This document shows, piece after piece, positions 1 through 54,930 of a stretch of 54,930 nt of DNA. The notes under the pieces were generated by a model, which saw only the letters and a list, made by a program, of their open reading frames with translations, had not been told where the DNA came from and made no database searches. The position numbers and the translations under genes were made by a program. The number at the start of each line of letters is the position of its first letter. Within the stretch, counting starts at the first letter, position 1. Source of the DNA: Leptolyngbya sp. BC1307 (GTDB lineage Bacteria > Cyanobacteriota > Cyanobacteriia > Phormidesmidales > Phormidesmidaceae); NCBI RefSeq assembly GCF_002286735.1, contig NZ_NRTA01000029.1, positions 1 to 54,930 on the forward strand, written 5' to 3'.

Positions 1-385
1 TGATTGCGGCCCTCTACAATCATGAACGCACGATAGCCGCTTGGTAGTCTCAGCGAGGCGCGTTAGTCTATCACATAATCATTTCTGCAAGAGGTCTATT
101 GAACCGTAAAACAAGAATAATTGATAATAGGGAGATCTATCTTGCGGGAGAGCGATCGCCTTTTTCCTGTGGTTAGTATCGTCGGCAAGTGGGCAAGTTA
201 ATACAAGGTCTGCAAGAAGGTCTGCAAGGCAAAGCGCGGTGGACTGTTTCTCTAGCTGAGACCCGCCGAAGAATCTGCGTACTTAAGCCGATTTCCCCTA
301 ATGCTCAGGTCTACCTGTGTAGAAACTCATAGCAGGGTTCCATCAAACTTAAAAGTTAAAACATTGTTTTGGAGACAGAACTAGC
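1..385. other. Intergenic stretch, no gene seen
   Basis: No convincing coding region. It holds one HIP1 octamer near 151 and a perfect 12-bp tandem duplication (AAGGTCTGCAAG twice, 205-228), one of many private short duplications in the intergenic regions of this window. The segment just before 386 should carry the promoter and leader of the downstream membrane-protein gene, but I could not assign -35/-10 boxes with confidence. Confidence 0.5.
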
Positions 386-895
386 ATGGCTATCAATAAC
401 CACCCGTCTGATGAAGATTTGAGCGGCGTGCGCGGCAGAGAAGCTACGCCAGAAGAAATTGCTCAGCGTGACGGCTACGTCAAAGGTCGGACTGATGAGA
501 ACTATGTGCAGCAAAACTTGAGAGGGCAGGAAGGGGCGATCGCTCAGTCCCGAGCCGATGACAATGCTGCTAGCGGTCTGTTGATAGGACTCTTCATTGC
601 TTTACTAGCCGCTGGCGTGGGCGCTGCCCTGTACTTTTTGAGTGGCGATCGCACCGCCCCTGTGGCAGTGCCTCAAATTCAAAAGGAAACCACAACTGAA
701 AGAGAAACCACCGTCATCGAGAGAGACAATCCTCAGCCAGCTCTACAGCTGCCCGATGTTCAAGTTGACGTGCCTGCTGTTAGCGTACCCGATGTCAACA
801 TTACCAACGAAGCTCCTGCTCAACCTCAGGCCGCACCGGCTGAGCCCGCAGCCGAAGCCCCACCGGTTGAACAGCCAGCTGAACCTGTTAACTAA
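386..895 (+). CDS. Single-pass membrane protein with proline-rich C-terminal region
   Basis: Hypothetical protein of 169 residues. The first ~60 residues are polar and charged, one hydrophobic helix spans about residues 63-85 (GLLIGLFIALLAAGVGAALY), and the rest is Pro/Ala/Glu/Val-rich, probably a flexible extracytoplasmic tail with several PxV and AEP repeats. The N-terminus contains an EATPEEIAQRDGYV stretch resembling other small cyanobacterial membrane proteins. No enzymatic motif is visible. The ATG at 386 is preceded by GGAGAC, a reasonable ribosome-binding site. It stands alone, convergent with the ruvA group. No function is assigned. Confidence 0.75.
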   Translation: MAINNHPSDEDLSGVRGREATPEEIAQRDGYVKGRTDENYVQQNLRGQEGAIAQSRADDNAASGLLIGLFIALLAAGVGAALYFLSGDRTAPVAVPQIQKETTTERETTVIERDNPQPALQLPDVQVDVPAVSVPDVNITNEAPAQPQAAPAEPAAEAPPVEQPAEPVN

Positions 896-1079
896 GCTTT
901 AGACTAAGCTTTTCAGAACGCGGTTTCTACAGTCTGCGTGATCGTAAATCGCTGCGTATTATAGCTAGCGAATGTACGCAGCTAAGTGGCCAAAGCTACA
1001 GCTCCCCCCCTCCGACTAAAGCTGCTTGGGCTTGGTTGGGGGGTTTTTACTAGGGCAGGCGAGGCAAGTAACCAAATCA

Positions 1080-1703
1080 CTAGCGACTCAGCCAGGCGAT
1101 CGCCTCTCGAATCCAGGCTTCAGTATCGTCGTTTTTACTTAAAGCAGTACTGCTGCCGACCGCAGCCAGTGCCTTGCCAATCTCACTGTTGGTATAGCCC
1201 AGGGCCATCAGCATCATCTCCACGTCTTCCTGCACAGCCGAAACTGGGCCGCCAGTAGGGGCGACAATACCCGAGTGCTGCCGCCACTCACTGAGCTTGG
1301 TTTTGAGTTCTAAAATAATTCTCTCGGCGGTTTTATTGCCGACGCCTGGCGTCCGAGAGAGCACCCGCGTATTGCCACTCACTACCGACTGGATCAGCTC
1401 ATTCAGCCCTAGAGTATCGAGCAGTGCCATCCCCATTTGCGGGCCGATTCCACTAACAGAAGTCAGCAGCCGAAACACGTCGCGCTCCGCTCTGCTGCTA
1501 AAGCCAAACAGCACCTGCAAATCTTCGCGGCTCTGCAAATGGGTAAAAACTTGCACTCGCTCGCCAGTCGCCGGTAGCTCGCTCAGCGCGCGCGGGTTGA
1601 TCTGCATGTCGTAGCCAACGCCGCTGGCCTCTACCGTCACGATTACTCGGCCATTAGGCAGCTTTTGGCTCTCGGCCAAGGTACCTCTGACATAGCCAAT
1701 CAC
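1080..1703 (-). CDS. ruvA: Holliday junction branch migration protein RuvA
   Basis: RuvA, 207 residues, binds four-way DNA junctions as a tetramer and loads the RuvB helicase during recombinational repair. The N-terminal OB-fold starts MIGYVRGTL. Two helix-hairpin-helix motifs follow (SVSGIGPQMG and RTPGVGNKTAERIILELK, about residues 80-130), then a C-terminal three-helix domain contacts RuvB. The start is GTG at 1703 and overlaps the stop of the upstream coiled-coil gene as GTGA, so the two are probably translationally coupled. ruvB and ruvC are not in the window. Length is normal for the family. Confidence 0.95.
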   Translation of the reverse strand: MIGYVRGTLAESQKLPNGRVIVTVEASGVGYDMQINPRALSELPATGERVQVFTHLQSREDLQVLFGFSSRAERDVFRLLTSVSGIGPQMGMALLDTLGLNELIQSVVSGNTRVLSRTPGVGNKTAERIILELKTKLSEWRQHSGIVAPTGGPVSAVQEDVEMMLMALGYTNSEIGKALAAVGSSTALSKNDDTEAWIREAIAWLSR

Positions 1704-2437
1704 GAACGAGAACGAGGATTACGCAAAGGTAGGCGCTGCTCAGCGATAGGCGGACGGGGCGGAGCCTCCCGACGGCTGGGCCGAATGTTGCCCGTGGTCG
1801 GGTTGATTTGTGGGGTTTGGGCGGCGCTCTCAATATCTAGAGACTGACCGCCCTGAATCTTTTGGCGACCGTTACGCAAGACATGAAGCATTTCCATAAA
1901 CTGTCGCTCCATATTTTCTAGTACCTGGTCGGCATAGGTATCGGCGTCTTCTTGAATGGTTTTGGCTTCGGTAACGGTGCGCGTGCGGGTTTCTTCCCAC
2001 TCTTGACGCGCCTGATTTTGGAGCTGCTCAATTTCGCTGATGGTCTGCGATCGCAGCGCTTCGCAGTCTTGTTCGGTCTGCGATCGCAGCTGCGCCGCAT
2101 TCGCCTCCGCCTGCCGAATAATTGACATCTCACTGAGAATAGCCGCTGCCTGCTTTTCTGCTGAGGTGATAATTTCCTGAGCGTACTGCTCAGCTTCCAT
2201 CAAAATTTCTTCTCGCTGCTGAACGATCTGTACCGACTCTTGGACCGCCGCTGGCAGATTGACCCGCACCACGTCTAACTGGTCGAGCAACTCGTCTTCT
2301 GAAACCATGGTCTTGCCCGAAAGCGGTACCCTGGGGCTTTCTAGCACGATTTCTTCAATCCGATCCAGCTCTTGCTGAAGACTGAAGCGCTCGGGGGCCG
2401 AATCTTTGTAATAATCGCCGTTTGCAGGAGTATTCAC
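1700..2437 (-). CDS. DivIVA-like coiled-coil protein (Cdv3-type)
   Basis: 245 residues. A short polar N-terminus is followed by a long predicted coiled coil (about residues 60-195) rich in Glu, Gln and Ala, with repeats such as AQLRSQTEQDCEALRSQ, then a Pro/Arg-rich unstructured tail. This resembles the cyanobacterial DivIVA-domain protein Cdv3, which acts in cell division; the match rests on overall architecture and on position between coaD and ruvA, not on a catalytic motif. It overlaps ruvA by four bases. An alternative is an ATP-synthase-b-like coiled-coil protein of unknown role. Confidence 0.7.
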   Translation of the reverse strand: MNTPANGDYYKDSAPERFSLQQELDRIEEIVLESPRVPLSGKTMVSEDELLDQLDVVRVNLPAAVQESVQIVQQREEILMEAEQYAQEIITSAEKQAAAILSEMSIIRQAEANAAQLRSQTEQDCEALRSQTISEIEQLQNQARQEWEETRTRTVTEAKTIQEDADTYADQVLENMERQFMEMLHVLRNGRQKIQGGQSLDIESAAQTPQINPTTGNIRPSRREAPPRPPIAEQRLPLRNPRSRS

Positions 2438-2483
2438 AAATTTTTTTGATGAGAGATTTCCAGAAGGCTGACTGTTTAGCTAA

Positions 2484-2514
2484 GCGTTCAACAGAGGCGT
2501 TCAACAGAGGCGTT
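2484..2514. repeat. 13-bp tandem duplication upstream of the DivIVA-like gene
   Basis: GCGTTCAACAGAG occurs twice head to tail (2484-2496, 2497-2509) plus the first five bases of a third copy. It lies in the leader/promoter side of the minus-strand DivIVA-like gene. No relation to a known repeat family is visible. Confidence 0.85.
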
Positions 2515-2589
2515 AAGTGCACCGTTAAAGCAGCCATTGATAGTTGGCTTGGCTACTGACTGACCTCAGGCAGCTATATCATATATTAT

Positions 2590-3075
2590 TCAACGAAGAG
2601 TATTGCCATAACATTTCTCGACGTCAAGCGCAATATGCTCAGGCACCAGATGATTGATCGGGCCCCCAAATCTAGCAATTTCTTTAACGAGGCTGCTGCT
2701 CAAAAAGCCATACTCGGTAGAAGTTGCTAAAAAGACAGTCTCAATGTCACTGGCTAAAGTTTTATTAGTATGCGCCATCTGCAGCTCTTTCTCAAAGTCT
2801 GAGAGGACTCGCAAACCCCGCAGTAAAACCTTGGCCTGACGGTCTCGGGCATAAGTAATCGTCAGCCCCTCAAAACTATCTACCTCAACATTATCTAAAT
2901 GTTGAGTCGTTTTCCGAATTTGCGCAATCCTTTCTTCGACAGTAAACAGCGGATTTTTATTGGGGTTGCGAGAAATTACCACAATCACCCGCCGATAAAG
3001 CTGACTGCTGCGGGTAATGATGTCGAGATGCCCCAGGGTAATGGGATCAAAGCTGCCAGGATAGATTGCAATCAT
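2590..3075 (-). CDS. coaD: Phosphopantetheine adenylyltransferase
   Basis: CoaD, 161 residues, transfers AMP from ATP to 4'-phosphopantetheine, the penultimate step of coenzyme A synthesis. The nucleotidyltransferase signature is visible: [12 protein letters not shown] at residues 5-16 (TxGH), [15 protein letters not shown] in the substrate-binding region, and the C-terminal SSSLVKEIA motif. It is full length. It lies upstream of the DivIVA-like gene on the same strand, with a 150-bp gap that includes a tandem repeat, so co-transcription is possible but not shown. Confidence 0.95.
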
Positions 3076-3250
3076 CTCAGGTCAGGAAACGGGCATAAGG
3101 GGGCGCTATTGATAGCCACACTATACAGGCCATTTGCAACTCTGCAGATTCAGCATCGGGTTGCACTGGTTTTCAAGGCGATTGAGGGCAGGCCGCTTTA
3201 GCATCCCTGACTCCTTTATGATGGAAAAGTTCTCCAGACAACGATGGTCT

Positions 3251-3559
3251 ATGCCCCGAGCTGTTCTCAAGTTCTCATCTGAAGATTGCGGTATTTGTCA
3301 CAAAATGGCTTTTTATGACGAAAAGGTAGCCAAAGAGCTAAATTTAGACTTCGTCAATATAAAAATGCAGGACACAGCTACCTACCGTAAGTACCGGCAG
3401 ATATTGCTGAGCCGGTATCCTGACAAGGCTGAGATGGGCTGGCCTACCTACTTGATCTGCGATGAGCCCGAGGGCGATTTTGCGGTTATTGGCGAAGTTA
3501 GAGGGGGGCATCCCAAGGGAGAATTCCGCCGCCGGTTGCAGGCAGTGATCGATAGCTAG
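3251..3559 (+). CDS. Thioredoxin-fold protein with a CGIC motif
   Basis: Small protein (102 residues from the ATG at 3251) with a dithiol motif Cys-Gly-Ile-Cys at about residues 13-16 inside FSSEDCGICHKMAF, then the pattern expected of a thioredoxin fold (LDFVNIKMQDTATYRKY; GWPTYLICD supplies the cis-Pro region). The reading frame is open further upstream to 3134, but that extension is basic and looks non-coding, so I chose the internal ATG where the fold begins. Probably a cytosolic thiol-disulfide protein; the substrate is unknown. Confidence 0.8.
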   Translation: MPRAVLKFSSEDCGICHKMAFYDEKVAKELNLDFVNIKMQDTATYRKYRQILLSRYPDKAEMGWPTYLICDEPEGDFAVIGEVRGGHPKGEFRRRLQAVIDS

Positions 3560-3600
3560 GCTGGGAAAACCAAGCCGAAAAGCCTGAAGCTGCCTGCAAA

Positions 3601-3638
3601 GTCTGTAGATCTTCAGCGATCGCCAAAGATCTACAGAC
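3601..3638. terminator. 13-bp perfect hairpin with HIP1 in the loop, between convergent genes
   Basis: GTCTGTAGATCTT at 3601-3613 is exactly complementary to AAGATCTACAGAC at 3626-3638. The 12-nt loop contains the palindrome GCGATCGC. It lies between the convergent thioredoxin-like gene and psaK, where a bidirectional terminator is expected, but no T-run follows on either strand, so factor-independent termination is uncertain. Confidence 0.6.
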
Positions 3639-3649
3639 TCAGCTCTAAC

Positions 3650-3679
3650 AGATTCAGGCAGATTCAGGCAGTTTCAGGC
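3650..3679. repeat. 10-bp tandem repeat, three copies
   Basis: AGATTCAGGC twice, then AGTTTCAGGC, directly following the hairpin at 3601-3638 and just downstream of psaK. One of the private short tandem duplications seen in many intergenic regions of this window. Confidence 0.85.
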
Positions 3680-3723
3680 TAGGAGCACAGCTAAAATTGA
3701 ATGTGCTGAAAACCCAGAAGGAC

Positions 3724-3978
3724 TTACAAAACGCCCAGGTTAGCCAGGCCCAAAATTGCGCCAGCACCGAGCAAATGTCCCAGGCTGGTCGTCGCTATCA
3801 GTGCAGGCAACCCCAGACCGAGAAAGACACCTGAGGCCGGGCCAGCATCTGGGACTTGAATGACCTGCTTGCCAATGAAAAATGCCAGCACGTTACAGAC
3901 GATCATGACAATGGCAACACTAGGGCCCCAACTGGCAGTGTGGGGAACCGGTCCAAAAGCAGCTAGTACAGGCAACAT
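3724..3978 (-). CDS. psaK: Photosystem I reaction centre subunit PsaK
   Basis: PsaK (PSI subunit X), a peripheral two-helix subunit at the edge of the photosystem I complex in the thylakoid membrane. From the ATG at 3978 it has 84 residues, with a short N-terminal segment, a first hydrophobic helix (VAIVMIVCNVLAFFIG), a polar loop, and a second helix including the GHLLGAGAILGLANLGVL end typical of PsaK. The ORF could extend five codons to a TTG at 3993, but GGAGAG sits at the right distance before the ATG. Monocistronic by context. Confidence 0.93.
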   Translation of the reverse strand: MLPVLAAFGPVPHTASWGPSVAIVMIVCNVLAFFIGKQVIQVPDAGPASGVFLGLGLPALIATTSLGHLLGAGAILGLANLGVL

Positions 3979-4025
3979 ATATGCTCTCTCCAAGAAAAAT
4001 ATGATCGGTAGGTTCCCTCAGGCAG

Positions 4026-4067
4026 GGCTCCTTCAGGGAAGGCTCCTTCAGGGAAGGCTCCTTCGGA
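4026..4067. repeat. 15-bp tandem repeat upstream of psaK
   Basis: GGCTCCTTCAGGGAA occurs at 4026-4040 and 4041-4055 and partially again from 4056 (GGCTCCTTCGGA). It lies 50-90 bp upstream of the psaK start, so it may fall in the promoter or 5' leader. A related CTCAGGCAG precedes it. Confidence 0.85.
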
Positions 4068-4184
4068 CAAAGCCAAGGCACTGCAAAGGCAACTACTGGC
4101 CTTTATCTTTCATGAATATGGAGAAGCCTATCGCGAAAGGCTGAGAATTCGTTGTAAGAGTTAACATTGAACAGGGTTTGATCG

Positions 4185-4607
4185 GTGAAGCTTATGGTCC
4201 GTGGTTTGCTGTGGTTACCGCTACTGTTTTTGTTTATTGGGTTGACCTGGGCTGGCTGGAACGAGTACCGCAAAGTCGAGTTTTACAAAGGGTGGGCACA
4301 GCAGTTTGAGCGAGCAAAATACGATATTTACGCGGCCCTTGGTCAGCAAGGCGATGTGCTGACTTGGGGAGTGCCGACTCGCAAGGGCGTGATCGACGCG
4401 GCTACGCTAGATCTCACTGAGGTAAAGCGGGTTGACATCGAGGTTAACGACAGGCCGGTTGACCCCGATCAGCTACCGAATAAGGGGCGATTTGCGTTGG
4501 GCTTCACGCTTAGAAACGGACAGCATCTGAGCGTTCCCTTTACAGAAGGGGCGATCGCCCGGCAGTGGTTTGACTTTTTACGCCAGAAATGGAGCCTGCC
4601 GCTGTAG
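4185..4607 (+). CDS. Conserved hypothetical membrane-anchored protein
   Basis: 140 residues from the GTG at 4185, or 137 from the in-frame ATG at 4194, which is equally plausible. An N-terminal hydrophobic segment (GLLWLPLLFLFIGLTWAGW) looks like an uncleaved anchor or signal sequence; the remainder is a soluble alpha/beta domain with no motif I recognise. It sits immediately upstream of ftsQ on the same strand with a ~120-bp gap, so it may be transcribed with the division genes, but no functional link can be drawn from sequence. Confidence 0.75.
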   Translation: MKLMVRGLLWLPLLFLFIGLTWAGWNEYRKVEFYKGWAQQFERAKYDIYAALGQQGDVLTWGVPTRKGVIDAATLDLTEVKRVDIEVNDRPVDPDQLPNKGRFALGFTLRNGQHLSVPFTEGAIARQWFDFLRQKWSLPL

Positions 4608-4726
4608 CGACACAGAGTATGCAACCCCCTAAAAGGGTGCCGTCAGTCAGTAAAAATACATAGTTGCAATCAAATGCGTAAGTGGTTAAATACGTAAACG
4701 ACGAATCTATCGTGCTGGCTAACGAC

Positions 4727-5581
4727 ATGGCTTCTCCTCCCAAATCGCCTTCGACGCAGGATCTGGCCCGACGCAGACAGCATCTGCGGGCACAGCGGCG
4801 ATTTAAGTTTTATAAGACGGTCTGGCGATCGCTGGCGATGGTTGCCCTAGCGACTGGCACCGTCTGGCTAGCAACGTCCCCCGTGTGGCTCATTCGCAGT
4901 AGCGAGCAGCTAGAGATCAGCGGCAACCAGCTGCTGTCTGACAAAAACATTCAAGACCTGCTGCCGCTGCCCTACCCTCAGTCGCTGCTGAAGGTAAAGC
5001 CTGAATTTTTAGCAGAAAGCGTGACAGCTCACGAACCGATTGAAAAAGCCGCCGTCAGCCGTCGCCTGATTCCGCCGGGTCTGCATATCCGCATCCAAGA
5101 GCGGGTGCCCGTAGCGGTGGCCATTCCAGATACGGCTCGTCCGGTTAAGGCCATTCCTACTCAGCCGGTGCCCTTTCGGGAGCCCGGCCTGATCGATGCC
5201 GCTGGGGGCTGGATGCCTTACAACAGCTTTCGTAAGCTAGGCGCAACGGCTAGCCCACCCGCGCTGATTGTCAAAGGGATGCGCGCTGAGTACAGATTAG
5301 ACTGGCAGCAGATCTATCAGAGCGTTAGCCGCAGCCCGGTCACCATCACCGCTATCGATTGGACTCGCCCTAGCAATCTGATCTTGCAGACGGAGCTGGG
5401 CGCGGTGTATTTAGGCCCTTACGGCCAAAACTTTGAGGCTCAGCTCGCAGCGCTCGATCAAATGCGATCGCTGGGCAGCGCCATCAACCCCGAAAAGGTC
5501 GCCTTTATCGATCTGCACGACCCTGATCATCCCGTTGTCGAAATTTTGCAGGCCAACAACAACCCGGCAGGTTCACCCTAA
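4727..5581 (+). CDS. ftsQ: Cell division protein FtsQ
   Basis: FtsQ/DivIB-type divisome protein, 284 residues from the ATG at 4727; an upstream GTG at 4682 is in frame but unlikely. There is a basic cytoplasmic N-terminus (ARRRQHLRAQRRFKFYK), one transmembrane helix (MVALATGTVWLATSPVWLI), then a periplasmic POTRA domain beginning LEISGNQLLSDKNIQDLL with a characteristic ending near RIQERVPVAVA, and a beta-rich C-terminal domain. It bridges early and late division proteins in the inner membrane. ftsZ follows on the same strand after a 370-bp leader. Confidence 0.9.
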   Translation: MASPPKSPSTQDLARRRQHLRAQRRFKFYKTVWRSLAMVALATGTVWLATSPVWLIRSSEQLEISGNQLLSDKNIQDLLPLPYPQSLLKVKPEFLAESVTAHEPIEKAAVSRRLIPPGLHIRIQERVPVAVAIPDTARPVKAIPTQPVPFREPGLIDAAGGWMPYNSFRKLGATASPPALIVKGMRAEYRLDWQQIYQSVSRSPVTITAIDWTRPSNLILQTELGAVYLGPYGQNFEAQLAALDQMRSLGSAINPEKVAFIDLHDPDHPVVEILQANNNPAGSP

Positions 5582-5950
5582 CGGACAGCCCTCACCAGAG
5601 CGGTACGGAATACTGGTCAAAATACTGAGCAAAAAGGGTAACCCTCTACGACCGCAGAGTTTGGCTTTTTTAGCAAGTTCCCCTATAGTTGACTCAATCC
5701 GCATCAGGCGCAGTTGAAGTAGGCTACAGCGCTATTTAAACTGCACCAGTTTCAAGATTTTTTATATTGTCTATTGTCAAGTTAAGTATATTTCTGCTTT
5801 AGACTCTATAATTCTTTACTGAATGAAGACCCGGGTGTTTTCAACCAGGGCTTGGTAGGCTGAAGCTTTCCCTACCCTGGGCTCTTTGCAAATATTTCAT
5901 CCCTATTGCCCGCATTCATACCTCCCCTATTCATATAGTCAGCTCGCACT
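5582..5950. other. Long ftsZ leader region, no gene
   Basis: A 369-bp gap between ftsQ and ftsZ with no supportable ORF. It is AT-rich around 5750-5820, consistent with a dedicated ftsZ promoter region, and contains a strong hairpin at 5845-5880. I did not identify specific promoter boxes. Confidence 0.5.
5845..5880 (+). promoter_or_regulatory. Stem-loop in the ftsZ leader
   Basis: CCAG (5845-5848) pairs with CTGG (5877-5880), and GGTAGG (5854-5859) pairs with CCTACC (5871-5876), with a five-base bulge on the left arm and an 11-nt loop. No T-run follows directly. It lies about 70 bp before the ftsZ start codon, so it would be in the 5' UTR if transcription starts upstream; a role in mRNA stability or attenuation is inference. 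Confidence 0.5.
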
Positions 5951-7186
5951 ATGAACAAAGCATTCCCTCACAAAAATTCTTATGCGAACGATGGGTCAGG
6001 TGTAAAATCATCTACTTCAGGTAATAATGGCAATGCACTGTCAGCAGAAGGGCCGATGAGCGCAGAGATTATACCGAGCAGCGTCGCCAGGATTAAGGTT
6101 ATTGGGGTTGGAGGTGGCGGCTGCAACGCGGTCAACCGCATGATCGACAGTGGGCTGGCTGGCATTGAGTTTTGGACGGTGAATACCGACGCTCAGGCGT
6201 TAACCTATTCGGCCACCACCAACGCTATGCAGCTCGGTCAAAAGCTGACCCGGGGCTTAGGCGCAGGGGGTAACCCGTCAATTGGGCAAAAAGCTGCCGA
6301 AGAATCACGAGACGAAATTTTTCAGGCATTAGAAGGAGCCGATCTGGTCTTTATCACTGCCGGTATGGGCGGTGGTACGGGTACTGGCGCAGCGCCAGTG
6401 GTGGCTGAAGCAGCGAAAGAAGCAGGCGCGCTTACCGTCGGAGTGGTCACCCGGCCCTTTACCTTTGAAGGTCGCCGCCGGACAGCTCAAGCAGAAAGCG
6501 GTATCGCGGCTTTGCAGGCCAGTGTAGACACGCTAATTATCATTCCCAACGACAAGCTGCTCTCAGTGATCTCTGAGCAAACCCCTGTGCAAGAAGCCTT
6601 CCGCGTGGCTGACGATATTCTCCGTCAGGGTGTGCAGGGTATCTCGGACATCATCACAATTTCGGGCCTGGTCAACGTAGACTTTGCCGATGTTAGGGCG
6701 GTGATGGCTGACGCGGGCTCAGCGCTGATGGGTATTGGTGTGGGCTCTGGTAAATCGCGAGCAAGAGAAGCGGCGATCGCGGCTACCTCTTCCCCCCTAC
6801 TCGAAACCTCTATCGATGGAGCCGGTGGGGTCGTCTTTAATATCACAGGCGGCAGCGATCTGACGCTGCATGAAGTCAACCAGGCCGCTGAAATCATCTA
6901 CGAAGCGGTTGATCCCAATGCCAACATTATCTTTGGCGCAGTCATTGACGATCGCTTGCAGGGCGAGATTCGCATTACTGTTATTGCCACCGGCTTTAGC
7001 GCTGACACCCGCAGCATTCCTTCAATGAACAGCAGCCGCGTGACCCCGATGACGCGCACGCCTAGCAGCCTGTTTGATTCACCCGGCGCAGCTCCCAGCG
7101 AAGGGGGAAGCGACCCTTCCAATCAGCCAGTGATTTCACCTAACCTGGATATCCCTGAATTTCTACAGCGTCGGCGTAACCGTTAG
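5951..7186 (+). CDS. ftsZ: Cell division GTPase FtsZ
   Basis: FtsZ, 411 residues, the tubulin-like GTPase that forms the Z ring. A ~45-residue polar N-terminal extension, common in cyanobacteria, precedes the core starting [20 protein letters not shown]. The tubulin signature [10 protein letters not shown] is present, as are the T7 synergy-loop residues [11 protein letters not shown]. The C-terminal linker is Ser/Pro-rich and ends with the conserved [13 protein letters not shown] peptide used for partner binding. Intact. thiD follows after eight bases, so the two are probably co-transcribed. Confidence 0.98.
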
Positions 7187-7194
7187 GATTCACT

Positions 7195-8013
7195 ATGCCT
7201 GAGGTTAGATCGGCGGCTGTGCCAGTGGCGCTCACCATTGCTGGCTCTGACAGCGGGGGGGGAGCGGGTATTCAGGCAGATCTGCGCACCTTTGCCTTTC
7301 ATCAGGTGCACGGTACCTGCGCACTCACCTGCGTCACCGCTCAAAATACACTGGGCGTCACTCGGGTAGATCCGCTGCCCCCGGCGGCAGTGATCGCTCA
7401 AATTGAGGCGGTTACTAGCGATATCGGCGTGCAGGCGGCGAAGACGGGGATGCTGCTCAACCAACCGATTATTGAAGCCGTTGCCAGTTATCTAAAGGCG
7501 CAGCCGATTACCGGGCTAGTGGTAGATCCGGTGATGGTGTCTCGCACGGGCGACAAGCTAATTGATGATGGCGCGATTTTGGCGCTGCGTGATCGCCTGC
7601 TGCCCCTAGCCACCATACTCACGCCTAACCGCCACGAGGCTGAGATCTTGGCCGAGATGAAAATTACTTCGCTAGCCGATATGCAGACAGCGGCCAAAGC
7701 AATCTGGGCGCTCGGCCCGGCGGCAGTAGTGGTTAAAGGCGGTGGATTTCGCGGCGAACTGCGCGGCGTCGATGTTTGGTTTGATGGCGAACAGATCGCG
7801 GTGCTGACCACTGAGCAGGTAGATACGCCCAATACGCATGGGACGGGCTGCACGCTGTCGAGTGCGATCGCCGCAAACCTAGCCAAAGAGATCAGCCCCC
7901 TAGCCGCCGTGAAAGCAGCTAAAAACTACGTGACGCAGGCACTCCACCACTCTCTCTCTATTGGCCAAGGACAAGGACCGGTAGGCCATTTTTACTCATT
8001 GCTTAAAAGCTAA
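7195..8013 (+). CDS. thiD: Hydroxymethylpyrimidine/phosphomethylpyrimidine kinase
   Basis: ThiD, 272 residues, phosphorylates HMP and HMP-phosphate in thiamine synthesis. Ribokinase-fold landmarks are clear: the N-terminal TIAGSDSGGGAGIQADLRTF substrate motif, the VDPVMVSRTGDKL segment, the ILTPNRHEAEIL region, and the anion-hole/catalytic motif TPNTHGTGCTLSSAIAANLA near residue 215. The start at 7195 is eight bases after the ftsZ stop. No TPP riboswitch is recognisable upstream, so regulation may follow the ftsZ transcript. Confidence 0.95.
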   Translation: MPEVRSAAVPVALTIAGSDSGGGAGIQADLRTFAFHQVHGTCALTCVTAQNTLGVTRVDPLPPAAVIAQIEAVTSDIGVQAAKTGMLLNQPIIEAVASYLKAQPITGLVVDPVMVSRTGDKLIDDGAILALRDRLLPLATILTPNRHEAEILAEMKITSLADMQTAAKAIWALGPAAVVVKGGGFRGELRGVDVWFDGEQIAVLTTEQVDTPNTHGTGCTLSSAIAANLAKEISPLAAVKAAKNYVTQALHHSLSIGQGQGPVGHFYSLLKS

Positions 8014-8057
8014 GCTTGAAAGCTAACTGTTAGCCAGCTAAGAGACAGCCCAGCTAG

Positions 8058-8510
8058 TCAAGCCTCGTCTGAGTCAGTCGGCCATACCGACTCCCAGTCG
8101 GGGCAGGTCTCATCGTCAGGGCCGTAGGGGTGCATACCACATACCAGCATCTCCTCCCCATACTCAGCGCCGTGGTAGTTACGGCAGCCTACGCAGGTCG
8201 GGTGGTTTTGCAACCAGGGGGTAACGGTTTGCGTCAGCGGCGCTGCGGTCTCTTCTACCCAGGATGCGACATGCTCATCAAAGAAGAGTAAGCCGCTGTC
8301 TAGCGCGCTGTCTATTTGATCGCCGAGTCTGGCCAGGTTAGGGGCGATCGCCTGATCAATTTCTTGGGCTACTTCTAAAGAGCTATCTACCCATTCCTCA
8401 ATTGCCTGGTCGGCCTTTTGAGAAACTTCGACTAACCACTCGCTAGAGTTTTGAGCGGCTAAATCGAGCGTTGTTTGCAGCTGCTTCAACCATTCATCCA
8501 TGGCTGTCAT
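8058..8510 (-). CDS. Conserved cyanobacterial protein with C-terminal Cys-rich motif
   Basis: 150 residues, acidic. The N-terminal two thirds are amphipathic helices (LKQLQTTLDLAAQ, VSQKADQAIEEW, and so on). The C-terminal ~45 residues carry CVGCRNYHGAEYGEE, then LVCGMHPYGPDDETCPDWE, four Cys plus two His in the spacing of a small metal-binding or redox module. I have seen this tail in other cyanobacterial hypotheticals but know no assigned function. It lies convergent to thiD and in tandem with the phasin-like gene upstream. Confidence 0.8.
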   Translation of the reverse strand: MTAMDEWLKQLQTTLDLAAQNSSEWLVEVSQKADQAIEEWVDSSLEVAQEIDQAIAPNLARLGDQIDSALDSGLLFFDEHVASWVEETAAPLTQTVTPWLQNHPTCVGCRNYHGAEYGEEMLVCGMHPYGPDDETCPDWESVWPTDSDEA

Positions 8511-8561
8511 TCCTATGAACTGTACGTATGTGAAAAGGGCTGTCAGAGAAACCCTGAGCGG

Positions 8562-8948
8562 TTATTGAAGCTTCTTCAGTTCCCCGCGCAGCGCCTCTAC
8601 TTCCTGTCGCATGGCTTCGGCCTGGCGTTCCTCTGCAGTTAGCGGCTCACTGTCATCTAAAATCTGAATTTGACGCGGGCCTTCCGGCTGAGGAGACGAT
8701 GAAGCGGTCGTCTGAGAGGCTGTATTCATTTCGGCTTCAGCAGTTGCCTGGGCCCGCTCTACCATGTCATTCATCATCTTTTGGGCTTCTTCGGCGGTAA
8801 TTTCGCCCCGCTCTACCAGTTCGTCAACTAGCTTTTGAGCCTGACCGCGCAGGTCACCTAGCACGCCGCCTGCTTTCTCACCCGCGTAAGAAGCAATACC
8901 CACTCCCAAATAGAACGCCTTTTGGACTAAGTTACCGAAGCCTGCCAT
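8562..8948 (-). CDS. Phasin-like / coiled-coil small protein
   Basis: 128 residues. An N-terminal amphipathic/hydrophobic part (LVQKAFYLGVGIASYAGEKA) is followed by helices such as AQKLVDELVERGEITAEEA, a disordered Ser/Thr/Pro linker, and a C-terminal coiled coil (AEAMRQEVEALRGELKKLQ). The pattern matches the phasin-like family that coats storage granules or membranes, but no PHA synthase gene is nearby, so granule association is only a guess. Clear ATG at 8948 with a purine-rich leader. Confidence 0.75.
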   Translation of the reverse strand: MAGFGNLVQKAFYLGVGIASYAGEKAGGVLGDLRGQAQKLVDELVERGEITAEEAQKMMNDMVERAQATAEAEMNTASQTTASSSPQPEGPRQIQILDDSEPLTAEERQAEAMRQEVEALRGELKKLQ

Positions 8949-9121
8949 GGGTACCTTCCCTCTGCATAATCAATGTCTATAGGATAGGTAGAACCCAGCT
9001 AAAACGACCACTCACAATAACCGCCCTAAAAAGTGGACAAACCCCTAAAGGTCCTCCCCTAAAGGTTCTTAGAAGACAAGATCCTTAAAAGACCCGACAA
9101 AACTGCGAAAGATCTTAAAAA
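8949..9121. other. Intergenic region downstream of the SRP RNA
   Basis: No gene. The stretch contains repeated CCTAAAGGT elements (9045-9067) and ends in a run of As next to the SRP RNA, which reads as a T-run on the minus strand and probably terminates ffs. Confidence 0.5.
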
Positions 9122-9215
9122 GGCCCGGATTTCACGCCTATTACAAGCATCCCGTATTGCTGCTACCTTCCGGTCCTGACAAGATTTGGGCGTTGTAACT
9201 GCATGAGTCCGAGCC
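9122..9215 (-). ncRNA. ffs: Small SRP RNA (4.5S RNA)
   Basis: The minus strand contains the universally conserved SRP RNA apical core GTCAGGACCGGAAGGTAGCAG (complement of about 9159-9179, written here with the internal GGAAG and GCAG asymmetric loops), and its termini pair: 5' GGCUCGGA at 9215-9208 with UCCGGGCC at 9129-9122. The ~94-nt length fits the bacterial single-hairpin form that binds Ffh for co-translational targeting. A T-run follows immediately on the minus strand. Upstream of the 5' end, TATGGT or TATAAAT could serve as -10. Confidence 0.92.
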
Positions 9216-9356
9216 ATTTATACCATAGCACTACTGCGAGCCAGAATGGTACAGATCAGCACCGAGCCTGCGCAGTTTCTTTCTCGCGGATGATGCTCTC
9301 ATGCCCTCTACTGGCCACAGTAAATATGGACAGTAGTGTTTGGAATACTCTCGCTT

Positions 9357-9938
9357 ATGACTATTACCGATGTCATCGATGCGTCACAGCTCAATGTGAT
9401 TGCCAACAAGCTAGCTGACATGTACAAGCTGCAAACCTTGATGATCTCAAACGAAGAGAAGCTCATGCAGGCATCTGTCGGCGACACGGAGGTGACCAGT
9501 CGCCTGAACACTATGCTCAGCGACGACCGAGCTAATTTGCAGACTTTGCAATCAGCAATGAACAAGCTAGGCGTGCCTGGTGAAGCCAGTGACAAAGTGC
9601 AAGCAGTCAGCAGCACAATAGAAGAAATAATGGCTGGCAGCGACCTGTTGCTATATGAGAAGTTCATGCAGCAAGAGGCGCTGAAGCATCAGCTGGTGAT
9701 GCTGGGAATTTTGATTCACAAGTCTGCGCAGGCGGCAGGCGACGACCTGGAAAAGGTGATCGATCCGATCAATAAGGCTAACTTTTTGAATCGGAAGCAC
9801 CAGGAGATGCTCAAGAGTATCTTAATCAAGACAGGCACCCGCGAGCTGGTTGGCAAAGAGCCTAAAGAAGATATCTGGGCCCAGGCCGAAGATGGGATGG
9901 CCGCGCTCAAGGGTGTGTTTAGTGGCCTGATGGAATAA
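9357..9938 (+). CDS. Ferritin-like / hemerythrin-type four-helix protein
   Basis: 193 residues from the ATG at 9357; an in-frame GTG at 9336 adds seven codons. All-helical, with segments LNVIANKLADMYKLQTLMI, DDRANLQTLQSAM, LLLYEKFMQQEALKHQLVML and NRKHQEMLKSIL, giving Glu/His positions (YEKFMQQEALKHQ, RKHQE) that could bind metal as in ferritin-like or hemerythrin HHE proteins. A recurring cyanobacterial family usually annotated that way; metal binding is not proven. Stand-alone gene downstream of the SRP RNA and transcribed away from it. Confidence 0.7.
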   Translation: MTITDVIDASQLNVIANKLADMYKLQTLMISNEEKLMQASVGDTEVTSRLNTMLSDDRANLQTLQSAMNKLGVPGEASDKVQAVSSTIEEIMAGSDLLLYEKFMQQEALKHQLVMLGILIHKSAQAAGDDLEKVIDPINKANFLNRKHQEMLKSILIKTGTRELVGKEPKEDIWAQAEDGMAALKGVFSGLME

Positions 9939-9955
9939 CACCTGAAGCCAGCTAG

Positions 9956-10906
9956 CTATGGAGCGATCGCCTCTAACCCCGTAGCGGCAAAGACCTGCCT
10001 GGAGAGAAAAGGAATCAGATCTTCGTTTTGCTGCTGCGCTGCGCCTTCGGTGAAGACTACCAGCAGATACGGCAGGTGTCCTGCTGCTTCTACATAGGCA
10101 GCGTCATGGCTAACCTGGCTGGATACGCCCGCCTTTGACCAGAGTCTGACCGTCTGCGGTAGCCCTGCGCCAATAAAACCCGCTATCTGATCGGCTCGGG
10201 TAGGGACTGCTGTCGGATCGAGCGATCGCCGCATCAAATCCATCATGCCAACCGATCTAACGCTGCTGACCGAGACCCCGCCCACAATGCTATGAAGCAG
10301 TCTGGCAGTAGCTTCAGTCGTGAGCTGATTGCGGTTTTCAAAAGCGTCACCTAAAAAATCTCGTTCCCGTCCATAGGGGCCATTGTGCCAGGTCTTTTGG
10401 TTCAGGTTTACTGACCTTAGCTCTGGCCAGCCTAGCTGCTGAAAATAGCGATTGACGATATTGCGCTGCGATCGCCAGGTTTCCAACGGGCCTGGCGGTA
10501 GCGATGGGCCGCTAGTCGTGCCGCTGAGCACATCTACAAGGTAGCTCGCCGCATCATCGCTGCTATCCTTCACCATGTCTGTCAGCGCCCGCGATATTTC
10601 TGGAGACGGCTGTACCATCCCCTGCTCTAGCCAAACCTGTATAGCCACCAAGTAAAACAGCTGCACTAAAGCCGCTGGCTCTATGGGCTCTATGCCCCTG
10701 TAGCTGGCCCCTTGCGGTCGGTACTGCCAAAAGGCTTCAGCGCTGAGTGCGCCGCCGGTATTCACCTGATAGGGCGGCTCATAGACTATCCAGGTGAGGG
10801 CTATCTGATTTTGGGCGAGCTGCGGAAAAGTAGCCCAGGTGGCTTCCAAAATCCGCTCCAGGCTAGCGCGCAGGTCAGCGTTCGTTAGAAAGAATTTGGC
10901 AGTCAT
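9956..10906 (-). CDS. Serine hydrolase (beta-lactamase-fold) homologue lacking catalytic residues
   Basis: 316 residues, resembling the cyanobacterial serine-hydrolase/beta-lactamase-related family along its whole length (TWIVYEPP, SGTTSGPSLPPGPLETW, RNIVNRYFQQLGW, NGPYGRERDFLGD, HDAAYVEA). The position where the family has an SxxK nucleophile motif reads IEPAALVQLFYLV, so Ser is Ala and Lys is Gln. The second motif reads SSDDAASY and the KTG-box reads WSKAGVS. No signal peptide. Hence probably a non-catalytic or neofunctionalised paralogue. ATG at 10906. Confidence 0.75.
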   Translation of the reverse strand: MTAKFFLTNADLRASLERILEATWATFPQLAQNQIALTWIVYEPPYQVNTGGALSAEAFWQYRPQGASYRGIEPIEPAALVQLFYLVAIQVWLEQGMVQPSPEISRALTDMVKDSSDDAASYLVDVLSGTTSGPSLPPGPLETWRSQRNIVNRYFQQLGWPELRSVNLNQKTWHNGPYGRERDFLGDAFENRNQLTTEATARLLHSIVGGVSVSSVRSVGMMDLMRRSLDPTAVPTRADQIAGFIGAGLPQTVRLWSKAGVSSQVSHDAAYVEAAGHLPYLLVVFTEGAAQQQNEDLIPFLSRQVFAATGLEAIAP

Positions 10907-10920
10907 AGACGCAGCGACTT

Positions 10921-10976
10921 TCTACAATGGCTTTCTACAATGGCTTTTTGCAATGGCTTTTTTTGCAATGGCTTTT
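10921..10976. repeat. Imperfect tandem repeat of TCTACAATGGCTT
   Basis: Four consecutive 13-15 bp units: two identical TCTACAATGGCTT (10921-10946), then TTTGCAATGGCTT and TTTTTGCAATGGCTT. They occupy the leader between the gamma-carbonic-anhydrase-like gene and the serine-hydrolase-like gene. Confidence 0.85.
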
Positions 10977-11011
10977 TAAGATAGCTTTTGAATAGGGCGT
11001 TCAAAGTAAGA

Positions 11012-11581
11012 CTAAACAAACCCCAGATTTTTGCCTTTCCCCGCGTGAACCAGCGCGAGCTGCTCATATTTTTTGGCATGTTCAATCAGGTCTTCGGCCT
11101 CTTGCTCTGATAGGGGGCGAAAGATTTTGCCCGGTACGCCAACGACTAGCGATCGCGGCGGCACATCTTTATTCACGACAGCGCCAGCGCCGACCATGCT
11201 GCCGGCCCCCACGCGCACACCGTTGAGAATAATCGCCCCAATTCCAATCAGACAGCCCGACTCAATATGGGCGCTGTGGATCACAGCCCGATGGCCGATA
11301 GTCACATAGTCTTCTAAAACAGTAGGCAAATGCGGATCGCCATGCAGCACCGCGCCATCTTGCACATTGCTACCGGTGCCAATGCGAACCACATCAACAT
11401 CGCCCCGCACTACCGCCCCGTACCAAATGCTGGCCCCTGGCCCTACCTCCACCTGGCCGATAACGGTCGCATTCGGCGCAATGAAAGCGGCCTGTGAAAG
11501 ATCGGGGGCGGGCCAAAACTGACCGGGCGCGACGACTAACGGACCGGGCATAGAAGCTGAGGCAGGGTTAGCTAAACTCAT
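11012..11581 (-). CDS. Gamma-carbonic-anhydrase-family hexapeptide protein
   Basis: 189 residues from the ATG at 11581, which is preceded by GAGGTG; a TTG at 11596 is in frame. Left-handed beta-helix made of hexapeptide repeats (ATVIGQVEVGPGASIWYGAVVRGD...). Candidate zinc ligands are visible: VLHGDP, IGHRAVIHSA. A C-terminal helix (SEQEAEDLIEHAKKYEQLA) is typical. The family includes true gamma carbonic anhydrases and inactive homologues (PaaY/CaiE type), so hydration of CO2 is possible but not demonstrated. The serine-hydrolase-like gene follows on the same strand. Confidence 0.88.
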   Translation of the reverse strand: MSLANPASASMPGPLVVAPGQFWPAPDLSQAAFIAPNATVIGQVEVGPGASIWYGAVVRGDVDVVRIGTGSNVQDGAVLHGDPHLPTVLEDYVTIGHRAVIHSAHIESGCLIGIGAIILNGVRVGAGSMVGAGAVVNKDVPPRSLVVGVPGKIFRPLSEQEAEDLIEHAKKYEQLALVHAGKGKNLGFV

Positions 11582-11745
11582 CGGGACACCTCGCAAGCGC
11601 TAATAACGTAAACCTGAGCGACTATTAAATCTAACCGATGAGGCGTAGAGGCTCGAAAGTTATAATAGTTTTGTTAAAAAGCAATCGTTGGTTCAGCGGG
11701 CGTGTTCGTGGGTTGCTTTCAGCAGGTGACTGGTGAGAACACTGC

Positions 11746-11776
11746 GGAAACATTGTGAAAACATTGTGAAAACACT
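11746..11776. repeat. 11-bp tandem repeat upstream of the 11795 gene
   Basis: GGAAACATTGT, GAAAACATTGT and GAAAACACT follow one another from 11746. The array ends about 20 bp before the start codon at 11795, so it overlaps the leader of that gene. Confidence 0.8.
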
Positions 11777-11794
11777 AGGTAATAGATACTCTTA

Positions 11795-12304
11795 ATGCTT
11801 GGCTCTGCCTCTCAATATCCCATATACGGCCCCGAAGTACAGTGCCCGCACTGTCGGCAAACGATCCCGGCGCTTTTGCTAACCGATAGCTATTTGTGCT
11901 CGCGTCACGGTGCCTTTGAAGCCAACCCCGAGACTCAGGAACTGGTGCATGTGCAGTCGGGCCGCCACTGGCGACGGTGGCAAGACCAATGGTACCGTCA
12001 GCATACTCACCCAGACGGCATTCGGTTTGAAATTCATGAAGAACTTGACCGGCTCTACACAAAAGGCTTTCGGGCGACTCGGGTAATTATTGCGAGCCGC
12101 TACGAGCCGTTGATGACGCCTTATCTAGAGCATGGTGCCCCCTGGCAAAGTCGAGGCGACGAAAAGGTGCCGAAGCTCTATGGTCTACCGGTGGCGTTTA
12201 GCGAGAGCGCAGCGGTTGATCCCCGCTGGGAAATTATCAACTTTGATCTTGAAAAAGAACCGGGTGTGCCGACCCAATACCGGTATCTCAAAATTTTTGA
12301 GTGA
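11795..12304 (+). CDS. TIGR02652-like conserved cyanobacterial protein
   Basis: 169 residues. An N-terminal zinc-ribbon-like segment has CPHCRQTI and, about 20 residues on, SYLCSRHGAFEANP; this is followed by HVQSGRHWRRWQDQWYRQHTH and a C-terminal alpha/beta portion. The pattern matches a conserved cyanobacterial family of unknown function (TIGR02652 from memory). No catalytic motif is evident. It is transcribed alone toward the VOC-protein gene with a 160-bp gap. Confidence 0.75.
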   Translation: MLGSASQYPIYGPEVQCPHCRQTIPALLLTDSYLCSRHGAFEANPETQELVHVQSGRHWRRWQDQWYRQHTHPDGIRFEIHEELDRLYTKGFRATRVIIASRYEPLMTPYLEHGAPWQSRGDEKVPKLYGLPVAFSESAAVDPRWEIINFDLEKEPGVPTQYRYLKIFE

Positions 12305-12463
12305 AGTACGATCACAGACTTGTGCAAGCTGGTGAGAACATCAGACGGTTGCCAAAATTCGGTATAAAGTTTTACACGAGCTTGAAGTTTTTGCTTAGGG
12401 TGAGTCAGTCAGACCTGAGTGATCGCTCAGTCGTCTTTAAATTGATTATCGTCACGATTTGCT

Positions 12464-12886
12464 ATGCACCACGCCTCGATTAAGACTGCGGATATTCACC
12501 GGGCGATCGCCTTTTATGAGCAGCTTGGGTTTGTTATGCAAACGCGCTTTACAGCGGGCATTACCCTGGCCTGCTGGATGGAGGGCTTAGGCGGACGCAT
12601 TGAGCTGATGCAGGTACCCGAGCCGAGGCCGACTGCCGATGCCTTTGCCGATGAGCACTATACCGGCTACTATCACCTGTCGTTTGACCTGAGTGAGCAA
12701 GCGGAGAGTTTGCCTGCCTGGCTCGCCGATTTGCGGCAGCGCGTGGATCAATCGGGCGGGAGTCTCAGCGTTTTACTGGAGCCACAGCAGCAGCAAATTG
12801 GCGATGATGTATATGAAGTGGCTTTTTTAGCCGATACCGACGGTCTACCTTTGGAATTCATTCGGCGGATGGAGCATGGGCGCTGA
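12464..12886 (+). CDS. VOC/glyoxalase-family protein
   Basis: 140 residues with the two beta-alpha-beta-beta-beta modules of the vicinal-oxygen-chelate fold: first module MHHASIKTADIHRAIAFYEQ with His at residue 2-3, then RIELMQV containing the Glu ligand; second module TGYYHLSFDL and a final PLEFIRRM with the last Glu. These match metal ligands of glyoxalase I-like enzymes, but VOC proteins also include dioxygenases and resistance proteins, so the substrate is open. Its end overlaps the next gene by 11 bases. Confidence 0.82.
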   Translation: MHHASIKTADIHRAIAFYEQLGFVMQTRFTAGITLACWMEGLGGRIELMQVPEPRPTADAFADEHYTGYYHLSFDLSEQAESLPAWLADLRQRVDQSGGSLSVLLEPQQQQIGDDVYEVAFLADTDGLPLEFIRRMEHGR

Positions 12887-14336
12887 CTTAATGCCGTTTG
12901 CAGACAATTGGGCCTACCTGAAAACTGAGCTGAGCTGGCTAGACCGGCTGCTGATGTTGGCGATCGCCCGTCAGCGAAAAGAAACCAAAGCGATTAATAA
13001 AATTGCCCAAACCAGCGCCGATAGAGTGAGCAGCCACTGGTGGAAAGGGGTGATTTCGGTCAGCAAGCCCGCCTATGACGACTGCCGGGTGCCGGCTCAG
13101 ACGAAGCGATCGCCCGCAAGCTACCAGCAGCAGCTAGAGAGCCGGATCGCCGTCAGCGCGAAAGGTGAGGTTGTCTTAGCTTTGCCGTCGCTGCGCCACT
13201 ACCTGAACCTGACGCTGTTTGAGAAAAATCTGATTTTGTTAGCGCTTGCGCCCGAAGTAAACCGGCGCTACGGACGGCTCTATCACTATCTGCAAACTGG
13301 CGAAGACAAGGCCACTGTTTCAGATCTGCCGACGGTCGATCTGGCCTTGCGACTGCTGTGCCGTAATGACCTAGAGCGGCGACGAGCGCGGGCGAGTTTG
13401 GCCACCTCAGAGTCTTTAGTCGAGCGGCGGATTTTACGCTATGTGAGTCCGCGCCCCAGCACCCGGCTGAGCAGCTACTTACAGCTGACTGATGACTGGG
13501 TGAACTATCTGCTGGCTGAGCAGCCCGATCAGCGGGTGCTGTTTGAACGGCTGGCAACGGTTTCACCAGAGCCTGTGCTGGCCTTACCTGCGCCGACTGC
13601 TGCTACTCGTGCCGTAAAGATCTGTCAGCCTGAGGTGTCTTGGGATCAGCTCATTTTGCCAGCGCCGCTGCTCACTCAGCTGCAAACTTTGGGCCAGCGA
13701 GCCTCGGTAGGGCTGACCCGTTCTGCTGCTGTGACGGCACCACCGCCGTCAAAAAGCCAGGTCGCGCTGCTGATTGGGGCGGCGGGCACAGGTAAAACGA
13801 TGGCGGCGGGGGCGATCGCCACTTCTCTGCGTCAACCGCTTGGCGTGGTCGATCTCAAACAGGTTCACCCTGACGACTGGCCAGCGGTGTTAGCAGCGCT
13901 AGATTCGGAGCGCTACCCGGTGCTGCTCATCAAGTCGGCGTTTGTTTGGTTTGGTCGCAATAGTCCGTTCTCTAGTGATTTTTCTGAAGCTCATTTGACT
14001 CAGTGGCTACAGCAGCGACAGGCGAATCCAGGGCTGACGCTGCTCAGCGCCCACTACCTACATACGGTTAAGGCGCGCTGGCGGCAGCAGATGGACGCTG
14101 TGCTGACGCTGCCAATGCCTAATCGGGCTGAGCGCAAAATCTTATGGCGACAGGCGTTTGCCGGTATTATTTGCAGTCCTGAAATTGATTGGATTGGACT
14201 AGCGAAACAACTTAAGATTTCGGGCGGGGAGATTCGAGTATTGGCTCAGGCGGCGGTGGCGATCGCTCAGTCGAAAAATGCTGAAACTGTGACGCTGGGA
14301 CATATTCAACAGGTCATAGAGCAGCGCAGCAAGTAG
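12876..14336 (+). CDS. AAA-family ATPase with a degenerate Walker B
   Basis: 486 residues; ATG at 12876 overlaps the preceding gene, with an alternative ATG at 12891. An N-terminal helical domain (LRHYLNLTLFEKNLILLALA) resembles the winged-helix part of a cyanobacterial AAA family. Walker A is intact (GAAGTGKT, about residues 301-308). Where Walker B should end in Asp-Glu, the sequence reads YPVLLIKSAFVWFG, with no acidic residue. The small AAA lid follows (PNRAERKILWRQAF and SGGEIRVLAQAAVAIA). It may bind but not hydrolyse ATP. Function unknown. Confidence 0.78.
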   Translation: MGADLMPFADNWAYLKTELSWLDRLLMLAIARQRKETKAINKIAQTSADRVSSHWWKGVISVSKPAYDDCRVPAQTKRSPASYQQQLESRIAVSAKGEVVLALPSLRHYLNLTLFEKNLILLALAPEVNRRYGRLYHYLQTGEDKATVSDLPTVDLALRLLCRNDLERRRARASLATSESLVERRILRYVSPRPSTRLSSYLQLTDDWVNYLLAEQPDQRVLFERLATVSPEPVLALPAPTAATRAVKICQPEVSWDQLILPAPLLTQLQTLGQRASVGLTRSAAVTAPPPSKSQVALLIGAAGTGKTMAAGAIATSLRQPLGVVDLKQVHPDDWPAVLAALDSERYPVLLIKSAFVWFGRNSPFSSDFSEAHLTQWLQQRQANPGLTLLSAHYLHTVKARWRQQMDAVLTLPMPNRAERKILWRQAFAGIICSPEIDWIGLAKQLKISGGEIRVLAQAAVAIAQSKNAETVTLGHIQQVIEQRSK

Positions 14337-14378
14337 CCCTTTGACCAAGTCTGCATACGGTGACTTTGGGTTTTAGTC

Positions 14379-14411
14379 AAAAAAAAGCCCACGGGAAATT
14401 CCTCATGGGCT
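14379..14411 (-). terminator. Rho-independent terminator for the 14457 gene
   Basis: AGCCCA (14386-14391) pairs with TGGGCT (14406-14411), with an inner GGAA/TTCC pairing. On the minus strand the hairpin is followed by eight T residues (the A-run 14379-14386). It should end the minus-strand transcript and may also act on the converging plus-strand AAA gene. Confidence 0.85.
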
Positions 14412-14456
14412 CCAGACAATGATTAGAGTAATCAAGCGGTGAGCTAGTGTGCGGGC

Positions 14457-14816
14457 TCAGGCACTCCGACGACGAGGACGCTTGTACTCAGACTTCTTTT
14501 TGTAGCCAACTGATTGAGCTTCGTCGCTGTTGGAACCAAATTGCCCGCGCACAGACTCTTTCATCGCCAATACCGCACTGTGAAACTCTACTTCGGCCTG
14601 GCGAGCGGCATCGGTAGCCGCTTTGAGCAGGGCGGCGATTTCTGTTTCTTTTTTCTGTTTGGTTAGCATGGCTTCGTAAACAGCTTGCAAGGCTGTTGGC
14701 GTGGCTTCATCGCGAGTGGGGATGTAGTTAGCGATGGTGGTAAGGCCATGATAGGCAACAATATCTGCGCTGATGGTTTTTGAAGAGACGCGGCGGGAAA
14801 AGTCAACGGTATTCAT
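14457..14816 (-). CDS. Hypothetical protein with basic KKKSEYKRPRR tail
   Basis: 119 residues, mostly helical and Ala-rich in the middle (IAALLKAATDAARQAEVEFHS), ending in VRGQFGSNSDEAQSVGYKKKSEYKRPRRRSA (shown only by its parts: a G-x-D-S-x-E spacer then a Lys/Arg block). Similar endings occur in hypothetical proteins of many bacteria; none known to me has an assigned function. The basic tail suggests nucleic-acid or membrane contact. A good terminator lies directly downstream. Confidence 0.7.
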   Translation of the reverse strand: MNTVDFSRRVSSKTISADIVAYHGLTTIANYIPTRDEATPTALQAVYEAMLTKQKKETEIAALLKAATDAARQAEVEFHSAVLAMKESVRGQFGSNSDEAQSVGYKKKSEYKRPRRRSA

Positions 14817-15371
14817 GGTAGATGGCCTCTTATTGGGCGTGAAATTCGGGTGTGAGCTTGAAACTGAGTGAGGTGAAAGGGCTATTATCTTTTTGTCTCA
14901 CCTGAAGAGAGATTGCCCCGTGGGAAAAGCGGAGTGATCGGCAAATTTGAAAGATTGTGAGTAGAAAGGAGAGTTTTGTATGAAGAAAGGATGAATCGAA
15001 GGAGGGGCAAAAAAGGGTAGTGCGATCGCACCTTTCGTGCGCGGTCTGCATCCTTTAGGTTTATCAATGATAGGGTTGCTGTGCATTGAGCGAAGAAGCT
15101 ATTAGCTTGTAAAACCAGTCCTTTGCTCTATGACACAAAAGGTTTGCATTGATGAATAAAAGGGATTTGTTTGCAAACTAAAGGTTTTAAGGCGCGAAGG
15201 CTTTGATCGCGCCATCGAACCAAAAGTTTCAGCGTGCGAACAAAGCCTTTTATCACTCAGATGAAAGGTTACGGTGGCAGGAGGAAGCGATCGCGCCCCC
15301 AAACAAAAGCTCCAGCGGCGCAATCACAGCCAACAGACTTCTGATCTAAAGGTGCGGGTATGGAAACAATC
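14817..15371. other. 555-bp gene-poor stretch
   Basis: Several short minus-strand frames overlap here, but none has coding character (low-complexity Ser/Phe/Leu, mutually overlapping), so I see no supportable gene. Recurrent AAAAGG/AAAGGTTT words appear between 15130 and 15260, and HIP1 sites occur near 15023 and 15287. It may be eroded coding sequence next to the island. Confidence 0.45.
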
Positions 15372-15623
15372 CTAAGCCGCCCGCACCCGCTTGGTGAGTA
15401 TTGCCATCACTTCATTGGGCCGACCCGTCGGCAAGAGCTGGCTCCAATCATTGGGCTCAGCGTAGCCCAGCCTGTGTAATTGCTGAATGGTCACCTGCAC
15501 CACGCCAGGACTGCCAAACAGCATGTGCCGTACAGGTTCAGCCGGTGAGCCAGCCGCAGCAGAAGCAGTGGACGCCATAGCGCCCGCAGTAGAAGGAACA
15601 AACATGAGATCTGGTCTCCGCAA
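15372..15623 (-). CDS. Small conserved cyanobacterial protein (LHRLGYAEPNDWSQ family)
   Basis: Up to 83 residues; the conserved part begins at Met34 (MLFGSPGVVQVTIQQLHRLG), and the Ala/Ser-rich segment before it may be an extension or untranslated. The core YAEPNDWSQLLPTGRPNEVMAILTKRV is a motif I recall from several cyanobacterial short proteins, often in multiple genomic copies. Function unknown. Start uncertain: either ATG at 15623 or Met34. Confidence 0.7.
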   Translation of the reverse strand: MRRPDLMFVPSTAGAMASTASAAAGSPAEPVRHMLFGSPGVVQVTIQQLHRLGYAEPNDWSQLLPTGRPNEVMAILTKRVRAA

Positions 15624-15893
15624 GTAGGGTTAGCGAGAAAACCAGAACTCAAGATCCTTAGCCACCCCGCAAAAGCTAGTGCAAACCAGGGCAGCTAAGG
15701 TACAGTGTCCTCAGCTCTCCAGACTGCGTGTTCAGTTTGGCGAGTTAGCCGTCGGTTAGGTGGTGGTACACCTGCCGATGGCGCTAAGTCAATTGAGTTC
15801 TGATGAGAGAGATTGCGATAGGCATCACAACCAATAGCTACAGAGCATAGGCTGATTTTTAGCTTTCGTCAAGCCATATGAGCATTGAGCTTC
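15624..15893. other. Intergenic stretch at the left border of the island
   Basis: No gene is visible. This segment separates the small conserved gene from the collapsed integrase and is where the ordinary chromosome gives way to accessory DNA. Confidence 0.45.
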
Positions 15894-16052
15894 TTAGAAA
15901 GCATCATCCAGCAGACTACAAACCTCCTGCTCTCCCCGATTGAGCACATGGGTATAGATTAGGGTCGTTTTGACATCTGACAGACCAAAGTGCTTGAGCC
16001 TGACTGCTTCTCGAACCCGATTTAGCAGACGAGGTAAATGAGACAACGGCAT
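15894..16052 (-). pseudogene. Integron-type tyrosine recombinase collapsed by internal deletion
   Basis: Reading the minus strand from ATG at 16052 to TAA at 15894 gives 52 codons. The first half (LPRLLNRVREAVRLKHF) matches the N-terminal SAM-like segment of integron integrases, which begin with a V-R-E-x-x-R-x-x-H pattern. The second half (SDVKTTLIYTHVLNRG) matches the extreme C-terminus with the nucleophilic Tyr. About 250 residues between them, with the catalytic Arg and His boxes, are missing, yet the frame is kept. The frame is open upstream to 16085. Its orientation is away from the cassette region, as in integrons. Confidence 0.8.
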
Positions 16053-16092
16053 ACTGACTGCTATATAAGCTGGAAATTTGGGTACTTATGCA

Positions 16093-16236
16093 GCAGTTAC
16101 GCCTGATAAGCACCTCGTACCCATACTTAGTATTGCAAAAGTGCTAGATAACACCCTGCTTCTACGGACTTATACCGCAGAAATATCAGATAACTTCTGT
16201 AAACGGGGGCGTTACCCCGCAAAAGTGTCAGGTAAG
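16093..16236. repeat. Four 18-bp direct repeats with exact 42-bp period
   Basis: Units start at 16093, 16135, 16177 and 16219: GCAGTTACGCCTGATAAG, GCAAAAGTGCTAGATAAC, GCAGAAATATCAGATAAC, GCAAAAGTGTCAGGTAAG. The consensus is close to GCARAARTGYCAGATAAS, with 24-bp spacers. The array lies between the integrase remnant and the first cassette, exactly where an integron's attI and promoters are found. The 42-bp spacing equals four helical turns, which suggests protein-binding sites. Confidence 0.7.
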
Positions 16237-16256
16237 CTAAAAATTTAGGGTGTTAT
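16148..16256. repeat. 10-bp inverted repeat spanning the array
   Basis: ATAACACCCT (16148-16157) is the exact inverse of AGGGTGTTAT (16247-16256), enclosing the third and fourth repeat units. It could fold as a long cruciform or represent part of a recombination site. Confidence 0.5.
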
Positions 16257-16269
16257 TCAGTAGATCTGA

Positions 16270-16289
16270 CGTTGAATATATAGTTAGCC
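16270..16289 (+). other. attC/attI-like right half-site
   Basis: CGTTGA about 8 bp before GTTAGCC (16283-16289) repeats the L'-R' layout of the attC at 17205-17220 (CGTTGA then GTTAGCT). GTTAGCC fits the core site G^TTRRRY apart from the C at position six. Recombination here would define the left end of the nucleotidyltransferase cassette. Confidence 0.5.
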
Positions 16290-16351
16290 CCCATAGACCT
16301 ATGTGCCGTAAGCGCCGCTGAACACAACCTTTAGCCTGTGAGTATCTCACC

Positions 16352-17140
16352 GTGACAAGCCTAGACGACATGCGCGATCGGATCCGTATCGCAGTGGCTA
16401 AGGCGCTTCGGCCTAGCCCGGATGTGCTCGCTGGATGGGAGGGGGGTAGCGCCGCCTTTGGAGTTGTCGACGCCTATTCGGACATCGACCTCTCCTTTCT
16501 CGTCATCGATGCCGCTTCGTTAGACGCCTTGTACGCGATCTCGGAAGAAGCGCTGCGCGAAATATCTCCGATATTGGCTAGCCATAACGCCCCGCCTGGA
16601 CGCTACTACAAGCTCAGAGATGCTGGGGATTTTCTCCTGCTAGACCTTTGTTTTTTTCGGGTAAGTGACTCCGACTACCAGCTTGATGTCGACCGCCATG
16701 GTCAAGCGGTACCTCTGTTCGACAAGGCTGACTGGTTACACGCATCGGATACGAGCGACCCCGCTAAGGCGACTGCGCGACAGCACCGGTATACTGAGTT
16801 GCAGGGATGGTTCCTGGTAAGCCAAGACTTTGTTCGAAAGGAGTTGTTGCGGGGCCGCTCTGCTGACGCCATGGCGGCTTTCTGGGGCTATACACTCCGA
16901 CCTCTTGCTGAATTGTTGCGCATGCGCTATTGCCCGGCCCGTTGGGACTTTGGAATGAGGTACCTCGACCGCGACCTGCCTCCATCGGTGCATGCGCAGT
17001 TCTGCGAATTGCTCTTCGTTCGAGACCTTAAGGACTTGGAGTACCGATTCGCCGCAGCCCAGGCCTGGGGCACCGAGCTGCTCAACGAATTGGCTGAGCG
17101 AGTGGGCTCCGAAAGCAGTGAGCCGAAGAATGGCGGCTAA
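16352..17140 (+). CDS. Nucleotidyltransferase-domain protein (gene cassette)
   Basis: 262 residues from GTG at 16352. The polymerase-beta-like nucleotidyltransferase signature GGSAAFGVVDAYSDIDLSF (about residues 30-48) has the GS and the two Asp of DxD, with a likely third acidic residue in LLDLCFF. A helical C-terminal half follows, as in aminoglycoside/lincosamide adenylyltransferase relatives. It does not match a specific ANT class that I know, so an antibiotic substrate is only a possibility. The stop codon lies inside the first bases of an attC-like site, the arrangement expected for an integron cassette. Confidence 0.82.
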   Translation: MTSLDDMRDRIRIAVAKALRPSPDVLAGWEGGSAAFGVVDAYSDIDLSFLVIDAASLDALYAISEEALREISPILASHNAPPGRYYKLRDAGDFLLLDLCFFRVSDSDYQLDVDRHGQAVPLFDKADWLHASDTSDPAKATARQHRYTELQGWFLVSQDFVRKELLRGRSADAMAAFWGYTLRPLAELLRMRYCPARWDFGMRYLDRDLPPSVHAQFCELLFVRDLKDLEYRFAAAQAWGTELLNELAERVGSESSEPKNGG

Positions 17141-17220
17141 CACTGCGCTGTAACGGACGGAATAAAGTTCTCGGTTATGATACAAAAGTTGTCTGCCGCC
17201 GTTGAGCTTCACCGTTAGCT
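17135..17220 (+). other. attC-like cassette recombination site
   Basis: R'' GGCTAAC (17135-17141) and R' GTTAGCT (17214-17220) are near-perfect inverses. Inside, GTAACGG and ACGG (17150-17160) pair with CCGCCGTTGA (17197-17206), with unpaired bases and asymmetric spacers, the hallmark of a folded attC single strand. Length 86 bp is in the normal range. The loop (about 17161-17192) is AT-rich. Confidence 0.68.
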
Positions 17221-17222
17221 AG

Positions 17223-17339
17223 CTTCGTTTAGTCGGTTGGGGCGCATTTGAAAGTTATCGGTCGTCCGAAGAAGTGGCAGAGGCTTTCAAAGCAAAGTAT
17301 CCGCAACTTGCTAGTAGAGATAGGCTAGAGAAGTTTTAG
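17223..17339 (+). pseudogene. Decapitated cassette ORF (C-terminal 38 codons)
   Basis: Starting two bases after the attC end, an open frame reads LRLVGWGAFESY, then SSEEVAEAFKAKYPQLA and ends RDRLEKF-stop. It has the composition of a real protein C-terminus (amphipathic helix, charged end), but there is no start codon between the preceding in-frame stop and the first residues. I interpret it as the tail of a cassette gene whose 5' part was removed at the integron boundary. Identity unknown. Confidence 0.5.
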
Positions 17340-17397
17340 ACCGCAGGTTAAAATTAAAAGAGTATGGGTTCGACGACTTCAATTTACGGTTACTCCT

Positions 17398-17610
17398 ATG
17401 AAATTCACTCTTAATCTTGATGAAGCACTTCTCAACGAAGCTCTTCAACTGACAAAGTTGACCACTCAAGAAGAGCTATTGAATCTAGCATTGCACGAAC
17501 TTATCAAATCGCGCCGCAAGAAAAACCTTCTCGACCTCGCGGGAAAAATTCAATTTATCTCAGATTTCGACTACAAAGCCCTACGCGAAACTCGCCATGC
17601 TGCTGATTGA
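17398..17610 (+). CDS. vapB: VapB-type antitoxin
   Basis: 70 residues. MKFTLNLDEALLNEALQLT is the ribbon-helix-helix/AbrB-like N-terminus of the VapB (DUF2191-type) antitoxins, followed by TQEELLNLALHELIKSRRKK and a C-terminal tail that would wrap the toxin. It overlaps vapC by 14 bases, the usual coupling of such pairs. The complex is expected to repress its own promoter; no operator could be pinned down in the AT-rich 60 bp upstream. Confidence 0.88.
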   Translation: MKFTLNLDEALLNEALQLTKLTTQEELLNLALHELIKSRRKKNLLDLAGKIQFISDFDYKALRETRHAAD

Positions 17611-18013
17611 TACATCAGTTTGGATTAGTGTGTTTCGCGATCGCAATGGTCAAGTACGCCAGCAACTTGAAGTATTCATTGCTGAGCGTGATGTATTACT
17701 CACTCGCTTCACCGAGCTTGAATTGCTTCAAGGCAGTCTAAACGAACGAGAATGGACGCTTCTTTCCACTTATCTTGAGGCACAAGATTATGTTGAACTC
17801 AAGCCCTCTTCCTGGCAAGCAGCCGCACGGATTTACTATGACTTACGCCGCCGGGGATTAACTGTTCGTAGCCCAATCGACTGCTGTATTGCTCAAGCTG
17901 CATTGGAGAATGATTTACTTTTGGTCCATAATGATCGAGATTTCGAAACTATAGCCCAAATCCGCTCTCTCCGAAATCTTCGCTTTCAGCCAGAAATCTC
18001 TGAGCGCACTTGA
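17597..18013 (+). CDS. vapC: VapC-type PIN-domain ribonuclease toxin
   Basis: 138 residues. PIN-domain acidic residues are in place: [12 protein letters not shown] (Asp5), TELELLQG (Glu), [12 protein letters not shown] (Asp) and [13 protein letters not shown] (Asp pair). This is the active set of Mg-dependent RNases of the VapC family, which cleave tRNA or rRNA. The stop overlaps the TTG start of the methyltransferase gene by three bases (TTGA), so toxin, antitoxin and restriction genes form one coupled operon. Confidence 0.92.
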
Positions 18014-19761
18014 ACGTTACCAAGAGGATAATCGGTTTGGCAGATGGGCAGCTTAGTTTCAATTTGCATGAGAATTCGGACATCCCTTTTTCACCACAGA
18101 TTGCTGCTGCAGTCAAAGACCTATCTGAAGCCGCTGGAACTGAATCACGCGGGGCCGTTTTTACCCGCTCAGAAGTCGTTGACTTTATCCTCGACTTAGC
18201 GGGCTATACCGAAGATCAACCCCTTTACGAAAAGCGGCTTTTGGAGCCCTCGTTTGGCGCTGGTAATTTCTTACTGCCTATCGTGAGCCGACTGATGTCT
18301 GCATGGCGAAACGCGAAAGGAAAACTCGAAGATCTGGGCAATGCCGTCTACGCTGTCGAACTACACCACAAGACGTATCACAAAACATATACGGCGGTGG
18401 TCTCTTTGCTTCAGCAAGAAGGTCTTACCAGTCAAACAGCTATAGAACTAGCGGGTCGTTGGCTGTTTCAAGGAGACTTTTTGTTAGCGCCCTTAAACAG
18501 AAAATTCGACTTTGTGATCGGCAACCCTCCCTACGTCCGACAGGAGATGATACCGGCTCCACTGCTTGCCGAGTATCGGCGTCGCTACCAGACAATCTAT
18601 GACCGGGCCGACCTCTATATCCCATTCATCGAACGGTCATTGTCTCATTTAGCGCCAGGCGGCAGCTTAGGCTTTATATGCGCCGATCGCTGGATGAAGA
18701 ACCGCTATGGAGGCCCCCTACGTAGCCTTATAGCCAAGCAGTTCCATCTCAAGACCTATGTTGATATGGCCGGTACCTCAGCGTTTTATTCTGAAGTAAG
18801 CGCTTATCCGGCGATTACTATCATCAGCCGAGAGCCACCGGCAGCTACCCGCATTGCTCACTGCAGCGACATCAGCCGAACCACCCTCGCCGCATTAGCC
18901 AAAGCGATGCAGAAGCAAACACTGCCTCAAGAACCCGGAACTGTGCGAGAACTCGTTCAAGTTACAAACGGCGCAGCGCCCTGGCTATTAGAATCATCGG
19001 CTCAAATAGCTTTGATTCGCCGTCTTGAGCAGCAATTTCCAAAACTGGAAGAGATCGGCTGCAAAGTCGGCATCGGAGTCGCAACAGGCGCGGACAAAGT
19101 ATTTATCGATGATTACGAAACCCTAGACGTAGAGCCCGATCGCAAGCTTCCATTAGTGACCGTAAAAGATATCAGATCAGGTGAGGTAAAATGGCACGGA
19201 AAGGGGGTCATCAACCCGTTTTCGGAAGGTAATGGCCTCGTAAATTTGCACGACTATCCGCGTCTAAGCCGCTACCTGAATATCCACCGAGAAGTCATTG
19301 CCAGTCGTCACTGTGCAAAAAAGAATCCCGTTAACTGGTATCGCACCATTGACCGTATTACGCCTGCCCTGGCCTCCAAGCCAAAGCTTTTAATCCCCGA
19401 TATTAAAGGCGAGGCGCACATCGTTTTTGAAGAGGGGAAACTATACCCCCACCACAATCTTTACTACCTGACATCTGAACAGTGGCACCTAAGGGCACTG
19501 CAAGCTGTAATGCTCTCCTCCCTCACCCGTCTTTTCATAGCGACCTACTCAACAAAACTTCGGGGTGGATTTCTCCGGTTTCAGGCGCAATACCTGCGCC
19601 GTATCCGCATTCCACACTGGGCAGACGTGCCCGAAACGCTACAGCTAGAGCTAGTAGATGCGGGCACCAAAAGAGACTTACACCTGTGCAACCTTGCCGC
19701 TTTTAAGCTTTACAGGCTAACTGATGAAGAAAGATCTGCCTTGGGAGGAAATAAACAGTAA
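18010..19761 (+). CDS. Type II N6-adenine DNA methyltransferase (M.PaeR7I/M.XhoI-like)
   Basis: 583 residues from a TTG at 18010. N6-adenine methyltransferase motifs: AdoMet-binding [15 protein letters not shown] (about residue 77) and catalytic NPPYVRQE (about 173). The C-terminal half ([29 protein letters not shown]) is a target-recognition region as in Eco57I-like enzymes. It is paired with a PaeR7I/XhoI-family nuclease, so it should methylate the A in CTCGAG. The next gene's ATG follows the TAA with no gap. Confidence 0.88.
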
Positions 19762-20499
19762 ATGGCGCTTGATCTTGTCGATTATGAACAGAAAGCACGC
19801 GAGGCTGTGAAGGCTTTTTGGGGCAACCGCGAGGCCGCGAGGCAAAAGCAAATCGAGACGGGTAAGGCTGACCAGGGCGATCGCGCTGGCGTCACAGCAG
19901 GCAAAAATATGGATGGATTCTTGGCCTTGATCATCGGCCTTGTTCAAGCCAATGGGCTAGCTGACGCCGAGATTCATCAGAACCGGGCAATGTTGGCTTT
20001 ACCAGGCTACTTCCGGCCAACCAAGCTGTGGGATCTGCTGGTTATCTATAAAAGTGAGCTGATTGCGGCCATTGAGCTAAAGAGCCAGGTTGGGTCTTTT
20101 GGAAATAATTTTAACAACCGTACTGAAGAAGCGATTGGCACTGCCCATGATTTTTGGACTGCTTACCGCGAAGGGGCCTTAGGCAAACAGCCGCGCCCCT
20201 TCGTGGGCTGGCTGATGATGGTTGAGGATGCCCCTGAATCCAGAAGAGAAATCAGAAATGCATCACCGCACTTTCCTGTTTTTGAGGAGTTTCAGGCAGC
20301 ATCGTATCTCAGACGATATGACTTGCTTTGTCAGAAATTAGTACAGGAGCAGCTTTACACTACCGCCGCCCTGATTACGTCATCGCGCAGCGCTGTAGAG
20401 AATGGCGAGTTTACAGAAATGTCAACAATGACGGGGCTAAGGACATTTGTCACTACCCTGGCGGGTCACGTTGCCGCAGAGTCCGCCAGGCTTGAGTAA
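19762..20499 (+). CDS. Type II restriction endonuclease, PaeR7I/XhoI family
   Basis: 245 residues, the usual size of XhoI/PaeR7I. Family landmarks include [26 protein letters not shown] and the PD-(D/E)xK active site read as LWDLLV...AIELKSQVG (Asp, then Glu-x-Lys), then [18 protein letters not shown]. The family recognises CTCGAG. ATG at 19762 directly abuts the methyltransferase stop (TAAATG). It appears intact. Specificity is inferred from the family, not tested. Confidence 0.93.
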
Positions 20500-20526
20500 A
20501 GCGGAGCGCCCAAACCAACGCCCAAA

Positions 20527-20560
20527 TTAATGACAGTGGTCATTAAAGTTACGCCTGATA
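20527..20560. repeat. 8-bp hairpin plus 14-bp direct repeat at the island's right end
   Basis: TTAATGAC (20527-20534) and GTCATTAA (20539-20546) form a perfect stem with a 4-nt loop. AGTTACGCCTGATA follows at 20547-20560, identical to 16095-16108 in the first unit of the attI-like array. The hairpin has no T-run, so it may be a structural end or weak terminator. Confidence 0.6.
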
Positions 20561-20665
20561 GCTAGCCAACCAGAGTATAGCGGGTCCTAATGGTACGGGC
20601 TGGCAGCAGACGGTCAACAGCGACTATTGGGTTGCCATGTCTATCTACCGTTGCCCGGTTGACTG

Positions 20666-21403
20666 TTAGCCGATCAGCCCGAAGTATATCGCGAGCGGTA
20701 GACCGATGAAGCCGATGGCGATCGCTCCCCCCAACACCGCACTCGCCGCATACACAGCAGGCCGAGTCTCTACACCAACTGACTGCAACGCGCTCCAGAT
20801 GCCGTGCCGCAAATGCAGCCCGAGAATGCTCAAGACCAGTACATAGCCAGCGGTGTAGCCCGGCTTGTGAAAGGTTTCAAAGACCAGGCGGGCCAGGTCG
20901 CGCTCAGAGGAACCGGGCAGTCGGTAGTAGGTACCGAATTTGAAGGTTGCCAAATGCACCACCAGGAATGCGCCGAGCACCAGACCCGAGATAAGCATGG
21001 TGCGAGAGCTGAGCGTTTGGCGGCTAGGTTCACCGGCTGAGGCGTACTCTGCGTAGTCAACCGGGCGGGCCTGACGTTTGCCTATGTAGATCTTGATGCC
21101 GATAGCGGCATGGATGAGGGCGATCGCACTCAGCCCAAACTCCACCGTATAGGTCAGTGGCCCCAGCGCTTCAATGGTGTGGGCCAGCTGGTTGTAAGCA
21201 GACGCACTAACAAGCAGCGTCAGATTACCCAGCAAATGCCCCACCACGAAAGTCACTAGCGCCAGGCCCGTCACCCCTGTCAGCAGCTTCCTGCCAACCG
21301 ACGACTGATAGAGGCCGACGATTCCAGTTGACTGGTTGGCTAGGACTTGAGTGGCGGGGGCTTGAATGGCTGAGGCTTGAGTAGATTGAGATTGAGAAGC
21401 CAT
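20666..21403 (-). CDS. sdhC: Succinate dehydrogenase cytochrome b subunit
   Basis: 245 residues, SdhC of the cytochrome b558 type: about five transmembrane helices (KLLTGVTGLALVTFVVGHLLGNL; YTVEFGLSAIALIHAAIGIKI; RTMLISGLVLGAFLVVHLATF; GYVLVLSILGLHLRHGIWSA; AASAVLGGAIAIGFIG). His residues in VGHLLGN, LIHAA, VVHLATF and LHLRHG are placed to ligate heme. The N-terminal ~25 residues are a Gln/Ala repeat-like extension. Its start overlaps the cyclophilin stop. Feeds electrons from succinate to the quinone pool. Confidence 0.9.
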   Translation of the reverse strand: MASQSQSTQASAIQAPATQVLANQSTGIVGLYQSSVGRKLLTGVTGLALVTFVVGHLLGNLTLLVSASAYNQLAHTIEALGPLTYTVEFGLSAIALIHAAIGIKIYIGKRQARPVDYAEYASAGEPSRQTLSSRTMLISGLVLGAFLVVHLATFKFGTYYRLPGSSERDLARLVFETFHKPGYTAGYVLVLSILGLHLRHGIWSALQSVGVETRPAVYAASAVLGGAIAIGFIGLPLAIYFGLIG

Positions 21404-21822
21404 CAGTCTTCAATCTTGACTGACACAATCTCATCTCCTTTCTCAATCTTATTGACCACATCCATGTCTTCGGTCTTACCAAAAACGGTGTGAATGCCGT
21501 CTAAGTGAGACTGAGGCTCGTGGCAGATGAAAAACTGACTGCCGCCAGTGTCTTTACCTGCGTGGGCCATAGAAAGGGTACCAGCTTCGTGCTTGTTGGG
21601 GTTGATTTCGCATTTGATCTGATAGCCAGGGCCGCCGGTACCGACGCCGTCTGGGCAGCCTCCCTGAACCATAAAGTTAGGAATTACCCGGTGAAAATTC
21701 AGCCCGTCGTAAAAGCCATCTTTAGAGAGCTTCACGAAATTGGCTACGGTATTCGGCGCGTCTTGGTCAAACAAGTTCAGGTTGATCGTTCCTTTACTGG
21801 TCTCCATAATTGCACGGGTCAT
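21403..21822 (-). CDS. Cyclophilin-type peptidyl-prolyl cis-trans isomerase
   Basis: 139 residues, short cytosolic cyclophilin: [29 protein letters not shown] starts the barrel, the active-site strand reads [15 protein letters not shown] (catalytic Arg), then [19 protein letters not shown]. No signal peptide. Overlaps sdhC by one base (TGATG), so the two are probably translated from one message. Catalyses proline isomerisation in protein folding. Confidence 0.92.
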
Positions 21823-21893
21823 AAAACGATCCTTATTTTTTCAAACGATGGGCAGCAGTCTGTCACTAGGCGAGTCTCTAGGCCAGCCGCACG

Positions 21894-21917
21894 TTCAGGT
21901 TCACATTCAGGTTCACA
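21894..21917. repeat. 12-bp perfect tandem duplication
   Basis: TTCAGGTTCACA occurs at 21894-21905 and 21906-21917, in the leader of the cyclophilin-sdhC pair, whose start lies at 21822. Confidence 0.85.
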
Positions 21918-21986
21918 GCTAAACGGGGAGGATGGCTTGAGCGATCGCCATCCGTCATTCTATCGCGTCAGACTCAGCCTTTGCCT

Positions 21987-22322
21987 TTAAGAAGTCTGTA
22001 TAGGGGTGTCTAATTCGCGGTTGTAGGCAGCTTCGATCACTTCAAGGCGGGTTTCAAAATCTAGCTTCATCAGCTCGGTATGCCGCATGTGATTGTCTTG
22101 GTAGTGCTCTATGTTTTTGGTCAAATGCTGCTCATGGTCGGCCTGCATCCGGGCAGTTGCCGCCTGTAGCTGATTTTCATAATCGCCAGCGAGCTGCTGG
22201 AGATGTAGCTGGTTATTTTTGAGTGCGCTGAGCAATCGTTTCACTCGCTGCATCAATAGCCAATAGACGAGGGCCGCTACCACTACGCCAACACTCAGTC
22301 CGATGAAGAGCCCGATTAGCAC
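21987..22322 (-). CDS. Small membrane-anchored coiled-coil protein
   Basis: 111 residues: an N-terminal transmembrane helix (LIGLFIGLSVGVVVAALVYWLL), then a long helical, Gln/His/Leu-rich coiled coil (LKNNQLHLQQLAGDYENQLQ; ARMQADHEQHLTKNIEHY). Topology resembles small YtxH/ZapG-type anchors, but no family is recognised. It lies upstream of the cyclophilin on the same strand. Function unknown. Confidence 0.7.
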   Translation of the reverse strand: MLIGLFIGLSVGVVVAALVYWLLMQRVKRLLSALKNNQLHLQQLAGDYENQLQAATARMQADHEQHLTKNIEHYQDNHMRHTELMKLDFETRLEVIEAAYNRELDTPIQTS

Positions 22323-22548
22323 CGATCCACGGCTCCATTTGCGAGGGTTATCTAGTGAGGATTATGCCTTACAGTTGGGCCGGGCGACTAACCCGACTGT
22401 GAGGAAATATTACAACCGCAACCGATTGTATCAATGCCTATCACGAAACGTAGCGATAAAAGATAGGGTTTTCAGTAAGATAGAAGGTATTGATCCTAGA
22501 TCGCACAATGATAATAGATTACAAACATCGTGAAGAGGAAATGAGCTT

Positions 22549-23115
22549 TTGAGTGATCCCTATAGAGTAATGGCTGAAAAGATGGTTGGTATTTCTCCGG
22601 AGACGGCAGCACCCGATTTGCTAGCGCCTGATGGCCAGCTAGAGATGCGGCCCAGAGCAGATGACCACCCCAGGGCCCCTATAGATGAAGCAGCAAAAGC
22701 CTTGGCTATGACCATCGCTGAAGCGGCTGACGACCGTAAAGCAGGCGATATCACCATCCTGCAAACAGGTGATGTTTCCTACCTGGCTGATTACTTTGTC
22801 ATTGCCACGGGCTTTTCTAGGGTTCAGGTGCGGGCGATCGCCAACAGCATCAGTACGATGGTCGCCGATCAGCTTGGCCGTCAGCCGCTGCGCACAGAGG
22901 GCATGAGCGAGGGGCGCTGGGTGCTGCAAGACTATGGCGAAGTGATTGCCCATGTCTTTATGCCCGACGACCGCGAGTTTTACGATTTAGAAGCCTTTTG
23001 GGGTCATGCAGAGCGCGTTGAGTTTGTGCCTGCGCCGCCGGTTTCGTTGGCCAATCCAAGCAGCTCTCATCCAGACAGCTCCGATCCAGACAGCCCCCAT
23101 CTAAATAGCTACTAA
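22549..23115 (+). CDS. rsfS: Ribosome silencing factor RsfS
   Basis: 188 residues. The RsfS/Iojap domain spans about residues 47-160 ([43 protein letters not shown]). It binds L14 on the large subunit and blocks subunit joining under starvation. The start is a TTG at 22549 with AGAGGAA about eight bases upstream; an ATG at 22541 opens only a four-codon frame, so it is not used for this gene. The C-terminus ends in a Ser/Asp-repeat. Followed by a CGLD27 gene 15 bases away. Confidence 0.9.
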
Positions 23116-23130
23116 CTAGCCCTAAAAAAT

Positions 23131-23646
23131 GTGATGAACGGCGATGTAAAAAGCTCTCTCAGTGCCCCCTGCCCGGTACCGGCAGAGCAAATTCCGATCA
23201 AAGAATACGAGGGCATGAGCGCGTCCTGGTTTTATAGCTGGGGGGCGCGGCCTCTACAGGGATATCTGGTACCCATTATCAGCCTGTGGCTGCTGAGCTG
23301 GCTGGTGGTTGGCCCGATGGCGGCGGTCAGCTTTGAACCAGCCCGGTTTTTTCTTCAGTTTTCGCTGAGTGCGGCTCTAGGGGCTTTGCTGCTGCCCGCT
23401 TTGGCCCTTACCCAGCTCTATGTGGGCTGGCGACATGTGAGCGATCGCCTCCTACAGCGGTCGGTCTTTTACGAAGAGTCGGGCTGGTACGACGGCCAGG
23501 TGTGGGAAAAGCCTGAAGATGTGTTTAATCGCGATCGCCTGATTGCCGACTATCAGGTTCAACCAATTTTGCAACGTCTGCAAAAAACCTTTGCCATTCT
23601 TTTCGGATTAGTTGCTTTGAGTCTTGTCAGTTGGCAGTTTGTGTAA
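23131..23646 (+). CDS. CGLD27/DUF1230 (Ycf36-like) membrane protein
   Basis: 171 residues from GTG at 23131 or 170 from the ATG at 23134. CGLD27 family, conserved in cyanobacteria, algae and plants (green-lineage proteins, linked to photosynthesis or iron in plants, but not mechanistically understood). Seen here: YEGMSASWFYSWGARPL, two helices (ISLWLLSWLVVGPMAAV; LGALLLPALALTQLYVG), RLLQRSVFYEESGWYDGQ and a final helix. Fifteen bases after rsfS, so probably an operon. Confidence 0.88.
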   Translation: MMNGDVKSSLSAPCPVPAEQIPIKEYEGMSASWFYSWGARPLQGYLVPIISLWLLSWLVVGPMAAVSFEPARFFLQFSLSAALGALLLPALALTQLYVGWRHVSDRLLQRSVFYEESGWYDGQVWEKPEDVFNRDRLIADYQVQPILQRLQKTFAILFGLVALSLVSWQFV

Positions 23647-23647
23647 G

Positions 23648-23711
23648 AAGCTGAATCTTTGGAAAGCTAAATCTTTGGAAAGCTAAATCTTTGGAAGGCT
23701 AAGTCTTTGGG
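23648..23711. repeat. 16-bp tandem repeat, four copies
   Basis: AAGCTGAATCTTTGGA, two identical AAGCTAAATCTTTGGA, then AGGCTAAGTCTTTGGG, head to tail, directly after the CGLD27 stop. The clearest of the private tandem duplications in this window. Confidence 0.92.
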
Positions 23712-23771
23712 CATGGGGTCTTGAAGAGTAGGCATTTCTGAGCCCTTTACCTATCACTACGGAATCTATGT

Positions 23772-24725
23772 ATGAATAGAGCGAGCCGTCATTCTTCGTC
23801 ACTGCTTGAGGTTCAGCTACTCAGAGAAGGCATCGTTGAATCGACTCACAAGGTTCACGCGGTCGCCTGTGATAATCGGGGGCGCGTATTGGCCAGCGCG
23901 GGCGATGCTGAGTTTGGTAGCTTTATCCGCTCTGCGCTTAAGCCTTTTCAAGCACTGTCAGTCACCACGACTGGCACCATAGAAGCGTTCAACCTGACCG
24001 ATAAAGATCTCGCCATCATCTGTAGCTCGCATCAGGGCAATTTAGAGCAGGTGCGGCAGGCGTTTAATATTCTCTGGCGCTGCGACGTAGAGCCCTTGGC
24101 TTTGCAGTGCCCGACGCCTAGCCATAAAAGCACGCCGCTGGCGCACAATTGCTCAGGCAAACACGCGGGTATGCTGGCGGTCTGCAAGCAGCGCGGCTGG
24201 TCGTTGGATGGGTATTTGCAGCGATCGCATCCGGTGCAAAAGCTGATCATCGACAAAGTGGCCGAGCTGTTGGGCATGCCGCCGGATGAATTCATCTGCG
24301 CTCACGACAACTGCGGCGCACCGACTTACTTTATGCAAATCAACCAGATGGCGACCCTGTTCGCTAAGCTTGCCTCGGGGGAAAGCCTTGACATGGAGCG
24401 CATTGCCAGGGCGATGACCAGCTACCCGATGATGATTTCTGGCCCTGAGGGGTTTGACAGTCAGCTGATGTCGCTCAGCGAAGGTGCGCTGGTGAGCAAG
24501 TCTGGCGCAGAAGGCATTCAGTGTATTGGTCGGGTGGGCGAAGGCATGGGAATTGCTATCAAAGTGGTGGATGGCTCTAAGCGGGCCAAATATGCCACTG
24601 CCGTCTATCTACTCAAGCAGCTTGGGTGGATTACGCCTGATGTCTCAGAAGAGCTGGCTGAGCAGTTTATGATGCCAGGCAAATACACCCGCCTGGATGT
24701 AGTGGGTGAGCTACCGCTGATTTAG
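23772..24725 (+). CDS. L-asparaginase II-type asparaginase
   Basis: 317 residues, COG4448 asparaginase family, distinct from the E. coli-type AnsA/AnsB fold. Markers: CSSHQGNLEQVRQA, the NCSGKHAGMLAVC motif with the catalytic-type Ser/Lys, HDNCGAPTYFM, and MISGPEGFDSQLM. Hydrolyses asparagine to aspartate plus ammonia; cytosolic, no signal peptide. The ATG at 23772 follows the 16-bp repeat array. A tRNA gene follows on the same strand. Confidence 0.88.
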   Translation: MNRASRHSSSLLEVQLLREGIVESTHKVHAVACDNRGRVLASAGDAEFGSFIRSALKPFQALSVTTTGTIEAFNLTDKDLAIICSSHQGNLEQVRQAFNILWRCDVEPLALQCPTPSHKSTPLAHNCSGKHAGMLAVCKQRGWSLDGYLQRSHPVQKLIIDKVAELLGMPPDEFICAHDNCGAPTYFMQINQMATLFAKLASGESLDMERIARAMTSYPMMISGPEGFDSQLMSLSEGALVSKSGAEGIQCIGRVGEGMGIAIKVVDGSKRAKYATAVYLLKQLGWITPDVSEELAEQFMMPGKYTRLDVVGELPLI

Positions 24726-24818
24726 CAGGCTGCTCAAAAAAGTTTGCCGACATTCCCCACAAACGAGCTTTAACCGGCTATACTTGTTAAGCGTTAAATA
24801 AAAAATAAACGCACGCAT

Positions 24819-24895
<77 letters not shown>

Positions 24896-24903
24896 AATAA
24901 CAT

Positions 24904-24950
24904 CAAAATCCCGGTTACTCAGTCAATGAGTGCCGGGATTTTGTCTTTGT
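24904..24950 (+). terminator. Terminator after tRNA-fMet
   Basis: CAAAATCCCGG (24904-24914) and CCGGGATTTTG (24933-24943) form an 11-bp perfect stem, with an inner ACTCA/TGAGT pairing in the loop, followed by TCTTTG. Confidence 0.8.
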
Positions 24951-25014
24951 TCCCCTGTTTTTATTCCCCTGAGTGCCATCACGCCCCATCAAGAACGCCT
25001 CCCGTTCTAACGTT

Positions 25015-25044
25015 CTAAAGAGGCACAGACTAAAGAGGCACAGA
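25015..25044. repeat. 15-bp perfect tandem duplication
   Basis: CTAAAGAGGCACAGA twice (25015-25029, 25030-25044), ending four bases before the 3' end of the minus-strand tRNA-Arg. Confidence 0.9.
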
Positions 25045-25047
25045 AAA

Positions 25048-25121
<74 letters not shown>

Positions 25122-25482
25122 TTGAGGCGGCGATCGCCTAAGACTGATAGCGAATATACCGCATTGGCCAACCCGCCGTTAAGGGCAGCGACAGAAAACG
25201 TCCTATTTTTAGCAGCTCCATAATTTTATATCTAATTGAGTTTATGCCACTTCGCTGAAGTGGCTGTTTTGGGTACGCTAACTTCGCAACCACGATCCAG
25301 GTGCTCGCTGGTCTCTGGCAAAACGCTGGCTACGCGACCGGTTGATAAGGTCAAACCTTTGCAGGCGTAGGGTTGCGCTGAGTCAGCTGGCATTATCAAA
25401 TAGCTCAGCCAGTTCAAGCCCCAGCCAATAATCAGGCTTGTCCGCCTGGTTTTGATCTCTGCCCAAGATAGCTAGTACCACC
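25122..25482. other. 361-bp stretch without a confident gene
   Basis: One HIP1 site at ~25131. A 61-codon minus-strand frame (25417-25232) is present but lacks recognisable coding features and a good ribosome-binding site, so I leave it unassigned. The plus-strand gene at 25483 takes its promoter from here. Confidence 0.45.
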
Positions 25483-26130
25483 ATGTTTCTGCTGACGCCT
25501 GAAGATGTCGAAATCACCAGCATTCAGCATCCCAGACGAGACCAGAAAGTACCTATCCTGTCCTACCAGAACAAGACCTTTCGGCTTTTGAGCGTATTTG
25601 GCGCACACCAGCAGGCCGAAGCCCATACCTCATGGCAAACCTTCGGCGAAAACCAGAGCAAGGTATGCGTCTTGCTAGAAGAGCCCCATCGCTACAGCGT
25701 TTGGCGGCTAGTCCAGATAGATAAGGGGTTGCTAGAGTCAGCCGCGCCCGCCAGCTACATCAAAGCCTGTCTCTTAATGACCCAGTCGCTCTATAGCGAC
25801 ATTGAGCAGCTTTTGGGCAGCGACCAGGCCAAGCAGTTTGGAGTGGCCCTAGCAACCAGTACGACCCGGCAAATGAGCGCTGTTGGCGGATTTGAAGCAA
25901 TGCTACGCATAGCCCCTTTAACAGAAGCGTTACCTCAGTGGGACGATGCCGATATCAGCACGCTGCTGCTCGCCCTCCATCGGTTAGGCACTCAGTTTTT
26001 TGGTCGCTCCCGGTTCACTAAACAGACGCTGTCTGCCCTGAAGGCGTTACCCAGCAAAGACAATGCGGCGTTTACAGACTGGCTACAGCGTTCTTTAATT
26101 AGCAATCTTTGGCTATCTCGGCGGGTTTGA
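25483..26130 (+). CDS. Conserved hypothetical protein
   Basis: 215 residues; not recognised. The N-terminal half is beta-rich (VEITSIQHPRRDQKVPILSY; VCVLLEEPHRYSVWRLV), the C-terminal half helical (LLLALHRLGTQFFGRSRFTKQTLSALKALP). No transmembrane segment or signal peptide. It precedes the low-complexity HTH gene by 85 bp in the same orientation, so the two may be co-expressed. Confidence 0.75.
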   Translation: MFLLTPEDVEITSIQHPRRDQKVPILSYQNKTFRLLSVFGAHQQAEAHTSWQTFGENQSKVCVLLEEPHRYSVWRLVQIDKGLLESAAPASYIKACLLMTQSLYSDIEQLLGSDQAKQFGVALATSTTRQMSAVGGFEAMLRIAPLTEALPQWDDADISTLLLALHRLGTQFFGRSRFTKQTLSALKALPSKDNAAFTDWLQRSLISNLWLSRRV

Positions 26131-26215
26131 TTGGCAGATGGATCAGTGAATTCTCCATCGGGAACCCCAAAAACTGCCATACTGGAAGCGGCAACTGTGA
26201 CGGAATACTGGCAGC

Positions 26216-27238
26216 ATGGCTCCGCGAAAACTGTCTGACTCGGATAAAAGCGACATCATTGAGCTGTACAGGCAGCCCGGCCAAACGACCTCGACGTTGG
26301 CTGAGCAATATGGTGTCAGTAATAGCACAATTAGCCGAATTTTAAAGACGACGTTGCCCCCCGATGAGTACAGCGCACTGATTTCGCAGAAGCGCATGGC
26401 CGGGACGGATAAAAAGATAGAGACGCCCGCCGCGACTAAAGTAGAAGCTGCTCAGAGCCAGGACAGCCAGCCAGCGGCGGATGACACCGCAGAGCCGTCA
26501 CGAGTTGAGCCGCCCAAGCTCAAAACCACTGCTGAAAAAGAGGACAAAGAAAAGGAAGTCAAAGAAAAAGAAATCAAAGAAAAAGGGGTCAAAGAAAAGT
26601 CAACCGCTTCTCGGCGACGACGCCAGACCAGCAAACAGGCAGATGACGACGAACAGCTGCACCTGCTATCTCCCGATGCTACCGATGACGCTGATGACAC
26701 TGATAGCCCTGTCGATAGCCGCCCTCAGTCGCCGCCTGCGCCCATCCTCGTCAGTGCTACTGCCGACAGCGACGAGGATGATGATGACGATGACCTGCTG
26801 GGGTTAGATGAAACTCTGGGAGACGACTTTGGCGATGATGACATAGATGATGAAGACGACGACGAAGACGAAGATAGCGATGACGCCACCCCTCAGCCTA
26901 AGTTTCACTCAGGAATCGCGGTAGAAATTATGCCGCTAGGGACGGCGGTGCTGCCCAAGCCCTGTTATCTGGTCGTAGATATGCGATCTGAGCTGATCAC
27001 CCGGCCCCTGAGCGAATTTGCCGACTTGGGCCAGATTCCGACTTCAGAAGAAAAGGCCCAAACGCTGCCAGTCTTTGACAATCACCGGGTGGCAAGGCGG
27101 TTTTCTCGCAATAAGCAGCGGGTGATAAAAGTGCCCGATGGCAATATCATTACGCGCACCAGTCCGTATCTGCAGGCGAAGGGAATTACCCGGCTGCTGG
27201 TGGATGGGCAGGTGTACGATCTGGCTGGGAAGGATTAG
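26216..27238 (+). CDS. HTH protein with Lys/Glu repeat and acidic linker
   Basis: 340 residues. Residues 5-45 (DSDKSDIIELYRQPGQTTSTLAEQYGVSNSTISRIL) form a transposase/Hin-like helix-turn-helix. Then comes a KEKEVKEKEIKEKGVKEK repeat (about 105-125), a very acidic tract with DDDDDD and DEDDDEDED runs (about 180-225), and a C-terminal domain of ~110 residues (KPCYLVVDMRSELITRPLSEF; RVIKVPDGNIITR). No recombinase catalytic domain, so it is more likely a DNA-binding or nucleoid-type protein than a transposase. Function unknown. Confidence 0.75.
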   Translation: MAPRKLSDSDKSDIIELYRQPGQTTSTLAEQYGVSNSTISRILKTTLPPDEYSALISQKRMAGTDKKIETPAATKVEAAQSQDSQPAADDTAEPSRVEPPKLKTTAEKEDKEKEVKEKEIKEKGVKEKSTASRRRRQTSKQADDDEQLHLLSPDATDDADDTDSPVDSRPQSPPAPILVSATADSDEDDDDDDLLGLDETLGDDFGDDDIDDEDDDEDEDSDDATPQPKFHSGIAVEIMPLGTAVLPKPCYLVVDMRSELITRPLSEFADLGQIPTSEEKAQTLPVFDNHRVARRFSRNKQRVIKVPDGNIITRTSPYLQAKGITRLLVDGQVYDLAGKD

Positions 27239-27242
27239 AAAA

Positions 27243-27299
27243 GGGCTGGGCAGGAGACAGAAGACAGTAAGCAGGAGACAGTAAACGGGAGACGGGAGG
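27243..27299. repeat. Degenerate GGAGACAG-type repeats
   Basis: Several imperfect copies of AGGAGACAG/GGGAGACGG lie just after the HTH gene. An inverse-oriented version (CTCCTGCCTCCTGCC) occurs at ~27788, so the small gene between them is flanked by inverted copies of this G/A-rich repeat. Similar heptamer repeats (STRR type) are known in cyanobacteria. Confidence 0.65.
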
Positions 27300-27300
27300 G

Positions 27301-27600
27301 TTAGCGATCGCGCTTGTCGTGCATTTGCTCGGCATCGGGGCAGTCGTTAGTCAGCGGCAGCTCGATGTGGCCTTTCGGAACGCTGGCTAGCTTTTGGCTG
27401 ACTGCGCCAATGCTCTCAATGCGAACCATCTCTTCCCAGGCACAGATCTCGTCTTCGTCTTCAGTTTCGTAGCGCAGAGTCACCAGATCGCCCTCTATAC
27501 CCGAGATGGTGGCCGACTCAATCCAGCGCTGCTGGTCGCGCAAAAAGATTTGCACTTCGCGGCCCTCGCAGGAGAGTTGATAGATCTTACGTTGCAGCAT
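27301..27600 (-). CDS. DUF6679-like small cyanobacterial protein
   Basis: 99 residues from the ATG at 27600; the frame is open to 27705 but the extra N-terminus does not look conserved. The core MLQRKIYQLSCEGREVQIFLRDQQRWIESATI and LRYETEDEDEICAWEEMVR (given here in parts) suggests a small beta-rich, RNA-binding-like fold. It matches a cyanobacterial family I believe is DUF6679; function unknown. Confidence 0.72.
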   Translation of the reverse strand: MLQRKIYQLSCEGREVQIFLRDQQRWIESATISGIEGDLVTLRYETEDEDEICAWEEMVRIESIGAVSQKLASVPKGHIELPLTNDCPDAEQMHDKRDR

Positions 27601-27784
27601 GGTTTTGCAGGTCTGGATATGGCTGACAAACGCCTTAAATAAGGTGCTTGCAGTAACTTCTATTTTAGCAGAGCACCCAGAAGTGATAAAAAAGCCGGTA
27701 GCCACTCAATGAAGCGACCATACGCTACTTTTAAAGCGCTCTGTCAAACCGCCAAAACAGATCAGACCAGACTGAGCATAAAAT

Positions 27785-27815
27785 TGTCTCTCCTGCCTCC
27801 TGCCTCCTGTCTCCC
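27785..27815. repeat. CCTGCCT heptamer repeats
   Basis: TCTCCTGCCTCCTGCCTCC then TGTCTCCCC: the unit CCTGCCT or variants repeats about four times directly before the creatininase gene. Inverse of the 27243 repeats. Confidence 0.8.
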
Positions 27816-27828
27816 CTAGAAAAACCCC

Positions 27829-28578
27829 ATGCAGCTACACCTATCCACCTGGCCAGAAGTAGAAGACTACCTAACGCGATCGCGCGGCATCATTTTCCCT
27901 ATCGGCTCTACCGAACAGCACGGCCCGACGGGTCTGATCGGCACGGATGCTATCTGCGCCGAAGTGGTCGCCAAAGGCGTCGGCGAAGCGACTGGAGCAC
28001 TGGTTGGCCCGACGATCAATGTGGGCATGGCGCTGCACCATCTGGCCTTTCCTGGCAGCGTCAGTTTGCGGCCCAGCACGCTGATTGCTCTGATTCAAGA
28101 CTATGTGAAGCCGCTAGCACGAAACGGCTTTGAGCGCTTTTACTTTATCAACGGGCACGGCGGCAATGTGGCCTCTATGAAGGCGGCTTTTTCGGAGACC
28201 TATGCAGCGATCGCCGATGCCAACCTCGCCAATGCCGGTCAGGTGCGCTGTAAGCTCGCGAACTGGTACCAGAGTAATGCTGTCGGTGAGCTGGCCCAAC
28301 AGCTCTATGGCGATCAAGAAGGGTCTCATGCAACCCCGAGCGAGGTCGCGCTGACACAATTTATCTATCCTGAGACGATTAAGCGATCGCCGCTCTCTCC
28401 AGCGATCGCCCCCACTGGTCGCTCTATCTACAGCGCCACTGATTTTCGTCAGTTCTATGCTGACGGGCGCATGGGCTCCAATCCAGCTCTGGCCACGCCG
28501 GAGCACGGTCAGCAGTTTTATGAGCTAGCGGTCAAAGAGCTGAGCAATCGTTATTTGGCCTTCTTGCAGGAGGCGTAG
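27829..28578 (+). CDS. Creatininase-family amidohydrolase
   Basis: 249 residues, creatininase fold. Metal-binding landmarks: PIGSTEQHGPTGLIGTDAI (Glu, His and Asp ligands), FINGHGGN (His), and a late Glu in DQEGSHATPSEVALT. Family members hydrolyse creatinine or act in riboflavin/F420 and mycofactocin pathways; the substrate here is unknown. The next gene starts two bases after the stop, so an operon is likely. Confidence 0.88.
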   Translation: MQLHLSTWPEVEDYLTRSRGIIFPIGSTEQHGPTGLIGTDAICAEVVAKGVGEATGALVGPTINVGMALHHLAFPGSVSLRPSTLIALIQDYVKPLARNGFERFYFINGHGGNVASMKAAFSETYAAIADANLANAGQVRCKLANWYQSNAVGELAQQLYGDQEGSHATPSEVALTQFIYPETIKRSPLSPAIAPTGRSIYSATDFRQFYADGRMGSNPALATPEHGQQFYELAVKELSNRYLAFLQEA

Positions 28579-28580
28579 TC

Positions 28581-29060
28581 ATGCTGGTACCGCCCGAATT
28601 TGTTGTACCCGCAGGCTTAGTCACTGACGAATTTCGGCTGCGGATGCTCACGATTAACGATGTCGTCAAAGACTACGAGGCGGTCATGACCAGCCGCGAC
28701 CATCTGCGCGGCGTCTTTGGGCCACAAAGCCCCTGGCCCGCCGCCGATCTCAGCCTTGAGCAAGACTTAATTGATCTAGGCTGGCACCAAAAAGAATTTC
28801 AAAACCGCACTTCTTTTGCATACACCGTAGCCAGTTTGGGTGAAACGCGCACTCTGGGCTGTGTGTACATCTACCCAGCAGTGCCAGCAAACTATGACGC
28901 TCAGGTGATCTTATGGGTTCGGCAGAGTGAGCTAGCTAGTGGCTTAGAAGATCGGCTGCTAGCAGCCGTGAAGACATGGATCGCTGAGGACTGGCCATTT
29001 AAGCAGGTAGGTTTTCCAGGCAAAGAGATTTCGTGGGCTGAGTGGCAGACAATGCAATAG
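28581..29060 (+). CDS. GNAT-like N-acetyltransferase
   Basis: 159 residues. The layout of helix and sheet (DEFRLRMLTINDVVKDYEAVM; SFAYTVASLGETRTLGCVYIYP; AQVILWVRQSELASGLEDRLL) resembles the GNAT fold, with GCVYIYP on the beta4 strand and a weak acyl-CoA loop. No precise substrate. Two bases after the creatininase-like gene. Confidence in the fold is moderate. Confidence 0.65.
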   Translation: MLVPPEFVVPAGLVTDEFRLRMLTINDVVKDYEAVMTSRDHLRGVFGPQSPWPAADLSLEQDLIDLGWHQKEFQNRTSFAYTVASLGETRTLGCVYIYPAVPANYDAQVILWVRQSELASGLEDRLLAAVKTWIAEDWPFKQVGFPGKEISWAEWQTMQ

Positions 29061-29063
29061 CCC

Positions 29064-29618
29064 TCAACCATCTGTCAGCTCGCCGCTAGCGTCAGTAATT
29101 ACCTTGGTCACCTCATCACACCAGGTCAGCCAGGATGTTTCATAGGCAATTCCCCGTTTTAGGGTGAGGTACATAAACTGCATTTCAGCGTCGTTTTTGC
29201 CGCTAGAGAAATGGGCTGACTCTATCTCTCGGTAGCGAGCGAGTTTATCGCTGTGTATCTGCTGTCTATGATGCAACTCTTGAGCCAGAAGCTGCCGGGG
29301 CATTTTGTGGCCAATCAATACCTTTACCAGCAGATCTTCGCGAATTGGCGTGGGTTCTGTTGGCTCTGCATACCAGCGGGTCAGTTCTTTCCAGCCCAGA
29401 TCAGTAATGTGATACAGCTTTTTGTCAGGTTTGCCTGCCTGAGGCACCGTTTCATAGCTAGCCCACCCTTGCTTCTCTAGCTTGCCCAGCTCCCGGTATA
29501 CCTGCTGCTGAGTCGCCTTCCAGTAGCAGCTTAGCTCTTCGTCAAAGTGCTTGCTGATCTCGTATCCGCTGTCTGGATGCTTGGCGAGCAGGGCCAAGAT
29601 GGTGTGCGCTAGAGCCAT
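29064..29618 (-). CDS. PadR-family transcriptional regulator
   Basis: 184 residues. N-terminal winged helix (MALAHTILALLAKHPDSGYEISKHF, then CYWKATQQQVYRELGKLEKQG and LYHITDLGWKEL) is the PadR signature; the C-terminal helical half (LLVKVLIGHKMPRQLLAQEL) mediates dimerisation. It is divergent from the RND efflux operon, and the 80-bp gap holds two identical CAACATGTTG palindromes, so it very likely represses both itself and the pump. Confidence 0.93.
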   Translation of the reverse strand: MALAHTILALLAKHPDSGYEISKHFDEELSCYWKATQQQVYRELGKLEKQGWASYETVPQAGKPDKKLYHITDLGWKELTRWYAEPTEPTPIREDLLVKVLIGHKMPRQLLAQELHHRQQIHSDKLARYREIESAHFSSGKNDAEMQFMYLTLKRGIAYETSWLTWCDEVTKVITDASGELTDG

Positions 29619-29630
29619 TAAAATTCTAAA

Positions 29631-29684
29631 TTGACATATCCAACATGTTGAGTATACTTTGAAAGAGCAGTAGGCAACATGTTG
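29631..29684 (+). promoter_or_regulatory. Divergent promoter with two PadR operator candidates
   Basis: Plus strand: TTGACA (29631-29636), 16-bp spacer, TATACT (29653-29658). CAACATGTTG occupies the spacer (29641-29650) and recurs at 29675-29684, just past the expected start site. AGTATACT is itself palindromic, so the minus strand reads TATACT with TTGCCT 15 bp upstream, giving an overlapping promoter for padR. Confidence 0.85.
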
Positions 29685-29702
29685 AATATCAACTAATTGA
29701 GT

Positions 29703-31025
29703 ATGGCCACAACGTCATCCCAGTCGGATTTGTCAGAGTCAGCTTCGCGGTATAGAGGTCGGTTTAATTTCACTGTCGGTTGGCGTAAGTGGATGCTGTT
29801 GCTGCCGCTGGCTTTGCTACCAGTGATTTGGGTAGTCAGAAACGGCGGCGAAACGGCTGAGGTGGCGGAGGCACAGCAAGCGCTGCCGGTGGAGACAATG
29901 CGCTTGCAGTCCGAAGATAGCTACGTAGTAGAGCGGGTTTACACCGGGGAGATTGTGGCGCGGCGCAGCAGTGAGCTGGGGTTTGAGCGGGCGGGGACGG
30001 TGATGGCGCTGCTGGCAGATGAAGGCGATGTTGTGGCGGCAGGCGGGCTCTTAGCAAGGCTAGATATGCGCGATTTGGAGGCGCAACGGCAGCAGTTAGA
30101 GGCGCAAAAGAGGCAGGTTTTAGCGCAGCTACAGGAGTTGGAAACGGGGCCGCGTCGGGAAGATATTTCGGCGGCGCAAGCAGCGGTGAGCGACCTGGAC
30201 AATCAGCTAGAGCTGGCGCAGTTGCAGGCAAATCGGCGGGCTGAGCTGTACGCGCAGGGGGCAATTTCTAAAGAAGAACTGGATGAAAAGCAGTTTGGGG
30301 CAAATGCGATCGCCGAGCGACTTCAACAGGCCCAAAGCCAGCTAGACAAACTGCGCAACGGCACCCGGCAGGAACAGGTTTCCGCGCAGGTGGCCGAGGT
30401 TGACCAAATCGACGCCCGCATTCGCGCCCTTGATATTTCACTCGATAAAAGCGTTTTAACCGCGCCCTTTAGCGGCAAAGTGTCATCGCGAGCAGTGGAT
30501 GAGGGCACGGTGGTCGGCAGTGGTCAGCAGGTAGTGACGCTGGTGGAAAATGGCACGGTGGAAGCGCGGGTGGGAGTGCCCGCAGCGGTGTCGCAGAGAT
30601 TGGCCACCGGCAGTCGGCAGAGCGTGCAGGTCGGCGGACGAACATATTTGGCAGTGGTGACAGCGCGATTGCCTATAGTCGATGAAGCCAGTCAAACGGT
30701 GACGGTCGTTTTAGAGCTGGCAGACGATGCGGAGGTGACGATTGGGGCTACGGCTCGGCTGCTGACCGATGAACAGCAGACTGCTGCGGGCTACTGGCTA
30801 CCGAGTACGGCGCTGGTTGCGGGCGATCGCGGTCTCTGGTCAGTCTATGTACTGTCTCCTGATGACTCCGATACGTATCGGGTAGCGCGGCGAGATGTAG
30901 CGGTGCTGCACACCGAGGGCGATCGCTCGTTTGTCAGAGGGCTGGTGGAGGGGGGCGATCGCATTATCACCAGCGGGACTCATCGCGTTGTTGCCGATCA
31001 GCTAGTCACCCCTCGCGAGGAATAA
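29703..31025 (+). CDS. RND efflux periplasmic adaptor (HlyD/AcrA type)
   Basis: 440 residues from ATG at 29703; a TTG at 29697 is in frame. One N-terminal membrane segment (WMLLLPLALLPVIWVV), then lipoyl half-motif (ELGFERAGTVMALLADEGDVV), a long coiled-coil hairpin (about 120-250), the second lipoyl half (TAPFSGKVSSRAVDEGTVV), a beta-barrel and membrane-proximal domain. It connects the pump to an outer-membrane channel, which is not encoded here. Two bases separate it from the permease gene. Confidence 0.93.
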   Translation: MATTSSQSDLSESASRYRGRFNFTVGWRKWMLLLPLALLPVIWVVRNGGETAEVAEAQQALPVETMRLQSEDSYVVERVYTGEIVARRSSELGFERAGTVMALLADEGDVVAAGGLLARLDMRDLEAQRQQLEAQKRQVLAQLQELETGPRREDISAAQAAVSDLDNQLELAQLQANRRAELYAQGAISKEELDEKQFGANAIAERLQQAQSQLDKLRNGTRQEQVSAQVAEVDQIDARIRALDISLDKSVLTAPFSGKVSSRAVDEGTVVGSGQQVVTLVENGTVEARVGVPAAVSQRLATGSRQSVQVGGRTYLAVVTARLPIVDEASQTVTVVLELADDAEVTIGATARLLTDEQQTAAGYWLPSTALVAGDRGLWSVYVLSPDDSDTYRVARRDVAVLHTEGDRSFVRGLVEGGDRIITSGTHRVVADQLVTPREE

Positions 31026-31027
31026 CC

Positions 31028-34120
<3,093 letters not shown>

Positions 34121-34146
34121 TCTCCCCCTCCCCTGGAAGGTCTCCC

Positions 34147-34806
34147 ATGCTGAAACTCTACTATCACCCCCTGTCTCCTATCGCTCGCCGGGTCTGGTGG
34201 GCGCTATTGGAAAAAGAGATTCCCTTCAATCCTGTCATTGTCGATTTGCGGGGCAAGCAATTTGAACCCAACTTTCTAGCCATCAGTCCGTTTCATCACG
34301 TGCCGGTTTTAGTCCACGACGACGTTCACCTGATTGAATCGCTGGCTATCCTCGACTATCTCGACCACCAGTTTCCGCAAAATTCTCTTTCGCCTATTGC
34401 GCCTGCTGGCCTGGCAAAAATGCGTATGGTGCAAATGGTGGTGACCAACGAGGTGATTACTCAGCTAGTGGCTATTGTGAACGCTGAGAACCAGTCTTTA
34501 TCGACAGAAAAGAAAGATCATCTGGAGACCTGCTTTCGATTTTTAGACGAGCAGTTGGGAGAAGGTGATTATTTTGGGGGCGATCGCCTGAACTTAGCCG
34601 ACATTATCACCGGCTCGACTGTCCCTCTCTTCAGCCGATTAGGCATATCCTTACAAACTTATGAGTCGCTCTCCCGCTGGCAGGCTCGCATTATGGAGCG
34701 CCCTAGCTGGCAGCAAACTAATCCTAACGATGACGACTTTCAGCAGTGGAAACGATGGATACAGCTTCAGGTGAAGCGACGACAGCGGCAGCGTACTCGT
34801 GCCTGA
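34147..34806 (+). CDS. Glutathione S-transferase family protein
   Basis: 219 residues from ATG at 34147; the frame extends to 33982 inside the permease gene but without coding character. Thioredoxin-like N-domain (MLKLYYHPLSPIARRVWWAL with Ser9 or Pro as possible catalytic site; VPVLVHDDVHLIESLAILDYL is the GSH-binding cis-Pro and ES motif), then an all-helical C-domain. A basic tail KRRQRQRTRA closes it. Cytosolic detoxification enzyme; substrate unknown. 27 bp after the pump permease, so possibly on the same transcript. Confidence 0.88.
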   Translation: MLKLYYHPLSPIARRVWWALLEKEIPFNPVIVDLRGKQFEPNFLAISPFHHVPVLVHDDVHLIESLAILDYLDHQFPQNSLSPIAPAGLAKMRMVQMVVTNEVITQLVAIVNAENQSLSTEKKDHLETCFRFLDEQLGEGDYFGGDRLNLADIITGSTVPLFSRLGISLQTYESLSRWQARIMERPSWQQTNPNDDDFQQWKRWIQLQVKRRQRQRTRA

Positions 34807-34856
34807 CTACCATAAGGGGAGTAAAATTCAGTACAGATCACTTAGTAGATTTGATA

Positions 34857-35426
34857 ATGGCTCCTGCAAAGAAAGCGCCTACTCAAACGGTTTATCAGCT
34901 CAAAATTACTCTGAGTGGCGCGCGCCCACCGATTTGGCGACGGGTACAGGTCGCCAGCAACATCACGCTGGGCAAGCTGCACAAAATTATCCAGGTGGCG
35001 ATGGGCTGGTATAGCTGCCATATGCACGAGTTTGAGATTTTGGGCGAAGCTTACGGGGAGCCCATGCCAGAGTACGATCTCGATATTCGCAGTGAGCGCA
35101 ACGTGCGCCTGAATACGTTTGTCACCGGAGAAAAGTTTAAATTTGCCTACGTTTACGACATGGGCGATAGTTGGGATCATCAGATCCTGGTCGAAAAGGT
35201 GTTACCCGCTGACCCTGAGGTGCGCTACCCCATTTGCATCAAGGGCAAACGCGCCTGCCCGCCCGAAGATTGTGGCGGCGTTTGGGGATATGCCGAGCTT
35301 TTAGAAACCCTTAGCGATCCTGAAAATCCAGAGCACGAGGAGATGCTGGAATGGGTGGGCGGCGACTTTGACGCCGAGGCGTTTGATCTGGCGAGCACCA
35401 ATCAGCAATTGAAACAGATCAGGTAG
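34857..35426 (+). CDS. Plasmid pRiA4b ORF-3 family protein
   Basis: 189 residues from ATG at 34857 (an in-frame ATG at 34746 lies within the GST gene). The core VYQLKITLSGARPPIWRRV, HEFEILGEAYG, FAYVYDMGDSWDHQI and CPPEDCGGVWGYAELL is the pRiA4b ORF-3 domain, common on mobile DNA and chromosomes, with conserved Asp/His/Cys possibly binding metal. Function unknown. Confidence 0.88.
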   Translation: MAPAKKAPTQTVYQLKITLSGARPPIWRRVQVASNITLGKLHKIIQVAMGWYSCHMHEFEILGEAYGEPMPEYDLDIRSERNVRLNTFVTGEKFKFAYVYDMGDSWDHQILVEKVLPADPEVRYPICIKGKRACPPEDCGGVWGYAELLETLSDPENPEHEEMLEWVGGDFDAEAFDLASTNQQLKQIR

Positions 35427-35600
35427 GGAGCGATCGCGCCTAATCGCGCCCATTAGGTAGAATTCATAAGATCGTTTTTCGGCTTCTGACTTGCATATAG
35501 CGGTTCCCAGATGCATTCAGGAACCGCGAGTCACTTTACCCGTTGCAACATAAGGCTTTTAGCCGGGGTGATATACCTCAGCAAAGTGACCAACACTATA

Positions 35601-37025
35601 TTAGGCCCCAGCCATCGCCAGGATCTTCGCCGTCTTCTGCATCTCCGCCAAAATCGCCGACACATTCGCCTTGGCATCGCCAAAGAGCATTTGCGAATTG
35701 TCTTTGTAAAACAGCGGATTGTCTACACCCGCATAGCCCACAGAAAGACTGCGCTTCATCACGATCACATTCGCCGCCTTCCACACTTCCAGCACGGGCA
35801 TTCCCGCAATCGGGCTAGCCGGATCGTCCAATGCGCTCGGATTCACCGTATCGTTAGCGCCAATTACTAGCACCACGTCGGTATCGGCAAAGTCTTCATT
35901 GATTTCGTCCATTTCGAGCACGATATCGTAAGGGACGTTGGCTTCTGCAAGGAGGACGTTCATATGACCCGGTAACCGACCGGCAACCGGATGAATACCG
36001 AAGCGAACGGTTGTGCCGCGATCGCGCAAAATTTTCGTAATATCAGCCACTGCGTGCTGCGCCTGCGCCACCGCCATGCCATAGCCCGGCGTAATGATCA
36101 CGCTGCTCGCATCGTTCAGCAGCTCAACGGTTTCTTCCACCGTAATAGAAGTCGCACTGCCCCCCGGCGCTGTACTGCCACCGCTCGACTTTGCGCCCTG
36201 GCCAAAGCCGCCCAAAATCACACTGATAAAAGAGCGATTCATTGCCTGACACATAATGATGCTCAAAATCGCCCCGCTGCTGCCGACCAGCGCCCCGGTC
36301 ACAATCAGCAGATCGTTCGAGAGCATAAAGCCCGCCGCCGCTGCTGCCCAGCCCGAGTAGCTATTCAGCATAGAAATCACGACGGGCATATCGGCCCCAC
36401 CGATGGCAGCGACCAGGTGCATCCCGAGTAAACCTGCCAAGCCGCACATCCCGAGCAAGGCAGGAAGCCCAGCGTTGCCTTCTGCGCCCATAAAGACGAA
36501 GCCCAGGGCTACCGTCCCAATCAGTAGACCCATATTCAGCAGATGCCGTCCCGGCAGCGTCAGGGGCTTGCTGCTGATAATCGCCTTCAGCTTGCCGAAG
36601 GCAACGACCGAGCCAGTAAAGGTCACTGCCCCAATAAACACACCCACATAAATTTCAATCATGTGAATGGTTTCTTCTGCGCCGACCAGACCAGACTCAG
36701 GCTGCAAATAGTTGCCAATGCCGACTAGCACCGCCGCGAGACCGACGAAGCTGTGCAGCACCGCCACCAGCTCGGGCATTTCGGTCATCTCTACCCGCGA
36801 AGCCAAAAATGCGCCGATTACTACACCGGGCACAATCACTGCGATCAGCGCCGTGTAGTTGCTCACCCCGGCGCTAAAGGCCGTTGCACCAATCGCTAGC
36901 GCCATGCCGATAATGCCGTAGAGATTACCGCGCTTAGCCGTCTCCTGGTTGGACAGTCCGCCCAAGCTCAAAATGAACAGGACGATGGCCGCGATGTAAG
37001 CGACCGTCACTAAATTATTGGACAT
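35601..37025 (-). CDS. pntB: NAD(P) transhydrogenase subunit beta
   Basis: 474 residues, PntB of the proton-translocating transhydrogenase, which reduces NADP with NADH at the expense of the proton gradient. About nine transmembrane helices in the first 280 residues, then a Gly/Ser linker and the NADP-binding domain with [33 protein letters not shown] and the C-terminal [17 protein letters not shown]. Intact. Lies downstream of pntA, 56 bp apart. Confidence 0.97.
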
Positions 37026-37081
37026 GAGGTTGATTCCTTGAATTTCTGTAGCGGTCAGATTTTCGATAGACAGGGGATGAA

Positions 37082-38707
37082 TTACTTACGGAACATCTTC
37101 AGCATTCGCTGAGTAACTAGAAATCCGCCTGAGATATTGATAGTGCCAACCAGGATGGCGATCGCTCCCAATACAGTCGTCGTCGTCCATTCGCCCGAAA
37201 GCTGTAAAAGCCCGCCAATAACAATGATCCCACTAATCGCATTGGTCACACTCATCAGTGGCGTGTGCAGCGACGGGCTGACATTCCAAATCACCTGCCA
37301 GCCCACAAAGCAGGCCAAAATAAACACCGTAAAGTGCGATAGGAAAGAAGGTGGCGCGATCAGGCCAATCGCGATAATGCCGCTGGCCAGCGCAGTTAGC
37401 CCAACCCATTTGACCAGGGGTGAAGCCTTCTTCTCAGCGACAAGCGGCTGCACGACTGCTGCCGGTTTTGCTATGGGGGCAGGCGGTTTCTCCGGTTTGG
37501 GTGCTGGCCAGGTAACTTCGCCCTCGTAAGTGATCAGCGCGCCGCGAACGGCCTCATCTTCCAGGTCAATTTTGTAATCGTCTGAACCGCCCATGTCGCT
37601 GAGCAGGTGATACAAGTTGGTGCCGTATAGCTGGCTCGACTGGCTGGCCATGCGGCTAGGAAAATCGGTAATGCCCACAATCGTCACATCTTGATAGCTG
37701 TAAATTTCACCTGGCTGGGTCACCGCGCAGTTACCGCCCTGCTCAGCGGCCATATCGACTATGACCGAGCCTGGCTTCATACTCTCAACCATTTCCTGAG
37801 TCACCAGTAGCGGCGCACGCTTACCCGGGATCAGCGCTGTGGTGATGATAATGTCAACCTCTTTGGCCTGCTCTGCAAACAGCGCCATCTCCGCCGCGAT
37901 AAATTCTGGGCTCATCGTCTTGGCGTAGCCGCCCTCGCCCGAGCCGTCTTCTGCGAAGCTCAGCTCCAAAAATTCTGCCCCAAGGCTCTCTACCTGCTCT
38001 TTCGCCACCAGCCGCGTATCAAAGGCGCGTACAATTGCGCCCAGGCTTTTCGCCGCGCCAATGGCCGCGAGCCCGGCCACACCTGCGCCAATCACCATGA
38101 CCTTGCAGGGCGGCACCTTGCCTGCCGCCGTAATCTGCCCGGTAAAAAAGCGGCCAAACTGATTAGCAGCCTCAATCACGGCCCGGTAGCCCGCAATGTT
38201 GGCCATTGAGCTGAGCGCGTCCATCTTTTGGGCGCGGCTGATCCGGGGAATGGCGTCCATCGCCAGCACTATGGCCTGACGGCTAGAGAGATGGTTGACC
38301 AAATCTTGATTTTGAGCGGGCCAGATAAAGCTAATCAGCGATTGATCGGCGCTGAGCAGATCCGCTTCATGCTGGCCGTTGGGGTGATCTTGAGGGGGCT
38401 GCACCTTTAAGATGATGTCGGCTCGCTCCCACAGTTCGGTAGCCGTATTGATGATCTCGCAACCTGCCGCTTGGTAGGCCCTGTCGCTAAACTTTGCAGT
38501 CTCTCCAGCGGTGCGCTCTACTAATACTTCAAAACCGAGCTTTTGCAGCTTTTTCACCGTGTCGGGAGTAGCCGCCACCCGCCGCTCACCAGCGGCAATT
38601 TCTTTAGGGATACCAATCCTTTTGGCAGTTCTTTCTGTCGCTTCTGGGATCTGCTTAGGATCGGGAATGTTCTCCCGAGCAGCGTCCTTTTCAATTGAAA
38701 GGGTCAT
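37082..38707 (-). CDS. pntA: NAD(P) transhydrogenase subunit alpha (fused form)
   Basis: 541 residues from ATG at 38707; a TTG at 38731 is in frame. NAD-binding domain ([43 protein letters not shown]), then a Pro/Ala linker and four transmembrane helices ([67 protein letters not shown]). Both alpha parts are in one chain, as in E. coli. pntA and pntB form an operon. Confidence 0.96.
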
Positions 38708-39066
38708 GGCATTTCCACTATGGCTGTGCAATCAGCATTTGAGTTAAATACTGGCAGAATAGAAATGCGATGCGAAAGGGGCAATTACAAAGGTTGATGT
38801 CTGTTTGCAAAAGTTTTTGAAGGGCCTAATCCCGCTTCTGTCTGGAATTCATCTAAGCTTTATCTGGAATTCGTTCGAGGTTTATTCAAGGTTAACTGGT
38901 CTCACTAGCCAATTCACTTGAGAAACCGTCCACCTGGATAAGCGCGTGTTCTTCAGGCAGTGTTAAACGTAATATAAGGAGAGCGCTGCACCTGTCTAGT
39001 CAAGTTGAACGGCTGCGCTTAACTTCATTAAGTCAACTCACCCCCTGTTTTGAGGAGTTCTCGCGA
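38708..39066. other. Divergent promoter region between pntA and the DUF2808 gene
   Basis: No gene. It contains a repeated CTGGAATTC word (38841, 38863). It must hold promoters for pntAB (minus) and the DUF2808 gene (plus); boxes not assigned with confidence. Confidence 0.45.
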
Positions 39067-39648
39067 ATGTCTGCTAAGCGTTCTATGTATCGTTTTTTAT
39101 CAGGAGTGGCCCTGTCCGGCGCAGCGATCGCCACTACCCTGACGGCTCTACCAGTTCAGCCTGGAGTCGCTCAAACCAACCAGGGGATCACGCTGTTTGG
39201 CGGCGTAGATTCAGAGTTTCGCCTGCCTTATACCCTGCGTAACAACCAGCCTCGCAGCACCCGAGCAGCTTATTACCTGCGCGTGCCAGGTACTCGCATC
39301 GAGAGCGCAGCTTCCCAGCTGCGCATCAGCTATCCTGAAGCCTTTACCAACCGCAGCGGCGCTTTTGACATTGACCAGATCACGGTACGCCGGGGGCGAG
39401 GCTCAGGCGGGCGTGAAATTCCGGTCGATGAAGTAGTTTGGACGCCCGAATCGAGTCAGTTAGACATTTATCTCACTGAAGACATTCCTGCTGACACCAG
39501 CTTTGTGATTGCGATGGAAGGCATTCGCAACCCCAACCGCTTTGGCATGCACCGCTTTAACCTGCAGGCTGAATCGCGCGGTGATGTGCTCCCTCGCTAC
39601 TTAGGCACCTGGGAACTGCTGGTTGCAGAAGATATGGGCAACCGGTAG
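39067..39648 (+). CDS. DUF2808 exported protein
   Basis: 193 residues with a typical signal peptide (RFLSGVALSGAAIATTLTALP, cleavage near VAQT). The mature part has the DUF2808 pattern: FGGVDSEFRLPYTLRNNQ, AAYYLRVPGTRIESAASQL, ISYPEAF and a beta-rich remainder (NRFGMHRFNLQAE). Periplasmic or cell-surface family found in cyanobacteria; function unknown. Located upstream of rpmH. Confidence 0.88.
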   Translation: MSAKRSMYRFLSGVALSGAAIATTLTALPVQPGVAQTNQGITLFGGVDSEFRLPYTLRNNQPRSTRAAYYLRVPGTRIESAASQLRISYPEAFTNRSGAFDIDQITVRRGRGSGGREIPVDEVVWTPESSQLDIYLTEDIPADTSFVIAMEGIRNPNRFGMHRFNLQAESRGDVLPRYLGTWELLVAEDMGNR

Positions 39649-39784
39649 AATAGTGGGTCTGTGCTTGCCCCACCCTACCGATTTCTCTAGGGCGGCAAGC
39701 ACCCGATAGCTTTAAGTGCAAAGCCTGAAAAAGGTCGTATGTAAAGCTGTAGCAGTAGGATCTCACACTCAGGAATATTGAATC

Positions 39785-39922
39785 ATGACAAAGCGTACTC
39801 TCGGGGGAACCTCCCGCAAGCGCAAGAGAGTTTCTGGCTTCAGAGCTAGAATGCGCACTAAAAATGGCCGCAATGTAATCAAGGCTCGTCGCAGCAAAGG
39901 CCGGGCTAGGCTCGCTGCTTAG
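39785..39922 (+). CDS. rpmH: 50S ribosomal protein L34
   Basis: 45 residues: [19 protein letters not shown], ending [11 protein letters not shown], the complete highly basic L34. It forms the classic pair with rnpA, 59 bp downstream. Confidence 0.97.
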
Positions 39923-39981
39923 ATCAAGCTCAAATCGGCAATAAGACTGTATTCTCAGGCTTGCTTCCGTAGGATTTTACT

Positions 39982-40410
39982 GTGGCGCTACCCCAACAAA
40001 ATCGGCTGAAATCGTCTCGTGATTTTGGTCGGGTGCATCGACGGGGGGCGCGGGCGGCGACCCATCACTTAGCTGCCCGCGCGCTAAAGCCTAAAATGTT
40101 GCCAACTGAGCGAGCAAGCGATAATCGCATCAGCGCAGATGGCCAGCCGTCTGCGCTGGTCTCGTCTTTTGGCATTTCTATCAGCCGCAAGGTAAGCAAA
40201 CGAGCGGTCGTGCGCAACCGTATCAAGCGGCAGATCAGGGCAGTTCTCCAGCGATTTTTACCCGATGTTGCACCCGGCTGGCAGGTGGTTATCGTTGTGC
40301 GTTCGGCGGCAGTGGAGTGCGAATTTGACGACTTTTTGCGAGAATTAGAATATCTGCTGAAAAAGCTAGGAATATTTACGCAATCACGAGAGGGACGGCA
40401 TGGCAATTAG
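39982..40410 (+). CDS. rnpA: Ribonuclease P protein component
   Basis: 142 residues, protein subunit of RNase P, which trims tRNA 5' leaders. The signature RNR motif is present (SKRAVVRNRIKRQIRAVL), after RLKSSRDFGRVHRRG. It has an insertion of ~20 residues between the first helix and the RNR strand (KPKMLPTERASDNRIS) compared with E. coli. Overlaps the PH-domain gene by 11 bases. Confidence 0.95.
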   Translation: MALPQQNRLKSSRDFGRVHRRGARAATHHLAARALKPKMLPTERASDNRISADGQPSALVSSFGISISRKVSKRAVVRNRIKRQIRAVLQRFLPDVAPGWQVVIVVRSAAVECEFDDFLRELEYLLKKLGIFTQSREGRHGN

Positions 40411-40792
40411 CGAAGACGTATATTATGAGGGGGGTCCTCATGTGGGTGACCTGATTTTTAATATTGCGTTGGCCTTTACTATTATTTGCATTCCCTTGAC
40501 GGTGGGCGCAGTGGTCAGAGCGCTCTGGTTGCGCTACCGGATCACCAGTCGGCGCATCTCGATTACTGGGGGGTGGATGGGGCGCGATCGCACTGACCTG
40601 ATCTACTCAGAAGTTGCCAAAGTCGTCACCGTGCCAAGAGGGCTTGGGCTGTGGGGTGACATGGTGATTACGCTCAAAGACGGTAGCCGGTTTGAGCTGC
40701 GCGCTGTGCCCAAGTTCAGAGATATCTTTGACTACATCACCGATAAGATTTCTCCTCAGGCAAAAGTTGCTAGCGGCGCAATCGGCGTTTAG
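40400..40792 (+). CDS. PH-domain (bPH2) membrane protein
   Basis: 130 residues. One hydrophobic helix (LIFNIALAFTIICIPLTVGAVVRAL) precedes a bacterial PH2 domain: RYRITSRRISITGGWMGRDRTDLIYSEVAKV (shown by its parts, RISITGG and DLIYSEV) and FELRAVPKF. Found between rnpA and yidC in cyanobacteria; role in membrane insertion unclear. Confidence 0.88.
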   Translation: MAISEDVYYEGGPHVGDLIFNIALAFTIICIPLTVGAVVRALWLRYRITSRRISITGGWMGRDRTDLIYSEVAKVVTVPRGLGLWGDMVITLKDGSRFELRAVPKFRDIFDYITDKISPQAKVASGAIGV

Positions 40793-40841
40793 AGACTTGT
40801 ATCTTCGATTACGATGGTCATGCTCATGGCTGGTCTCAGGG

Positions 40842-40855
40842 TTCGGTTAACCGAA
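40842..40855. promoter_or_regulatory. 14-bp perfect palindrome upstream of yidC
   Basis: TTCGGTTAACCGAA, a zero-loop perfect palindrome 120 bp before the yidC ATG. Such a site suits a dimeric regulator, but none can be named. Confidence 0.55.
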
Positions 40856-40977
40856 AAATAGGCCAGTCGGCCACTGCGCAGAACGCATTACTTGCTAGAT
40901 TGATCCCGCATTCGGTCGTCAATACCCCTAATATTCAGATAAATTAAAGTCAACAGCTTTCACATAAGAGCGCACGC

Positions 40978-42216
40978 ATGGACTTCGGTATCGGCTTCCT
41001 TTCGAACAATATAATGCTGCCAATCCTGGATTTTTTCTACGGGGTTGTGCCTAGCTATGGGTTGGCAATTGTTGCCCTCACCTTAGTCATTCGCTTTGCG
41101 CTCTATCCGCTGAATGCGGGCTCTATTCGCAATATGCGAAAGATGAAGGTGGCCAACCCGATCATGCAAAAGCGCATGGCGGAAATTAAAGAGCGCTACA
41201 AAGACGATCCGGTCAAGCAGCAAGAAGAAATCAAAGGAATCTACGGTGAGTTTGGCAATCCGCTGGCGGGCTGCTTCCCGGTCATTCTGCAGATGCCGAT
41301 TTTGTTTGCGCTGTTTGCGACGCTGCGAGGGTCACCGTTTGCGAATACCAACCTGCCGGTCAATCTGAAAATTGTGCCTCAAGAGGCGATAGAGCAAGTA
41401 GAGCAATCCCCTTTGGTTGCCAAGCCCAGCAACATCTTTGTAGCCGATGGTGAGCACTTTCGCGTGGGGGCGGTAGTGCCGACTGGCAGCGTCTTAGGCG
41501 TGGGTGACGCCACTAAAATTGAGCTGCGCTCCATAGACAACAAGTCTTTAGACGAGCTGAGAGCTGAGTATAGAGAAGAAGGTGTCGATATAGCGCCTGA
41601 ATGGAAAATCACAAAAGGCGACGACATCGCAACGATCCAGCAGGACGGTACGCTCAAGGCGTTGGCTCCCGGTGATGTTACCGTTCAAGCTGAGGTGCCG
41701 GGTCTGGCGGCTGACAAGGGCTTTTTATTCATTGAGAAGCTGGGCCGCATTGGGGTCACTGGCGACAATGGAGAAATCCACTGGGACATTCTCGGGATGA
41801 TCATTTTCTTTGGATTGAGCCTGTACGCCAGCCAGCAGATTACGGGGGCTCAAAGCGGTGGCGGCGACCAAAACGATCAGCAGCAGGCGATCGCTAAATT
41901 CACGCCGATTCTTTTCTCAGGCATGTTTCTCTTTTTCCCCCTACCGGCTGGGGTGCTGATGTACATGGTGATTGCCAACGTCTTTCAGACGGCACAGTCA
42001 TTTATTCTCTCCAGAGAGCCCCTACCTGAAAATCTGCAAAAGCTGGTAGATGCCCAAGAAGCTAAACCGGCTGTTGCCTCAGGAGACGGGCGCGAGCAGC
42101 TCGCTTTTGAACCCGGCGCGGCTAAGCGGGCAGCAGCTAAAAGTGCCGACAGCAAGGATAAAGGCAGCAAATCGGGTAAATCTGGCTCTAAGAAGGTCTC
42201 TAAGAAGAAAACTTAG
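40978..42216 (+). CDS. yidC: Membrane protein insertase YidC
   Basis: 412 residues. TM1 ([33 protein letters not shown], given in parts), cytoplasmic hairpin ([16 protein letters not shown]), TM2 ([19 protein letters not shown]), a periplasmic insert of ~110 residues, and TM3-5 ([41 protein letters not shown]). Basic C-terminal tail [12 protein letters not shown]. It inserts thylakoid and plasma membrane proteins. The insert resembles an Ig-like (Big2) module. Confidence 0.95.
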
Positions 42217-42477
42217 ACTAGCGGGCACTGCCAAAAACTATTCAAAAACCCCATCCCAGCAAAATATTTTGAGCTGATGGCTCATCTGTCTCTAGGCGGG
42301 TGAGCCATTGCGCTTAAGAGTGCTAAGGGAGCGCTAGGGGAGCAGCGCAGGTAAAGCGGTTTCCCAGTCACAAATTCAGTTAAGGGGCATGTAGATTGAT
42401 AGGATAGACCTTACGCATCAGCGCGGGAGCAATACAGACCTGTCAGGCAGGCAGGCAAAGGGAGGCTATACGGGAAA

Positions 42478-43005
42478 ATGAGCACATCAACTGAAAAGAG
42501 CATTAGCTGGCTAGAGGAACTACTGAAGCTGCAGGGTCTTGAAACTCAGGTGAGCAGCAGCCAGACGACAGGAGAGTTGGGCGACGATAGCCATTGGCTC
42601 ACAATTGATACTACGCCCCTAACTGAGGCCCAAATAGACGGGCTCATTGGCGATCGCGGCCAGGTTCTTGACGCTATCCAGTATTTGGCCAATACCGTCT
42701 TGAATATGGGCCGCGAACCGGATGAGCAGCGGGCCTATACGGTTGAAATTAATGGCTACCGGCAGCAGCGTCAGACTGAGCTGAAGGCCATTGGCGAAGC
42801 CGCCGCCGAAAAAGTCATTGCCGACGGCGAAGAATATGAAATCAAAGGACTCTCTGCGGCTGAGCGCCGTCAGATTCACGGCTTGCTGGGTGACTATGAG
42901 CAGCTAGAGACTTTCAGTCGAGGGCATGAGCCTAACCGCCATCTGGTCGTTAAGCTAGCAGGAGAGACTGACGATGACGAAGATGCGGGCACCGAGGAAG
43001 AATAA
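42478..43005 (+). CDS. Jag/KhpB RNA-binding protein (KH-R3H)
   Basis: 175 residues. A KH-like domain (TPLTEAQIDGLIGDRGQVLDAIQYLAN) and a C-terminal R3H domain (LSAAERRQIHGLLGDYEQLE; EPNRHLVVKL). It is linked to YidC genomically in many bacteria and binds small RNAs or mRNA with KhpA in some. Acidic tail. ATG at 42478, 260 bp after yidC. Confidence 0.9.
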   Translation: MSTSTEKSISWLEELLKLQGLETQVSSSQTTGELGDDSHWLTIDTTPLTEAQIDGLIGDRGQVLDAIQYLANTVLNMGREPDEQRAYTVEINGYRQQRQTELKAIGEAAAEKVIADGEEYEIKGLSAAERRQIHGLLGDYEQLETFSRGHEPNRHLVVKLAGETDDDEDAGTEEE

Positions 43006-43042
43006 GCCCAGCTGACAGCCTCCAACCGCGCAGATATCATAG

Positions 43043-43068
43043 ACAGACCCCAGAGACAGATCCCAGAG
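43043..43068. repeat. 13-bp tandem duplication before the DUF177 gene
   Basis: ACAGACCCCAGAG then ACAGATCCCAGAG, one mismatch, ending just before the ATG of the DUF177 gene at 43072. Confidence 0.8.
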
Positions 43069-43071
43069 ACG

Positions 43072-43569
43072 ATGAGAGCCATTCATATTCCGCAGATTTT
43101 AACGGCCCCGAACCGCACTATCTCGCTCGATGTCGCAGAGCATTTGCCTGAGTTAGAAACGCTGACGCCGGTTATAGGGGAGATGAGCGTCACGCACGAG
43201 GGCACATATCTGAACGTGAGAGCCCAGGCCAATGCGATTATGACTTTGGAGTGCGATCGCTGCCTGAACAGCTACAACGCGCGTATCCAGGTAAACGCTT
43301 CAGAGCTGGTCTGGCTCGAAGAGGCTGCTCCCGAAGCTGGCAGCGTAGAAACCGAAGTTGAGCTAGAAGACCTGGTCGAGTCGCTGTCGCCGCAGGGATA
43401 CTTTCATCCGGGGGAGTGGCTGTATGAGCAGATGTGTCTGGCCATTCCGCAAAAGCAGATTTGCCGCCCGGGCTGTCAGGGCATTGAAGTGAAAAATAAT
43501 CCACCGCAGATAGAGATTGACCACCGCTGGGCGGCCCTGTCTTCGCTTAAGCAGCAGCTATCTGAGTAG
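43072..43569 (+). CDS. YceD/DUF177 family protein
   Basis: 165 residues with the YceD CxxC motif LECDRCLNSYNARI and a C-terminal CRPGCQGIE, plus a central acidic stretch. DUF177/YceD proteins often precede rpmF or lie in the rnpA-yidC cluster and participate in 23S rRNA metabolism in plants and bacteria. Start at ATG 43072. Confidence 0.9.
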   Translation: MRAIHIPQILTAPNRTISLDVAEHLPELETLTPVIGEMSVTHEGTYLNVRAQANAIMTLECDRCLNSYNARIQVNASELVWLEEAAPEAGSVETEVELEDLVESLSPQGYFHPGEWLYEQMCLAIPQKQICRPGCQGIEVKNNPPQIEIDHRWAALSSLKQQLSE

Positions 43570-43857
43570 GCACAGCAAAGAGCCTGATGCGAGAATTAGC
43601 TAGAGAGCTACCGCTGGAATCTTCTAAATCCGGACAGTTTTAACTGGAATCTGATTATCTTTTTGATTGGGTTCTATCGATATACATTTGAGTTGGCAAT
43701 GTTTGCCATATCTCGATTGATCCGGATAGTAAGAAGCTACGAAATCAGGCAGTATGCTCTCATCTCAAGCTTGAGAAATTAATGGGTAAAATCCGTATTC
43801 TTTCGGTAGCTAGCTCCAGAGGGATCGTTCAATACCCTTTTGAGCCAGGGCATTCAC

Positions 43858-43935
43858 AGATAAAAACGATTGCTTGGCGCAGTTTTTATCTATTCACAAA
43901 CTTATAAAGTTGACATAACGCCTCAATGAGGTTTG
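43858..43935 (+). promoter_or_regulatory. Cluster of palindromes in the leader of the mosaic protein gene
   Basis: AGATAAAAAC (43858-43867) pairs with GTTTTTATCT (43882-43891) around a 14-nt loop; both arms are flanked by ATTCACA direct repeats. AACTTATAAAGTT and CCTCAATGAGG follow within 45 bp. The repeat density suggests operator sites or a structured RNA. Confidence 0.55.
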
Positions 43936-44005
43936 AATGGGATGGGTTAATTCAAAGACATTGCTATGTCCGCTCGATCATCGTCACTGATTGAGTGCAT
44001 CTGCC

Positions 44006-44042
44006 GAAGTTGTAATACTGAAGTTGTAATACTGAAGTTGTT
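44006..44042. repeat. 14-bp tandem repeat
   Basis: GAAGTTGTAATACT twice (44006-44033), then GAAGTTGTT. Private to this intergenic region. Confidence 0.88.
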
Positions 44043-44337
44043 TAAGCAAAGGACATTCTTTTCTATTCATTCTTGTCTCTATTTGCCCCAATAGATAGCT
44101 TCTTACTCTCTTTAACGACTGTCGGCAACCTTTATCTTTTAACAGCCTGAAAGCTTTCGTCGCAAACTTCAATAGGTTTGCGATCGCTCATCTTGCAGTT
44201 CTATCGCGCTTGACTTCTCGTTAGCAGCGTTTGGCGTGCGGTTCACTGTGCGGGTAGAGCAGGCTGTCATTTTTTTGAGGCTGCGTAACGGGTGCTTTTA
44301 CCGATCACCGTTACCCAACTTTTTAAGGACAGGAATC

Positions 44338-47300
44338 ATGGAAAATGCATCGATGGCATCCACTGGGATGGCACATAACGCTGGGCACAATCCTCATTCA
44401 ATGGCAGATGATCCTAAAAGACATCAGGATCACGAGGCTTTTGCCAAGCTGATGGCGGCAGCGACGCCTACCCACACAGCAATCAAAAGCGGGGCTTGGT
44501 CTGATCCTCAAACCTGGCAAAATGGCCGGGTTCCGGACGCTAACGCCACAGCGCTGATCAAGCAGGGGACGACGGTTACCTACGATCAGGTCAGTGACGC
44601 TCGGCTCCGAACGATCATCAACCAGGGAAATCTCAAGTTTGCAGCTAACAAAGACACTCAGCTCCTGGTTGAGACGATACTCAACGGGCCAGAAGGGAAG
44701 CTGGATATCGGCGCTGAAAATCAGGCGGTCGCGGCTGACAAAAAAGCCAGAATTATCTTTACCAGCGATCGCACCATCAACACCCAGTGGGACCCGACTC
44801 AGCTCAGTAAAGGGCTAGTCAGCCACGGTGAAGTCAATATCTACGGCGCAGACAAGCTCGATAAAGTGGCCCTCGCCGGAGATGCGACCGCCAGCAGCAG
44901 CGTGTTGACCTTTAAGCAAGCGCCCACGGGCTGGCAGATTGGCGACAAAATTGTCTTAGGCGGTACCGGCTACGGCTGGAACGGCACCGACGCCGACAAC
45001 TCCCGCCTGCAGGATGAGGTGCTCACGGTAACGGCTATCAACGGCAACCAAGTGAGCTTTGTCAATGACGATATTGAGTCGGGCGATCGCAACGTTCTCA
45101 GATTTGACCACACGCGCAGCGACATTACCGCCACCAATCAGCTCAGCCTCTACGCGGCTAACCTCACCCGCAACGTCAGCTTTGAAACTGAGAACGGTAA
45201 AAATGTGCCGATTGACCGTCGCGCCCATGTGATGCTGATGCACAGCCCCAAAGTCAACGTGCTCAACGCGGGCTTTTATGACTTGGGCCGCTCAGACAAG
45301 TCTAAGGTAGTTGACGATATCGGCAAAAATGTAGACGGCTCTAACGGCAACGGCTCTAATATTCGGGGCCGCTACTCGCTGCATCTTCACCGCACAGGCG
45401 CAGACAGTCTGGATGGTCAAGCGGCCCTGCTGCGCGGCAACGCGGTCGTCGGTAGCCCAGGCTGGGGAATTGTGCAGCACGACAGTCATGCCGGGCTCGA
45501 AGACAACATAGTCTTTGATGTGGTTGGCTCTGGTATTGTTGCCGAATCAGGCAACGAGATTGGCTGGTGGACTGACAATATGGTGATTAAAACAACTGGC
45601 GCGCAGGGGAAGGGTGACAGCCAGCGAGAGACCCGCGACAATCGCTTTGACTTTGGCTTTGAGGGCGACGGCTACTGGATTCAGGGAGCCGCTCAGGTCA
45701 AAAACAAAGACAACAAAGCAGTCAGCTCTAATCGCACCGGGATGACTCTCTTTGGTAGCGTTCTTGCGCCTAAAGGCCGCTTCCGCGATCAAGAGACTAT
45801 CTTAGTCAAAAATCTACCGGCAGAGCTGCAAAAACTCTTTCCCAAAGACCAGACTGAGGTGGACGTTCGCGATGTGCCCATGGCCCGCATTAGTGGCTTT
45901 GAGAGCTACAACGCACATACGGGCTTCCAGGTTTGGGGGCACCAGACCAACTTCGACGGCGAGGGGGATTTTAGTAGCCAAGATGTTAAAACGGCTCATC
46001 AGGGGCGATCGCTCATCGACAACTTCAAACTCTGGGGCAATCGCTGGACAGGCGCGGTCGTTCAGTACAGCACCCATATCGATCTCAAAGATGGCTTAAT
46101 CTTAGGTAGAGGCGCTGACAAAATCAGCGGCGGCCAGGGCTTATCCAACAACCACGCTAGCTTTGGGACTACCTATGACAACCTGACAATCGCTGGGTTT
46201 TCAGAAGGCGTACAGTTTGAATACCCCAACAACGACAAAGACTTTATCAGCCCCGAGCTAAAAAACAGCAAGCTGTTTAACAACACTTACCACCTCGCTA
46301 AAGTCGGTCATCGAGGCCCAATAGACGGACGGCCCTCTGACTTTGGTTCGTTTGTAAAGCTCAGCAATAACCAGTTTGCAGAGCAGCAGAACAATCGCGC
46401 GCCAGTCGCGAAGTTTAGCAATAAGGGCATTGGCGGGCTCGCTGTCCAGCTAGATGGCAGCGCTTCCTCTGATCTCGATCCGCTGCGTTCGGCTGATGGT
46501 TCGCCGCGATCGCTCGCCAGCAAAGGCATTGCTGCCTATGGCTGGGATCTTAACAACGACGGCAAAATTGACCGCTTTGGCCGCACTATCAGCCATGTTT
46601 TCGACCAGGCAGGTAGCCGCGATGTCAGCCTGACCGTGCTCGATAGCCAGGGAAAAGCCTCCACACTTACTCAAAAGATCGATGTAAAACCAACGGCCTA
46701 CGCCAATGCCCTTAAAGACGGCGCTTTTAACAGCGGGACTAAACTGAGCGAAGGGTGGAAAAGCGGCAGCGGATCGTCCGACCAGGGCTGGTATGCCGAC
46801 AAAGGCGTCAGCCTTGCCGATGGCGCTGCCAAGCTCTCAGCAGCCGGTGACTGGGGCAATTTCTTAGGCCAGGTGATCCGAGATCAGCAGGTTCGACGCG
46901 GGCAGCAAAAGCTCAGCTTTAAGCTCAAAAATCTGGAAGGTTCGACCGGAAAGCCCTGGGAAAGAAACGAAATTAAGGTCACGCTCTGGGGCGTGAACGG
47001 CCAGTTTAACAACAACCCCTGGGAGGGAACCGGCCCCACTCAGCCGGGGACTTTGCCCATGCAGCGCACCCAGCTAGTCAGCAAAGCGTTCGGCGGTGAA
47101 GCGGGTGAGTTCTTCGATTGGAAGAACTTCAATATGGATGTCAATTTGGGTAAAGGCTACGACTATCTCCTATTTCAGGTGAGTACGACTCGTACTAACA
47201 ACCCTCAAGACTATGTCGCCATTGACAATATCTCTTTGACCGGGGCGGCAGATACCCTATCGAAGCCCAGCGGCGAGACGGCGGTACTGTCTAGTAACAT

Positions 47301-48507
47301 CACCAGGCCCAGCAGCTCGCAGCCCCTGGTTTCAGCAGATGTGCAGAGCTTTACCAACGAAGTGCTGAGGCTCACTAATGAGTTCAGAGCAGAGAACGGA
47401 TTAGCCCCACTGAAGGCTAACGCTGAACTAGCTCAGGCAGCGCAGGATTACTCAGAAACCATGGCTATTGGTGATTTCTTTAGTCACACGGGCAAAGATG
47501 GATCTAACCTGGGAGACCGGGCTGAGCGAGCCGGTTATGAAGCGTTGAGACTGGGTGAAAATATTGCGGCAGGGCAGCGATCGCCCGAATCAGTCGTCAA
47601 TGGCTGGATCAACAGCCCTGGTCACCGGGCCAACTTACTCAACCCCAACTATACCGAGCTGGGCGCGGGCTACTTCAAGCTAGATAACGACACCGGCTCG
47701 GTAAATTACAACACCTACTGGACGCAGCTCTTTGGCAGCGGCGATCTCAAGCCCGATACAGCACCTGCACCTGCGCCTACCAAGCAACCGATCGCCAAAC
47801 TGATGACGCCCCCCACGGTCAATCTAGACCCGGTCGCCAAACTCAGCTTTGATGAAGGCACTGGCAAGCTAGCAGTAGACACTGCTCCGGGCGTTAAAAA
47901 CAACGGTCGGCTGCGCGGCGATGCGAGATGGACGCCGGGGAAAGCGGGTCAAGCTGTCGCCTTCGACGGCACAGGAGATGTCGTTACTTTGAACGACGCC
48001 AAAGAGATCAACCTGGGCACCCACGCCCAGCGCAGCGTTTCTCTGTGGTTTCGAGTAGACGAGGCAGCAGCTGGTCGCCAGCAGGTGATCTACGAAGAGG
48101 GCGGTACTACGCGCGGTCTCAACGCCTATGTGCAAGACGACCTGCTGTATGTGGGCGGCTGGAATACACCCGAGAGCAAATGGTCTGGCTCGTGGCTGAA
48201 AACGGGCAATGTCTCATCTGGCCAGTGGCACCATGCCGCCCTTGTCCTAGACGGTAAAGAAACGGTGCAAGCAGGCGCACTCACCGCTTATCTCGATGGC
48301 CAAAAGATCGGGCAGATGGACGGCTCTCAGCTATGGGCGCACGGCGATGGCATCGGCATTGGTAATGTCAACGGCAACACCAGGTTTGAAGATGGCAACA
48401 GTTCAGGCTCAGCCTACGGTCTAGCTGGGGCGGTAGACGAGGTGCAGATTTTCAATAGCGCCCTCAACAGCACTCAGGTGAAGCAGCTAGCAACGGCTTT
48501 TGGCTGA
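44338..48507 (+). CDS. Giant mosaic protein: G8, beta-helix, PKD, CAP and LamG-like domains
   Basis: 1389 residues from ATG at 44338 (AGGACAGG upstream); an in-frame start at 44236 is less likely. Order: His/Met-rich N-terminus (1-40), G8 domain (about 45-125, SGAWSDPQTWQNGRVPD), a right-handed beta-helix region (about 230-680), PKD-like domain (684-784, YGWDLNNDGKIDRFG), a beta-sandwich (790-970), CAP/SCP domain (1000-1136, SHTGKDGSNLGDRAERAG and NSPGHRANLLNPNYTE), and a ConA/LamG-like sandwich (1160-1389). No Sec signal peptide. Possibly exported another way. Role unknown; adhesion or glycan binding is inference. Confidence 0.88.
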   Translation: MENASMASTGMAHNAGHNPHSMADDPKRHQDHEAFAKLMAAATPTHTAIKSGAWSDPQTWQNGRVPDANATALIKQGTTVTYDQVSDARLRTIINQGNLKFAANKDTQLLVETILNGPEGKLDIGAENQAVAADKKARIIFTSDRTINTQWDPTQLSKGLVSHGEVNIYGADKLDKVALAGDATASSSVLTFKQAPTGWQIGDKIVLGGTGYGWNGTDADNSRLQDEVLTVTAINGNQVSFVNDDIESGDRNVLRFDHTRSDITATNQLSLYAANLTRNVSFETENGKNVPIDRRAHVMLMHSPKVNVLNAGFYDLGRSDKSKVVDDIGKNVDGSNGNGSNIRGRYSLHLHRTGADSLDGQAALLRGNAVVGSPGWGIVQHDSHAGLEDNIVFDVVGSGIVAESGNEIGWWTDNMVIKTTGAQGKGDSQRETRDNRFDFGFEGDGYWIQGAAQVKNKDNKAVSSNRTGMTLFGSVLAPKGRFRDQETILVKNLPAELQKLFPKDQTEVDVRDVPMARISGFESYNAHTGFQVWGHQTNFDGEGDFSSQDVKTAHQGRSLIDNFKLWGNRWTGAVVQYSTHIDLKDGLILGRGADKISGGQGLSNNHASFGTTYDNLTIAGFSEGVQFEYPNNDKDFISPELKNSKLFNNTYHLAKVGHRGPIDGRPSDFGSFVKLSNNQFAEQQNNRAPVAKFSNKGIGGLAVQLDGSASSDLDPLRSADGSPRSLASKGIAAYGWDLNNDGKIDRFGRTISHVFDQAGSRDVSLTVLDSQGKASTLTQKIDVKPTAYANALKDGAFNSGTKLSEGWKSGSGSSDQGWYADKGVSLADGAAKLSAAGDWGNFLGQVIRDQQVRRGQQKLSFKLKNLEGSTGKPWERNEIKVTLWGVNGQFNNNPWEGTGPTQPGTLPMQRTQLVSKAFGGEAGEFFDWKNFNMDVNLGKGYDYLLFQVSTTRTNNPQDYVAIDNISLTGAADTLSKPSGETAVLSSNITRPSSSQPLVSADVQSFTNEVLRLTNEFRAENGLAPLKANAELAQAAQDYSETMAIGDFFSHTGKDGSNLGDRAERAGYEALRLGENIAAGQRSPESVVNGWINSPGHRANLLNPNYTELGAGYFKLDNDTGSVNYNTYWTQLFGSGDLKPDTAPAPAPTKQPIAKLMTPPTVNLDPVAKLSFDEGTGKLAVDTAPGVKNNGRLRGDARWTPGKAGQAVAFDGTGDVVTLNDAKEINLGTHAQRSVSLWFRVDEAAAGRQQVIYEEGGTTRGLNAYVQDDLLYVGGWNTPESKWSGSWLKTGNVSSGQWHHAALVLDGKETVQAGALTAYLDGQKIGQMDGSQLWAHGDGIGIGNVNGNTRFEDGNSSGSAYGLAGAVDEVQIFNSALNSTQVKQLATAFG

Positions 48508-48582
48508 GGTTTGACCAGATAGCTGGTCAAAGGTGCTGCTGTCCCCCTGCTTGAATGCTTGGGTGAAATGGTTCCCAGTCTG

Positions 48583-48635
48583 ACGGTCCAGGCGTTGTTG
48601 TGTTTGACAGACATCTGCCTGGACCGTTTCTTTTT
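48583..48635 (+). terminator. Strong terminator after the mosaic protein gene
   Basis: ACGGTCCAGGC (48583-48593) and GCCTGGACCGT (48617-48627) form an 11-bp perfect stem with a 23-nt loop, then TTCTTTTT. Confidence 0.9.
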
Positions 48636-48712
48636 ATCGGTTTCGTCTTATCAAATCTTTGCTATTTCTATAAAGGCTTATGATCTACAAAGAGTAGTGA
48701 TAGGCGGCTGAG

Positions 48713-50251
48713 ATGAGTTTTCGCGAAGAGCTGAGTTTGTTGGTGCGATCGCGCTACCCCCTGATCTACATTCCCACTCGTGAAGAGGAGCGGGCGGAGG
48801 CGGCGATCGCGCAGTGCGCCAAAAGTATGGGCGGCGATCGCGCCGTCTACACCTGGGACTACGTCGATGGCTACCAGGGCAACCCCACTGACAATGGCTT
48901 TGGTCGGCGCAATCCGCTGCAAGCGCTAGAGCTGATTGAAAAAGTTCCGGCCTCAGCAGCGGCGATCTTTGTGCTCAGAGACTATCACCGCTTTTTAGAA
49001 GACATTGCCATTTCGCGGAAGCTGCGCAACCTGCTGCGCCTGCTGAAGGCCCAGCCTAAAAACATTGTGATTTTGTCTGCTCAGCTCAGCGTTCCGGACG
49101 AACTGAGCAGCAGTATTACCGTGCTGGAGTTTCCGCTACCCGATGTCACCGAAATTCGCACCGAGGTGGATCGGATACTGGGGGCAGCCGGTAGCCAACT
49201 CTCGGCTCGCGATACTGATGAGCTGGTGCGCTCCTGTCAGGGGCTGGCCTTAGAGCGCATTCGCCGGGTGCTCTCTCGCGGCATCGCAGCCCACGGCACC
49301 TTTGAGCCGGGCGATATCGATCTGATTTTAGAAGAAAAGCGGCAGACCATTCGCCAGACCCAAATTCTGGAGTTTTATCCGGCCAGCCAGAAAATTTCCG
49401 ACATCGGTGGGCTCGATAGCCTCAAAGACTGGCTGCTAACGCGAGGCGGCGCTTTTTCTGAAAAAGCCCGTCAGTATGGCCTGCCCCATCCGCGCGGGCT
49501 GATGCTGGTGGGCATTCAGGGCACAGGTAAATCTTTGACGGCTAAGGCGATCGCCCATCACTGGCACCTGCCCCTACTGCGGCTAGATGTAGGCAGGCTA
49601 TTCGGCGGTCTCGTGGGCGAATCCGAATCACGCACCCGGCAGATGATCCAGCTAGCTGAAGCCCTAGCTCCCTGCATTCTGTGGATTGACGAAATTGACA
49701 AAGCCTTTGCCGGATTTGACGGTCGCGGCGACTCCGGCACGACTAGCCGCGTGTTTGGCACTTTTATCACCTGGCTCGCCGAAAAATCCTCTCCTGTGTT
49801 TGTCGTCGCGACCGCCAATAATATTCAATCACTGCCGCCTGAAATGCTGCGCCGGGGCCGCTTCGATGAAATCTTCTTTGTCGGTTTGCCCAGTCAGGAA
49901 GAACGAGAGGCGATTTTTGCGGTGCATCTAGCTCGCTTGCGACCCCACAACCTCTCTATCTACGACCTCAAACGGCTGGCCTACGAGACCCCCGATTTTT
50001 CTGGCGCTGAAATTGAGCAGGCAATTATCGAAGCAATGCATATTGGCTTTAGTCAAAACCGCGACTTTACCCATGACGACCTGCTCACTGCCGTTAGCCA
50101 GATCATTCCGCTAGCGCGTACCGCCCAGCAGCAGATAGAGGCGCTGCAAAGCTGGGCCGCTGCCGGTAGAGCCCGCATGGCCTCACGCCAGAGCTCTCTG
50201 ACAGAGCGGATTGAGCAGCAGCGCAAAAGTGATAGCACCAGTCCTGATTAA
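48713..50251 (+). CDS. Ycf46-like AAA ATPase
   Basis: 512 residues. N-terminal domain YPLIYIPTREEERAEAAIA with LLRLLKAQPKNIVILS, then an AAA module with Walker A GIQGTGKSLTAKAI (about residue 266), Walker B CILWIDEIDKAF, sensor TANNIQSLPPEMLRRGRFDE including the arginine finger and a C-terminal lid. It is the plastid Ycf46 relative, involved in CO2-use regulation in cyanobacteria in reported cases. In other cyanobacteria I recall it following the DUF177 gene directly; here a giant gene intervenes. Confidence 0.92.
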   Translation: MSFREELSLLVRSRYPLIYIPTREEERAEAAIAQCAKSMGGDRAVYTWDYVDGYQGNPTDNGFGRRNPLQALELIEKVPASAAAIFVLRDYHRFLEDIAISRKLRNLLRLLKAQPKNIVILSAQLSVPDELSSSITVLEFPLPDVTEIRTEVDRILGAAGSQLSARDTDELVRSCQGLALERIRRVLSRGIAAHGTFEPGDIDLILEEKRQTIRQTQILEFYPASQKISDIGGLDSLKDWLLTRGGAFSEKARQYGLPHPRGLMLVGIQGTGKSLTAKAIAHHWHLPLLRLDVGRLFGGLVGESESRTRQMIQLAEALAPCILWIDEIDKAFAGFDGRGDSGTTSRVFGTFITWLAEKSSPVFVVATANNIQSLPPEMLRRGRFDEIFFVGLPSQEEREAIFAVHLARLRPHNLSIYDLKRLAYETPDFSGAEIEQAIIEAMHIGFSQNRDFTHDDLLTAVSQIIPLARTAQQQIEALQSWAAAGRARMASRQSSLTERIEQQRKSDSTSPD

Positions 50252-50324
50252 GAGGGCTACAGCTGCTTTACCAATCGCGCGCTTCACGCTATAACCATAA
50301 GACTCTTGCACGCATTTCTTCGTC

Positions 50325-50771
50325 ATGGTGATGAAAAACTTTTTACTGGGCCTGAGTAAATTTGTCTTGGGCATTATTTTAGCCATGCTGGTGGTATCAC
50401 TGGCGGGCCTGTCCATGGCCCGGTATTTTATGACGCGCCTGGCCGAGCCGCCTGAGCGCCCCACCTACGACAACGATCTGCCAGAGACACCGCCTGACGC
50501 AGCCGAGCCGCCTGCCGATAGTCCTGCTGCTACCGAAACACCTGAAACTGAGGCCGACGAAACTTTGGCAGAAGGCGCCTATCGAGCGGTCGTCACCCAG
50601 CCGGTGGGCCTGATTGTGCGCGCCGGACCGGGGCCAGACTATGAGCAAATCGGCGGCTTAGAGTACCAGGCCAGTGTAGTCATCCTCTCAGAAGACAGCG
50701 GCTGGCTAGAAGTACAGCTGAGCGGTGGCCAAGAGGGCTGGATTAAAGAGGGGAACGTAGCCGAAGAGTAG
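50325..50771 (+). CDS. Membrane-anchored SH3-domain protein
   Basis: 148 residues. N-terminal anchor (LSKFVLGIILAMLVVSLAGLSMA), a Pro/Glu/Ala-rich linker (about 45-80), and a C-terminal bacterial SH3 domain (VTQPVGLIVRAGPGPDYEQIGGL; GWLEVQL; GWIKEGNV). Such proteins bind cell-wall or exported ligands; the partner is unknown. Starts ATG at 50325 or 50331. Confidence 0.85.
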   Translation: MVMKNFLLGLSKFVLGIILAMLVVSLAGLSMARYFMTRLAEPPERPTYDNDLPETPPDAAEPPADSPAATETPETEADETLAEGAYRAVVTQPVGLIVRAGPGPDYEQIGGLEYQASVVILSEDSGWLEVQLSGGQEGWIKEGNVAEE

Positions 50772-50920
50772 CCTATGCTTGTGCGATCAAAAGGATAAAT
50801 GAGCCGATTGTTAAGAAAGCTGTCTCATTTCAACGGTTGATTACAGAACGGTGGCAATTGCCACCTCTGTCTAAAGGGGGATGGTAGCTTGGGAACACCC
50901 ACAAGTCACAGACAACGGTT

Positions 50921-51088
50921 ATGTATAACAACTCACAGAAAGATTGGCTGGGTTCGGTCGTCGTCGCCGCTTTAGGTGCAAGCGTGATCACCTCTTTTGC
51001 CATCAGCCAGGGACAAAATCCGCTGGTTGGCTTGGGCATTACCGCAACCGCCGCGCTAGCCGCTGTGACGTTAGACTTTTTGCTGTAG
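50921..51088 (+). CDS. 55-residue membrane protein
   Basis: Too short for many gene finders. MYNNSQKDWLGSVVVAALG starts it, followed by a hydrophobic helix (SVVVAALGASVITSFAI), SQGQNPLVGLGITATAALAAVTLDFLL, then stop at 51088. Two transmembrane segments in all. Composition matches small cyanobacterial membrane proteins I have seen; function unknown. A long minus-strand frame over it is a shadow. Confidence 0.7.
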   Translation: MYNNSQKDWLGSVVVAALGASVITSFAISQGQNPLVGLGITATAALAAVTLDFLL

Positions 51089-51269
51089 CGGCTGACTAAA
51101 GCTGCCGTCAAAGCTACAGCTAGATGCAGACATCTACAGGCGCAAGCAATACTGAGAAGCATTACAGCTTAGATCAGCTCTCCTGAAAACGGCAGGCAGC
51201 TAATGTAATCTCTCAAGCAGCCTGCTAAAACTAGCGGGCGATCGCTTCAAGAGAGTGAAACAAATATCT

Positions 51270-52316
51270 ATGCTGTTTATCACCAACCGAGTATTAGAGC
51301 AGGGTCTGACGCCGCTGCCCGAATCAGGTTCAGACTTTCGCCTATCGCGCTCAATCAACTTCGTCTTAGACAATAACCAGGCCGAGCAGTCATTTTACTG
51401 CTGCCAGCGCATCGGCCCTGGCAACTATATAGAGATTGGCAGCGCTAACCTGTTCGACCGGCTAAAAGTGCTCGAAGCTGACCAACTGCTATTTTTCATT
51501 CACGGCTTTTCTACCCTGCCCGAACAGGCTCTTGAGCAAACAGAAAGACTGCAGCGGCTGATTGATGCACTGCGTCAGATTGGGCTGAGAGACTCCGTCA
51601 AAAATCCTAAAGTAGTCGTGGTGCCGCTGATCTGGCCCTGCGATAACAGCTTTGGCAAGGTAAAAGACTATTTTGACGATCAAAAATCTGCCGATGCTAG
51701 CGGTACGGCCTATATGCGGCTCCTGCAAAAGTTTCTCGCCTGGCGCGAGGAAAACAGCACGCTAGAAAATCCCTGCCTTAAACGGGTAAATATCCTGTCG
51801 TATTCTATGGGCAACCGGGTGCTGCGCAGCGCCCTCAATCTCTCAGTTAAATACTACCCGCAAAATAGTGTTGCACTGCTGTTTAGAAATGTCTTTATGG
51901 CCGCTGCTGATGTGGCCAATGAAAGCTTGGAGCCTGGGAATGAAGGGAGTATGATTCCGCCGATGAGCCGCAATGTGGTGGTGTATCATGCAGCAGATGA
52001 TCTGGCACTGCGGGCCAGTAAGGTGGCCAATGTTAATGTCAGCAGTGCGGCAGGCTCGCGGCGACTGGGGCATACCGGCCCAGGGAAAATGGACAAAGTC
52101 CCACGAAATGTCTACGCCATTGACTGCGACGACTTTAACAATCAATACGACTCGCCCTTGGGCCATACTTACTTTCTCGAAGACCCACAGACGGGCGATG
52201 CGGGTCTATTGCTCCGCCATGCCTGGGCCTGTATGCGCACGGGCCGCGTCCCCGTTACCCCGAGCGCCTTTCCCACCAGCCGCATCGAAATTTTGAATGA
52301 CCAGCAGCAGATCTAG
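51270..52316 (+). CDS. Alpha/beta hydrolase of the DUF900 type
   Basis: 348 residues from ATG at 51270; a GTG at 51255 is in frame. DUF900 pattern: LFFIHGFSTLPEQALEQ (oxyanion region), VVVVPLIWPCDNS, nucleophile elbow ILSYSMGNRVLRS with Ser in SYSMG, and VVVYHAADDLALRASK for the acid. Presumed serine esterase or lipase-like; substrate unknown. Cytosolic, no signal. Confidence 0.85.
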   Translation: MLFITNRVLEQGLTPLPESGSDFRLSRSINFVLDNNQAEQSFYCCQRIGPGNYIEIGSANLFDRLKVLEADQLLFFIHGFSTLPEQALEQTERLQRLIDALRQIGLRDSVKNPKVVVVPLIWPCDNSFGKVKDYFDDQKSADASGTAYMRLLQKFLAWREENSTLENPCLKRVNILSYSMGNRVLRSALNLSVKYYPQNSVALLFRNVFMAAADVANESLEPGNEGSMIPPMSRNVVVYHAADDLALRASKVANVNVSSAAGSRRLGHTGPGKMDKVPRNVYAIDCDDFNNQYDSPLGHTYFLEDPQTGDAGLLLRHAWACMRTGRVPVTPSAFPTSRIEILNDQQQI

Positions 52317-52413
52317 AGGTCTGCGCCGATCATTCCATCTAGAAGTCCGACCATAGTGGGATGACCGGCTAGGTATTCGTGCCTACTCTTTTTGGGATGT
52401 TCGAGTGGGCTAG

Positions 52414-54171
52414 ATGAAACGGTTAGCAAGAGTTGGGCGACTGAGGCTATTCAGGCAGGCGCTGCTATTTGCTATGGCCTGGCTGCTCGCCCTCGGCCTG
52501 TCTCATCCGCCTGCTGTCGCTCAGATTTCTATTGGGGGGGGTGGCGGCAGCCCTCAATCCGCCATCAGCTGGGTGCGTTTGGACGGCTACAAAGTTTTTC
52601 AGCTGGCGGCTCCTCAGGCGGCAATTGGCAGTCGCATTCGGCGGGTGGAGACGAACTTAGAGCAGATTCGCGATCGCTATGTGCAAGCAGACAGCGACGA
52701 ACTGCGGTTTACGACCGAGCGCATCGGGCCAGACGAGCTACCGGCTATTTTTATCAATGGCCGCTATCTGCTGACGCTGACAAAGACTGACGCCAATATG
52801 CAAGGAACACTGCCCTGGTCGCTAGCTAAGGACCTACAGCAGACACTACCAGCCACGCTCAGACAGGCACGGCGTCAGCGTCAGCCAGAGTATTTGCGAC
52901 AGCAGGGAATTGCGGCCGCTTTAATCGCGCTGGCGGCGGCTGTGGCTATTGGCGTGATTGAGTATAGGCAGCGGCGACTGCCAGACCGCTACGGACTCGC
53001 CGGCTGGCTGCTGCGAATTGACCCTTCTGGGCTAGAACCGCAGCAGCGAGAGCATTTGCAGGAGGCTCAGCGCCGCAGCCTACAGCTCGTACAGATGGTC
53101 ATTACAGTCGGCACCACGCTGCTGATCTTATGGCTGTTTCCAATGACCCGGCCCTTTTGCCTGAGAGCGATCAACTGGCTGAAGATTCCCTTTGTAATTT
53201 TGGTGCTGCTGATTATCGCCTATGTCGGGGCACGCCTGAGCTTTGCGCTGATCGAGAGCCTCTCATCGGGATTGGTGAACGAGAGCCTGTCAGCGATAGA
53301 AAATTCCCGGCGTACTGAGCTGCGAGTTTCTACTATTACCAGCGTACTCAGAAATATCGCAACGTTTGCCTGGATCGTGATTGGTCTATTGGTGGCGCTG
53401 GCGCTAGCGGGCATTAATCTGGGCCTGCTGATTGCCAGTTTTAGCGTGGCTGGCCTGGCCCTGTCGCTAATCTTTCGCAATCTGGTTACAGGGGCGGTGA
53501 ACAGCTTCTTTATTATTTTGGAAGATCAGTATGCCATCGGGGATGTGATTGTTTTGGAAGACGTTGCTGGCGGTCTAGGCGGCCTAGTCGAGAACCTTAA
53601 CCTGCGGATTACCCAGCTGCGAGACACGGGCGGACGGCTGATTACCGTGCCGATGAGTCAGGTCTCTGCTGTGGCTAATTTCTCTCATCAGTGGGCCCGG
53701 GCAGACATGAAAATTCCTATTCCTTACCAGGCCGATGTCAATCAGGCGCTTGGCATTATTCGCACTACTGCTGAAGAGATGCACCATGACGACGACTGGC
53801 GATCGCTGATTTTAGAGCCCGTCGAGGTACTGGGCGTTGAGAACTTTGGCGATCGCGGCCCAGTCGTGCGCGTGTGGATAAAAACCCAGCCAATCAAGCA
53901 GTGGGATGTCTCTAGAGAATTTCACCGCCGCCTCAAGCTAGCGTTTGACGACGCTGAGATTACCATCCCCGCGCAGCAGCAAGAAGTCTGGTTTCAGACG
54001 GCTAACGATATGCGGCTACAGCTAGACGGACTAACAGACAACGGCACTTCAGATCACCGCTCGGGGAAGGGCACAGCCACTATCGGGGCGACCCCTGAGG
54101 CAGCCAATCAGAACGGTGACGGCGATGGCGATGGTGACGGCGACAGTGGTGAAGCGAGTGACGGAGAATGA
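52414..54171 (+). CDS. MscS-family mechanosensitive channel
   Basis: 585 residues. Signal peptide (LLFAMAWLLALGLSHPPAVA), a ~120-residue periplasmic N-domain, five predicted helices (IAAALIALAAAVAIGVI; VITVGTTLLILWLFPM; FVILVLLIIAYVGARL; AWIVIGLLVALALAGINLGLL; the pore-lining MscS helix SVAGLALSLIFRNLVTGAV), then the beta-domain EDQYAIGDVIVLEDVAGGLGG and the C-terminal vestibule. It ends in an acidic GDGDGD tail encoded by a simple repeat. Osmotic release valve. Confidence 0.92.
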   Translation: MKRLARVGRLRLFRQALLFAMAWLLALGLSHPPAVAQISIGGGGGSPQSAISWVRLDGYKVFQLAAPQAAIGSRIRRVETNLEQIRDRYVQADSDELRFTTERIGPDELPAIFINGRYLLTLTKTDANMQGTLPWSLAKDLQQTLPATLRQARRQRQPEYLRQQGIAAALIALAAAVAIGVIEYRQRRLPDRYGLAGWLLRIDPSGLEPQQREHLQEAQRRSLQLVQMVITVGTTLLILWLFPMTRPFCLRAINWLKIPFVILVLLIIAYVGARLSFALIESLSSGLVNESLSAIENSRRTELRVSTITSVLRNIATFAWIVIGLLVALALAGINLGLLIASFSVAGLALSLIFRNLVTGAVNSFFIILEDQYAIGDVIVLEDVAGGLGGLVENLNLRITQLRDTGGRLITVPMSQVSAVANFSHQWARADMKIPIPYQADVNQALGIIRTTAEEMHHDDDWRSLILEPVEVLGVENFGDRGPVVRVWIKTQPIKQWDVSREFHRRLKLAFDDAEITIPAQQQEVWFQTANDMRLQLDGLTDNGTSDHRSGKGTATIGATPEAANQNGDGDGDGDGDSGEASDGE

Positions 54172-54250
54172 GCGATCGCTGACGCACGGCGTGCGATCGC
54201 GCCAAGCTTCGCTACCATCTAGAGACCCATCATCCGCACCTTCCTAGCTC

Positions 54251-54841
54251 ATGGAAAACTCCTCGCCGTCCGAATCGCTCATCAAAACTCAGTCTGAAGA
54301 TGGCACTGTGCATCCAGGCAGAGACATTGGCGGCGGACTGCCCGTTATTGAGTACTGGGCAAAGCATACGCTGGCACCCGAGGGACCGCAGGTTTGGCAG
54401 ACTTTGTTGCATAAGAGCGCTTGCCTCTCTTGCGCTTGGGGCACAGGCGGGCAAAAAGGGGGCTTCACGAACGAAGAAGGCGAGAAGTTGCAGCGCTGCG
54501 CGAAAAGCGTGGAATCTATCGTGGCTGAATTGCAGCCGCCGGTTGAGCCGCACTTTTTTGAAAAACATTCGATTGAAGGCTTGCAGCAGCTTAGCTCAAT
54601 GGAGGCAGATAGACTGGGCCGTTTGAGCTTTCCAGCAATCTTGCGAGCGGGGTCGTCGCACTATGAGCGCCTTAGTTGGGATGAGGTCTATGACTTAGTA
54701 GAAGAAGCCTTTCGTCAGTCGCCTGAGCGGGTGGCTTCTTACAGTTCTGGGCGGTCTTCTAATGAGGCGGCTTATCTGCTGCAACTGATGATGCGATCGC
54801 TCGGCTCAAACAATCTAGCTGACTGCTCTGACCCTGATTGA
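54251..54841 (+). pseudogene. 5' fragment of an FdhF/YdeP-type molybdopterin oxidoreductase
   Basis: 196 codons. It starts like the COG0243/FdhF-alpha family: LPVIEYWAKHTLAPEGPQVW, SACLSCAWGTGGQKGGF (Cys pair), PHFFEKHSIEGLQQLSSMEAD and GRSSNEAAYLLQLMMRSLGSNNLADCSD. In full-length proteins the next residues are a conserved Leu-Cys-His-Ala; here the frame ends two codons later (PD-stop). The break looks sharp, as if another sequence was joined at ~54832. The remaining ~550 codons are not in the window. Confidence 0.78.
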
Positions 54842-54930
54842 CTGACAAAAGATGCGATTACATGAGCGAATCGCTTATCAGCAGGCAATTGTAGGCATTG
54901 AAAAGTAGTCAAAGGGAGCCAGCGTTCTAA
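54832..54930. other. Unidentified sequence replacing the fdhF continuation
   Basis: The last ~99 bases do not continue the oxidoreductase in any frame. It may be the end of an insertion sequence that extends past the window; I see no inverted repeat inside the window that would prove it. Confidence 0.4.

Follow-up and report, generated by a model that had tools for sequence, protein, structure and literature searches.

We infer, with a probability of roughly 60%, that a 1389-residue protein of Leptolyngbya sp. BC1307 is an exported G8/CEMIP-type beta-helix protein that modifies extracellular polysaccharide and carries glycan-binding modules together with a lineage-specific CAP domain. Its gene occupies positions 44338..48507 (1389 aa, open for 1389 codons from ATG) of the window, which is the whole stretch of DNA that was analysed, 54,930 nucleotides of contig NZ_NRTA01000029.1 (GCF_002286735.1, positions 1-54,930, forward strand); every feature named below lies on the plus strand. 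Remodelling of extracellular polysaccharide is considered the most likely role because several relatives of the protein sit among slime-polysaccharide genes. In the proposed mechanism the protein would leave the cell, probably by a type I route. The G8 domain and beta-helix would form the working part, a groove that may bind an acidic, possibly sulfated exopolysaccharide and may cleave or epimerise it at a cluster of six polar residues. The PKD domain would act as a spacer, a beta-sandwich and the C-terminal LamG domain would keep the protein on the glycan, and the CAP domain, an extra in the linker before LamG, would probably contribute a second, non-enzymatic binding function.

The reading frame is real, as the sequence-only reading had observed. 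A chance frame or frameshift artefact is rejected on the strength of the long open frame, a ribosome-binding-site-like AAGGA at 44325-44329, 8 bases upstream of the ATG, five domains above cut-off, and GC3 that is alike across all parts of the gene. An alternative GTG start at 44236 is possible. Residues 1-58 (44338..44511) form a His/Met/Ser-rich stretch, of which residues 1-23 have low confidence in the predicted model.

Domains were assigned by Pfam curated cut-offs, with matches inspected up to E 1. The G8 domain covers residues 59-174 (44512..44859; 66.2 bits vs a cut-off of 22.9). It is followed by the parallel beta-helix (about residues 175-715, 44860..46482), recognized by Pfam, by the predicted model and by its match to TMEM2; within it, CEMIP_beta-hel matches residues 339-471 (45352-45750) and is the weakest of the five Pfam matches, with a narrow margin (29.9 vs 27.3 bits). 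Then come PKD (PKD_4, residues 720-783, 46495..46686; 32.0 vs 27.0 bits), CAP (residues 1010-1132, 47365-47733; 96.8 vs 21.1 bits) and a C-terminal Laminin_G_3 sandwich (residues 1210-1381, 47965..48480; 56.6 vs 27.6 bits). All the domains that the sequence-only reading had named in this one chain are thus above their cut-offs, including G8 and CAP, on whose profiles it had staked its proposal. Its list overlooked a further beta-sandwich at about residues 791-970 (46708..47247), visible in the alignment of relatives and kept in 13 of 22 of them; Foldseek links it to carbohydrate-binding modules (2c26, 4xup, 7kwc).

The predicted model has a pLDDT of 82, and among solved structures it most resembles human TMEM2 (PDB 8c6i, Foldseek E 2.0e-15), with Z 25.4 and rmsd 3.2 for 514 aligned residues over residues 48-889. 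TMEM2 is also recovered by sequence with a profile of the helix (E 2.5e-6). In the predicted model G8 runs on into the beta-helix just as it does in TMEM2, and this merging, together with the G8 and CEMIP_beta-hel scores, places the protein in the G8/CEMIP type. Its likeness to CEMIP (KIAA1199/HYBID) and TMEM2/CEMIP2 consists of a G8 domain merged into a parallel beta-helix, the closest fold, and six identical polar residues. TMEM2 has an inserted lectin-like domain, called ILEI in Pfam, for which the window protein gives no Pfam match up to E 1. According to the available part of the TMEM2 paper (PMC10206443), that insert bears R265, D273 and D286; the same part describes no PKD, CAP or LamG for TMEM2. 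Next in the fold matches are the alginate epimerases AlgE6 and AlgE4 (Z 21.5 and 21.4). These C5-epimerases, with AlgG, resemble the window protein as parallel beta-helices that act on exopolysaccharide (Z 20-21.5), but identity to it is just 12-16%.

The six residues R345, H349, H351, H381, E403 and E407 (45370..45558) make up a candidate functional site, identified from the alignment. Five of them are invariant in all 22 aligned sequences, H351 is kept in 20 of the 22, and all six are identical in TMEM2 in the helix-profile alignment. Because all six are kept in the human protein, a catalytic site shared with animal CEMIP and TMEM2 can be proposed. We put forward only tentatively that bacterial G8-helix proteins are exported enzymes that cleave or epimerise exopolysaccharide with an Arg/His/His/His/Glu/Glu active site, and that the animal proteins have the same site, the lectin insert being a later addition for substrate targeting. 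Neither the fold nor the conserved residues are proof of catalysis. Human CEMIP and TMEM2 have effects on hyaluronan, yet cleavage of hyaluronan by TMEM2, and its site, are contested, with PMC10206443 and PMC10276149 against such activity and PMC10474455 for it. The bacterial G8 family, often found next to polysaccharide genes and sharing six polar residues with TMEM2, offers a less complex system and a handful of residues for that question.

A different view of the same chain, which we regard as rather unlikely, is that it is a non-catalytic matrix protein or adhesin, its beta-helix a rigid stalk and its sandwich, CAP and LamG domains only binding glycans or partners. The presence of several binding-type domains in one chain agrees with such a role, as does the existence of beta-helix proteins that have the same LamG tail but lack G8 (L043, L016), and the available text of the TMEM2 paper (PMC10206443) does not confidently place an active site and observed no cleavage of hyaluronan. 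Invariance of Arg, His and Glu residues over a range that extends to TMEM2, however, exceeds what a stalk needs, and the proximity of relatives to polysaccharide genes also speaks against this view.

That proximity was seen in two sets of relatives. In 7 of the 8 plasmid records opened, which came from the 15 listed of 99, the neighbours of the G8 gene include genes for polysaccharide assembly. The same holds for 4 of the 6 cyanobacterial loci scanned, one of them that of a G002 relative 60% identical to the window protein over residues 36-968. Loci L146 and L148 and plasmid record H8 have no polysaccharide context. Among five control stretches, one from Ruegeria has three glycosyltransferases and one from Leisingera two sugar genes, so some plasmids are sugar-rich in any case. 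The earlier proposal that the protein acts on or binds extracellular polysaccharide thus gains from the gene context of relatives and from the structural likeness to TMEM2 and to alginate epimerases, but not from the gene's own neighbours, which are housekeeping genes (Jag/YceD-like, AAA ATPase) with no polysaccharide genes among them. Judged by titles and abstract starts, open-licence PMC yielded no paper about G8 proteins of bacteria, of cyanobacteria or roseobacters in particular, or with a link to exopolysaccharide; PMC13424714, in its available part, concerns animal fibrocystin.

As for export, a hydropathy scan, the sole method applied, finds no Sec-like hydrophobic core at the N-terminus after the ATG, in agreement with the earlier claim that a Sec signal is absent. 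That reading had suggested type I or another route. RTX repeats occur in 7 of 16 G8 relatives and 4 of 10 CAP relatives scanned, which hints that type I secretion may serve the family, and the genome itself encodes an HlyD that scores above cut-off (250.3 bits, with neighbours); its gene immediately follows that of an ABC exporter in which a C39-like stretch is present. Against this, the window chain has no RTX nonapeptide repeats, there being no HemolysinCabind among its Pfam matches up to E 1. The AlgE proteins combine type I export with RTX modules.

Among the 30 G8 ORFs scanned, the full six-part order occurs in 1, that of the window genome, the only one with CAP, and the six-part architecture is accordingly rejected as a conserved system. 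What recurs in cyanobacteria is the unit G8-helix-PKD-sandwich, with or without LamG. Six other members (one each in G004, G003 and G027, three in G002) share the same order and LamG end at 47-64% identity to the window protein, but lack CAP; in all six a gap falls where the CAP segment and its linkers (about residues 971-1190, 47248..47907) stand just before LamG as a clean insertion.

Profile and fold both place the segment in the CAP/SCP superfamily (4ifa, Z 22.7, 133 residues, 32% identity, in a second predicted model of CAP-LamG only, whose pLDDT of 71.5 gives modest confidence). It scores below the curated cut-offs for the YkwD subfamily (TIGR02909, 93 vs 171 bits) and the DalA lipoprotein (NF052539, 66.8 vs 200 bits). 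The same cyanobacterial family has CAP-RTX proteins (for example G028, G008, G021, G003) that fall in the same CAP subgroup, weakly supported at 88/93, and the G028 CAP is 71% identical; their frames span 362-386 aa and place CAP close to the N-terminus, followed by RTX, whereas the window CAP lies inside a G8 chain. The CAP tree picks out no single nearest CAP. Residues 1210-1381 are a Laminin_G_3, concanavalin-type sandwich by profile and fold, matching AbnA domain 4 (5hon) at Z 20.6 in the same model of modest confidence. Its fold matches also include binding domains of clostridial neurotoxins, which were set aside because this sandwich is common and similar scores are reached by arabinanase and sialidase lectin domains.

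The gene lies between Jag/KhpB-like (42478-43005) and YceD-like (43072-43569) genes, as we presume them to be, on the left and an AAA ATPase gene (48713..50251) on the right, landmarks defined by synteny; the Pfam AAA match is on the L150 paralogue rather than this copy. At the same yceD-X-AAA locus G004 has a G8..LamG protein, G001 has CAP-LamG (its LamG with an internal gap and below the Pfam cut-off), and G005 and G006 have nothing. Such variation, with the single occurrence of the six-part order, would suit a recent unselected fusion at a domain-swapping locus, in which the core may be useful while the CAP-containing chain has no function of its own. We consider this improbable, since all 1389 codons are open, every domain is intact, GC3 is similar throughout, and the CAP is 71% identical to that at the same locus in G001 and so did not arrive very recently. 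A tree built from the Jag, YceD and AAA proteins lacks the support needed to put CAP gain and loss in order.

The CAP insertion is a clear case of domain swapping in a large chain with the DNA element upstream unchanged. This noncoding element of 23 bases (43973..43995), preceded by a TTGACA-like box (43910-43915), is identical in G000, G001 and G004 at the locus. The hairpin it can form falls short of significance (z -1.31), and 43560-44400 has no Rfam match. The element is rejected as a regulon mark, because across 63 genomes exact copies of its 20-base core are confined to this locus in three of them; two further matches, each with 2 mismatches, are in G020 and G022.

The gene at 44338-48507 on the forward strand (1389 codons, with AAGGA eight bases before the ATG) encodes a protein to which a sequence-only reading had assigned G8, beta-helix, PKD, CAP and LamG-like regions, and all five score above the curated Pfam cut-offs (models G8, CEMIP_beta-hel, PKD, CAP and Laminin_G_3), CEMIP_beta-hel by a narrow margin. 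An additional beta-sandwich at residues ~791-970, between PKD and CAP, has no Pfam match; a fold search relates it to carbohydrate-binding modules. Some part of the chain matched in 45 of 58 relatives, frequently CAP or LamG alone, and G8 was found in 13 of 63 genomes of the family and in 7 of 386 sampled from the phylum (own genome counted in each case). These searches gave 31 distinct G8 ORFs, excluding a 60-residue fragment in relative G011 and a Pirellulaceae locus (L034) in which CAP had no hit; 30 were scanned with profiles built in this analysis, leaving out the fragment G434:C616. Seven of the 30, the window's among them, end in LamG. The combined architecture had been called new-looking. 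CAP occurs only in the window's ORF among the 30, several of which are truncated by contig ends, so that tail domains may have been missed in those. CAP and its linkers appear as a gap in all six other members of a seven-sequence alignment of LamG-ended G8 proteins, to which the window protein is 47-64% identical. Each part belongs to a known family; what is new, within the set searched, is their combination with CAP.

CAP domains of the window's subgroup also occur in two other long frames, of 1119 residues in G027 (L119 682-4038) and 1207 residues in G037 (L121 930-4550), with no further Pfam match in either; both contain a similar FDGNNND-type region, likewise without a Pfam match. In G011, LamG is joined to a more diverged CAP carrying an extra insertion. 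Two further frames were seen in these genomes: one of 1869 residues in G037 (L110 3-5609), combining subtilase (Peptidase_S8), G8, CEMIP helix and CBM6/CBM35-type domains, and one of 2936 residues in G027 (L103 848-9655), whose N-terminal end carries G8 and helix.

The window gene is flanked by a YceD-like gene and an AAA ATPase gene. At the equivalent site, relative G004 has a G8-to-LamG gene without CAP, and G001 has a CAP-LamG frame of 365 residues; its LamG is missing an internal segment and scores under the Pfam cut-off. In G005 and G006, ~105-120 bases without a gene separate the two landmarks, and the ATPase has different neighbors in G002 and G003. A 23-base noncoding element (43973-43995), downstream of a TTGACA-like box and containing a CTCGATCA/TGATTGAG dyad, is identical in the own genome, G001 and G004, where it precedes genes of three different domain compositions; its 20-base core has no exact copy elsewhere in 63 genomes. 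The LamG domains of these three genomes and one G002 copy form a single clade (support 95/96). Because differing domain versions share the locus, the element and a LamG clade, we conclude that domains have been exchanged in place at one locus. CAP may have been present before the split from G001 and then lost in G004, or may have moved later. An unselected fusion is an improbable reading of the protein. On contig G002:C1, a DDE transposase (L147 6766-7701) separates the G8-LamG gene from that of a beta-helix protein ending in the same LamG, and may offer a route for tail swapping.

A model of residues 1-985, built from 22 sequences (pLDDT 81.8, pTM 0.75), has as its top solved-structure match the TMEM2 ectodomain (Foldseek E 2.0e-15; Z 25.4 over 514 residues), followed by the epimerases AlgE6 (Z 21.5) and AlgE4 (Z 21.4). 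A helix profile also detects TMEM2 by sequence (E 2.5e-6), aligning R345, H349, H351, H381, E403 and E407 with identical TMEM2 residues. H351 is kept in 20 of 22 sequences and the other five are invariant in all 22; since further residues, such as H297, R318, K321, N341 and D438, are equally invariant, the six are chosen by identity with TMEM2. Their positions in the model, on or next to strands 348-351, 378-381 and 400-402, are consistent with successive helix turns, and they would cluster in space as a candidate site. On TMEM2 itself, PMC10474455 speaks for activity and PMC10276149 against it. A non-catalytic matrix protein is a less likely second possibility. We favor, at about 60%, an exported remodeller of acidic polysaccharide, in which the helix groove would act on the polymer, the sandwich and LamG would be putative binders, and CAP would be an added module with a putative ligand.

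Gene context is consistent with this polysaccharide role. Polysaccharide genes adjoin the G8 gene at four of six cyanobacterial loci, as a raw count: L144 (10 of 13 listed neighbor ORFs scanned; ABC export pair, pyruvyl transferase, glycosyltransferases), L145 (8/12; flippase, sulfotransferase, glycosyltransferase), L147 (6/11; GH10, WecG, glycosyltransferases, Wzy_C) and L150 (5/10; Poly_export, EpsH). None were found among scanned neighbors at L146 (5/13) and L148 (4/8), or among the compared neighbors of the window gene. At L148 (contig G002:C2), an 802-residue RTX protein (14393-16798) lies near the G8-LamG gene. Against plasmids, tblastn with the window protein hit 99 records, and eight of the 15 matches listed cover the G8-helix part. 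All eight were examined, and in seven, which are not independent (three are Leisingera), the G8 gene lies among polysaccharide-assembly genes, with glycosyltransferases in 7/7, sulfotransferases in 5/7, GH16 enzymes in 5/7, and export, chain-length or kinase genes in 6/7. The eighth (26% identical) has no such genes around it. Control stretches elsewhere on five of the seven plasmids contained no polysaccharide-assembly genes in three; the Ruegeria control had three glycosyltransferases and a flippase-like gene, and the Leisingera control two sugar-nucleotide genes and a type I exporter. The plasmid of Leisingera sp. NJS201 (L135 4269-10960) carries a tandem pair of G8 genes with one protein accession within polysaccharide genes, with a calcium-binding or hypothetical gene after each of the two. 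What gene context and conserved residues say about bacterial CEMIP-like proteins is a more useful outcome than the CAP combination; we found no paper on it in open-licence PMC, and others may exist.

In line with the earlier claim of no Sec signal, a hydropathy scan of the protein shows no Sec-like hydrophobic core after its ATG. Most relatives likewise lack one in the same scan, with moderately hydrophobic stretches in G131a, G335 and LamG_G014; the highest score went to the lipoprotein-like CAP protein on contig C10, as expected of a signal-bearing protein. RTX repeats exceed the cut-off in 7 of 16 G8 ORFs (barely in G335) and 4 of 10 CAP proteins, and in the own genome an HlyD gene scoring above cut-off immediately follows that of an ABC exporter with a C39-like stretch. 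Because the window protein has no RTX repeats, we only infer a type I route for it. The genome's other CAP protein (L002 1441-2304; G000:C10:88695-89225 and around) has what we take to be a lipobox-like N-terminus and a PEP-CTERM-like C-terminal end, so that the genome's two CAP proteins would appear to be exported in different ways.
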